From positions 1 to 38,714 of the forward strand of contig JAKDRW010000013.1 in assembly GCA_030454225.1 (NCBI GenBank): a stretch of DNA of 38,714 nucleotides, written 5' to 3'. Shown one piece after another: positions 1 to 38,714 of this stretch (positions are counted from its first letter, which is position 1; the number at the start of each line of letters is the position of its first letter). Position numbers and translations under genes: made by a program. The stretch is from Vreelandella subglaciescola (GTDB taxonomy: Bacteria > Pseudomonadota > Gammaproteobacteria > Pseudomonadales > Halomonadaceae). The notes under the pieces are model-generated. The model searched no databases. It was not told the origin of the DNA and saw nothing but the letters and a program-made list of their open reading frames with translations.

Positions 1-1160
1 CGCTGATTATCGGCCAGCTGATTTATCGGCGCATGATGAGCCTGGCGGTGGTTTCCATCATCGGCGTGGTCGCGCTCTACGCGCTGATCGGTATCGGGCC
101 GTCCGTGCCGGTGCAGATGCCCGAACAGGTTGGCATGATGTCCGGCAATGCCGTATGGATCCTGCTCTTGTTTGGCTATGCCGCCGTTGCCTCGTTGTTA
201 CCGGTGTGGATGCTGCTGCAGCCGCGCGACTACATCAACGGCCTGCAGCTGTTTATCGGCCTGCTGATTCTTTACGGCGCGCTGGTCATGTTTAACCCCG
301 CGCTTGTCGCGCCGATGTACAACACCAATCTTCCCGAAGGCACGCCGTCGATGCTGCCGCTATTGTTTGTGACGATTGCCTGCGGGGCCATTTCCGGCTT
401 CCACGGCCTGGTCGCTGGCGGTACCACCTCCAAGCAGTTGAATAAAGAAACCGATGCCCGCTTTGTCGGCTACTTTGGCGCAGTGGGCGAAGGCATGCTG
501 GCGCTGGGCGCGATTCTTGCCGCCACTGCCGGCTTTGCCACCTACGGCGATTGGAGCGCCATGTACGATGCCTTCGGCAAGGGCGGCGTCAACGCCTTTG
601 TGGAAGGTGGTGCCTACATCATCAGCAACGGCATCGGCCTGCCCGAAACTACTGCGGCGACGCTTTTGACCGTGATGGCGGCGCTGTTTGCCGGCACCAC
701 CATGGATACCGGCCTGCGCCTGCAGCGCTATATCTTCCAGGAATGGGGCGAAATCTATAACCAGAAGTGGATGAAAAAGCCCGCGATAGCGACGCTGTTG
801 GCGGTAGCTTCCTGTCTGGTACTGGCCTTTGGCGCCGGCGCCGATGGCTCCGGTGGTTTGATTATCTGGCCGCTGTTTGGCACCACCAATCAGCTGCTCG
901 CAGGGCTTACGCTGCTGGTGGTCACGGTGATGCTGGTACGTCTGGGCCGCCCCATGTGGTACACCCTGGCGCCGCTGATCTTTTTGATGGTGATGACGGT
1001 GCTGGCGCTGTTTGCCCAGCTGAAAAGCTTCTACGAGGCCGAAAACTACTTCTTGCTGGGGCTGGATATCGTGGTGCTGGTGGCCTCGATTCTGGTGGCG
1101 ATGGAGTGCGCCGCAGCGCTGAAACGCGTGCGTCGGGAAAAAGCCGACGTCACGTCCTGA
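1..1160 (+). CDS. cstA: Carbon starvation protein CstA family transporter, C-terminal part
   Basis: The reading frame is open from the left edge (first full codon at 3) to the stop at 1160, about 385 residues, so the N-terminal half lies outside the window. Hydrophobic segments alternate with short loops throughout. A conserved stretch around nt 405-500 (HGLVAGGTTSKQLNKETDAR) and a late FGTTNQLLAGL segment match the CstA/BtsT peptide and pyruvate transporter family, which acts in the inner membrane. The basic tail is cytoplasmic-looking. The next gene starts 35 bp downstream and the third follows closely, so it probably leads a three-gene operon. CstA and BtsT would be hard to tell apart from this fragment; the family call is firm and the substrate (pyruvate or peptides) is inference. 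Confidence 0.9.
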   Translation, partial: LIIGQLIYRRMMSLAVVSIIGVVALYALIGIGPSVPVQMPEQVGMMSGNAVWILLLFGYAAVASLLPVWMLLQPRDYINGLQLFIGLLILYGALVMFNPALVAPMYNTNLPEGTPSMLPLLFVTIACGAISGFHGLVAGGTTSKQLNKETDARFVGYFGAVGEGMLALGAILAATAGFATYGDWSAMYDAFGKGGVNAFVEGGAYIISNGIGLPETTAATLLTVMAALFAGTTMDTGLRLQRYIFQEWGEIYNQKWMKKPAIATLLAVASCLVLAFGAGADGSGGLIIWPLFGTTNQLLAGLTLLVVTVMLVRLGRPMWYTLAPLIFLMVMTVLALFAQLKSFYEAENYFLLGLDIVVLVASILVAMECAAALKRVRREKADVTS

Positions 1161-1195
1161 CGCTGTGCTAACACGCCCTGTATCCAGGAGGTCTT

Positions 1196-1489
1196 ATGCG
1201 CGATGACGACGACCTTTCGCGGCGGAAAAAACTCAAGGCCTGGCTAAGCCAGGCCCGTTACTTTGCCGAAGAGTATTACAGCGCCCCGTATCGGGGCGCT
1301 ATCGCCCGCGCCAAGCGCGACGAAGACGACCTGTTCATGCTCATGGTGTTTTCCGAGCTGATGGGCGTACCCAACCCCGTCGCCTATTACACCCTCGAGC
1401 TGCAGCCGCTGATGCTTGAGCGCTTTCACGACTGGCATCGGCGTATGGGCATGGAGCATTCGCCGCTGGACGATATGCGCTGCTGCTAA
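1196..1489 (+). CDS. Small protein ending in Cys-Cys (cory-CC-star-like), between cstA and an ArsA-like ATPase
   Basis: 97 residues with a good ribosome site (AGGAGG, nt 1185-1190). The N-terminus is acidic then basic, the middle is amphipathic with a FMLMVFSELMGVPNP stretch, and the protein ends MRCC. These two terminal cysteines are its only cysteines. No signal peptide or clear membrane span is visible. It resembles what I recall as the 'cory-CC-star' proteins found beside ArsA-family ATPases; that name is from memory and untested. E. coli CstA and BtsT have small partner proteins (YbdD/YjiX) that also end in Arg-Cys-Cys, but the rest of this protein does not look like them. A role as an accessory of the transporter, the ATPase or both is inferred from position. 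Confidence 0.8.
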   Translation: MRDDDDLSRRKKLKAWLSQARYFAEEYYSAPYRGAIARAKRDEDDLFMLMVFSELMGVPNPVAYYTLELQPLMLERFHDWHRRMGMEHSPLDDMRCC

Positions 1490-1516
1490 CCTTTTTACAA
1501 TCCCGAAAGGCCAACC

Positions 1517-2524
1517 ATGAAACAACTTCTTGAACGCCGTCTGCTGTGGGTGGGCGGCAAGGGCGGCGTGGGCAAGACCAGCGTCGCGGCGTCGCTGGCG
1601 CTGTTGTCCGCCAAGCGCGGGCGCAAAACGCTGGTGGTATCCACCGACCCGGCGCATAGCCTGGGCGACGTATTTGACCGTACGCTTGGCGATGCGCCGC
1701 GCCGGCTGGCGCCCGGGCTTGATGCGCTGGAGATTGACCCCGATATCGAGATCGAGGCGCACCTGCAGCGGGTTACCAGCCAGATGCGCCGCTTTACCGT
1801 GCCGCGGATGATGGACGAGATGGAGCGCCAGATGCGCCTCTCGCGCCAGTCGCCGGGTACCCAGGAGGCCGCGCTTTTGGAGCGCATCGCGCGGCTGGTC
1901 ACAGAAAAGGGCGAGGGCTACGACCTGATCGTCTTTGATACCGCGCCCACCGGCCACACGCTGCGCCTGTTGAGCCTGCCCGAGGCCATGGCCGCCTGGA
2001 CCGACGGATTGCTGGCACACAGTCGTAAATCGGAGGAGCTGGGCAAGGTACTCAAACACCTGACGCCCAAAGGCGGACAGGACATCGCCTCGCCGTTTGC
2101 CGACCCCACCGGGGACGCCGATAGCGATCTGGACGACCGCGCCCGCTCGATTGCCGATACGCTGAAGCGCCGGCGCCGACTCTTCATGCAGGCGCGCCGC
2201 GCCGTGGAAGATAGCAGCGTCAGCAACTTCGTGTTTGTGATGACCCCCGAACGGCTGCCGATTCTGGAAACCGGACGTTCGGTGGCCGCACTCAAAGAGG
2301 CGGGGATTCCCGTGGCGGCAACGCTGGTCAATCGCGTGATTCCCGCCACCGCCGACGGCGAGTTTTTACGCCGCCGCCGCGAACAGGAAGCGCAGTATCT
2401 GGCGCGTATTGACCGCGAGCTGGGTGACTATCCGCGCCCCCGGCTGCCGATGCTGGCCACCGACGTTCAGGGGCTGGAGGTTCTTGAGGAGCTGGCCGGC
2501 CATCTGGAACAGGCCGGTTTCTAA
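1517..2524 (+). CDS. ArsA/Get3-family ATPase, single domain, no cysteines
   Basis: 335 residues. A deviant Walker A motif (GKGGVGKTS, residues 14-22) is followed by STDPAHSLGD and the switch II motif FDTAPTGHTLRLL, the hallmark series of the ArsA/Get3/MinD-type P-loop ATPases. It has one ATPase domain, as in Get3, not the fused pair of the arsenite-pump ArsA. The protein contains no cysteine, so it lacks both the arsenite-binding cysteines of ArsA and the zinc CxxC of Get3. No arsR, arsB or arsC gene is nearby. The ribosome site GAAAGG lies just upstream of the ATG. It follows the CC-ending small protein by 27 bp, probably in the same operon, so a role in handling the CstA transporter or the small protein is more likely than arsenic export. 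That role is inference. Confidence 0.88.
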   Translation: MKQLLERRLLWVGGKGGVGKTSVAASLALLSAKRGRKTLVVSTDPAHSLGDVFDRTLGDAPRRLAPGLDALEIDPDIEIEAHLQRVTSQMRRFTVPRMMDEMERQMRLSRQSPGTQEAALLERIARLVTEKGEGYDLIVFDTAPTGHTLRLLSLPEAMAAWTDGLLAHSRKSEELGKVLKHLTPKGGQDIASPFADPTGDADSDLDDRARSIADTLKRRRRLFMQARRAVEDSSVSNFVFVMTPERLPILETGRSVAALKEAGIPVAATLVNRVIPATADGEFLRRRREQEAQYLARIDRELGDYPRPRLPMLATDVQGLEVLEELAGHLEQAGF

Positions 2525-2550
2525 TGACGCCGTATGTTCAACGGTATGGG

Positions 2551-4134
2551 TTAAAAATACTCGGCATGCGCCAATTGCCAGGATTCGGCGTATTCCTCGG
2601 GCACGTCGCCGCGTAGAAACGCGCCGGGCTCGATCGGCGGATGAAGGAAGGTGCACGGGCGCGACGGGCCTTTGAGCGAGCGGCGGAAAATATGCTGGGG
2701 GCCGAGCTCATCGGGGCTATCCAGGCCCTGGGTGCCGACAATATCCATAAACGAGGCGATGGTGGCCTTGTGGTAGTTGTGCACCCGCTGGGCCTTGGAA
2801 TCGACGTCCAGCGAGCGGCTGCGTGCGGGGTCCTGGGTAGCAACCCCGGTGGGGCAGGTGTTGGCGTGGCAGCGCAGCGCTTGAATGCAGCCGACCGAGA
2901 ACATGAACGCCCGCGCGGCGTTGCACATGTCCGCGCCCAGAGCAATTTTTTCTACCATGTCAAAGCCCATCGCTACCTTGCCGCTGGCGATAACGGTGAT
3001 TTCGTCGCGCTTGCCGACACCCACCAGGGCGCTATGCACAAACGGCAGCGCTTCGTTGAGGTAGGTGCCGATAAAGTCGGAAAACTCCGTGGGCGCCGCC
3101 CCGGTGCCGCCTTCGGCGCCGTCAACGGTAATGAAGTCGGGCACGATGTTGGTTTCGATCATCGCTTTGCATATCGCCAGGAACTCGTGGCGCCGGCCCA
3201 GGCATAGCTTGAAGCCTACCGGCTTGCCGCCGCTGAGTTCGCGCAATCGCTGGAGGAACTGCAGCATGCCGGTAGGCGTGTTGAACTCGGGGTGGCTACC
3301 TGGTGAGGCGCAGTCTTTACCGACCGGTATCTCGCGGGTGCTGGCGATCTCGCGGTTCACCTTGGAGCCGGGCAGCAGCCCGCCGTGGCCGGGCTTGGCG
3401 CCCTGGGAGAGCTTGAGCTCGATCATTTTGACCTGGTCGAGCGTGGCTTTTTGCTCAAAGCGCTCGGCGTTGAACGTACCGTCATCGTTGCGACAGCCAA
3501 AATAGCCGCTGGCGATTTCCCAGATCAAATCGCCGTTATGTTTTTTGTGGTAGGGGCTGATGGCGCCTTCGCCGGTGTCCTGGGCAAAGCCGCCGAGCTT
3601 GGCGCCCTTGTTCATCGCCTCCACGGCGTTGCCCGACAGCGAGCCAAAGCTCATCGCCGAGATATTGAGCCGCGAGGAGTCGTAGGGCTTGGCGCACTGG
3701 GCGTTGCCGATGGTCAGGCGCGCGTAGCGTATATGCACGGATTTGGGCGTCATCGAGTGCTGAACAAAGTGAAAGCCGGTATCTTCCATGTCGCGCCGGG
3801 TGCCAAACGGTGAGGTATCGCCGCTGCCCTTGGCCCGGCCGTTGACAATGTCTCGCTGGGCGCGGTTGAACGGCCGGCCGCTGACGTCGGACTCAAAAAA
3901 ATACTGGCGCATTTCGGGACGAATAAATTCAAACAGGTAGCGCATATGACCAATAACGGGGTAGTTTCGCAGCACGTTACTGGTGGAATTAAGGTCCCAG
4001 GCGCCGATAGCACAAAGAATCGGCATGGCGCACCAAAGCCACAGCCATTGTGGCGTCAACACGGCGACCGCTAGTCCTGCGATCACGGTCAGGCATAAAA
4101 AAGCGTAATAAATCAGTCGTGGCTGGCCGAACAT
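2551..4134 (-). CDS. FMN-binding glutamate synthase family protein, membrane-anchored
   Basis: 527 residues; the start is supported by GAGG a few bases upstream. Two hydrophobic segments occupy residues 8-47, so it is probably tied to the inner membrane with the enzyme domain in the cytoplasm. The rest matches the FMN/2-oxoglutarate barrel of the glutamate synthase large subunit: SAMSFGSLSGNAVEAMNKGAKLG, a GAKPGHGGLLPGSKV stretch, VDGAEGGTGAAP, and near residues 415-425 a C-x5-C-x4-C cluster that matches the 3Fe-4S ligand spacing of GltB. The glutamine amidotransferase domain and the C-terminal GltB helix domain are absent, so it cannot be a complete GltB. The true substrate of these stand-alone proteins is not established. 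It ends 27 bp from the ArsA-like gene, convergently. Confidence 0.9.
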   Translation of the reverse strand: MFGQPRLIYYAFLCLTVIAGLAVAVLTPQWLWLWCAMPILCAIGAWDLNSTSNVLRNYPVIGHMRYLFEFIRPEMRQYFFESDVSGRPFNRAQRDIVNGRAKGSGDTSPFGTRRDMEDTGFHFVQHSMTPKSVHIRYARLTIGNAQCAKPYDSSRLNISAMSFGSLSGNAVEAMNKGAKLGGFAQDTGEGAISPYHKKHNGDLIWEIASGYFGCRNDDGTFNAERFEQKATLDQVKMIELKLSQGAKPGHGGLLPGSKVNREIASTREIPVGKDCASPGSHPEFNTPTGMLQFLQRLRELSGGKPVGFKLCLGRRHEFLAICKAMIETNIVPDFITVDGAEGGTGAAPTEFSDFIGTYLNEALPFVHSALVGVGKRDEITVIASGKVAMGFDMVEKIALGADMCNAARAFMFSVGCIQALRCHANTCPTGVATQDPARSRSLDVDSKAQRVHNYHKATIASFMDIVGTQGLDSPDELGPQHIFRRSLKGPSRPCTFLHPPIEPGAFLRGDVPEEYAESWQLAHAEYF

Positions 4135-4201
4135 AGCGCCTCTCGTTAGTCACTGGTGAGCCGGTGGCGGGTCGTTTCGTTAGCCACCTAAGCCGGCTAT
4201 A

Positions 4202-4219
4202 GTGCGCTTATCAGCGCAC
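4202..4219. other. Small perfect hairpin upstream of the glutamate-synthase-like gene
   Basis: GTGCGC and GCGCAC flank a six-base loop about 70 bp upstream of the minus-strand start at 4134. It could be an operator or a structured leader. No promoter could be assigned with confidence around it. Confidence 0.3.
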
Positions 4220-4251
4220 GTCTTCAATTCGCTGCCGGTAGGGGCAGGCAC

Positions 4252-4276
4252 ACAAAAGCGGCCGCAAGGGCCGCTT
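4252..4276 (-). terminator. Rho-independent terminator of the YeiH-type gene
   Basis: Read on the minus strand, AGCGGCC and GGCCGCT form a 7-bp stem around a five-base loop and are followed by TTTT. It lies about 20 bp past the stop of the minus-strand exporter gene, so that gene and the one downstream on the same strand are likely separate transcripts. Confidence 0.75.
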
Positions 4277-4297
4277 GGTGACGCTGATGCTAACGGA

Positions 4298-5302
4298 TTA
4301 TCCCATTAAAAGCTGGCTTGCTACGCCGCCGCCGATAATCAACAGAGAAAACAGGATCAGCCCCAGGATAAAGGGGCGGATGCCCAGCGCCTTGAGCTTC
4401 TCAATGCGCGTTTCAAAGCCCAGCGCCGCCATGGCCATGGTCATGCCGATCTGGCCGGCCAACACCAGCGCGCCCTGCAGCGCTTCGGGCAGCGTAAGTA
4501 CGCTGTTGACGCCAACCATGGCCATAAAGCCGAAGGCGAACCAGGGAATGGTCAGCTTGGCCGCTTCGCCGGCGTCGGCGTTTGTTTGGGTCGCATTCTT
4601 GCGCAGCCACCACTGGCCGACAATCAGCAGGAAGGGCACCAGCAGCATCACCCGAACAAGCTTCACCACAATGGCGTTGGTCAGCGCATCGGCGCCCACC
4701 GCGTCGCCGGCGGCGACCACCTGAGCGACTTCGTGAACGGTAGCGCCGATGTAGACGCCGTAAAGTCCCTCGCTCATGTGCGTCAGCGGATAAAGTAGCG
4801 GGTGCACCAGCATGGCCAGCGAGCCGAACAGCACCACGGTAGCCACCGCCATGGACGCCGCCGCGGGGCGCGAGCGGATGGTGGATTCCGTCGCCAGCAC
4901 CGCCGCTGCGCCGCAAATCGCGCTGCCGGCGCTGGTCAGCAGGGTGGTTTCACGATCCATGCCCAGAACTCGCGTGCCGATAAAATAGCCCGCCGTGAGC
5001 ACGCTGGTAATCACCAGCACATCGAGCAGGATAATCTTTGGGCCGAGTACAAAAATCTGCTGCACGGTCAACGAGAAGCCAAACAGCACGATGCCGCCGC
5101 GCAACAGCCAGCGGGTAGCGAACCCCAGCCCCGGTTTGGCCGTCGTGGCAAGGCCGCGCGCCTGCGGCAGGTTGCCCAGCACCAGCCCCAACAGCAGCGA
5201 AAATACCAGCGGGCTAACGCCGCTGTCGGCGACGCCTGGCAGCAGCGAAATACCGAAGCCCGCAAGGGTGAGGGATGCGCAGAGAATAATGCCTTGCCAC
5301 AT
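4298..5302 (-). CDS. yeiH: YeiH/UPF0324 family putative sulfate exporter
   Basis: 334 residues with about ten hydrophobic segments. It matches the YeiH family by its N-terminal LTLAGFGISLLPG region, the central SAGSAICGAAAVLATES segment and the GATVHEVAQVVAAGDAVG loop. The ribosome site AAGGAG lies 7 bp before the ATG. Family members are annotated as putative sulfate exporters, but that substrate is weakly supported. The gene is divergent from a LysR regulator, the same arrangement as yeiH-yeiE in enterics, and the 200-bp gap contains a 32-bp dyad, so regulation by that neighbour is likely. A terminator follows the gene. Confidence 0.88.
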   Translation of the reverse strand: MWQGIILCASLTLAGFGISLLPGVADSGVSPLVFSLLLGLVLGNLPQARGLATTAKPGLGFATRWLLRGGIVLFGFSLTVQQIFVLGPKIILLDVLVITSVLTAGYFIGTRVLGMDRETTLLTSAGSAICGAAAVLATESTIRSRPAAASMAVATVVLFGSLAMLVHPLLYPLTHMSEGLYGVYIGATVHEVAQVVAAGDAVGADALTNAIVVKLVRVMLLVPFLLIVGQWWLRKNATQTNADAGEAAKLTIPWFAFGFMAMVGVNSVLTLPEALQGALVLAGQIGMTMAMAALGFETRIEKLKALGIRPFILGLILFSLLIIGGGVASQLLMG

Positions 5303-5350
5303 GGCGGTGCTCCTTGGGTGTGTGTCTGGCGCTATTCTATGCGGCGGGGC

Positions 5351-5382
5351 GTTATATGGTTATCATAAAATAACTATATAAC
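5351..5382. promoter_or_regulatory. 32-bp dyad, candidate operator of the LysR regulator
   Basis: Two 13-bp arms (GTTATATGGTTAT at 5351-5363 and the inverse of GTTATATAGTTAT at 5370-5382) flank a six-base centre; they differ at one position. The element is AT-rich within GC-rich DNA and lies in the divergent yeiH-lysR intergenic region, 49 bp before the yeiH start. Its size and position suit a LysR-type regulator site. Binding is inferred. Confidence 0.65.
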
Positions 5383-5446
5383 TGTTCGGTAAAACCGATA
5401 AGCCATTGCGAGCGCGACTTGCACCACCGTTACAGGGCGTATCGCC

Positions 5447-5502
5447 ATGAGCGGTTTTCCATGAACGATTTTCCATGAGCGGTTTTCCATGAACGGTTTT
5501 CC
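5447..5502 (+). repeat. Four 14-bp tandem repeats forming chained mini-ORFs
   Basis: Units at 5447, 5461, 5475 and 5489 follow the pattern ATGARCGRTTTTCC, and a fifth partial unit begins at 5503 with the start codon of the LysR gene. Each unit reads as ATG, four codons (Ser/Asn-Gly/Asp-Phe-Pro) and a TGA that overlaps the next unit's ATG as ATGA. The last TGA (5504-5506) overlaps the LysR ATG. The repeats shift frame by two bases each time, so no long ORF arises. Confidence 0.85.
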
Positions 5503-6411
5503 ATGAGCCATGCCGTCACGTTTCGCCAGCTGCAGGTGTTTGTCGCCGTCGCCCGGGAGGGCACGGTGGTTGGCGCCGCGCGCTATTTGAGCCTGTCGCA
5601 GTCGGCTGCCAGCCAGGCGCTGGGGGACCTGGAGCGTCAGCTGGGCGTGGCGCTGTTCGAGCGCCCGGGGCGCAAGCTGCGCTTAAACGATATGGGGCGC
5701 CATCTGCTGCCCCGCGCCGAGCGCCTGCTCGACGGCATGGCGGATTTTGTGGCCGCCGCCGAAGAGCCCGACGAGCGCCTGCGCGGCACGCTTAACGTCT
5801 CGGCCAGCGCGACCGTGGGCACCTATCTGCTGCCTACGCTGGCGGGGCGCTTCAGCGATTTCCACCAGGGCGTGGATCTACGCCTGCGGCTGCGCAACAC
5901 CGGCGAGGTGATCAACGACCTGCTGCGCTTTGACGCCGACCTCGGGCTGATTGAAGGGCTCTGCCACGAGCCGCGGCTGCAAAGCGAAGCCTGGTGCGAA
6001 GACCGGCTGGTGATCATCGCCGCGCCGGGTCATCCCCTGGCGCAGCGGCAGTCACAAAAGCGAGCACAGCAGCGGCTAAGCGACGCCGACCTTGCAACAG
6101 CCGAGTGGATTTTGCGCGAAACCGGCTCGGGCACGCGGGAGATCTTTGAGGCGGCGGTGCTCAACCACGTGCCACGGCTTGCCGTGCGTATGGAGCTCAG
6201 CCAGCACGAGGCGATCAAGCAGGCGGTGATGGCCGGTTTCGGGCTTGGCTGCCTGTCGCATTTGAGCGTGGTCGGCGAGCTTGAGCGCGGCGAACTGGTA
6301 GCGTTGGAGAACGGGCTCTCGCTGTCGCGCACGTTTTCGCTGGTATGGCACCCCGAGCGCTATCGCAGCCCGCTGTGGCAAGCGTTCAAGGTGTTCTTGA
6401 CCGAGCAGTGA
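5503..6411 (+). CDS. LysR-family transcriptional regulator (YeiE-like)
   Basis: 302 residues. The N-terminal winged helix-turn-helix spans about residues 5-65 (FRQLQVFVAVAREGTVVGAARYLSLSQSAASQALGDLERQLGVALFER in scattered agreement with the LysR profile), followed by a linker helix and a two-lobed periplasmic-binding-protein-like effector domain to the end. The RETGSGTREIFE stretch near residues 204-215 is typical of the CysB/YeiE/Cbl branch. No ordinary Shine-Dalgarno sequence precedes the ATG; instead the start is the last link of four 14-bp repeats carrying overlapping ATGA stop-starts. Divergent from the yeiH gene, which it probably controls. The effector is unknown. Confidence 0.92.
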   Translation: MSHAVTFRQLQVFVAVAREGTVVGAARYLSLSQSAASQALGDLERQLGVALFERPGRKLRLNDMGRHLLPRAERLLDGMADFVAAAEEPDERLRGTLNVSASATVGTYLLPTLAGRFSDFHQGVDLRLRLRNTGEVINDLLRFDADLGLIEGLCHEPRLQSEAWCEDRLVIIAAPGHPLAQRQSQKRAQQRLSDADLATAEWILRETGSGTREIFEAAVLNHVPRLAVRMELSQHEAIKQAVMAGFGLGCLSHLSVVGELERGELVALENGLSLSRTFSLVWHPERYRSPLWQAFKVFLTEQ

Positions 6412-6455
6412 GTGGCCGAGCGGTGCGCGCCGGCGTCAGGCGTCTGAGCCATGGC

Positions 6456-7070
6456 TCATGGCTCGTGGCTTAACGCGCGGTAGCCGCCCCACAGCCGGGT
6501 CGCGGTGGTGATCAGGCAGGCCAGCGAAAACAGCGCGGCAAGCCAGGCAAACTGGCCGGGAAACAGGCAGAAAAGCACCAGCGCGGCCACGGTTTCGGTG
6601 CCCTCGGTCAGCCCTTCCATATAGTAGAAGGCCTTTTGCGGGAAGCGCGGGCGCGTGATGCCGCGCCGGCTGGCGGCGATGGCAAAGGCCAGAAACGACG
6701 TCCCTGTGCCGATAAAGGCAAACAGCAAAAACGCCGCTGCCAGCGCGTTGGCGGCAGGGTCGGCCAGCGCAAAGCCGAACACCACCGCGGCGTAGAAGAC
6801 AAAATCCAGCCCGATATCCAGAAACCCGCCGGCGTCGCTGGTTTTATCAGCAAGCCTTGCCAGCGCGCCGTCCAGCCCGTCGCCCAGGCGATTGAGCATA
6901 ATCGCCATCAGTGCCCAGCCGTAGTGCTCAAAGGCCAAAAGCGGCAGCGCGGCCATGCCGATGACAAAGGCGCCAAGCGTCACCTGATCGGGCGTCAGCC
7001 GGCCGTCAAGGACTCGGGCCAGCCGCGCGAGCGGGCGGTGGGTCAGCGGCATGGTGAAGCGGTCGAGCAT
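6456..7070 (-). CDS. CDP-alcohol phosphatidyltransferase family protein
   Basis: 204 residues, integral membrane. The family signature DGxxAR(x8)GxxxDxxxD is complete: GDGLDGALARLADKTSDAGG continues into FLDIGLDF, around residues 63-91. These enzymes displace CMP from a CDP-linked donor with an alcohol and act in the inner membrane in phospholipid synthesis. Which alcohol is used cannot be told here; it is shorter and less like PgsA or PssA than those enzymes are to their own relatives. It converges on the LysR gene and is divergent from sbcD. PgpA, another phospholipid enzyme, lies beyond sbcC on the other strand, which may be coincidence. Confidence 0.87.
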   Translation of the reverse strand: MLDRFTMPLTHRPLARLARVLDGRLTPDQVTLGAFVIGMAALPLLAFEHYGWALMAIMLNRLGDGLDGALARLADKTSDAGGFLDIGLDFVFYAAVVFGFALADPAANALAAAFLLFAFIGTGTSFLAFAIAASRRGITRPRFPQKAFYYMEGLTEGTETVAALVLFCLFPGQFAWLAALFSLACLITTATRLWGGYRALSHEP

Positions 7071-7145
7071 GGCGGCGTTCCTGTATTCTATAAGCCTTAA
7101 GGGCGCTAAACTGCCCGCCTACGATACACCACACGGGGGGCCGGG

Positions 7146-8294
7146 ATGCGCCTGTTGCACACCGCCGACTGGCATTTGGGCCGGTTGCTGCACAATCTTT
7201 CGCTGCTGGATGACCAGCGCCTTGCTCTCGATCAGCTGCTCGATATTGTTGACCGCGAGCAGGTCGACGCTGTGCTGATCGCCGGCGATATCTACGACCG
7301 CTCGGTACCGCCCGCCGCGGCCGTAGCGCTGCTCGACGACGTGCTACATGCACTGTGCGACACCCGCGGCCTGCCGGTGGTGATGATTTCCGGCAACCAC
7401 GACGGCGCCCGCCGGCTGGGCTTTGGCGCCCGCCAGCTGCGCCACTCCGGGCTGCATATCATCTCCGAACTGGACGCCGCCTTTACTCCGGTGACGCTTG
7501 CCGCCGGCGGCGTGGAGGTCGACGTGTTCGGCATCCCCTACGCCGACCCCGAGCACGTGCGCAGCCACTTCGGCGTTGACGTGCGCGACTTTGACGCCGC
7601 CCACCGTTACCTGCTTGAGCGCATTGATGCGCAGCGCGATCCCGCGCGCCACGCCGTGCTGATGAGCCACTGCTTTGTGGCCGGCGGCAGCGCGTCGGAC
7701 TCCGAGCGTCCGCTGACGCTGGGCGGCGCCGAAAGCGTGGCTTGGCAACCCATGCGGCACTTTGACTACGTCGCCCTTGGCCACCTGCACGGCCCTCAGT
7801 ATCGCGGCGAACAGCACATCCGCTACAGCGGCTCGCTGCTGAAATACAGCTTCTCCGAGGCCCGCCATAACAAGGGCGTGACGCTTTTGGACATTGACGC
7901 TAGCGGCGTGACGCATATTGCCCACGTGGCGCTGGCGCCTGAGCGCAACGTGCGCATCCTCGAAGGCGAGCTTGAGGCCGTTATCGCCGCGGCGACGGAT
8001 GATCCCGCCCCCGACGACTACCTGATGGTGCGCCTGACCGACCGCCACGCCATTCTCGACCCCATGGGCAAGCTGCGCGCGGTGTACCCCAACGTGCTGC
8101 ACCTGGAAAAGCCCGGCATGCTGGAGATTAGCGGCAATGCCCGGCTCGATCGCGAGCGGCCGAGAGTGAATGCGCTGGCCATGTTCAGCGATTTTTTCGC
8201 TCAGGTCAGCGGTGACAGGATGGACGAGGCGCAAGAGGCTGCGGTAACCGAGCTGATTGAAACGCTCAACCGCGACGAGGAGGGCGCCGAATGA
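7146..8294 (+). CDS. sbcD: Exonuclease subunit SbcD
   Basis: 382 residues. The metallophosphoesterase motifs appear in order: DWHLGR (residues 8-13), GDIYD (about 48), GNHDGARR (about 84), a SH pair near residue 175 and GHLHGPQ near 217, which hold the two manganese ions. SbcD is the nuclease half of the SbcCD (Mre11-Rad50-like) complex that cleaves hairpins and DNA ends in the cytoplasm. The stop overlaps the sbcC start as ATGA (8291-8294), indicating translational coupling and balanced production. The start at 7146 is preceded by a G-rich stretch that can serve as a ribosome site. Confidence 0.97.
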   Translation: MRLLHTADWHLGRLLHNLSLLDDQRLALDQLLDIVDREQVDAVLIAGDIYDRSVPPAAAVALLDDVLHALCDTRGLPVVMISGNHDGARRLGFGARQLRHSGLHIISELDAAFTPVTLAAGGVEVDVFGIPYADPEHVRSHFGVDVRDFDAAHRYLLERIDAQRDPARHAVLMSHCFVAGGSASDSERPLTLGGAESVAWQPMRHFDYVALGHLHGPQYRGEQHIRYSGSLLKYSFSEARHNKGVTLLDIDASGVTHIAHVALAPERNVRILEGELEAVIAAATDDPAPDDYLMVRLTDRHAILDPMGKLRAVYPNVLHLEKPGMLEISGNARLDRERPRVNALAMFSDFFAQVSGDRMDEAQEAAVTELIETLNRDEEGAE

Positions 8295-11200
8295 CTCCGC
8301 TTTCGCTGACCATGCAGGCCTTTGGCCCCTTTGCCGGCAGCCAGACGCTGGATTTTTCCGCGCTGGGGCAAAGCCCGCTGTTTTTGATCAACGGCCCCAC
8401 CGGCGCGGGCAAAAGCTCGATCCTTGACGCGCTGTGCTTCGCCCTTTACGGCCAGACCACGGGCAACGAGCGCGAACCCGCGCAGATGCGCTGCGACCAG
8501 GCCGCCGATGGCCTGCTCACCGAGGTCACGCTGGACTTTCGGCTGCGCGGTGTGGGCTATCGCATCCGCCGTGTGCCACAGCAGGAGCGCCCCAAAGCGC
8601 GCGGTGAAGGCACTACCACGCAAGCTACCGAAGCCCAGCTGTGGCGGCTAAACGCCGACGGCGAGGTCGACGAATGCCTGGTAGCGCGCAAGGTAAGCGA
8701 CGCTACGGCCGAGGTGCAGGCGCTGGTGGGGCTGGACGCGGCGCAGTTCCGCCAGGTGATGGTGCTGCCCCAGGGGCAGTTTCGCGAGCTGTTGCTGGCA
8801 GGCTCGGCCGAGCGCGAGAAGATTTTTGCGCAGTTGTTCCAAACCCAGCTGTTCTCTCGCATTGAACACCGTTTGAGCGAGCGCGCCAGGCGTATTGCCC
8901 GCGACGTAAGCGACCACTACCAGCGCGTGCAGGGGATTCTCGATGCCAACGAGGTGGCCAACGAGGCGGCGCTGGCTGAGGCGCTCGCCGCGGTGACGCC
9001 GCTTCGCGAGGCGGCCAATACCGCGCTGAAACACGCCCGCGGCGAACGCGAAGCCGCCGAGCACGCCGAGTACACCGGCCATGAGCAGCGGGCGCTGTTT
9101 GAGCAACAGCACAGGCTGGAGACCGCGCGCGGCGTCCATCTGCAGCGCGCAAAGCCGGTTGAGCAGGCCCGGGTGCGGCTCGCGGCGCACGCGCAGACCC
9201 AGTCGCTCGCGGCGCCATTTAACGCTCGGCGTCAGGCGCAGCAGGCTGCGCTAAGCGCCATCCAAACGCTCGAGCGCGATACCGCGGCGGCTAACCTGCG
9301 CCGTGAGGAAAACGCCCGGGCGCAGCAGGTGCTTGACACCGCGCGGGCGCGTCACGCCGGGCTGGCCGCGCTGCGCGAGTGGCACACTACGCTAGGTCAG
9401 GCGCTCGACCAGCGTCGCGCGCTAACCCAGTGCGAGCAGCGCAGTAAAGAGGCCGTCCAGGCGTGGCGCACGCTTCACCGCCAGTACGCCGCTGCCGAGG
9501 CGCAGCTGGCGACCATTCGCCAGCGGGGCGAAGTGCTGGGGGCCGCAGTTGAGACAGCGCAGCAAGAGCAGCAGAGGCTTGCCGGCAGCGCCGAGGCGCT
9601 TAACCACCTGAACGCTCTGCAGCGTCAGCGCGAGCTGCTGGCCGAGCACGACGACCGCCGCCCGGCGCTAGCTGAGTCGCTCAAGGCGGCTCACGCCGAC
9701 GTCGAACGCCGCACCCATGACGCCGTACGCGGCAAAACCTACGCCACCGAGCAGGCCATGCGCTGGCATCAGGGCCAGGCCGCCTGGCTTGCCGGCACGC
9801 TAGAGGATAACGCGCCCTGCCCGGTGTGCGGCGGCCTTGAGCACCCCGCGCCGGCGCGGGCCGATACCGCAGTGGTTACCCAAGAAACGGTTGAAAACGC
9901 CCGCAGCGTCTATGAAAAAGCGCTAAACGCCGAGCACCAAGCCCAACAGCAGGCGCAGCTCTTAAGTCAGCGGCTTGAACAGCACGCCGCCCAGCGGCGC
10001 GAGTACGCCAATGCGCTGGGTGACTGGGCCCGCCAGCCGCTGGAAACGCTGACCCGCGCGTGTCGCGATAAGCGCCTTGAGGCCGAGCGCCACGCCGCGC
10101 TCGTCGAGCAAGTTGCCGAGCAGCAAGAAACGCTGGCTGCGTTACGCAAGGACTGGAGCACCCAAGACGCGGCGCTCAAACACCAAGAGCCCGCGCTTCA
10201 AGAGGCTAAGCGTCAGCATCAACGCTTGGAGGACGAATGCGACCGGTTGCGCCAGGCGCTGCCCGGCGACCAGCCCACCCTTGAGGCGCTCAACGAACGG
10301 CTGGATAGCGTTGCCCGCGATATCACCCAGCGCGAACACGCCTGGCAGGCGGCGCAGGAGGGCGCGCAGCAGGGCGCTACCGAGCTGGCGCGCGCGGAGG
10401 CCGCACGGGACGGCGCGCAAAGGCAGGTGGAGGATGCGCAGGCGCTGGCCCAGCAGTCAGACGCCGACTGGCAGCGCGCGCTTGCGCACAGCGTTTTCGA
10501 CGCTGAGTCGGGGTTCTTGCACGCGCGGCTAGACGCCGCTGATAGCGAGCGGCTAAGCGCTGAGGTCGAAAGCTATCAGCGCGAGCTTACGCGGCTCGAC
10601 GGCCAGCTGGACGCGAGCCGCGCGCGCATTGACGGGCTGACGCCGCCGGATATGGACGCGCTGAACGCCAAGGCGCAGCAGGCGCGCCTGCAGGAAGCGC
10701 AGGCAAGCGAGGCGTGGGGCAAGCTCGATGCCCGCTTTACCCAGCTGGAAAAGACCCGGGAGCGTCTGGCCAGGGCGCATACAAAGTGCCAAGCGCTGGA
10801 AGCCGAGTACCGCGTCTGGGGCACGCTCAACGATGTGGCCAGCGGGAACAAAGGCCAGCGTGTCAGCCTGCAGCGGTTTGTGCTCGGCGTGCTGCTCGAC
10901 GACGTGCTGATACAGGCGTCGGCGCGGCTGGCGCGAATGAGCCACGGGCGCTATCAGCTGGTGCGCCGCGACGAGCCCACCGGCGGCAACAGCGCCTCGG
11001 GGCTCGAGCTCGACGTGGCCGATACCTACACCGGCAAAAACCGCTCGGTGGCCACGCTGTCCGGCGGCGAGTCGTTCATGGCGGCGCTGTCGCTGGCGCT
11101 GGGGCTTTCCGACGTGGTGCAGGCCTACGCCGGCGGCATTACGCTGGATACGTTATTTATCGACGAGGGCTTTGGCAGCCTCGACCAGGACGCGCTGGAT

Positions 11201-11350
11201 CAGGCCATCGCTACGCTCAGCGAGCTGCAGATGGGCGGGCGCATGATCGGGATCATTTCCCACGTCAGCGAGTTGAAAGAACAGATGCCGCTGCGGGTCG
11301 ACGTCAGCGCCGGCCGCCAAGGCAGCGCGGTAGCCATTCACGGCGTTTAA
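8291..11350 (+). CDS. sbcC: Exonuclease subunit SbcC, SMC-like ATPase
   Basis: 1019 residues, a normal length for SbcC. The N-terminal half-ATPase has Walker A GPTGAGKSS (about residues 35-43). Two long Gln-, Ala-, Glu- and Arg-rich coiled-coil arms flank the zinc hook CPVC at residues 510-513, where two SbcC monomers join. The C-terminal lobe carries the signature LSGGE (about residue 923) and the Walker B region LDTLFIDEGFGSLD. Partner of the overlapping sbcD product. The coiled-coil part is repetitive in CGC/GAG codons, which explains many long spurious frames on the opposite strand. Confidence 0.97.
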   Translation: MTPLSLTMQAFGPFAGSQTLDFSALGQSPLFLINGPTGAGKSSILDALCFALYGQTTGNEREPAQMRCDQAADGLLTEVTLDFRLRGVGYRIRRVPQQERPKARGEGTTTQATEAQLWRLNADGEVDECLVARKVSDATAEVQALVGLDAAQFRQVMVLPQGQFRELLLAGSAEREKIFAQLFQTQLFSRIEHRLSERARRIARDVSDHYQRVQGILDANEVANEAALAEALAAVTPLREAANTALKHARGEREAAEHAEYTGHEQRALFEQQHRLETARGVHLQRAKPVEQARVRLAAHAQTQSLAAPFNARRQAQQAALSAIQTLERDTAAANLRREENARAQQVLDTARARHAGLAALREWHTTLGQALDQRRALTQCEQRSKEAVQAWRTLHRQYAAAEAQLATIRQRGEVLGAAVETAQQEQQRLAGSAEALNHLNALQRQRELLAEHDDRRPALAESLKAAHADVERRTHDAVRGKTYATEQAMRWHQGQAAWLAGTLEDNAPCPVCGGLEHPAPARADTAVVTQETVENARSVYEKALNAEHQAQQQAQLLSQRLEQHAAQRREYANALGDWARQPLETLTRACRDKRLEAERHAALVEQVAEQQETLAALRKDWSTQDAALKHQEPALQEAKRQHQRLEDECDRLRQALPGDQPTLEALNERLDSVARDITQREHAWQAAQEGAQQGATELARAEAARDGAQRQVEDAQALAQQSDADWQRALAHSVFDAESGFLHARLDAADSERLSAEVESYQRELTRLDGQLDASRARIDGLTPPDMDALNAKAQQARLQEAQASEAWGKLDARFTQLEKTRERLARAHTKCQALEAEYRVWGTLNDVASGNKGQRVSLQRFVLGVLLDDVLIQASARLARMSHGRYQLVRRDEPTGGNSASGLELDVADTYTGKNRSVATLSGGESFMAALSLALGLSDVVQAYAGGITLDTLFIDEGFGSLDQDALDQAIATLSELQMGGRMIGIISHVSELKEQMPLRVDVSAGRQGSAVAIHGV

Positions 11351-11381
11351 CACGCGGCTAGTTAATTAACGGGTGAACTCA

Positions 11382-11867
11382 ATGGAAACGCTGAATTTGT
11401 GGCTGGCCACCGGCCTGGGGGTCGGGTTTATCCCCGTCGCGCCGGGCACCTTTGGCTCGCTCTGGGGCGCGGCGCTGGCATGGTGGCTGGGGGGTAAAAC
11501 GCCTGCGCGCCAGGCGACGGTAATTGTCGGGCTGGCGGTATTGGCCGTGCCGCTGTGCCACTGGGCGTCAGTGGCGTATTTTTCCGGCGGCGATGCGGGC
11601 AGCATCGTGCTGGATGAAATTGTCGCGTTTCCACTGGCACTTTTGGGGCTGTTAGCCCGCCGTGGGGTCCCGGCTGCGCGCCGCTGGCCTTGGCTGGCGC
11701 TGGCGTTTGCCATTTTTCGCGCCTTTGACGCGCTCAAGCTGCCGCCGGTCAGCTGGGCAGAAGCGCTACCCGGCGGGCTGGGTATCGTCGCCGACGATCT
11801 TGTCGCCGCCGCGCTTACGTGGGCCTGTATGGCGGCTTTGCTTCGCGCTCGGCGGCGCTACCGCTAG
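11382..11867 (+). CDS. pgpA: Phosphatidylglycerophosphatase A
   Basis: 161 residues from the ATG at 11382, which has GGGTGA five bases upstream; a GTG nine bases earlier is in frame but lacks a ribosome site. Family marks are GFIPVAPGTFGSL near the start, VLDEIVAFPLAL in the middle and FRAFDALKLPP, which correspond to the PgpA active-site region. It removes the phosphate from phosphatidylglycerophosphate in the inner membrane. It follows sbcC by 31 bp and may be cotranscribed. Its TAG overlaps the stop of the converging msrA gene within CTAG (11864-11867). Confidence 0.93.
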   Translation: METLNLWLATGLGVGFIPVAPGTFGSLWGAALAWWLGGKTPARQATVIVGLAVLAVPLCHWASVAYFSGGDAGSIVLDEIVAFPLALLGLLARRGVPAARRWPWLALAFAIFRAFDALKLPPVSWAEALPGGLGIVADDLVAAALTWACMAALLRARRRYR

Positions 11868-12478
11868 TGGCCGCCGGCCTCGTCACCCCAGACCTCTTCC
11901 AGGCGGTCATCGCGCCCGCAGCCAAAACGGTAAAATTTGTAGCGCAGCGGGTTTTTCTCGGCATAGTCCTGGTGGTAGTCCTCGGCGTCCCAAAAGGTGC
12001 TGGCGGGCACGATCTGGGTGGCGATGTGCTGATCAAAGCGCTCCTGCATCTCGGCTTTTGACGCCTCGGCCAGCTTGCGCTGGCGCTCGTTGGCGTAAAA
12101 AATCGCCGAGCGGTATTGATCGCCGGTATCGCAGAACTGGCGGTCTTCGGCGAAGGGGTCAACGTTGCGCCAGAAAATATCCAGCAGCTTGGCGTAGCCA
12201 ACGTCGTCGGCGCTATAGGTGACTTTCACCGCCTCGGCGTGGCCGGTGCCGCCTTGGGACACCGCTTCATAGCTGGGGTTTTCAAGCTCGCCGCCGGTAT
12301 AGCCCGCGGTGGTGTCGGTAACGCCCGGCTGGCGATCATAGGGCGGCTCCATGCACCAGAAGCAGCCGCCGGCAAAAATAGCCGTGCTGTCGCCGTCGGC
12401 GTAGGCCGGAGACGCCGCCAGACCGGCAGCGAGCGCGGCGGCAAACGGGAGCAGGCGAAAGTGGGGGGATAACATCAT
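11864..12478 (-). CDS. msrA: Peptide-methionine (S)-S-oxide reductase MsrA, exported
   Basis: 204 residues from the ATG at 12478, chosen because AAGGAG lies just upstream (12486-12491) and because it opens a typical signal peptide (hydrophobic PFAAALAAGLAA, then ASPAYA with cleavage near residue 27). An upstream in-frame start would bury that signal. The catalytic motif GCFWC (Cys39, Cys42) and the conserved GYTGG, GTGHAE and DQYRS stretches identify MsrA. It repairs oxidised methionine, here probably in the periplasm. Later cysteines (in RQFCDTG and FGCGRDD) could serve as resolving residues. Confidence 0.94.
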   Translation of the reverse strand: MMLSPHFRLLPFAAALAAGLAASPAYADGDSTAIFAGGCFWCMEPPYDRQPGVTDTTAGYTGGELENPSYEAVSQGGTGHAEAVKVTYSADDVGYAKLLDIFWRNVDPFAEDRQFCDTGDQYRSAIFYANERQRKLAEASKAEMQERFDQHIATQIVPASTFWDAEDYHQDYAEKNPLRYKFYRFGCGRDDRLEEVWGDEAGGH

Positions 12479-12783
12479 GGGCGCTCCTTGGGTGGCTGGG
12501 CTAAATCCCTCGCGCATCACGTCATTGGATGTGCGAATCATGTACTAGTTCAATGCTTTGTATCGTCTTCGTATATGGTTTGGCGTTATCAGATTATTTT
12601 ATGCTTTGTGTTGACGTGCGCTCGGGGAAAGGCGATGATGCTTCGCAGTTGGTTAGCAAGTCGAACGTTGTCAGCAGCATCAAAGCGCCTCGAGCGTTGA
12701 GTCTGGTGAAAGTTTCTTGTTCTACCCACTGCAATTCGGGTATTTCCCGGCTCCATATTTCGCTACATCGAGGATTTTCGATA
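12479..12783 (+). promoter_or_regulatory. Long leader region of the cold-shock gene
   Basis: About 300 bp with no credible gene. The cold-shock protein frame stays open upstream to 12529, but the extension has no similarity to the family. A weak promoter candidate is TTGACG at 12611-12616 with GATGAT at 12634-12639 (17-bp spacing), which would give a leader of about 140 bases, as in cspA-type genes whose long 5' leaders respond to temperature. The ribosome site is probably GAGG near 12769. The promoter call is weak. Confidence 0.4.
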
Positions 12784-12990
12784 ATGGCAACTGGTACCGT
12801 TAAGTGGTTTAACGACACTAAAGGCTTCGGCTTCATTTCTCCGGACGACAATGGCGACGACCTGTTCGCGCACTTCTCCGAAATTCAAGCTGACGGCTTC
12901 AAAACTCTGCAAGACGGCCAGAAGGTTTCCTTCGACGTTACGCAGGGCAAGAAAGGCCTTCAGGCTTCCAACATCAAGGCAGAAGACTAA
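12784..12990 (+). CDS. Cold-shock protein, CspA family
   Basis: 68 residues, the usual length. Both RNA-binding motifs are present: KGFGFI (RNP1, about residues 13-18) and DLFAHFS (RNP2-like, about 27-33), preceded by GTVKWFN. It is a single five-stranded cold-shock domain that binds single-stranded RNA and DNA and melts RNA structure. It is a single-gene unit with its own long leader and a strong terminator. Codon use is less GC-biased than in neighbouring genes (many AAA/GAC/TTC codons), as expected for a highly expressed gene. Confidence 0.96.
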
Positions 12991-13046
12991 GTTCTAAACG
13001 ACTTAGCTGCTATGATGTTGGCTGCTGACTAAACGTCAGCATGCTG

Positions 13047-13073
13047 AAAAACCCCGCTCCGGCGGGGTTTTTT
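13047..13073 (+). terminator. Strong rho-independent terminator after the cold-shock gene
   Basis: AAAAACCCCGC, a TCCG tetraloop and GCGGGGTTTTTT form an almost ideal terminator about 57 bp past the stop codon. A smaller stem (GCTGAC/GTCAGC, 13024-13040) precedes it and may protect the 3' end. Confidence 0.92.
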
Positions 13074-13114
13074 ATTGCCTGTATTTCTCATATTCTTTAA
13101 ATGAATTAATTTGG

Positions 13115-13136
13115 TTCTAAAAATAACTTTTTAGAA
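13115..13136. promoter_or_regulatory. AT-rich perfect dyad upstream of the SLC13 gene
   Basis: TTCTAAAAA and TTTTTAGAA (9-bp arms) flank TAAC, 50 bp before the SLC13 start. It lies in the most AT-rich stretch nearby, with TATAAA just after it at 13137-13142. It could be an operator within the promoter region. It is also possible that it is a hairpin in the RNA. Confidence 0.45.
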
Positions 13137-13186
13137 TATAAAAGCGACGGCACAATACCCCGACGGATAACCAAAGGGCGGGTGTG

Positions 13187-14956
13187 ATGTCGCTGGATGC
13201 TTGGACTGCCATTAGCGTAGTGCTGACGATTTTTCCGCTGATGGCGCTGTCGCGTCTGGGGCCGGATATCATTTTGCTGGGCGCGGTCATGCTGCTGCTG
13301 GTGCTGGGCGTACTCAGCCCGGAGGAAGCGCTGGGTGGCTTCTCCCACAGCGGGCTGTTTACCGTGGCGTGCATGTACGTGCTGGTGGCGGGTATCCGCG
13401 AAACCGGCGGCATCGACCTGCTGGTGCGCCACGTGCTGGGCCGACCCCGCAGCGAGCGCCGGGCGCTCTTGCGCCTGCTGGTGCCGGTCGCCACGCTGAG
13501 CGGCCTGTTGAACAACACCCCGATTGTGGCGGCCTATTTGCCCGCCGTGCTTAGCTGGAGCCGCCGTCTGGGGATGTCGCCCCGGCGCTTTTTGCTGCCG
13601 CTCAGTTTCGCCTCCATTCTGGGCGGGACCATTACGCTGTTCGGCACCAGCACTAACCTGGTGGTCTACGGCCTGCTGCGCGAACGCTATCCTGCGCTGG
13701 ATATGGGGCTTTTCGATCTGGCCTGGGTAGGCATTCCCGTCGCACTTGCCGGGCTCTTTTATTTGCTGACCGTGGCGCCGATGCTGCTGCCCCGCGGCGG
13801 CGGTGCGTCCCAGGCGTTTGCCAACCCCCGGGAATTCACCATCGAAATGGAGGTGGACGCCCGGGGGCCGCTGGCCGAGCGCACGGTAGTCGAGGCCGGC
13901 CTGCGCCATCTGCGCGAGCTGTTTCTGGTGGAGATCGAGCGCGCCGGCAATATCGTCAGCGTGGTAGGACCGGGGGAAGTGCTCAAGGGCGGGGATCGGC
14001 TGGTATTTGCCGGCACGCGCTCGGCCGCCGTCGAGCTGCAGCAAATTCGCGGGCTGCTGCCGTCGCGCGACCCGCACTCGAATCTGAAAACCGCCTTCAA
14101 GGAACGCCGCCTGGTCGAGGTTGTCGTCTCGCGGCAGTGCCAGTTTATCGGCCAGCGGATACGCGACGGGCGTTTTCGTACCCTGTATGGCGCGGTGGTG
14201 CTGGCCATTTGCCGCGGCGGCGAGCGGGTCACCGGCAATCTTGGGAGCGTACGGCTGCAGCCGGCGGATGTATTGCTGCTGGAAGTGCGCCCGCCGTTTC
14301 TGGCCCGCCATCGTCAGTCTCGGGAGTTTCTGTTGGTCAGCGAACTTGACGGCGCGGCGCGCCCGGCGCATGAAAAAGCGCCGCTGGCCTGGGGTATCCT
14401 GTTTGGCGTGGCCGGACTTGCCGCCTTTGGCATTACCAGCCTGCTCAACGCGGCCGTCACGGGGGCGGCGGCCGCGCTGTTAACCGGCTGCTGCTCGGTA
14501 GCTAGCGCCAAGCGCAGCCTGGATGTCCAGGTGCTGTTAACCATCGCGGCAGCGTTTGGTGTCGGCGCGGCGCTGACCGGTTCGGGCGCGGCCAAGACGC
14601 TTGCCGATGCGGTTATTTCGCTGTCGTCGGGTAGCCCCTGGCTGCTGCTGTTTTGCGTATACCTGACGGTGGCGCTGCTGACCGAAGTAGTCACCAACAA
14701 CGCCGCGGCGGTGATCATGTTTCCCGTGGCCATGTCGGCGGCGGAAAGCCTGGGGGTTAGCCCCATGCCGTTTGTGGTGGCGCTGATGTTTGCCGCGTCG
14801 ACCAGTTTTTTAACGCCGCTTGGCTATCAGACCAACCTGATGGTTTACGGCCCCGGCGGCTATCAGCTGCGCGATTTTTTACGCGTGGGCAGCGGGCTCA
14901 ACCTGCTGACCGCGGCGATTGCGCTGACGTTGATACCGCTGATCTGGCCGTTCTAG
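13187..14956 (+). CDS. SLC13 family permease with two RCK_C (TrkA-C) domains
   Basis: 589 residues. Membrane segments at about residues 5-200 and 400-589 carry the SLC13/DASS substrate- and sodium-site motifs: LLNNTPIVAAYLP and FGTSTNLVVYG in the first half, TEVVTNNAAAVIMFP and TPLGYQTNLMVYGPGGY in the second. The central soluble part (about 205-375) holds two TrkA-C-like domains (GDRLVFAGT, PADVLLLEV). Relatives move sulfate, dicarboxylates or other anions with sodium; the substrate cannot be read here. ATG 13187 and GTG 13184 are both possible starts behind AAAGGG. No neighbour shares its strand closely. Confidence 0.92.
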   Translation: MSLDAWTAISVVLTIFPLMALSRLGPDIILLGAVMLLLVLGVLSPEEALGGFSHSGLFTVACMYVLVAGIRETGGIDLLVRHVLGRPRSERRALLRLLVPVATLSGLLNNTPIVAAYLPAVLSWSRRLGMSPRRFLLPLSFASILGGTITLFGTSTNLVVYGLLRERYPALDMGLFDLAWVGIPVALAGLFYLLTVAPMLLPRGGGASQAFANPREFTIEMEVDARGPLAERTVVEAGLRHLRELFLVEIERAGNIVSVVGPGEVLKGGDRLVFAGTRSAAVELQQIRGLLPSRDPHSNLKTAFKERRLVEVVVSRQCQFIGQRIRDGRFRTLYGAVVLAICRGGERVTGNLGSVRLQPADVLLLEVRPPFLARHRQSREFLLVSELDGAARPAHEKAPLAWGILFGVAGLAAFGITSLLNAAVTGAAAALLTGCCSVASAKRSLDVQVLLTIAAAFGVGAALTGSGAAKTLADAVISLSSGSPWLLLFCVYLTVALLTEVVTNNAAAVIMFPVAMSAAESLGVSPMPFVVALMFAASTSFLTPLGYQTNLMVYGPGGYQLRDFLRVGSGLNLLTAAIALTLIPLIWPF

Positions 14957-15029
14957 CCGGCATTCTTCTCGCCGCGCTCGGTGCTTTGCGCTAGGGTAGC
15001 GGATAACGTTCAAGGTAAGGAAAACTGCA

Positions 15030-15695
15030 ATGACCCACCCCAGCGAGCTGATTATCGAGCCGTCTTCCGGCAAGCCGGCCAACGCCTGCGTGTTTATTCT
15101 TCACGGACTCGGCGCTGACGGCCACGACTTCGAGCCGCTGGTGCCCCAGCTTGATTTGCCCGACGGCGCGGAGGTGCGTTTTATCATGCCCCACGCGCCG
15201 TCGCTTGCGGTCACGGTCAATAACGGCATGACGATGCCGGCCTGGTACGACATTTTATCCGTGGATTTAGGCCGCAAGGTAGATACCGCGCAGCTGTCGC
15301 GCTCGGCTCGGCGTATCCAGCGGCTGATTCAGACGCAGATCGACCAGGGCATTGATAGCCGGCGGATCATTATCGCGGGGTTTTCCCAGGGCGGAGCGGT
15401 GGCCTATCAGGCGACGCTGACGTTTGATCAGCCGCTTGCCGGGCTGTTGGCCATGTCAACTTACCTGGCCAACCCGGAGGCGCTAGTGCTTGCCGAGGCT
15501 AACCGCGCGCTGCCTATCGAAGCGCACCACGGTACCGCCGACCCGGTCGTGCCTGAAAACCTCGGGTATCAGGGCGTTGAGGCTCTTCGCAGGGCGGGCT
15601 GTACGGTGGAGTTCCGGCGCTACGAAATGGCGCACGCGCTGTGCCCCGCGCAAATTGATGACATTAGCCGTTTTCTCGATGCGCGGCTGGGCTGA
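15030..15695 (+). CDS. Alpha/beta-hydrolase, phospholipase/carboxylesterase family
   Basis: 221 residues, no signal peptide, so cytoplasmic. It has the family's HGLGADGHDF oxyanion-hole region (about residues 25-34), nucleophile elbow GFSQGG (Ser near residue 115), catalytic Asp in HGTADPVVP (near 170) and His in MAHALCP (near 203). These broad-specificity carboxylesterases hydrolyse short acyl esters or lysophospholipids; the natural substrate is unknown. AAGGTAAGGAAA provides the ribosome site. The downstream BrkB-type gene begins 3 bp after its stop, so the two form an operon. Confidence 0.92.
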   Translation: MTHPSELIIEPSSGKPANACVFILHGLGADGHDFEPLVPQLDLPDGAEVRFIMPHAPSLAVTVNNGMTMPAWYDILSVDLGRKVDTAQLSRSARRIQRLIQTQIDQGIDSRRIIIAGFSQGGAVAYQATLTFDQPLAGLLAMSTYLANPEALVLAEANRALPIEAHHGTADPVVPENLGYQGVEALRRAGCTVEFRRYEMAHALCPAQIDDISRFLDARLG

Positions 15696-15698
15696 CCC

Positions 15699-16697
15699 GT
15701 GAGCGATGCACCGCGCGGGCGCAATGCCCGTCACCCCGAGCAGATTCCGCGCCGTGGCTGGCGCGATATTGCCTGGCGCGTGCTGCGCGAAGCCGAGCAG
15801 GATCGTATCACCATACTCGCGGCGGGCGTGGCGTTTTATGTGCTGCTGGCGTTTTTTCCAGCGATTGCGGCGGTGGTGTCTATCGCCGGGCTGGTGTTTG
15901 ACCCCTACGAAGCCAGCCAGCAGCTGCGCGAACTGAGCCATCTCATGCCGCCGGACGCCGCCGAGCTGATTGCCAGGCAAACGCAAAACGTGGCGCAAAG
16001 CGCGGAGGGGCGCAGCGGCATGGCGGCGCTTATTAGTTCGCTGATTGCGATCTTTGTCGCGTCTAAGGGCGTACGCGGGCTGATTATCGGGCTTAACGCG
16101 GTATACGGCGAGTCTGATCGGCGCGGCCGGCTGCAGCGCAGCGTAATGGTGATAGCGCTGACGCTTGGACTGATTGTGATGACGCTTTTGACCCTGGGGT
16201 TTATTGCGCTGGTGCCGTTCGGCGTTGCTTACATGACGCCGTCTGCGCTGCTTAGGACGCTGCTTTACTGGCTGAGCTGGCCGGTGTTGCTGATTGTCAT
16301 GAGCCTGGTGATTGCGCTGCTGTACCGCTTTGCGCCGTATCGCCGTGCGCCGCGCTGGCGATGGCTGAGCGTGGGCTCGCTGCTGGCTACCGTGCTGTGG
16401 CTGCTGGGCTCGGGCGGGCTGTCGCTTTACGTACGCTACGTGGCCAATTTCAGCGCACTTTACGGCTCGCTGGGGGCGGTGGTGGTGCTAATGCTGTGGT
16501 TTTGGCTGTCGGCGTTTGTGGTCTTGCTGGGCGCGGAAATCAACGCCCAGATGGAGCGCCAGACGCGTCGCGATACAACGATTGGCCGCGAGCGACCGAT
16601 GGGCAGCCGACGTGCCCACGCGGCCGATACGCTGGGTGGGGAGCATCCTTGGCACCGCCATAACGACGGTGCCGATAAGCGCGACGTGAACGAGTAG
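15699..16697 (+). CDS. YihY/BrkB family inner-membrane protein
   Basis: 332 residues with about six membrane spans. The N-terminal RDIAWRVLREAEQDRITILAAGVAFYVLLAFFPAIAA region and the late YGSLGAVVVLMLWFWLSAFVVLLGAEINAQ region are diagnostic of the YihY/BrkB family (each cited piecewise here). The family's biochemical role is uncertain despite old names such as ribonuclease BN or serum-resistance factor. It begins with GTG only 3 bp after the esterase stop and has no good ribosome site of its own, so it is probably translated by coupling. The C-terminal tail is polar, charged and His-rich. Confidence 0.9.
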   Translation: MSDAPRGRNARHPEQIPRRGWRDIAWRVLREAEQDRITILAAGVAFYVLLAFFPAIAAVVSIAGLVFDPYEASQQLRELSHLMPPDAAELIARQTQNVAQSAEGRSGMAALISSLIAIFVASKGVRGLIIGLNAVYGESDRRGRLQRSVMVIALTLGLIVMTLLTLGFIALVPFGVAYMTPSALLRTLLYWLSWPVLLIVMSLVIALLYRFAPYRRAPRWRWLSVGSLLATVLWLLGSGGLSLYVRYVANFSALYGSLGAVVVLMLWFWLSAFVVLLGAEINAQMERQTRRDTTIGRERPMGSRRAHAADTLGGEHPWHRHNDGADKRDVNE

Positions 16698-16727
16698 TCG
16701 CCGTTGTCGCCAGGAATATTTTGACCG

Positions 16728-18134
16728 TTACAGCAGCTGCTCGGCGGCCAGCGCCAGGCGCGAGCGTTCAACGCTTTTCAGCGTGATGTGGCCGGCGTGA
16801 GGCCAGTCGCGAAAGCGCTCGACTACGGCGGCCATGCCACAGGTGTTGGCGGTAAGGTAGGGCGTGTCGATCTGGCCGACGTTGCCCAGGCAGACAATCT
16901 TGGTGTTGGCCCCGGCCCGGCTGATCAGCGCCTTGAGCTGCTTGGGGGTAAAGTTTTGCGCCTCGTCGATAATCAATAGGGTGTCGTTAAGCGTGCGCCC
17001 GCGCATGAAGCTGGGCGCGCGGATCTGCACCCGCGCGCCGATCAGCTGGCGGGTGGCGCTATCGTCCCAGCTGGACTCGCCTTCTTCGCCGCGCAGCAGG
17101 TTGTCCATGTTGTCGTGGAAAGCGCCCATCCACGGCGACATTTTTTCCTCCTCGGTGCCGGGCAGAAAACCGATGTCTTCGCCCATGGGAATCGGCGCGC
17201 GGGTAAATACGACGCGCTCGAAATCGCGGTGATCCAGCGTTTGCTGAAACGCCGCGGCCAGCGTCATGAAGGTTTTACCGGTACCCGCGTTGCCGGCGAT
17301 AGTGACCAGGTCGATGTCTTTGTCCATCAGCAGGTTGAGCGTGAAATTCTGCCGGCTATCGTGGGCGTGAACGCCCCATACGCCGCCGTGATGGCGGTAG
17401 TTGATCAGTAGCTCAAGGCGCGCGGTAGTAGCTGACAGCTCGCGCACGATCGCCTCGAATTCGGCACCGTTTTCGCTGTCTGTCACGAGCATACCCAGGT
17501 GCCAATGCGTGGGGATTGTGCCGTTTAGCTGGTAGAAGGTGCGATCGTCAACGCGCTCGACGTTAACTTCGACATCGAGGGCTTCCCACAGCGGTGCGTT
17601 GGATTGCTCGAGGTTGTAAACCGCCGCGCCTTCGATCATGGCGTCGCTGTCGTCAAAGGCGCGGTCGCTCAGGTAGTCTTCCACCGGCACGTTCAGCGCG
17701 GCGGCCTTGATGCGCAGGTTGATGTCTTTCGATACCAGAATGACCGAGGCGTCGGGGCGCTCGTCGCGCAGGCGGCAGGTTTCCGCCAGCAGGCGGTTGT
17801 CGGCGCGCTGCGCCAGGTGTTCAAGCGGGGTTAAGTCGTCGTAGCAGAGAAACCGCAGCCGGCCGGCTTCGCCGACGGCGCGCGGCAGAGGAATGCCGTG
17901 TTCGATGTCGGCGAAACTGGCGCGGTGGGTTAAATCCGACAGGGTGCGGCTAACCTGGCGCGCGGTGCGGGCGATATCGCGGCTGCCGTTTTTATGCTTG
18001 TCGAGCTCCTCAAGCACCGTCATGGGAATTACTACGTCGTGCTCATCGAAGTGGTAAAGCGCCATGGGATCGTGGATCAGTACGTTAGTGTCGAGCACGT
18101 AAAGCCTGGTGGCTTTCTTGTCGAGTCGGACCAT
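16728..18134 (-). CDS. PhoH-family ATPase with N-terminal PIN domain
   Basis: 468 residues from the ATG at 18134, preceded by AGGAG at 18146-18150; a GTG at 18146 overlaps that ribosome site and is less likely. The PIN-like nuclease domain (about residues 8-150) shows acidic residues in YVLDTNVLIHDP, VLEELDKHK and SKDINLRIKA. The PhoH helicase-like domain (about 240-465) has Walker A GNAGTGKT and Walker B LLIIDEAQNF. This PIN-PhoH architecture (PhoH2 type) is thought to unwind and cleave RNA in the cytoplasm. It converges on the BrkB gene with a 30-bp gap. Confidence 0.93.
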   Translation of the reverse strand: MVRLDKKATRLYVLDTNVLIHDPMALYHFDEHDVVIPMTVLEELDKHKNGSRDIARTARQVSRTLSDLTHRASFADIEHGIPLPRAVGEAGRLRFLCYDDLTPLEHLAQRADNRLLAETCRLRDERPDASVILVSKDINLRIKAAALNVPVEDYLSDRAFDDSDAMIEGAAVYNLEQSNAPLWEALDVEVNVERVDDRTFYQLNGTIPTHWHLGMLVTDSENGAEFEAIVRELSATTARLELLINYRHHGGVWGVHAHDSRQNFTLNLLMDKDIDLVTIAGNAGTGKTFMTLAAAFQQTLDHRDFERVVFTRAPIPMGEDIGFLPGTEEEKMSPWMGAFHDNMDNLLRGEEGESSWDDSATRQLIGARVQIRAPSFMRGRTLNDTLLIIDEAQNFTPKQLKALISRAGANTKIVCLGNVGQIDTPYLTANTCGMAAVVERFRDWPHAGHITLKSVERSRLALAAEQLL

Positions 18135-18146
18135 CGTTGGAAGCAC

Positions 18147-18442
18147 TCCTGCGCTGATAGCAACAGTAACGGCGACACGGGCGGGTCTTTTGGGCTTGCC
18201 GTGTCGTTCCCTGGCGTATTGTTTTTGGCCTGTTTCGCTGGCTCCTCTTCTCTGCGGGTAACGGGGTGTACAGCTAACTTATCCTTAGTGTCGGATAACG
18301 TGCGACTTTTTGCCATCCTCTGGGGTGCACGGCAAACGTAAAGCGGGGGCGAACGGCCGGCATCAGCAGAAAAATATTTCCTAAAATCGCCGAAGAGGGG
18401 ATAATCACCCAGCAATCATGCGTTTTTTCAGGAGTTATTACG
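18147..18442. other. Divergent intergenic region with two inverted repeats
   Basis: No gene is supported. CGACACGG (18173-18180) is repeated inverted at 18199-18206 across an 18-base spacer, and TTATCC (18279-18284) pairs with GGATAA (18293-18298). The region must hold the promoters of the PhoH gene and the CDF-like gene, but I could not pick them out. Either dyad could be a regulator site. Confidence 0.4.
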
Positions 18443-19318
18443 GTGAGTGCCGTAACCATTGAGCGTCGTGCCCTGCGGTTTTCCGCTATTTCTGCCGCGG
18501 CGTTCGCCTTTTCCGGGCTGGCGCTGGGTATTGCCAGCGGATCCATTACCATTCTTTTCGACAGCGGCTATTCGCTGATGAGCCTGGCGCTGGTGGTGCT
18601 TTCGCTGTGGGCGCACCGCTGCGTGCAACGCCCTGCCTGCGGGCGCTACCCCTTTGGCCGCCTGACGGTAGAGCCGCTGACGGTGTTGCTCAAAGGCGTG
18701 ATGATCGCGCTGGTGTGTGTGGCATCGCTGGGCGCTGCCCTGTGGAGCCTGGCGCACGGCGGGCGCGAGGTCAGCCTTGATCTGGCGCTGGGCTTTGGTG
18801 TGATCAACGTGGTGGGCTGCGCGCTGAGCTGGGGGTATCTCAAGCGCTGTGCAGCAAGGATCAACGCGCCGCTGCTGGCAGCCGAGATTCGCCAGTGGCA
18901 AATGGATACCTGGCTGAGCGCGGCGGTGCTGATCGGCTTTGCCGCGACCTTTATCCTCAGCCTGACGCCCTGGGCGGCCTGGGCGCGCTTTGCCGATCCG
19001 CTTATGGTGCTGCTGATTGTGGGCTATTTTCTGCCCATTCCCTGGCGCATGGCCCGCGACGCGCTGCGCGAAGTGATGCTGGCAACGCCCGGTGATACGC
19101 TGCGCCAGGCGCTGATTACGCCCGGGCCGTCCGGCGCCGTTGCCGCGTTTTCGCTGGCGCCCGAGAACATTCGGCTGGCGCAGGTGGGCAGCTTTATGCT
19201 GCTCGATATCAAGCTGGCCAAGGATGAGCTCAAGGATGCCGACAGCATCGTTGCGGCGTTGGAGCAGCGCTGCCGCGCGCTGCAGATGCGACCGGTAACG
19301 TCGATTACCCTGATCTAG
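18443..19318 (+). CDS. CDF (cation diffusion facilitator)-like membrane protein with altered metal site
   Basis: 291 residues, five to six membrane spans and a short C-terminal cytoplasmic domain. The GRYPFGRLTVEPL stretch (about residues 67-79) is the CDF loop signature. In E. coli FieF the transport site is Asp-x3-Asp plus His-x3-Asp. Here the corresponding positions read D40/S44 and Q151/D155, so two of four ligands are missing. It may carry another ion, bind metal differently, or not transport metal. The start is GTG with CAGGAG about 9 bases upstream. ybaK follows 17 bp later and may be cotranscribed. Confidence 0.8.
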   Translation: MSAVTIERRALRFSAISAAAFAFSGLALGIASGSITILFDSGYSLMSLALVVLSLWAHRCVQRPACGRYPFGRLTVEPLTVLLKGVMIALVCVASLGAALWSLAHGGREVSLDLALGFGVINVVGCALSWGYLKRCAARINAPLLAAEIRQWQMDTWLSAAVLIGFAATFILSLTPWAAWARFADPLMVLLIVGYFLPIPWRMARDALREVMLATPGDTLRQALITPGPSGAVAAFSLAPENIRLAQVGSFMLLDIKLAKDELKDADSIVAALEQRCRALQMRPVTSITLI

Positions 19319-19335
19319 CACGTTGGAGGCGAGCC

Positions 19336-19803
19336 ATGACACCGGCGATTGAATCTGCCAAAAAAGCCCGCGTCGCCTTTGCGACCCATGCCTACATCCA
19401 CGACGAAAGCGCGGCCTCTTACGGCCTCGAGGCCGCCGAAAAGCTGGGCGTCGCCCCGGAAGCGATCTTTAAAACGCTGGTAGTGATGCTGGACGGCAAG
19501 CGCCTGGCGGTGGGCATTGTGCCGGTGACCGCGCAGCTTGGCTTGAAGCACATTGCCCGGGCGGCAGGCGCGAAAAAAGCCGCGATGGCACCCCCCGCCG
19601 AGGTAGAACGCGCCACCGGCTACGTGCTGGGCGGCGTCAGCCCGCTAGGGCAAAAAAAGTGCCTGCTCACCTATATCGACGCCTCCGCCGAGGCGCTTGA
19701 AAAGATCTACGTCAGCGCCGGCAAGCGTGGGCTCGAGATCGAGCTTGTGCCCGCCGACCTGGCCGCGCTGACGGCCGCCACTTTTATGCCGCTGGCCGTT
19801 TAG
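19336..19803 (+). CDS. ybaK: Cys-tRNA(Pro)/Cys-tRNA(Cys) deacylase YbaK/EbsC
   Basis: 155 residues, the family's usual length. The KTLVVMLDGKRLAVGIVPV strand-turn-strand, the GYVLGGVSPLG motif and the late KRGLEIELVPADL segment identify the YbaK subfamily of the INS editing-domain superfamily. It hydrolyses cysteine mischarged onto tRNA(Pro) in the cytoplasm. The ribosome site is GGAGG 6 bases before the ATG. Downstream lies dbpA with a 97-bp gap. Confidence 0.95.
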   Translation: MTPAIESAKKARVAFATHAYIHDESAASYGLEAAEKLGVAPEAIFKTLVVMLDGKRLAVGIVPVTAQLGLKHIARAAGAKKAAMAPPAEVERATGYVLGGVSPLGQKKCLLTYIDASAEALEKIYVSAGKRGLEIELVPADLAALTAATFMPLAV

Positions 19804-19900
19804 CCACGGGCTTTTCTGGTAAACTGCGGCTTATGGGCTGCGACTTTCCTGTCGACAGCCGCTCCCTTTTTCAGGTGTCCTCTTTTTTCAGGTAACCCCC

Positions 19901-21298
19901 GTGTCGATGACTTCCTTTTCGCGTCTGGCCCTGCCGGATGCGCTGCTGGCGAATCTGGATTCGCTTGGCTATCACAGCATGACGCCGGTGCAGGCGCACG
20001 CCTTGCCCCCCGCGCTTGAAGGCCAGGACGTGCTGGCGCAGGCCAAAACCGGCTCGGGCAAGACCGCCGCCTTCGGTTTGGCAATGCTCGCCGGGCTGGA
20101 CGTCGCCAACAGCCGCGTGCAGGGTCTGGTGCTGTGCCCCACCCGGGAGCTGGCCGAGCAGGTCGGCGAAGCGCTGCGCGCCCTTGCCCGTCAGCTGCCC
20201 AACGTCAAAGTGCTGACGCTGTGTGGCGGCGCGCCGTTTGGCCCGCAGCTGGCGTCTCTTGAGCACGGTGCGCATATCGTTGTGGGCACGCCCGGGCGGG
20301 TGGAAGACCACCTGCGCAAAGGCACGCTGGTGCTGCGCTACGTCACCACGCTGGTGCTCGATGAAGCCGACCGCATGCTCGACATGGGCTTTCAGGCCGC
20401 GATTGACGACATTGTGGCGCAAACGCCCCCGCGCCGGCAGACGCTGTTATTCAGCGCGACCTATCCCGCTGAAGCGGCGCAGGGCGGGCTTGCGGGCTTT
20501 ACCCGCGGGCTTTTGCATAAGCCCTGCATCGTCAAGGTCGAAGACGCCCACGACGACACGACTATCGCGCAGCACTTTTATACGGTGGCCGATGAGGCCG
20601 CGCGCTTTGCCGCGTTGCGCCGGCTACTGTTGCATTACCGGCCGGAAAGCGGCGTGGTGTTTTGCAATACCAAACGCGATACGCGACAGGTGGCAGATGA
20701 TCTGAACGCGGCGGGCATGCAGGCGCTTGCGCTCAACGGGGATCTGGAACAGAAAGACCGCGAGCGCATCGTGGTAATGTTCGCCAACCGCAGCGTGACG
20801 CTTTTGGTCGCCACCGACGTCGCCGCCCGGGGGCTGGATATCGCCGGCGTAGACGCGGTGTTTAATCTGCACATTGCCCACGAGCTTGAGGTGCACACCC
20901 ACCGCGTGGGGCGCACCGGGCGCGCGGGAAAAAGCGGCGTGGCCTGCACGCTGGTCAGCGATAAAGAGCGCTACCGCCTGCTGCAGCTGAGCGAGCTGCA
21001 GGGCGCTGAATACGAGGTGGAGCCGCTTCCCGAGGTGAGCGATACCCGGCCGCTGGTGGCGCCCATGGTCACGCTACAGCTGGGCGCGGGCAAGAAAGAC
21101 AAGCTGCGTCCCGGCGATATTCTCGGTGCGCTGACCGGCGACGACGGCATTGCCGGCGAGCAGGTCGGCAAGATCAAGGTGCTCGCTCGCAGCGCCTACG
21201 TGGCGGTTGAGCGCAGCGCTGCCAAACAGGCGCTTGCCAAGCTTGAGCGCGACCAACTTAAAGGCCGTAACGTGCGCGCACGCCGCGTTAACGGTTAG
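19901..21298 (+). CDS. dbpA: ATP-dependent RNA helicase DbpA
   Basis: 465 residues. DEAD-box motifs are all present: AKTGSGKTA (I), PTRELAEQV (Ia), VLDEADRML (II), LFSATYP (III), ATDVAARGLDI (V) and HRVGRTGRAG (VI). The C-terminal DbpA RNA-binding domain (KKDKLRPGDILGALTG to the end, about residue 390 onwards) directs the enzyme to hairpin 92 of 23S rRNA during large-subunit assembly. The GTG at 19901 is preferred because CAGG sits 7-8 bases upstream; an ATG two codons later is also possible. Confidence 0.95.
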   Translation: MSMTSFSRLALPDALLANLDSLGYHSMTPVQAHALPPALEGQDVLAQAKTGSGKTAAFGLAMLAGLDVANSRVQGLVLCPTRELAEQVGEALRALARQLPNVKVLTLCGGAPFGPQLASLEHGAHIVVGTPGRVEDHLRKGTLVLRYVTTLVLDEADRMLDMGFQAAIDDIVAQTPPRRQTLLFSATYPAEAAQGGLAGFTRGLLHKPCIVKVEDAHDDTTIAQHFYTVADEAARFAALRRLLLHYRPESGVVFCNTKRDTRQVADDLNAAGMQALALNGDLEQKDRERIVVMFANRSVTLLVATDVAARGLDIAGVDAVFNLHIAHELEVHTHRVGRTGRAGKSGVACTLVSDKERYRLLQLSELQGAEYEVEPLPEVSDTRPLVAPMVTLQLGAGKKDKLRPGDILGALTGDDGIAGEQVGKIKVLARSAYVAVERSAAKQALAKLERDQLKGRNVRARRVNG

Positions 21299-21323
21299 GC
21301 CAGAGGAGCCAACGCAAGCGTTT

Positions 21324-22193
21324 ATGAAAATACCCAAACGACTACAGCCGCTGATCGACGACGGTTTGATCAACGCGGTCGAGCAGCAGCTGATGAGCGG
21401 CAAGGAAGCCCAGGTTTACGTGGTGCGCTGCGGCGAGGAGCGGCGCTGCGCCAAGGTGTTCAAAGAGGCCAAAAAACGCAGCTTCAAGCAGGCGGTGCAG
21501 TATCAGGAGGGGCGCCGCGAGCGTAACAGCCGCCGCGCACGGGCCATGGCCAAAAAAACCCGCTACGGCCAGCAGCAGCAGGAACAGGCCTGGCTTACCG
21601 CCGAGGTCGACGCGCTGTACCGGCTGGCGGATGCCGGCGTGCGCGCCCCAAGGCCCCACGGCTTTGTCGACGGCGTGCTGCTGATGGACATGATCGTTGA
21701 TGCCGACGGCGACGTTGCGCCAAGGCTCGATGACGTGGTGCTTGACGCCGAAACTGCCCGTACCTATTACCAGAGCCTTTTGCGTGATGTGGTAAAGATG
21801 CTCTGCGCCGGGCTGATCCACGGCGACCTGTCCGAATTCAACGTGCTCGAAGACGCCCACGGGCCGGTGATTATCGATTTGCCCCAGGCGGTCGACGCCG
21901 CCGGCAACAACAGCGCCGAGGCCATGTTCAAGCGCGACGTGAACAATATGCGCGGCTACTTTGCCCGCGTTGCCCCCGAGCTTGTGGATACTTACTACGC
22001 CGAGGAAATCTGGGCGCTGTACGAAACCGGCGAGCTGCACCCGGACGCCGCACTCACCGGCGAGTTTACCTTTGCCAGCCACCTGGCCGACGTCGGCGAG
22101 GTGCTGGAGATCATCGACGACGTCAAGGAAGAAGAGGAAGAGCGCCTTGAGCGCATGCGCGGTGAGCCGGATGATGACGCGCCGTCATACTGA
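21324..22193 (+). CDS. RIO-family serine protein kinase
   Basis: 289 residues. The frame is open further upstream inside dbpA, but the start at 21324 lies past the dbpA stop and is preceded by GAGGAG, though at a long spacing. A modified P-loop region (SGKEAQVYVV), the catalytic loop HGDLSEFNVL (about residue 167 onwards) and the metal-binding IIDLPQAVD identify the RIO1-like kinase fold. In that family the usual DFG is replaced by an Asp-Leu/Phe-Pro-Gln type motif, as seen here. The C-terminus is highly acidic (a KEEEEERLERM stretch). Bacterial RIO kinases have few known substrates; proximity to dbpA hints at a ribosome-linked role, which is inference. Confidence 0.9.
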   Translation: MKIPKRLQPLIDDGLINAVEQQLMSGKEAQVYVVRCGEERRCAKVFKEAKKRSFKQAVQYQEGRRERNSRRARAMAKKTRYGQQQQEQAWLTAEVDALYRLADAGVRAPRPHGFVDGVLLMDMIVDADGDVAPRLDDVVLDAETARTYYQSLLRDVVKMLCAGLIHGDLSEFNVLEDAHGPVIIDLPQAVDAAGNNSAEAMFKRDVNNMRGYFARVAPELVDTYYAEEIWALYETGELHPDAALTGEFTFASHLADVGEVLEIIDDVKEEEEERLERMRGEPDDDAPSY

Positions 22194-22258
22194 CGGACGA
22201 GCGCACGGCCGGTATAGAAGATCGGTGTAAAAGGTCGGTATAAAAAGCAGGAGACTGC

Positions 22259-24157
22259 ATGTTGAAGCGCGTGTTGCAGCCGCTGTTTCGTTATTTTGAA
22301 ACGCGGATCAATCCCTACCCCGAAGGCCGGGTCAACACCCCGCCCCGGGGGCTATTGCCGTTTTTGTGGCATTTTTCCCGGCCGTTGCTGCCCATGCTGC
22401 TATGGATGTCGCTGGCGACCGCGTTGGTCTCGTCCTCGGAAGTGGTGTTTTTCCACTATATGGGTGAGCTGGTCGACTGGCTTGCAGGCGTTGACCGTGA
22501 GGGCTTCTGGCAAGCTCACGGCCTGATGCTGGTGGGCCTCGGCGTTTTAGTGCTGATCGGGCTGCCGCTTTTAGTGCTGGCGCAGTCGCTGGTGACCAAC
22601 CAGAGTATTTTTGGCAACTACCCGATGATCGGCCGCTGGATTTCTCATCGCCACATGCTCAGTCAAAGTCTGGCGTTCTATCAGGATGAGTTTGCCGGGC
22701 GCGTCTCGCAAAAGGTGATGCAAACGGCGCTTGCCATGCGCGAGACGGTGACCAAGGTGATGGACCTTTTGGTCTACGCCATCGTGTATTTCACCGGCGC
22801 TGCCATTTTGCTGTTTCAAGCGGACGCCTGGCTGGCGCTGCCGATGTTCATATGGCTGGTCGGCTACCTGACCATTATGCGCTTCTTTGTCCCGCGCCTG
22901 CGTAAGGTCTCCATGGCTCAGGCCAACGCCCGGGCGCAGATGACCGGCCGGGTGGTGGACAGCTACAGCAATATTCAGACCATCAAGCTGTTTGCCGACG
23001 CCCGCCACGAGCAGGGCTATGCCCGCCAGGCCATGGAAGGCTTCATGACCACGGTGCACAATCAGATGCGCCTGGTGACGCTTTTGAGCGTGTGTTTGAC
23101 GCTGCTCAATACGCTATTGCTGGTGGGCATGGCGGCGACGGTGCTCATCGCCTGGTATACGCAAGTGATCTCGCTTGGCGTGCTGGCCATTGCCATCGCG
23201 CTGGTGATGCGCGTGCGCTTCATGTCCGACTGGATTTTGCACGAGGTGGCGCGACTGTTCGAGAACATCGGCACCGTGCAGGACGGCATGAACACCATCG
23301 CCAACAAGCCCCAGGTGCAGGACACAGCGGATGCCCGCGAGCTTGCCGTGCCCGAAGGCGAAATCCGCTTTGATCAGCTGCTCTTTGGCTACGTTGAAGC
23401 CGCCGGCGACTACAAGGCGGTGTTTGACGGGCTCGACCTGACCATTGCCCCGGGGGAAAAAGTGGGGCTGATTGGGCGCTCCGGCGCGGGCAAGTCGACG
23501 CTTGCCAATCTGCTGCTGCGCTTTTTTGACCTTCAGGGCGGTGAAATCCGTATCGACGGCCAGAATATTGCCGAGGTCACCCAAACATCCTTGCGCCATC
23601 AGATCGGCATGGTGACCCAGGACACCTCGCTTTTGCACCGCTCGCTGCGCGACAACATCCGCTACGGCACGCCCGACGCCAGTGACGAAGCCGTTTGGGC
23701 CGCGGTGCGCCAGGCTCACGCCGACGACTTTATCAACGACCTGGTCGATCCCGAGGGGCGCCGCGGGCTGGATGCCCACGTCGGCGAGCGCGGGGTCAAG
23801 CTCTCCGGCGGGCAGCGCCAGCGCATCGCCATTGCCCGAGTGCTGCTCAAAAACGCACCGATTCTGGTGCTCGACGAAGCCACTTCGGCGCTGGATTCCG
23901 AGGTTGAAGCGGCGATTCAGGAACAGCTCGAGCACCTGATGCAGGGCAAAACGGTGATCGCGATTGCCCACCGGCTGTCGACCATTGCCATGCTCGACCG
24001 CCTGCTGGTGGTCGATGACGGCCAAATTATTGAAGCCGGCAGCCACCGCGAGCTATTGGCCCAAAACGGCATCTATGCGCGGCTGTGGAAACGCCAGTCG
24101 GGCGGGTTTATCGGCCTGAATGAAGAGGGTCTGAACGAGGTAGAAGAGGGCGCCTAG
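22259..24157 (+). CDS. ABC exporter, fused membrane and ATPase domains
   Basis: 632 residues. Six membrane spans fill about residues 30-335, followed by a nucleotide-binding domain with Walker A GRSGAGKST (about residue 406), Q-loop TQDTSLLH, signature LSGGQRQR and Walker B ILVLDEATS, then the switch His in AHRLST. It is a homodimeric type IV exporter of the MsbA/multidrug class in the inner membrane; the substrate cannot be told. AGGAG precedes the ATG. The downstream hypothetical gene starts 80 bp later. Confidence 0.94.
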   Translation: MLKRVLQPLFRYFETRINPYPEGRVNTPPRGLLPFLWHFSRPLLPMLLWMSLATALVSSSEVVFFHYMGELVDWLAGVDREGFWQAHGLMLVGLGVLVLIGLPLLVLAQSLVTNQSIFGNYPMIGRWISHRHMLSQSLAFYQDEFAGRVSQKVMQTALAMRETVTKVMDLLVYAIVYFTGAAILLFQADAWLALPMFIWLVGYLTIMRFFVPRLRKVSMAQANARAQMTGRVVDSYSNIQTIKLFADARHEQGYARQAMEGFMTTVHNQMRLVTLLSVCLTLLNTLLLVGMAATVLIAWYTQVISLGVLAIAIALVMRVRFMSDWILHEVARLFENIGTVQDGMNTIANKPQVQDTADARELAVPEGEIRFDQLLFGYVEAAGDYKAVFDGLDLTIAPGEKVGLIGRSGAGKSTLANLLLRFFDLQGGEIRIDGQNIAEVTQTSLRHQIGMVTQDTSLLHRSLRDNIRYGTPDASDEAVWAAVRQAHADDFINDLVDPEGRRGLDAHVGERGVKLSGGQRQRIAIARVLLKNAPILVLDEATSALDSEVEAAIQEQLEHLMQGKTVIAIAHRLSTIAMLDRLLVVDDGQIIEAGSHRELLAQNGIYARLWKRQSGGFIGLNEEGLNEVEEGA

Positions 24158-24237
24158 GCGTCCGCGAATAAAGGTTGCCAGATCTCGGCATAAAGCGTGC
24201 TATGTTGCCTGCATAGCCGGTGAACGAGGGCAGTTGA

Positions 24238-25395
24238 ATGGCGGCGACACAGGCTTCACCCCATGCAGATGATGGCCCGGGCGCTGGCCATGAGCTTTCG
24301 ACACTCGCGGACTTTGTTCCGCCGGGGCTGACCCGGGCGAACCAGTGGCAGCGCTCGTGGCGTGCCGTCGGGCGCTGGATGTCCCGGCGTGAAAGCACCA
24401 AAGCCCGCTCAGCGCGCGAACAGACGCTTGCCCGGCCGAGTGGTGAACGTCTGGCCCGCTGGCTGTTGCCCATGGACTGGGCGCCGCTGGCGCAGGCGCT
24501 GCAGCAACGGCTGGATCTTGCCGCCCACCCCGTCACTTTCCTGATTACCCCACCTTACGGCGGCCACGCCCTGGCCATCGAGCATTTCGCCGATGCCGAA
24601 GGGTTGACGCGACTGGCCGCGCCCTCGAAAACGGCGCTGCTCAGCGGCGATATTACCTGGATGCATTCGCTTTCCGCGCAGTCGCGCTGGGCGATACCCG
24701 CGCTTGAGCGGCATTTTTTACGCCGCGTGGACGGCCTGCAGAGCGTGCGCGAGTTTCTCGAACGTGCCCAAAGCGGCGCGCTAGGTAGCGGCGTGATCGG
24801 CTGCGACAGCTGGAGTTACGCCTATCTGCAGCAGGCGGTCGGGCTTGACGGCGCGCCGGCGTTAACGCCCCGGGCGCTTGACGGCAAGGCCTTGGGCGAC
24901 CTGCTGGCGGCCCGGCTAAGCCCGCATTGCCCGACACTGCTGAGTAGCCGCACCCAGGCGCCGCTGCTGCCCGACGCCAGCGGCGCCGGGGGCGATACTC
25001 GAGCGCTGCAGCGTTTGGCCGCCAACTGCCGCGGGCATTCGGGACTTGCCTGGCAAAGTTTTCAGGCCAGCCTGCGCGAGCCGGGAGCCGATGACCAGCC
25101 GCCCGATGCGGTGCTGTGGTATGTGCTCATGCAGGGCGATGCGGCGCTTCCCGCCGACGCGGACGATACGCTGCTGCTGGTACTGCACGCGCTGCTGCTG
25201 CATGGCGGTCTCGACGATGACTCGCTGTGCCAGGTGCTGCCGTTTTCTCGCCACGAAACCGTTCACACGCGGCTTAAGCTTACGCGCCGGGGCGTGCTGT
25301 GCGAGCGCGAGCGGCGCTTTCAGGTTGCACCGCTGTGTTATACCGGCGTACGCCAGCTGTTGGCTGAGCGGCATTATCTGGTGGATGCGCTGTAA
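24238..25395 (+). CDS. Unrecognised 385-residue protein upstream of an MscS channel
   Basis: I do not recognise this family. The protein is soluble, without signal peptide or membrane spans. The N-terminal 80 residues are basic (GRWMSRRESTKARSAR). A hydrophobic strand-loop LITPPYGGHA near residues 98-107 is placed like a P-loop but lacks the Lys-Ser/Thr of Walker A. The last 75 residues (LHALLLHGGLDDDSL, then FSRHETVHTRLKLTRRGVL) look like a winged helix. One guess is a degenerate AAA-like ATPase with a DNA-binding end; evidence is thin. CGAGGG provides a ribosome site, codon use matches the neighbours, and MscS follows 42 bp later, probably in the same operon. Confidence 0.75.
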   Translation: MAATQASPHADDGPGAGHELSTLADFVPPGLTRANQWQRSWRAVGRWMSRRESTKARSAREQTLARPSGERLARWLLPMDWAPLAQALQQRLDLAAHPVTFLITPPYGGHALAIEHFADAEGLTRLAAPSKTALLSGDITWMHSLSAQSRWAIPALERHFLRRVDGLQSVREFLERAQSGALGSGVIGCDSWSYAYLQQAVGLDGAPALTPRALDGKALGDLLAARLSPHCPTLLSSRTQAPLLPDASGAGGDTRALQRLAANCRGHSGLAWQSFQASLREPGADDQPPDAVLWYVLMQGDAALPADADDTLLLVLHALLLHGGLDDDSLCQVLPFSRHETVHTRLKLTRRGVLCERERRFQVAPLCYTGVRQLLAERHYLVDAL

Positions 25396-25437
25396 CCCGG
25401 CGTGCCGCTGAAAACACGCGTTGGCGGGGAGGCTTTT

Positions 25438-26268
25438 ATGGACGACGCTGCAACGGGGCAATACGCGAAGCTGTTCAACGATCTTGACAGCGAAGCACTG
25501 ATCACGCTGGGCGTGGTGCTTGGCGCCACCATATTGCTGATCATACTCTCCCAGCGCGGGCTTAACTGGCTGGCCAACCGGCTGCACGGGCAGGCGCGTT
25601 TTCGCACCTTTGCCCTGGTGCCGGTCACGCGGCTGCTCATTTTGGTGGCCGCCCTGGTGATTAGCGTGCCGATCATCATCAAGCCGTCGCTGGGCAACAT
25701 GATCGCGCTGCTGGGGGTGGCGGGGCTGGCCATCGGCTTTGCGCTCAAGGATTACGTCAGCAGCCTGATTGCCGGCGTGGTCTCGGCGGTCGAAATGCCG
25801 TATCGCCCGGGCGACTGGGTGGAAATCGATGGCGTTTACGGCGAGGTCAAACACGTGGGGCTGCGCACCGTCGACGTTGTCACGGCGGATGATGATCTGG
25901 TCGCCATACCGCACTTGAAGCTGTGGGACTCCGCGATCTACAACGCCAATAACGGCGGCGTCAGCCTGCAGTGCGTGGCCAGTTTCTACCTGCATCCTGA
26001 ACACGAAGCGGAATGGGTGCGCACGGCACTGCGCGACGTGGCGCTGACCAGTGCCTACCTCCGGTTCGGCAAACCGGTCGTGGTGGTGGCCGAAGAGCAG
26101 CCGTGGGGGACGCACTACCGCATTCGTGCCTATCCCCTCGACCCCCGCCAGCAGTTCGACTTTGTCACCGATCTGACCGTGCGCAGCAAAGCGGTGCTTA
26201 GCGCCGCGGGCATCCGGCCGGCGCTGTTACCGCCGGATGCCGCGCTGCCCGCTCGCCACCGCCATTAG
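25438..26268 (+). CDS. MscS-family small-conductance mechanosensitive channel
   Basis: 276 residues from the ATG at 25438, which has GGGGAGG upstream; an earlier in-frame GTG has no such site. Three membrane segments occupy about residues 20-120; the third, pore-lining helix ([21 protein letters not shown]) is rich in Gly and Ala as in MscS and leads into the beta domain [16 protein letters not shown]. It releases solutes when turgor rises, useful after hypo-osmotic shock in a halophile. Its TAG (26266-26268) overlaps the stop of the converging YebC-type gene. Confidence 0.94.
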
Positions 26269-26993
26269 ACCTCTTCGGGAAACTCGGCGCTGTGGTAAAT
26301 ATTCTGCACGTCGTCGCAATCGTTGAGCATCGCCATCAGCTTCTCCAGCGCCGCCACGTCGTCGCCTTCGATGGGCGTGGTGGTCTGGGGTAAAAACTGG
26401 ATATCGTCGGCCTCGAAGTCCAGCTCGCCGAAGGCGTCCACCAGCGCCTGGCGCGCCTTGGCGTACTCGGTGTGCGGGGCAAACACGGTAATCTGGCCGT
26501 TTTCGGCCTCGATGTCGGTGACGTCGACGTCGGCTGCCATCAGCGCTTCCAGCACGCCTTCCTCGTCGTCGCCGGCAAAGGCAAAAATCGCGCAGTGGTC
26601 GAACATGTGGCTGACGCTGCCCTGGGTACCGATCTTGCACTTGGCTTTGGTAAAGCAGCCACGCACGTCGCCAATGGTGCGGTTGGGGTTGTCGGTCAGG
26701 CATTCGACGATAACCATGACGTTGCCCGGGCCAAAGCCTTCGTAGCGCGCCGGTGAGTAGTCCTCACCGCCGGCGCCGGCGGCCTTGTCCAGCGCCTTGT
26801 CGATGACGTGGGCGGGCACCTGGTCTTTCTTGGCGCGGTCCAGCAGGCCGCGCAGCGCCAGGTTGTTGTGTGGGTCAGGGCCGCCGGATTTGGCACAGAC
26901 GTAAATCTCGCGCCCGTACTTGCTGTATACCTTGGTTTTGGCGTCGGCCGTTTTGGCCATGGATTCTTTACGGTTCTGAAAAGCCCTACCCAT
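26265..26993 (-). CDS. YebC/PmpR (TACO1) family protein, YeeN-like
   Basis: 242 residues from the ATG at 26993, with AGGAT upstream. The start [15 protein letters not shown], the YSKYGREIY segment, [20 protein letters not shown] and [10 protein letters not shown] match the YebC family, and the first residues are closer to the YeeN branch than to YebC itself. Family members are DNA-binding regulators or, as shown more recently for YebC and TACO1, factors that help ribosomes through difficult sequences. Which role applies here is open. Its promoter region faces the thiamine-riboswitch promoter. Confidence 0.92.
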
Positions 26994-27150
26994 GTCGTCA
27001 TCCTGTGTTGGTCGTTGGCCACACGGCACTCAAGCGTGCGGCAGGTGAAACAAGCGCCCCTGAGTACGGAGCGGCGCGTCAGTATAGCAAAGAGTGCGCC
27101 CGATATTGCACGGCGTGCCGGAGCAGGGTTCCGGCGCGGCGGCGGAGTGC

Positions 27151-27179
27151 TTGTTGGGAATCGGGCAATGGGCTAAGGT
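27151..27179 (+). promoter_or_regulatory. Candidate promoter of the TPP-controlled operon
   Basis: TTGTTG (27151-27156) and TAAGGT (27174-27179) are separated by 17 bp. Both match the consensus only half way, but transcription would begin near 27186, four bases before the riboswitch aptamer. Confidence 0.4.
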
Positions 27180-27189
27180 CTGGCCTGCA

Positions 27190-27271
27190 TGACACGGGGT
27201 GTCCCGCCAAACGCGGGGCTGAGACAACACCCGACGAACCTGATCCGGATAATGCCGGCGAAGGGATGTCA
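27190..27271 (+). promoter_or_regulatory. TPP riboswitch (THI element), plus strand
   Basis: The conserved THI-box parts are present in order: GGGGTG near 27196, CTGAGA (27219-27224), GAACCTGATCC and AATGCCGGCGAAGGGA (27251-27266). P1 pairs TGACA (27190-27194) with TGTCA (27267-27271), P2 pairs GGGTGT with ACACCC (27226-27231), and P3 is CCCGC/GCGGG. Binding of thiamine pyrophosphate normally switches the downstream gene off. A stem CGAGCG/CGCTCG (27273-27294) follows without a clear T-run, so control of translation start is likelier than termination. Confidence 0.95.
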
Positions 27272-27339
27272 GCGAGCGTTCGTTTGAGCGCTCGGCGTGC
27301 GTCCCTCGTCTTTTGCTTTCTCATCACAAGGGCCACGCC

Positions 27340-28146
27340 ATGAGTACCTCGACAGCTTCTGCCATTTCCTCTTCTCCCGCTGCGCTGCCGCTTGACCAGC
27401 AGGTGGTGCTGGTAACCGGCGCTGGTCGCGGCCTGGGCGCCAGCCTTGCGCGCGCGTTTCTCAATACCGGCGCGCGGGTTGTCGTCAACTATCGTAACAG
27501 CGCCGCCGGCGCCGAAGCCGTAGCCGCCGAGGCGCCCGACCGCGCGCTGGCCGTACAGGCCGACGTCTGCGACGCCGCGGCCGTCAAGGCCATGCTGGCC
27601 GCCGCGCGCGAGCACTTCGGTACGCCGGTGACGACGATAGTCAACAACGCGCTGCCGGATTTTTCGTTCAACGGCAACGCCCGTCCGGACGCCGACGCGC
27701 TGACCTGGGAGCACCTTGAACAGCAGCTGAAAGGTGTGAATCAGGGTGCGCTAAACGCCATTCAGGGCGCGCTTTCCGGCATGCGCGAGCAGGGGTTCGG
27801 GCGCATCGTCAACGTCGGCACCAACCTGTTTCAAAATCCCATCGTGCCGTACCACGACTACACTGCCGGCAAGGCCGCGCTGCTCGCGCTGACGCGCACC
27901 TTCGCCCACGACCTGGGGCCGGACAACATTACCGTCAACATGATTTCCGGTGGGCTGTTGCGCACCACCGATGCCTCCGCCGCCACGCCCGACGCAGTGT
28001 TTGAGCTGATCGCCGCCAACACGCCGCTGCGCCGGGTGGTCACGCCCGACGAGTTTGCCGACGCGGCGCTGATGTTTGCCTCGCCCTGGGGGCGGGCGAT
28101 CACCGGCCAGAATCTGGTGGTCGACGGCGGACTGGTGAAAGACTGA
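27340..28146 (+). CDS. Short-chain dehydrogenase/reductase under TPP riboswitch control
   Basis: 268 residues. The ATG at 27340 follows CAAGGG by 7 bases. The Rossmann motif TGAGRGLG lies at residues 26-33, NNA follows near 105, and the active-site YTAGK gives Tyr-x3-Lys. Thirteen residues before that Tyr, where the classical enzyme has Ser (FabG Ser138), this protein has Thr, a rare change. It is FabG-like overall and would be annotated 3-oxoacyl-ACP reductase, but the thiamine riboswitch points elsewhere. I recall an SDR called OarX listed among predicted THI-regulated genes; that link is from memory. It overlaps the next gene as TGATG, so the two are translated together. Confidence 0.93.
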   Translation: MSTSTASAISSSPAALPLDQQVVLVTGAGRGLGASLARAFLNTGARVVVNYRNSAAGAEAVAAEAPDRALAVQADVCDAAAVKAMLAAAREHFGTPVTTIVNNALPDFSFNGNARPDADALTWEHLEQQLKGVNQGALNAIQGALSGMREQGFGRIVNVGTNLFQNPIVPYHDYTAGKAALLALTRTFAHDLGPDNITVNMISGGLLRTTDASAATPDAVFELIAANTPLRRVVTPDEFADAALMFASPWGRAITGQNLVVDGGLVKD

Positions 28147-29438
28147 TGGCTTCCAGCATGCACTTGAACCTGTTCATCATGGGCTGCGGGCACCACCGCG
28201 CCGCCTGGCGCCACCCGGATTCTTCCGCCGAGCGGATGGGCGATATCGGCTACTTTGAGTCGCTGGCGCGTACCGCCGAGCGCGGCAAGTTTGACGCCGT
28301 GTTTTTTGCTGACGGCCACGCCGCGGGCAATGTCGCCGGCGGGCCGCTGTGGTTTCTGGAACCCTTGACTGCGCTTTCCGCCATGGCGCGTGCCACCGAG
28401 CACATCGGCTTGATTTCGACGGTATCCAGCACTTTCTACACGCCGTTTCACGCCGCGCGAATGCTGGCCTCGCTGGATCATATTTCCCGCGGGCGGGTGG
28501 GCTGGAACCTGGTGACCTCGATGTTTGACGCCGAGGCGCGCAACCATAACTACACGGCGATGCCGCCCCACGCCGAGCGCTACGCCCGCGCCGAAGAGTT
28601 TGCCAGCACGGTGCTGGCGCTGTGGGACAGCTGGGATGATGACGCGCTGCGCCTTGACCGCGCCGGCCAGTTCGCCGACCCCGATAAAGTGCGCCCGATC
28701 CACCACCGCGGCGAGCACTTTTTGGTCGATGGCCCGCTCAACGTGCCGCGCCCGCCCCAGGGGCGGCCGGTGCTGTTTCAGGCCGGCGCCTCCGAGCCGG
28801 GCCGTGATTTGGCCGCCCGCTACGCCGAGGCGATCTACGCCGTGGCCTATGATCTGAAATCCGCTCAGGCCTACTACGGCGACATTCAGGCGCGGGTCGC
28901 CGCTGCTGGCCGCCCGCCGGTGGCGATCATGCCGGGGCTGGTGACCTACGTGGGAGCGACTGAGGAAGAAGCCAAGGCCCGTCAGCGCGAACTCGACGAG
29001 CTTCTGCCCACGGCGGATTCGTTGCATCAATTAAGCCAGTTTATCGGTCAGGATTGCAGCGGCTGGGCGCTGGATGCGCCGGTGCCCGATCTGCCGCCGC
29101 TTGAGGACTTCACCGGGCCCAAGGGGCGCTACGCGACCATTCTGCGCATCATCGAATGCGAAAAGCCGACCCTGCGCCAGCTGCTCGGGCGGCTGGCAGC
29201 GGGCGGTGGCCACTGCACCATGGTCGGCACGCCGGAAAGCATTGCCGATGAAATGCAGCGCTGGGTAGAGCAGGGTGGCGCCGACGGCTTCAACCTGATG
29301 CCCCCTGCGCTGCCCTCAAGCATCGAGGATTTTGTCGAGCAGGTGGTGCCGGTGCTGCAGCGGCGCGGCCTGTTCCGCCGGGAATATACTGCTAGCACCC
29401 TGCGTGGGCATTTGGGACTCGAACGGCCGAGGGCATAA
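28146..29438 (+). CDS. NtaA/SnaA/DszA-type flavin-dependent (LLM class) monooxygenase under TPP control
   Basis: 430 residues, the normal length of this branch of the luciferase-like (LLM) superfamily. The branch's marks include an early FFADGHA stretch, TEHIGLISTVSSTFYTPFHAARMLASLDHIS..GRVGWNLVTS (cited with gaps), ERYARAEEF, QAGASEPG and a late GTPESIADEM. These enzymes take FMNH2 from a separate reductase and insert oxygen next to C, N or S; relatives cleave nitrilotriacetate, dibenzothiophene sulfone and pyrimidine rings. No flavin reductase gene is in the window. The start overlaps the SDR stop (TGATG), so both act in one pathway. Oxidation of a thiamine fragment is inferred from the riboswitch and neighbouring transporter. 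Confidence 0.94.
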   Translation: MASSMHLNLFIMGCGHHRAAWRHPDSSAERMGDIGYFESLARTAERGKFDAVFFADGHAAGNVAGGPLWFLEPLTALSAMARATEHIGLISTVSSTFYTPFHAARMLASLDHISRGRVGWNLVTSMFDAEARNHNYTAMPPHAERYARAEEFASTVLALWDSWDDDALRLDRAGQFADPDKVRPIHHRGEHFLVDGPLNVPRPPQGRPVLFQAGASEPGRDLAARYAEAIYAVAYDLKSAQAYYGDIQARVAAAGRPPVAIMPGLVTYVGATEEEAKARQRELDELLPTADSLHQLSQFIGQDCSGWALDAPVPDLPPLEDFTGPKGRYATILRIIECEKPTLRQLLGRLAAGGGHCTMVGTPESIADEMQRWVEQGGADGFNLMPPALPSSIEDFVEQVVPVLQRRGLFRREYTASTLRGHLGLERPRA

Positions 29439-29463
29439 AGCACAGAGGGGCAGCCTTGCGGCC

Positions 29464-29550
29464 GCCATCACCCGGCGCAGCCGGCCTCCTACGACAACCG
29501 GCGTATTGCCATATTCCCCGTAGGAGGGCGGCTCCGCCGCGCGACGGCAT
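29464..29550. repeat. REP-like inverted pair between convergent operons
   Basis: Two copies of a roughly 28-bp element of the form CGTAGGAG-G-CGGCT-CGCCG-GCGAY-GG face each other: one on the minus strand at about 29464-29493 and one on the plus strand at about 29519-29550, with a 25-bp spacer. This resembles the palindromic REP/BIME elements of pseudomonads and relatives. It sits between the ends of two converging transcripts and may act as a two-way terminator or RNA-stabilising hairpin. Confidence 0.7.
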
Positions 29551-29578
29551 CCCCACCGAGAGCCTATATAACGCCCTC

Positions 29579-31030
29579 TTACGATTGCCGGCCGAAGCGG
29601 CGTACCAGCGTGCCCAGGCTTGAAAAGTCGTAGTGTTTCCGGGCGGGCATTACGCGCATGAGTATCAGCGAGACGGCCACCGGCACCAGCGCGGCGAGCA
29701 GAAAGCTTTCCAAAAGCGTCTCGGTGCCGGCGCTGGGCGCGGGGAACATGGCAAGCCCCGCGACCAGCCCGCAGGCGGTGCTGATGACCGCGTTGCGTCC
29801 GTCGTAGCGGCGGTTAAATAGCCCGAAAAACACCGGAAACGCCGCCGCCGAGCACAAGAGATCAGCCAGCAGAAACAGGTAGAGCACGCTGAACCCCTGA
29901 GAGGCCACCCAGGTAATCGGCACCGCTGCGGCAACGATCAACCAGCGGGCCAGGCGCATCAGCGTCGATTCGCTGGCGCCGGGCAGCAGGCGGTGCATAT
30001 CCACCGCAATAATGCTTGAGGTGGCGTTGATGGTGGAGTCGGCGCTGCTCATCACCAATGCCAGCCCCAGCGGAATCAGCGCCAGCGCAAACCACAGCGG
30101 CACCTTGGCCAGCAGCACGCTGAACAGCGCCACCGAGCCGTCGCCCTCCAGATCGAGCCCCACAAACGCCAGGCCGAAAAGTCCCATCAGGATAATCACC
30201 GGCAGGTTAAAAAGCCCGCTAATCCAGAAGCTTTTGCGCAGCACGCGAACGTTTTTGGCCGCGTAGATGCGCTGCCAAGTGCCCTGATAGAAAAGCCCGG
30301 TCAGCACCACGGCGATAAAGAACGTCAGCCCTCCGCGTATGCCGCTGGCGGCGGTAATATCCAACAGCTCGGGGGCGTTTTGCGCGAGTCCTTCAAGCGT
30401 CGGCGTGGCGCCGCCGGCGGCCTGCCAGCCGAAGATCAGCAGCAATGCCAGCAGCGGCAGAATCACGACCATCTGCACCTTGTCGGTAAAGATCGAGGCG
30501 CGCAGGCCGCCGTAAAAGGTGTAAATCACGGTGGCGAACATCACTACGCTGGCGGTCAGCCACAGCGGAATCGGCGCCAGCAGCGTGACCATAAAGGCCA
30601 CTGCGGTAAGCCCCGCCGTCAGCGCAATAAACAGGTAGAACAGCATGATCGACAGCGTAAAGGCATACATGATGCGCCCGTAGCGGTGGAACACGAACTC
30701 GGTCAGCCCGTGGCCTTCGGGGATCAATTCGCGCATGCGCCGCCCCAGCGGAATCATGATCAACGGCGGCGCCAGGGAGCCCAGCGCATAGCCCAGAATA
30801 GCGCCAACGCCGCCCCAGGTCGCGGCCTGGGCGGGGCCGAACAGCACCCAGGTACCAAGCGATGTGGCCAGCAAGGTAAGCACGGTAGCGCGGGTGTTCT
30901 GTGAGTTGCGCGCGGAGATGTAGTCGTCTAAATCATCGCGGTGGCGGCGGGCATAGAGCAGGCCGGGCACGGCAAACACGACGGCGCACAGCACAAGCCA
31001 AAGTGCCGTCCAGGTGGGGTCAAGCTGCAT
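29579..31030 (-). CDS. Sodium:solute symporter (SSS family) under TPP riboswitch control
   Basis: 483 residues with 12-13 membrane spans, the usual SSS length. The [12 protein letters not shown] segment in the eighth core helix region corresponds to the second sodium site of PutP and vSGLT, and [16 protein letters not shown] is the family signature. The gene is preceded by a TPP riboswitch, so the cargo is probably thiamine or a precursor such as hydroxymethylpyrimidine. A pantothenate-symporter-like protein (ThiV) has been predicted to play this part in other bacteria. The start at 31030 has AAGGAAAGAGGA upstream, which can be hidden by an upstream complementary stretch. Confidence 0.92.
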
Positions 31031-31040
31031 GGTGGTACGT

Positions 31041-31117
31041 CCTCTTTCCTTGTGACAGCCAGGAGATCGCGGAGGCAGTTCAGGCGAGTGTCGCGATGAG
31101 GTGCGACAAGGAAGAGG
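31041..31117 (-). promoter_or_regulatory. Ribosome-site-masking inverted repeat (riboswitch expression platform)
   Basis: In the minus-strand transcript, CCUCUUCCUUGU (31117-31106) can pair with ACAAGGAAAGAGG (31053-31041), a 12-bp helix with one bulged A that covers the Shine-Dalgarno sequence of the symporter gene. A second stem, TGTCGC/GCGACA (31089-31108), overlaps the masking strand by three bases and so competes with it. Confidence 0.65.
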
Positions 31118-31137
31118 AGCGTCTGGCGTATGTATTC

Positions 31138-31230
31138 CTTCCCTTCGCCGGAATGACCCGGATCAGGTTCGAAGGGTTACCGTCGCAAAAGCGGCGGATT
31201 CTCAGCCCGTTAAGGCACCCCCAGGAGAAG
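31138..31230 (-). promoter_or_regulatory. TPP riboswitch (THI element), minus strand
   Basis: Read on the minus strand: GGGGGTGCC, then GGGCTGAGAATCC, a variable P3 hairpin (CCGCCGC..GCGACGG), ACCCTTCGAACCTGATCCGG and TCATTCCGGCGAAGGGA. P1 pairs CTTCTC (31230-31225) with GGGAAG (31143-31138). This is a textbook thiamine pyrophosphate aptamer. It lies 108 bp ahead of the symporter start. Confidence 0.96.
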
Positions 31231-31234
31231 CTCA

Positions 31235-31263
31235 AGCCTAGGCAGGCGGGGCGGTCATGTCAA
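31235..31263 (-). promoter_or_regulatory. Candidate promoter of the TPP-controlled symporter
   Basis: A perfect TTGACA (minus strand, 31263-31258), 17-bp spacer and TAGGCT (31240-31235). Transcription would start near 31228, just at the first aptamer helix. The -35 match and geometry are good; the -10 is weak. Confidence 0.6.
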
Positions 31264-31284
31264 ACTAACGTCGACTATCGAAGA

Positions 31285-31321
31285 CATAGCGCACTTCTTA
31301 GCCTGAAACGGCTACGCTATG
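31285..31321. promoter_or_regulatory. Nested dyad between the symporter and catalase promoters
   Basis: CATAGCG (31285-31291) pairs with CGCTATG (31315-31321), and inside it TAGCC (31299-31303) with GGCTA (31310-31314). Two copies of CGTTATAC follow at about 31345 and 31361, shortly before the catalase ribosome site. It could be a regulator site for catalase, but no OxyR consensus is clear. Confidence 0.4.
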
Positions 31322-31389
31322 ACTCTGTATTTGTACGGCTCAGTCGTTATACAGCCCAGCCGTTATACCGCCAATCAGGAGGCGCTACC

Positions 31390-32850
31390 GTGTCCGACGA
31401 TAAACGCAAGCCCACTACCACCGATGCCGGCATTCCCGTGGCCAGCGACGAGCACTCGCTGACGGTCGGCCCCAACGGGCCCATTGCGCTGCACGATCAC
31501 TACCTGATCGAGCAGATGGCGACCTTCAACCGCGAGCGTATCCCCGAGCGTCAGCCCCACGCCAAGGGCAGCGGCGCCTTTGGCCACTTCGAGGTGACCG
31601 AGGATGTCAGCCGCTATACCAAGGCGGCGGTGTTTCAGCCGGGGATGCAAACCGAGGTGGTGATGCGCTTTTCGACGGTTGCCGGCGAGCGTGGCAGCCC
31701 CGACACCTGGCGCGACCCGCGCGGCTTCTCGATCAAGTTCTACACCAGTGAAGGCAACTACGACATGGTGGGGAACAACACGCCGGTGTTCTTCATCCGC
31801 GACCCGATGAAGTTCCAGCACTTTATCCGCTCGCAAAAGCGCCGCGCCGACAACAACCTGCGCGATAACGACATGCAGTGGGATTTCTGGTCGCTGTCGC
31901 CGGAGTCGGCCCACCAGGTCACCTGGCTGATGGGCGATCGCGGGATTCCCAAAACCTGGCGCCACATGAACGGCTATTCCAGCCACACTTACATGTGGGT
32001 GAACGCCGACGGCGAGAAGTTCTGGGTGAAATACCACTTCAAGACCGATCAGGGCGTCGAGTGCCTGACCCAGGACGAGGCCGACCGGCTGGCCGGCGAA
32101 GACGGCGACTACCACATGCGCGACCTTTACACCTCGATCGCGCGCGGCGACTGCCCGAGCTGGACGCTGCACATGCAGGTCATGCCGTTTGCCGAGGCCG
32201 AGACCTACCGCTTCAACCCGTTCGACCTGACCAAGATCTGGCCCCACGACGACTATCCGCTGATCAAGGTTGGCAAGCTGACCCTGGATACCAACCCCAC
32301 GGATAACCACGCCCAGATCGAGCAGGCGGCGTTCGAGCCCAATAACCTGGTGCCCGGCATCGGCATCAGCCCGGACAAGATGCTGCTGGGACGCGTGTTC
32401 GCCTACGCCGATGCGCACCGCCACCGGCTGGGGGTGAACTACAAGCAGATTCCGGTCAACGCGCCCAAATCGCCGGTCAACAGCTACAGCAAGGACGGCG
32501 CGATGCGCATGCACCCCGTGTCCGATCCGGTGTACGCGCCCAACTCCAAGGGCGGCCCCCAGGCCGACGGCGAGCGCTACCCGACGGATTCCACGTGGGA
32601 ATCCAGCGGCGATATGGTACGCGCCGCCTATACGCTGCGCCGCGATGACGACGACTTTGGCCAGGCCAACGCGTTGGTCAACGAGGTGATGAACGCCGAC
32701 GAGCGCGGCCGGCTGGTGAATAACGTGGTCGGCCACTTGTCCGGCGGTGTCACCGAACCGGTGCTGGAGCGCGCTTTTGAGTACTGGCGCAACGTCGACG
32801 CCGATATCGGCGAGCGTATTGCCCAGGGCGTGCGAGCGAAAAACGCCTAG
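31390..32850 (+). CDS. Monofunctional haem catalase, small-subunit type
   Basis: 486 residues, starting at a GTG behind CAGGAGG; the open frame continues far upstream but without similarity. Catalase motifs are complete: the active-site His in [10 protein letters not shown] (about residue 58), the distal Asn in [11 protein letters not shown] (about 131), and the haem-ligand Tyr in [14 protein letters not shown] (about 341). The residues just before the active His read QP in place of the common VV. It breaks hydrogen peroxide to water and oxygen in the cytoplasm, with no signal peptide. It stands alone with its own terminator. Confidence 0.97.
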
Positions 32851-32889
32851 CGTACCCTGTGCTTATTGGCTGTAGCTGAAAAGCTGCAC

Positions 32890-32921
32890 AAGCCCGCCCG
32901 CTGCACGCTGGCGGGCTTTTT
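32890..32921 (+). terminator. Rho-independent terminator after catalase
   Basis: AGCCCGCC (32891-32898) pairs with GGCGGGCT (32910-32917) and is followed by a run of T. It lies 40 bp past the catalase stop. Confidence 0.88.
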
Positions 32922-32997
32922 GTGTCGGTACCGTTCTGGTGCGTTTAGTCAGCACGATGTGGTTAATACTCGGGCCGCGGCGCATACTCATAGGCGC

Positions 32998-33003
32998 TAT
33001 AAT
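32998..33003 (+). promoter_or_regulatory. Possible -10 element for the TDT transporter gene
   Basis: A perfect TATAAT about 105 bp before the TDT start. No -35 box is visible at the usual distance, so this is a weak call. The 17-bp repeats begin at the same point and would form the leader. Confidence 0.35.
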
Positions 33004-33081
33004 CAGCGGATGGCTATCATTAACGGATAGTTTTAATCAGCGGATAGTTTTAATCAGCGGACAGTTTTGATCAGCGAATAG
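33001..33081 (+). repeat. Degenerate 17-bp tandem repeats upstream of the TDT transporter
   Basis: AATCAGCGGATAGTTTT at 33035-33051 is followed by a near copy at 33052-33068 and a partial one at 33069-33081. A copy with a four-base deletion precedes it (33022-33034), and 33001-33010 matches the first ten bases. The repeats contain no start codon and have the look of slippage products. Confidence 0.75.
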
Positions 33082-33102
33082 CGCAAGCCAACAGCACAAG
33101 AG

Positions 33103-33144
33103 GGCAGGGTGGAACGTAGTCAAGGCAGGGTGGAACGTAGTCAA
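33103..33144 (+). repeat. 21-bp tandem duplication across the TDT transporter start
   Basis: Two identical 21-bp units (33103-33123 and 33124-33144). Being a multiple of three, the unit keeps frame and gives two copies of the heptad (M/V)ERSQG(R/E) at the N-terminus. Both units contain a GTG behind a G-rich ribosome-like stretch, so the start codon itself is duplicated (33109 and 33130). Confidence 0.85.
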
Positions 33145-34194
33145 GGAGAGGAGCGGCGCTTTTGTCGGGCGTTGGAGGAGCTGTCGCCGGCGTATTTCGG
33201 CATGGTCATGGCCACCGGTATCGTATCGTTGGCGGCGCACTTCATGGGCCGGCCGGTGATCGCCGGCGTTTTGCTGGCGCTCAATCTGGTGGCGTACCCG
33301 CTGCTGTGGGCGCTTTATGCGCTGCGCCTCTGGCGCTTTCCGCGGCGAGTGCTGAGCGATCTGACCAGCCACCAGAGCGCGTCAGGGTTTTTTACCCTGG
33401 TGGCGGCGTCCTGCGTGCTGGGCAGCCAAAGCCTGCTGCTGATGGGCTGGTACCGGTTCGCGCTGGCGCTGTGGGGCGTGGCGCTGGTGCTGTGGCTGGC
33501 GCTGACCTACACCATTTTTACCGCGTTCACGATTAAAGCGGAGAAGCCGGCGTTTGAAAAAAGCATCAGCGGCGGCTGGCTGCTGGCCGTGGTGGCCACC
33601 CAGTCGATTGCGCTGCTGGGCGCGCTGGTGGCGGCCCACATGCCGCCGCTTTACCGGCTGGAAGTGAACTTCCTTGCGCTATCCATGTGGCTATGGGGCG
33701 GCATGCTGTACATCTGGATGATGTCGCTGATTTTTTATCGCTACAGCTTTTTCCATTTTTCGCCGGGCGATCTGGCGCCGCCGTACTGGATCAACATGGG
33801 TGCGATGGCGATTTCGACGCTGGCCGGCGCGCAGCTTATCCTTAACGCCCCGGACGCGCCGTTTCTGCTCTCGCTGCGCCCGTTTCTCAAGGGCTTTACC
33901 GTGTTTTACTGGGCCACCGGCACCTGGTGGATTCCCATGCTGCTGATTCTGGCGGTGTGGCGCTACGTTTATAAACGTTTTCCGCTGCGCTACGACCCGC
34001 TTTACTGGGGCGCGGTGTTTCCGCTGGGCATGTATGCGGCCAGCACCCATAATATGCAGCGCGCGCTTGCCATGCCGTTTCTGGATACGCTGGCCACGGT
34101 GTTTTTATACGTTGCCCTGACCGCCTGGGCGGTCACGTTTTACGGGCTGTGCCAGCGCATTATCAGAATGCTGGCGCGCTGCGCTGACCGTTAG
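33109..34194 (+). CDS. TDT family transporter (TehA/SLAC1-like)
   Basis: 361 residues with about ten membrane spans. The family opening ELSPAYFGMVMATGIVSL (residues 24-41) and the later WINMGAMAISTLAG and YWATGTWWIP segments mark the tellurite-resistance/dicarboxylate (TDT) family, which includes C4-dicarboxylate carriers, SLAC1 anion channels and sulfite exporters. The substrate cannot be told. The start is GTG 33109 or, after one 21-bp repeat unit, GTG 33130. LysE-type export gene follows 12 bp after, so they are probably cotranscribed. Confidence 0.9.
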   Translation: MERSQGRVERSQGEERRFCRALEELSPAYFGMVMATGIVSLAAHFMGRPVIAGVLLALNLVAYPLLWALYALRLWRFPRRVLSDLTSHQSASGFFTLVAASCVLGSQSLLLMGWYRFALALWGVALVLWLALTYTIFTAFTIKAEKPAFEKSISGGWLLAVVATQSIALLGALVAAHMPPLYRLEVNFLALSMWLWGGMLYIWMMSLIFYRYSFFHFSPGDLAPPYWINMGAMAISTLAGAQLILNAPDAPFLLSLRPFLKGFTVFYWATGTWWIPMLLILAVWRYVYKRFPLRYDPLYWGAVFPLGMYAASTHNMQRALAMPFLDTLATVFLYVALTAWAVTFYGLCQRIIRMLARCADR

Positions 34195-34206
34195 CAGGAG
34201 CCAAAT

Positions 34207-34824
34207 ATGCCGCTGTCGCTGTGGCTGTCGCTGGCCGCGATTTGTGCCGCCGGGGCGATGTCGCCCGGGCCCAGCCTTGCGCTGGTGCTGCGCCATACGC
34301 TGGGCGGCGGGCGCCTGCCGGGGGTAACCGCGGGGCTTTTTCATGCGCTGGGGGTCGGGTTTTATGCGCTGTTGACGGTGCTGGGGCTGGGCGCGCTGAC
34401 GGCGCGTTTTCCGCTGGCATTTGAGGCCATTACCGTGGCCGGTGCCGGGTATCTGGCGTGGCTTGGCGTCAAGGCGCTGGGGGCCGGCAAGGCCGACGCG
34501 TTGACGCCAGGCGCGGTAGTAACCACGCGGCGTCAGGCCGCGCGGGAGGGCGTGCTGGTGGCGCTTGCCAACCCCAAGCTGATCCTGTTTTTCGTGGCGC
34601 TGTTGAGCCAGTTTGTCAGCCCCGGGATGAGCGCTGCCGCCCGCGCTATCATTGTGGTCACGGCCATGCTGATCGACGCCGGCTGGTATGTGCTGGTGGC
34701 CGTGGCGCTGTCGCAGTCCCGCGTGCTTGACTGGCTGCGGGCGCGGGCGCACTGGATCAACCGCGTCACCGGGGTGATGCTGATCGGGCTTGCGCTGCGC
34801 GTGGCGTGGGGGCTCGTGGCCTGA
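34207..34824 (+). CDS. LysE/RhtB family amino-acid exporter
   Basis: 205 residues with five to six membrane spans. The family start AAICAAGAMSPGPSLALVLRHTLGGG (cited for its MSPGPS core, about residues 17-22) and the ANPKLILFFVALLSQF segment are diagnostic of LysE/RhtB translocators. They export amino acids such as lysine, threonine or homoserine lactone across the inner membrane. The ribosome site AGGAG precedes the ATG. Only 12 bp separates it from the TDT gene. Confidence 0.93.
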   Translation: MPLSLWLSLAAICAAGAMSPGPSLALVLRHTLGGGRLPGVTAGLFHALGVGFYALLTVLGLGALTARFPLAFEAITVAGAGYLAWLGVKALGAGKADALTPGAVVTTRRQAAREGVLVALANPKLILFFVALLSQFVSPGMSAAARAIIVVTAMLIDAGWYVLVAVALSQSRVLDWLRARAHWINRVTGVMLIGLALRVAWGLVA

Positions 34825-34913
34825 TGTGCAGGGCGCTGCCAAGGCCTACTATAGTAAGAGTGACAAGCGTAAGGACATCAAACGACAGGGTTGAGTGAGC
34901 GTGCAGGTGTGCT

Positions 34914-35399
34914 ATGAATTTTTATCAACAGGAGTGCCAGACTCACCAGGGGCAGCCGTTTAACCTGCGCGCCTTGCAGGGGCAGGTGCTGCTGGTGGTC
35001 AACGTGGCCAGCCGCTGCGGCTTTACGCCTCAGCTGGAAACGCTGGAAGAGTGTTACCAACGCTACCGCGAACGCGGCTTTACCGTACTCGGGTTTCCGT
35101 GCAATCAGTTTGGCCGGCAGGCGCGGGAAGATGCCGCAGCGTTCTGTGCCTTTGGCGAGCGCGCTTATGGCGTTACGTTTCCGCTGCTGGAGAAGGTCAG
35201 AGTCAACGGTGCGGCGACCCACCCGCTGTTTGCCAGCCTCAAGCGCGAAGCCCCCGGCGTGCTGGGCACCCGGATGATCAAATGGAATTTCACCAAGTTT
35301 CTGGTGGGGCGCGATGGCCGCGTCATCGGGCGGTTCGCGCCCCGCGAGGAGGGCACAGCGCTGCGTCTGGCGATCGAAAACGCGCTGGACGAACGCTGA
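34914..35399 (+). CDS. Glutathione peroxidase, cysteine type
   Basis: 161 residues, no signal peptide. The catalytic residues are Cys35 in ASRCGFTPQ, Gln65 in FPCNQFG, and Trp124 with Asn125 in IKWNFTKF, the full glutathione/thioredoxin peroxidase tetrad with Cys in place of selenocysteine. It reduces hydrogen and organic peroxides, likely with thioredoxin or glutathione. The ribosome site is poor (AGGT), suggesting modest translation. Catalase and MsrA in the same window share the oxidative-stress theme but not an operon. Confidence 0.95.
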   Translation: MNFYQQECQTHQGQPFNLRALQGQVLLVVNVASRCGFTPQLETLEECYQRYRERGFTVLGFPCNQFGRQAREDAAAFCAFGERAYGVTFPLLEKVRVNGAATHPLFASLKREAPGVLGTRMIKWNFTKFLVGRDGRVIGRFAPREEGTALRLAIENALDER

Positions 35400-35433
35400 A
35401 ACAGCGCGGTAAAAAAGGCGGCTTGCAGTAGGC

Positions 35434-35820
35434 TTAGTCCTGCTGCTCACGGGCGACCACCAGCCGGTTCATCAGGTCCTGCCAGCGGTGGCGCACCATC
35501 ATGGTGGCAAGCCCCGAAAACAGCGCCCAGCTTTTTCGTCGCCAGCCTTTCAGGCGCAAATTGTGGCCTACCAGCTGCTGCATCAGCCGGCGGTTGTCAA
35601 ACTGGCGCCATTCGCTGGCGATAGAAAGCTGGTGGCGGGTCATCACCGGTGCCAGCTCCAGGCGAAAGATCCATTCAAGCTCATTAAGCGTCAACGCGTA
35701 GCGTTCGATGGTCTCGACCATGACGGCGTAGTCGCTTTCGCGGGGTTCGCGCTCAAGCCATAGCGGCGTCAAGGCAAGCCACAGCTCGCCACGTTCATCG
35801 ACTAATTGCTGTGCGTTCAT
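35434..35820 (-). CDS. Unrecognised 128-residue protein
   Basis: No family recognised with confidence. The protein is soluble, rich in Leu, Arg and Trp, and appears mostly helical (YAVMVETIERYALTLNELEWIFR). The C-terminal half is basic (a LKGWRRKSWALF stretch). GAGG stands 5 bases before the ATG, and the codon pattern fits the surroundings. It converges on the glutathione peroxidase gene and is divergent from fabV. Confidence 0.7.
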   Translation of the reverse strand: MNAQQLVDERGELWLALTPLWLEREPRESDYAVMVETIERYALTLNELEWIFRLELAPVMTRHQLSIASEWRQFDNRRLMQQLVGHNLRLKGWRRKSWALFSGLATMMVRHRWQDLMNRLVVAREQQD

Positions 35821-35957
35821 ACGCGCCTCAAGGCCCGTCGCGTCGGACAGGCGTCAAAAATACGGGATACCATAGCGTGTCTGCCGGCCATTATCGCGGC
35901 GCGCACGCCTGCGGGGCAAGGGCGCTGCGTTTTGACATAGCCGGTGGCGGACAAAAG

Positions 35958-35986
35958 CGGACAGCGTGCGGTAAGGCCGCTAGAAT
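35958..35986 (+). promoter_or_regulatory. Possible promoter of fabV
   Basis: CGGACA (35958-35963), a 17-bp spacer and TAGAAT (35981-35986), four and five of six matches to consensus. It would give a leader of about 60 bases before the GTG start. Confidence 0.35.
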
Positions 35987-36051
35987 GGCGTTACCGGCTA
36001 TGGGCCAACTTTCATCTGCTTTATGAATGACTTGAACAGCGAGGTTTTGAC

Positions 36052-37260
36052 GTGGTTATTAACCCCAAGGTACGCGGTTTTATCTGCACGACGGCCCATC
36101 CGCAGGGCTGCGAGCAAAACGTGCGCGAGCAAATTGAAGCGACCCGCGTGCGCGGGCTGGATAAAAGTCAGGGCCCCAAAAAAGTGCTGGTGATCGGCGC
36201 GTCGAGCGGCTACGGCCTGGCGGCGCGGATTACCGCGGCGTTTGGCTACGGCGCCGATACCCTGGGCGTGTTTTTTGAAAAGCCGGGCAGCGAAAAGCGC
36301 CCGGGCACCGCCGGCTGGTACAACTCGGCGGCGTTTGACAAATTTGCCAAGCAGGCAGGGCTTTACAGCAACGCCATCAACGGCGACGCCTTTTCCCACG
36401 CTGCGCGCGAGAAGGCCATCGAGCTGATCAAGCGCGATATGGGCGAAATCGACCTGGTGGTGTATTCGCTGGCGTCTCCGGTGCGCAAGCTGCCCGATAG
36501 CGGCGAGCTCAAGCGTTCGGCGCTCAAGCCGATTGGCGAGACCTACCGCGCCACCGCCATCGATACCAATAAGGACGCGATTATCAAAGCCGAAGTCGAG
36601 CCGGCCACCCAGCAGGAAATCGACGACACCGTCGAGGTGATGGGTGGCGCAGACTGGGAGCTGTGGATGGAGGCGCTGGATAGCGCCGGCGTGCTGGCCA
36701 AAGGCGCCAAAAGCGTAGCCTTCAGCTACATCGGTACCGAAATCACCTGGCCGATTTACTGGCATGGGGCGCTGGGCAAAGCCAAGGAAGATTTGGATCG
36801 CGCCGCCGCCGAGATCGACAAACGCCTGGCGCAAAGCGGCGGCGGCGCCAACGTCGCGGTGCTCAAGTCGGTGGTCACCCAGGCAAGCGCCGCGATTCCG
36901 GTGATGCCGCTCTACATCGCCATGGTGTATCTCACCATGAAAGAGAAAGGGCTGCACGAAGGCACCATTGACCAGCTCAACCGCCTGTTTGGTGAGCGTC
37001 TTTACGCCGCCGATAAAAAGGCGGGTATAGCCACCGATGACGTTGGCCGCCTGCGTCTGGACGACTGGGAGCTGCGCGACGACGTCCAGCAGGCGTGTAA
37101 AGCGCTGTGGCCGAAAGTCACGACCGAGAACCTTTTTGAGCTCACCGACTACGCCGGCTATAAGCACGAATTTTTGAAGCTGTTCGGCTTTGAGCGCGAC
37201 GACGTCGATTACGCCGCCGACGTCAGCCCAGTGGCGGAATTTGACGTGGTGGGTCTATAG
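36052..37260 (+). CDS. fabV: Enoyl-ACP/CoA reductase FabV (NADH)
   Basis: 402 residues, the normal length. The start [20 protein letters not shown], the nucleotide-binding [12 protein letters not shown] near residue 47 and the FabV active-site pattern Tyr-x8-Lys ([10 protein letters not shown], near residue 235) are all present. It catalyses the last step of fatty-acid elongation in the cytoplasm and is known to be triclosan-insensitive. Initiation is at GTG with a GAGG about 10 bases upstream. No other fab gene lies nearby. Confidence 0.97.
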
Positions 37261-37370
37261 TAAAGGTATCGCGTGGGCCGCAGGCTCGCTTGCTATCAAG
37301 GCTTGGCAAGATGCTGTAGGGCCACGTTAGGCCTAGAGCCAGTGCGAGCAACACGGCACCAGGAGGGCGC

Positions 37371-37577
37371 ATGGATACCAAAGAGAGCAAGACCCCGGAA
37401 GAGAAACGAGAGCTGGTTAAAGACCAGTGCGACCCGGAGAACAGCATGGACTCCCATCCCGAAGAGCAGCCCGAGGCGCAGCGCTCCGACAGCGGGATGT
37501 ACAAGCTGCTTCCCGTGGCGGCCGTTATCGCCATCGTGCTGCTTCTCGCTTTCTGGTTTTTGGGTTTCGCCCGCTAG
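37371..37577 (+). CDS. Small single-span membrane protein
   Basis: 68 residues with a clear AGGAGG ribosome site (37361-37366). The first 42 residues are highly charged and polar, with many Glu, Lys, Ser and Pro; one membrane helix (LLPVAAVIAIVLLLAFWFLGF) closes the protein. It has the shape of a tail-anchored protein with the polar part in the cytoplasm. No function can be read. A hairpin terminator follows. Confidence 0.75.
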   Translation: MDTKESKTPEEKRELVKDQCDPENSMDSHPEEQPEAQRSDSGMYKLLPVAAVIAIVLLLAFWFLGFAR

Positions 37578-37597
37578 GTCAGGCATAGTTCTCACTC

Positions 37598-37634
37598 CGC
37601 CCCGCACCGGCCGCTGGCCGGCGCGGGGCGTTTA
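37598..37634 (+). terminator. Probable terminator after the small membrane protein
   Basis: CGCCCCGC and GCGGGGCG form the outer stem and CCGGCC/GGCCGG an inner one, followed by a short TTTA. The stem is very stable but the T-run is weak. Confidence 0.6.
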
Positions 37635-37712
37635 TATGGCGCCAGCGGGGCGCCCTGTCTTCGGCGGTTAAATTGCGTAAGATGGGACTTTGCCCAGCCT
37701 AAGCGACGCGCC

Positions 37713-38690
37713 ATGCCTGAACGTCATCCCGTTTGTTTACCTGCTGATACCCAGCGTCGGGTGGCGTTTTTGCTGCTGCCGGGGTTTTCGCTGCTGGCGC
37801 ACGCCTGCGCGCTTGAGCCGCTGCACATGGCCAACCAGCTAAGCGGGCGGATGCTTTATGCCACGCAAACGTTGGGGCTCGACGAGGCCCCGGTGCGGAG
37901 CGCCGGCCAGCTGGAGCTGGGCGCGCCGCAGGGGCTTGACGTGCGGCGGGGCAAGATCGACCTGCTGCTGGTGTGCGCGCCCACGCCGCTTTCCTACCCG
38001 CTTCCCCCACGGCTGAACGACTGGCTGCGGCAACTACGCAGCCGCCGCGTGATGCTGGGCGGCATTGCCGGAGGCACCGAAGTGCTGGCGCGCTGCGGGC
38101 TGCTGGAAGGCTACCGGGCGACGCTGCCGTGGCCGCGCTTTGAAGCGTTTGCTCAGGCCTACCCGCAGGTAGCGCTGTCGCGACAGCTTTACGAGCTTGA
38201 CCGCGACCGGCTGACTTGCGGCGCGGGCACCGCGGCGCTCGACATGGTGCTGATGCTGATTACCCGCCAGCACGGCCCGCGGTTGGCCGAGCAGGTCTCC
38301 GAGCATTTGTCCTGCGAGCGCATTCGGCCGGCCGACGAGCGGCAGCACGTACCGCTGAAAAACCGCCTCAATCACGCCCCGCAAAGCCTGCTCGACGCCG
38401 TTGCGCTGATGGAAGCCAACGTCGAAGAGCCGCTTTCCACCCTTGAGCTTTCCGAGCACCTGGGGATTTCGCGCCGCCAGCTCGAGCGTTTGTTCAAAAA
38501 GCATTTGCAGGCGGTGCCCAGCCGCTATTATCTGGACCTGCGCCTGCAGCAGGCGCGCCGGCTGCTGCGCAAAAGCGACCGCCCGGTGGGCGATATCGCT
38601 TTCGCCACCGGATTTTCTTCGGGCGCGCATTTTTCCACCGCGTACCGCAATCACTTTGGCATTGCCCCGCGCGAAGAGCGGCTGAGCTAG
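37713..38690 (+). CDS. GlxA-family transcriptional regulator (DJ-1/PfpI plus AraC domains)
   Basis: 325 residues. The N-terminal class I glutamine-amidotransferase-like (DJ-1/PfpI) domain spans about 15-185 and starts RRVAFLLLPGFSLLAHACALEPL. The AraC-type double helix-turn-helix covers about 228-322, with TLELSEHLGISRRQLERLFK and the conserved PVGDIAFATGFSSGAHFSTAYRNHFG region. At the sensor elbow the usual Cys or Asp position reads IAGGTEVLA, so no catalytic Cys is evident, as in related regulators such as GbdR and ArgR of Pseudomonas. The effector is unknown; glycine betaine or amino-acid catabolism are reasonable guesses in a halophile but not supported by neighbours. Confidence 0.92.
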   Translation: MPERHPVCLPADTQRRVAFLLLPGFSLLAHACALEPLHMANQLSGRMLYATQTLGLDEAPVRSAGQLELGAPQGLDVRRGKIDLLLVCAPTPLSYPLPPRLNDWLRQLRSRRVMLGGIAGGTEVLARCGLLEGYRATLPWPRFEAFAQAYPQVALSRQLYELDRDRLTCGAGTAALDMVLMLITRQHGPRLAEQVSEHLSCERIRPADERQHVPLKNRLNHAPQSLLDAVALMEANVEEPLSTLELSEHLGISRRQLERLFKKHLQAVPSRYYLDLRLQQARRLLRKSDRPVGDIAFATGFSSGAHFSTAYRNHFGIAPREERLS

Positions 38691-38714
38691 CGCCGGGAAG
38701 CCGGGCGCGGTTTT

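Follow-up and report, generated by a model that had tools for sequence, protein, structure and literature searches.

The 38,714-nucleotide stretch of Vreelandella subglaciescola DNA analysed here (the window) raises the question of what an SDR oxidoreductase and a flavin monooxygenase might do behind a TPP riboswitch. Rfam cmscan placed a first aptamer (RF00059) at positions 27185 to 27283 of the forward strand, in the leader of the SDR-LLM operon, with 69.4 bits against a cutoff of 54.3, an E-value of 8.4e-12 and coverage of the full model (positions 1 to 105); leader folding gave z = -1.73. The SDR gene (27340 to 28146, forward strand, ATG at 27340 and TGA at 28146) encodes 268 aa and is followed by a gene for an LLM class FMN-dependent monooxygenase of 430 aa (28146 to 29438, forward strand, ATG at 28146 and TAA at 29438), the stop of one and the start of the other sharing one base in the TGATG at 28144 to 28148. 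The same order, a THI aptamer and then two genes overlapping as TGATG, had been reported in the earlier note and was confirmed by the aptamer score and by re-reading of the ORFs. Two features absent from that note are added here. A second RF00059 aptamer lies on the reverse strand (31232 to 31123; cmscan, 66.1 bits, cutoff 54.3, positions 1 to 105), as the leader of a transporter gene, and the gene downstream of it (29579 to 31030, reverse strand), convergent with the SDR-LLM pair, encodes a sodium:solute symporter (SSS) family transporter of 483 aa. Both aptamers score above the RF00059 gathering cutoff across the whole aptamer and are predicted TPP riboswitches.

The SDR belongs to the NF006393 (PRK08642) group (NCBIfam, 414.6 bits, cutoff 292), which carries the name 3-oxoacyl-ACP reductase as annotation only; against the FabG equivalog TIGR01830 the protein scored 116.8 bits, below the cutoff of 297.75. 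Members of the SDR superfamily have a Gly-rich stretch and Ser-Tyr-Lys catalytic residues. Gly27, Gly31 and Gly33 were present in all 70 aligned SDRs, and Thr161, Tyr174 and Lys178 were identical in the same 70, so that the usual position of the catalytic Ser is held by Thr161 while Tyr174 and Lys178 are kept.

The monooxygenase matched the NtaA/DmoA family TIGR03860 over residues 7 to 422 (NCBIfam, 545.6 bits, cutoff 279.7), and its relatives in the PDB include YtnJ/MoxC, nitrilotriacetate monooxygenase and DszA; the fold of the enzyme is already fixed by such sequence relatives. Characterised members of the NtaA/DmoA/YtnJ/DszA branch act in chelator, sulfur or 2-succinocysteine breakdown. 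The window LLM shares their family by HMM and PDB relatives, but it belongs to a separate orthologue set under predicted TPP control: the cassette LLMs of the window's family show at least 70% identity, whereas the other LLMs found there reach 46% at most. RutA is an LLM enzyme with a pyrimidine substrate and offers a likeness in that respect, but the window protein falls below the RutA equivalog cutoff (TIGR03612, 55.5 bits against 498.3). In two-component monooxygenase systems, a gene for the partner flavin reductase usually lies nearby. None was seen among the annotated neighbours, which cover part of the loci and were not searched by reductase family.

The symporter (PF00474, 79.1 bits, cutoff 22.8) is closely tied to the pair. 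Among 200 genomes of the window's family, an orthologue with at least 66% identity was found in 18 of the 19 carriers and in none of the 181 non-carriers, and a symporter lies within 61 of 80 named loci (the best 80 of 343 matches). None of this kind was present within the flanks of 12 actinobacterial loci. By this linkage, the TPP-riboswitch-linked symporter is a third member of the cassette in most Proteobacteria. In excerpts of PMC11452348, ThiV is a TPP-controlled SSS symporter and the likely HMP importer of SAR11. The window symporter resembles ThiV, as described there, in family (PF00474) and in its upstream TPP riboswitch, and differs from it in being tied to an oxidative enzyme pair.

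Could the pair be a general catabolic LLM-SDR unit that came to lie behind a riboswitch by accident? Genes for LLM enzymes and SDRs are widespread and frequently have catabolic roles, and in one genome (G017) the pair is present without riboswitch and without symporter; no degraded riboswitch was found in it with a covariance model made in this analysis (default filters, E up to 10). Against such an accident, a TPP riboswitch lies directly upstream of the pair at 18 of the 19 orthologues (at least 70% identity) in the window's family, and no TPP riboswitch was found within 1.5-kb flanks of more distant LLMs (46% identity or less) at the ten loci inspected out of 14 matches. The named relatives (the best 80 of 343 matches, which therefore lean to high identity) comprise 80 loci in 22 named genera of two phyla; 67 of these 80 have a same-strand riboswitch directly upstream, and the other 13 are all Achromobacter loci in which the riboswitch is divergent only. 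Model R1 had 22 riboswitches in its training set, 14 of them out of 12 named loci. Rfam's own model was run on ten loci outside R1 and placed a same-strand riboswitch above cutoff at nine, the miss being L107. Given 18 of 19 family orthologues and 67 of 80 named loci, the association of riboswitch and pair is not due to chance, and the rarity behind TPP riboswitches in other genomes that, according to the earlier note, would refute its inference was not observed. Riboswitch and pair recur jointly across two phyla and three classes, and the thiC association described below is significant in two groups; the accidental origin is already disfavoured and highly improbable. A quick tree of 92 LLMs contained three changes of class and long outer branches, so no particular gene transfers are claimed.

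The distribution of thiamine-pathway genes points to the step that the cassette may serve. In the window's family, thiC was missing from 8 of 19 carriers and from 14 of 181 non-carriers (p=2e-4), and in the Marinobacter group from 9 of 13 carriers and 3 of 111 non-carriers (p=1e-8; the Fisher tests ignore kinship). Partial thiC matches below cutoff were scored as present (two family and three Marinobacter-group non-carriers), and of the three Marinobacter-group non-carriers without thiC, two have small assemblies of 2.1 and 2.2 Mb (completeness is not given for this group). For the named loci, presence of thiC and thiG covers 29 of the 80 genomes (completeness not given), with G214 and G228 also counted in the Marinobacter group. 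All 48 carriers examined have thiG, all 25 thiC-less carriers have thiE, and a thiD-family match was obtained in each of 59 carriers (above cutoff in 47). Vreelandella jeotgali Hwa, a carrier in which neither thiC nor tenA was found, has thiE, thiG and a thiD-family gene. The earlier note had proposed to look for co-occurrence of the pair with loss of thiC or of thiG; it was seen for thiC in both groups and not for thiG. As thiG was present in all carriers examined, it is the pyrimidine half, not the thiazole half, that some carriers lack. Salvage or repair of the thiazole half, for example of cHET or an oxidised thiazole, had been allowed by that note and could draw on the C-S bond chemistry of the LLM relatives DszA, DmoA and YtnJ; with thiG in 48 of 48 carriers and thiC as the gene missing in excess, it was rejected as the main reading and is very unlikely.

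Recurrence under TPP riboswitches together with loss of thiC suggests that the cassette probably supplies the pyrimidine half of vitamin B1 by an undescribed route. We favour, with somewhat better than even confidence, a cassette that imports a pyrimidine vitamer which the monooxygenase and the SDR would convert to HMP, supplying this half without ThiC. Of the oxidative thiamine-salvage pair proposed from the window alone, a putatively thiamine-regulated unit is retained, now across genera and two phyla, and its scope is narrowed to the pyrimidine half. Several observations count against pyrimidine supply: thiC is kept in 11 of the 19 family carriers, including the window's own MAG, and 14 of the 181 family non-carriers manage without both thiC and cassette. 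To these are added the symporter-less actinobacterial loci and G017 mentioned above, the absence of a flavin reductase among the annotated neighbours, and loci that lack the SDR. The SDR adjoins the LLM in 73 of the 80 named loci (the best 80 of 343 matches), is absent within the flanks in six, and in one its sequence was found only across the transporter; the SDR step may therefore be dispensable or served from elsewhere. Other thiamine-pathway genes stand beside the cassette at four loci only (neighbours being annotated in part of the loci), which also speaks against this role. In favour of the role, thiG directly follows the LLM gene in two thiC-less Marinobacter genomes, and 12 of the 25 thiC-less carriers have no tenA above cutoff either. 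In the thiC-less Glaciibacter and Cryobacterium the pair shares a cluster with thiE, thiG and thiD, a gene for a thiO-like oxidase and genes for an ABC transporter, this thiamine cluster being preceded by a second TPP riboswitch; this too supports the role.

In the proposed pyrimidine-supply route, the three genes would form one thiamine-starvation module for HMP supply independent of ThiC. At low TPP both riboswitches would permit expression, if TPP represses as presumed. The sodium symporter would then take up a pyrimidine vitamer, with AmMP, FAMP or another N-linked pyrimidine as candidates; in Cryobacterium, and probably in Glaciibacter, a TPP-controlled YkoEDC-like transporter would act in its place. 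NtaA and EDTA monooxygenase oxidise an exocyclic CH2 that bears nitrogen. The FMNH2-dependent monooxygenase of the cassette would most likely attack the vitamer at its nitrogen-bearing exocyclic CH2 and release 4-amino-5-formyl-2-methylpyrimidine, an aldehyde that the SDR may reduce to HMP, if reaction and order are as envisaged. HMP would be phosphorylated by ThiD and coupled by ThiE to a thiazole still made with ThiG.

Another possibility is that the symporter simply imports HMP and that the pair protects HMP-importing cells through oxidative removal of bacimethrin and other toxic analogues of the pyrimidine, O-demethylation being one option. If HMP entered thiC-less cells through a transporter like ThiV, which excerpts of PMC11452348 present as the likely importer in SAR11, analogues might enter too; dealkylation by an LLM enzyme would be possible in principle, and a related genome (L119) has a TPP-controlled set of NUDIX, thymidylate-synthase-like and methyltransferase genes. 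Yet the 12 actinobacterial loci have the pair without this symporter in the flanks examined, the pair stands beside thiamine-synthesis genes in two actinobacterial loci and two Marinobacter genomes, and it would be strange for a defence gene to be under repression by TPP. Such detoxification is unlikely.

It is more doubtful still that the monooxygenase and the SDR make HMP from an ordinary cell metabolite, independently of ThiC, while the transporter imports another precursor. The pair does lie within the thiamine gene clusters of two genomes without detected thiC, and 12 of the 25 thiC-less carriers also have no tenA above cutoff. Two oxidoreductases would, however, hardly be able to build the 2-methylpyrimidine ring, and the tight symporter linkage in the window's family suits salvage better. 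A related idea seems rather unlikely as well, namely that flavin monooxygenase and SDR stand in for ThiC itself. HMP would then come by an O2-dependent, ThiC-independent route from a metabolite made by the cell or by organisms around it, and the spread of this route in Proteobacteria and Actinomycetota would have let the radical-SAM enzyme ThiC be lost several times.

When thiC is missing from a genome, the bacterium is usually classed as a pyrimidine auxotroph reliant on free HMP. If the favoured conversion of another vitamer to HMP is correct, a set of marine, halophilic and soil bacteria would use a pool uncounted in such genome-based models of the vitamin B1 cycle. It would also give a functional handle, with substrates open to assay, for a widespread LLM-SDR pair for which family models offer generic oxidoreductase names only. 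Targeted literature searches, outside which the 2002 survey of THI elements fell, found no paper on an SDR and LLM monooxygenase pair linked to a TPP riboswitch or thiamin; 'oarX' together with thiamin gave no match, and 'oarX' alone gave other subjects by title among the matches listed. That survey (Rodionov et al.) is said to list a THI-regulated oxidoreductase 'oarX' and thiV, so part of the finding, the regulation of the SDR at least, may be prior art.

The closest known route is the ThiY/YlmB/TenA pathway, in which FAMP and AmMP are salvaged to HMP that feeds ThiD and ThiE. It likewise joins thiamine-linked uptake to conversion of pyrimidine breakdown products, but TenA and YlmB are hydrolases, whereas the cassette would use a flavin monooxygenase and an SDR and is found in genomes with and without tenA. 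FAMP, AmMP and TenA are treated in excerpts of PMC10470507. In the window's family 18 of the 19 carriers have tenA, as do 8 of the 13 in the Marinobacter group, and the cassette as a simple TenA replacement is not supported. The presence of tenA in 18 of the family carriers, where AmMP would already be handled, also counts against the pyrimidine-supply reading. Among thiC-less family genomes, a second TenA-like match occurred in 8 of 12 non-carriers and 2 of 8 carriers, a difference that is not significant (p=0.17); the comparison covers 12 of the 14 thiC-less non-carriers, as was the case for thiE. Alignment of five of the ten second TenA-like proteins with two first copies showed that the Cys of the first copies is absent from these five. 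The second TenA-like match itself tracks thiC loss overall (10 of 20 versus 0 of 27; p=4e-5).

The window holds a complete TPP riboswitch aptamer (27185-27283, + strand; 69.4 bits, gathering cutoff 54.3), followed on the same strand by genes for an SDR (27340-28146, NF006393) and an LLM monooxygenase (28146-29438, TIGR03860, NtaA/DmoA family), in which the SDR stop and LLM start overlap as TGATG. This bears out the earlier note, which had described a riboswitch, an SDR and an NtaA-type LLM with that overlap. Absent from that sequence-only note was a second TPP aptamer (31232-31123, - strand; 66.1 bits), the leader of a sodium:solute symporter gene (31030-29579, - strand; PF00474) that is convergent with the SDR-LLM pair. 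The riboswitch leader of the pair folds only modestly better than shuffled sequences (z -1.73). Among proteins of solved structure, YtnJ/MoxC, nitrilotriacetate monooxygenase, DszA and others are related to the LLM; the SDR keeps the catalytic Tyr174 and Lys178, and Thr replaces the usual Ser in 70 of 70 sequences. No flavin reductase adjoining the pair was identified among the annotated neighbours. A catalase-domain open frame (window 30901-32850, + strand; PF00199 from residue 173) lies on the strand opposite the transporter gene and starts within that gene's 5' end; the catalase itself probably starts further in than 30901.

Since the window genome is a MAG of 1.88 Mb and 72% completeness, gene absences there mean little, and relatives were tested instead. 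At E 1e-80 or better, LLM matches in 200 other Halomonadaceae genomes are of two kinds: 19 orthologues, 70-89% identical, and 14 that share 46% or less, spread over nine genomes. In all 19 orthologues the SDR immediately precedes the LLM, and in 18 a TPP riboswitch immediately precedes the pair; no riboswitch was found within 1.5 kb flanks of the ten distant LLM loci examined out of those 14. A symporter of 66% identity or more is present in 18 of the 19 carriers versus none of the 181 non-carriers, of which one (G008) has a 39% relative. Both exceptions fall in one genome, G017, whose locus (L118, G017:C1:20000-36000; 70% identity) is the only family orthologue pair with neither riboswitch nor symporter; this pair may have changed function. 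In ten family loci (L011-L014, L016-L018, L020-L022) the riboswitch is preceded, within a few hundred bases, by tRNA genes, where the cassette may have inserted.

In a wider scan of genome contigs, the best 80 of 343 relatives, here called named loci, cover two phyla and 22 named genera (12 loci have no genus label). They include Halomonas, Marinobacter, Oceanimonas, Oceanisphaera, Achromobacter and other Alcaligenaceae, as well as Nocardiopsis, Glaciibacter, Cryobacterium and Pseudarthrobacter. Rarity of the pair behind TPP riboswitches elsewhere, which by the earlier note's own terms would have refuted it, was not what was found: besides nearly all family orthologues, 67 of the 80 named loci have a same-strand riboswitch just upstream according to R1, a model built here from 22 riboswitch sequences, 14 of them from 12 of these same loci. 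Rfam's own model confirmed the riboswitch in nine of ten named loci on which R1 was not built. The remaining 13 of the 80 are every Achromobacter locus; all 13 have a divergent riboswitch and 12 the symporter. An SDR adjoins the LLM in 73 named loci. The seven others are six Achromobacter and one Nocardiopsis (L075, L082, L100, L102, L105, L113 and L046), and in L075 SDR sequence occurs beyond the transporter. The symporter is found in 61 of 80; the 19 loci without it comprise 12 from Actinomycetota and seven from Proteobacteria, four of the latter ending at a contig edge on the symporter side. In a Marinobacter MAG, the cassette is followed after about 0.8 kb by a phage-integrase-type gene (L104:4125-5387).

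The earlier note had proposed testing the pair for co-occurrence with loss of thiC or thiG; an association was found for thiC. With the window MAG left out, 8 of 19 Halomonadaceae carriers lack thiC versus 14 of 181 non-carriers, the latter 14 having neither thiC nor cassette (p=2e-4, ignoring kinship). Among the 124 genomes listed under the genus of one Marinobacter carrier, 13 are carriers (74-75% LLM identity) and two more have 41-42% matches; thiC is absent from 9 of the 13 versus 3 of the 111 others (p=1e-8, again ignoring kinship). It is also absent from 10 of the 29 named-locus genomes examined, two of which belong to the Marinobacter group as well. Partial thiC matches were scored as present. 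As thiC-less carriers are spread over Halomonadaceae, Marinobacter, Marinomonas, Alcaligenaceae, Corticibacter, Nocardiopsis, Microbacteriaceae and Micrococcaceae, thiC was likely lost more than once among carriers. thiG, examined in carriers, is present in 48 of 48, thiE in 25 of 25 thiC-less carriers and in the 15 thiC-less non-carriers examined, and all 59 carriers examined for thiD have a match of that family (above cutoff in 47). Judged from gene content, the part wanting in thiC-less carriers is the pyrimidine. Eleven of the 19 family carriers keep thiC, as does the window genome, where a third TPP riboswitch precedes it; the cassette is therefore often an addition, not a replacement.

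Neighbouring genes point the same way, to a putative pyrimidine supply. In two Marinobacter genomes that lack thiC, the LLM is followed directly by thiG; ahead of the LLM stand riboswitch and SDR in L068 (G214), and riboswitch and an SDR-size open frame in L133 (G302). In Glaciibacter superstes (L054, L135) and a Cryobacterium (L069, L136), neither of whose genomes gave a thiC match, the pair is clustered with thiE, thiG, thiD, a thiO-like oxidase of DAO type and a two-domain ABC ATPase that has a second TPP riboswitch ahead of it; the check for thiF covered Glaciibacter alone. The Cryobacterium cluster, the one checked for them, also has YkoE-like (PF09819) and CbiQ-like (PF02361) transporter parts, YkoEDC being a thiamine-precursor transporter. 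With neighbours annotated in part of the loci, thiamine-pathway genes were seen beside the cassette in these four only.

Taken together, these features make pyrimidine supply a fairly probable role of the cassette. NTA and EDTA monooxygenases, of the same LLM branch, oxidise a carbon adjacent to nitrogen, with release of an aldehyde. By analogy, the LLM would oxidise an aminomethylpyrimidine at such a carbon to a 5-formyl pyrimidine, which the SDR, a natural enzyme type for this step, would reduce to HMP; substrate, reactions and their order are inferred. The symporter would import a pyrimidine vitamer, as ThiV likely does in SAR11. ThiV, the likely HMP importer there (PMC11452348), is alike in kind, both being SSS transporters under a TPP riboswitch. 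Seawater has been found to contain FAMP and AmMP, products of thiamine breakdown, and AmMP supported growth of two TenA-bearing marine bacteria (PMC10470507).

The cassette might instead simply replace tenA; the presence of tenA matches in 18 of the 19 carriers of the family and in 8 of the 13 of the Marinobacter group speaks against this, although tenA above cutoff is missing in 12 of 25 thiC-less carriers (11 without a match, G215 below cutoff). A second TenA-like protein is encoded in 10 of 20 thiC-less versus 0 of 27 thiC-bearing family genomes; in the five aligned (L124-L128, from G102, G052, G153, G145 and G013) the Cys present in the first copies is missing. Among thiC-less Halomonadaceae, a second match was found in 8 of 12 non-carriers versus 2 of 8 carriers, a difference that is not significant and at most suggests that thiC-less cells use either of two pyrimidine routes.

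A THI-regulated oxidoreductase was reportedly named in a 2002 THI survey. Targeted literature searches found no paper joining TPP riboswitches or thiamine with this LLM class. To our knowledge, LLM and SDR enzymes are not known in TPP-controlled pyrimidine salvage; the cassette would be a form of this known process, new in its enzyme classes. The main text of a 2013 regulon survey contains none of the terms thiV, monooxygenase and COG2141 (PMC3766115). Elsewhere, an 88-bit TPP riboswitch was seen in genome G188, and one of 89 bits in L119 (G200:C9:73000-83000; 4323-6860, - strand) leads NUDIX, thymidylate-synthase-like and methyltransferase genes, a TPP-controlled set that resembles an antivitamin cluster of the bacimethrin type.
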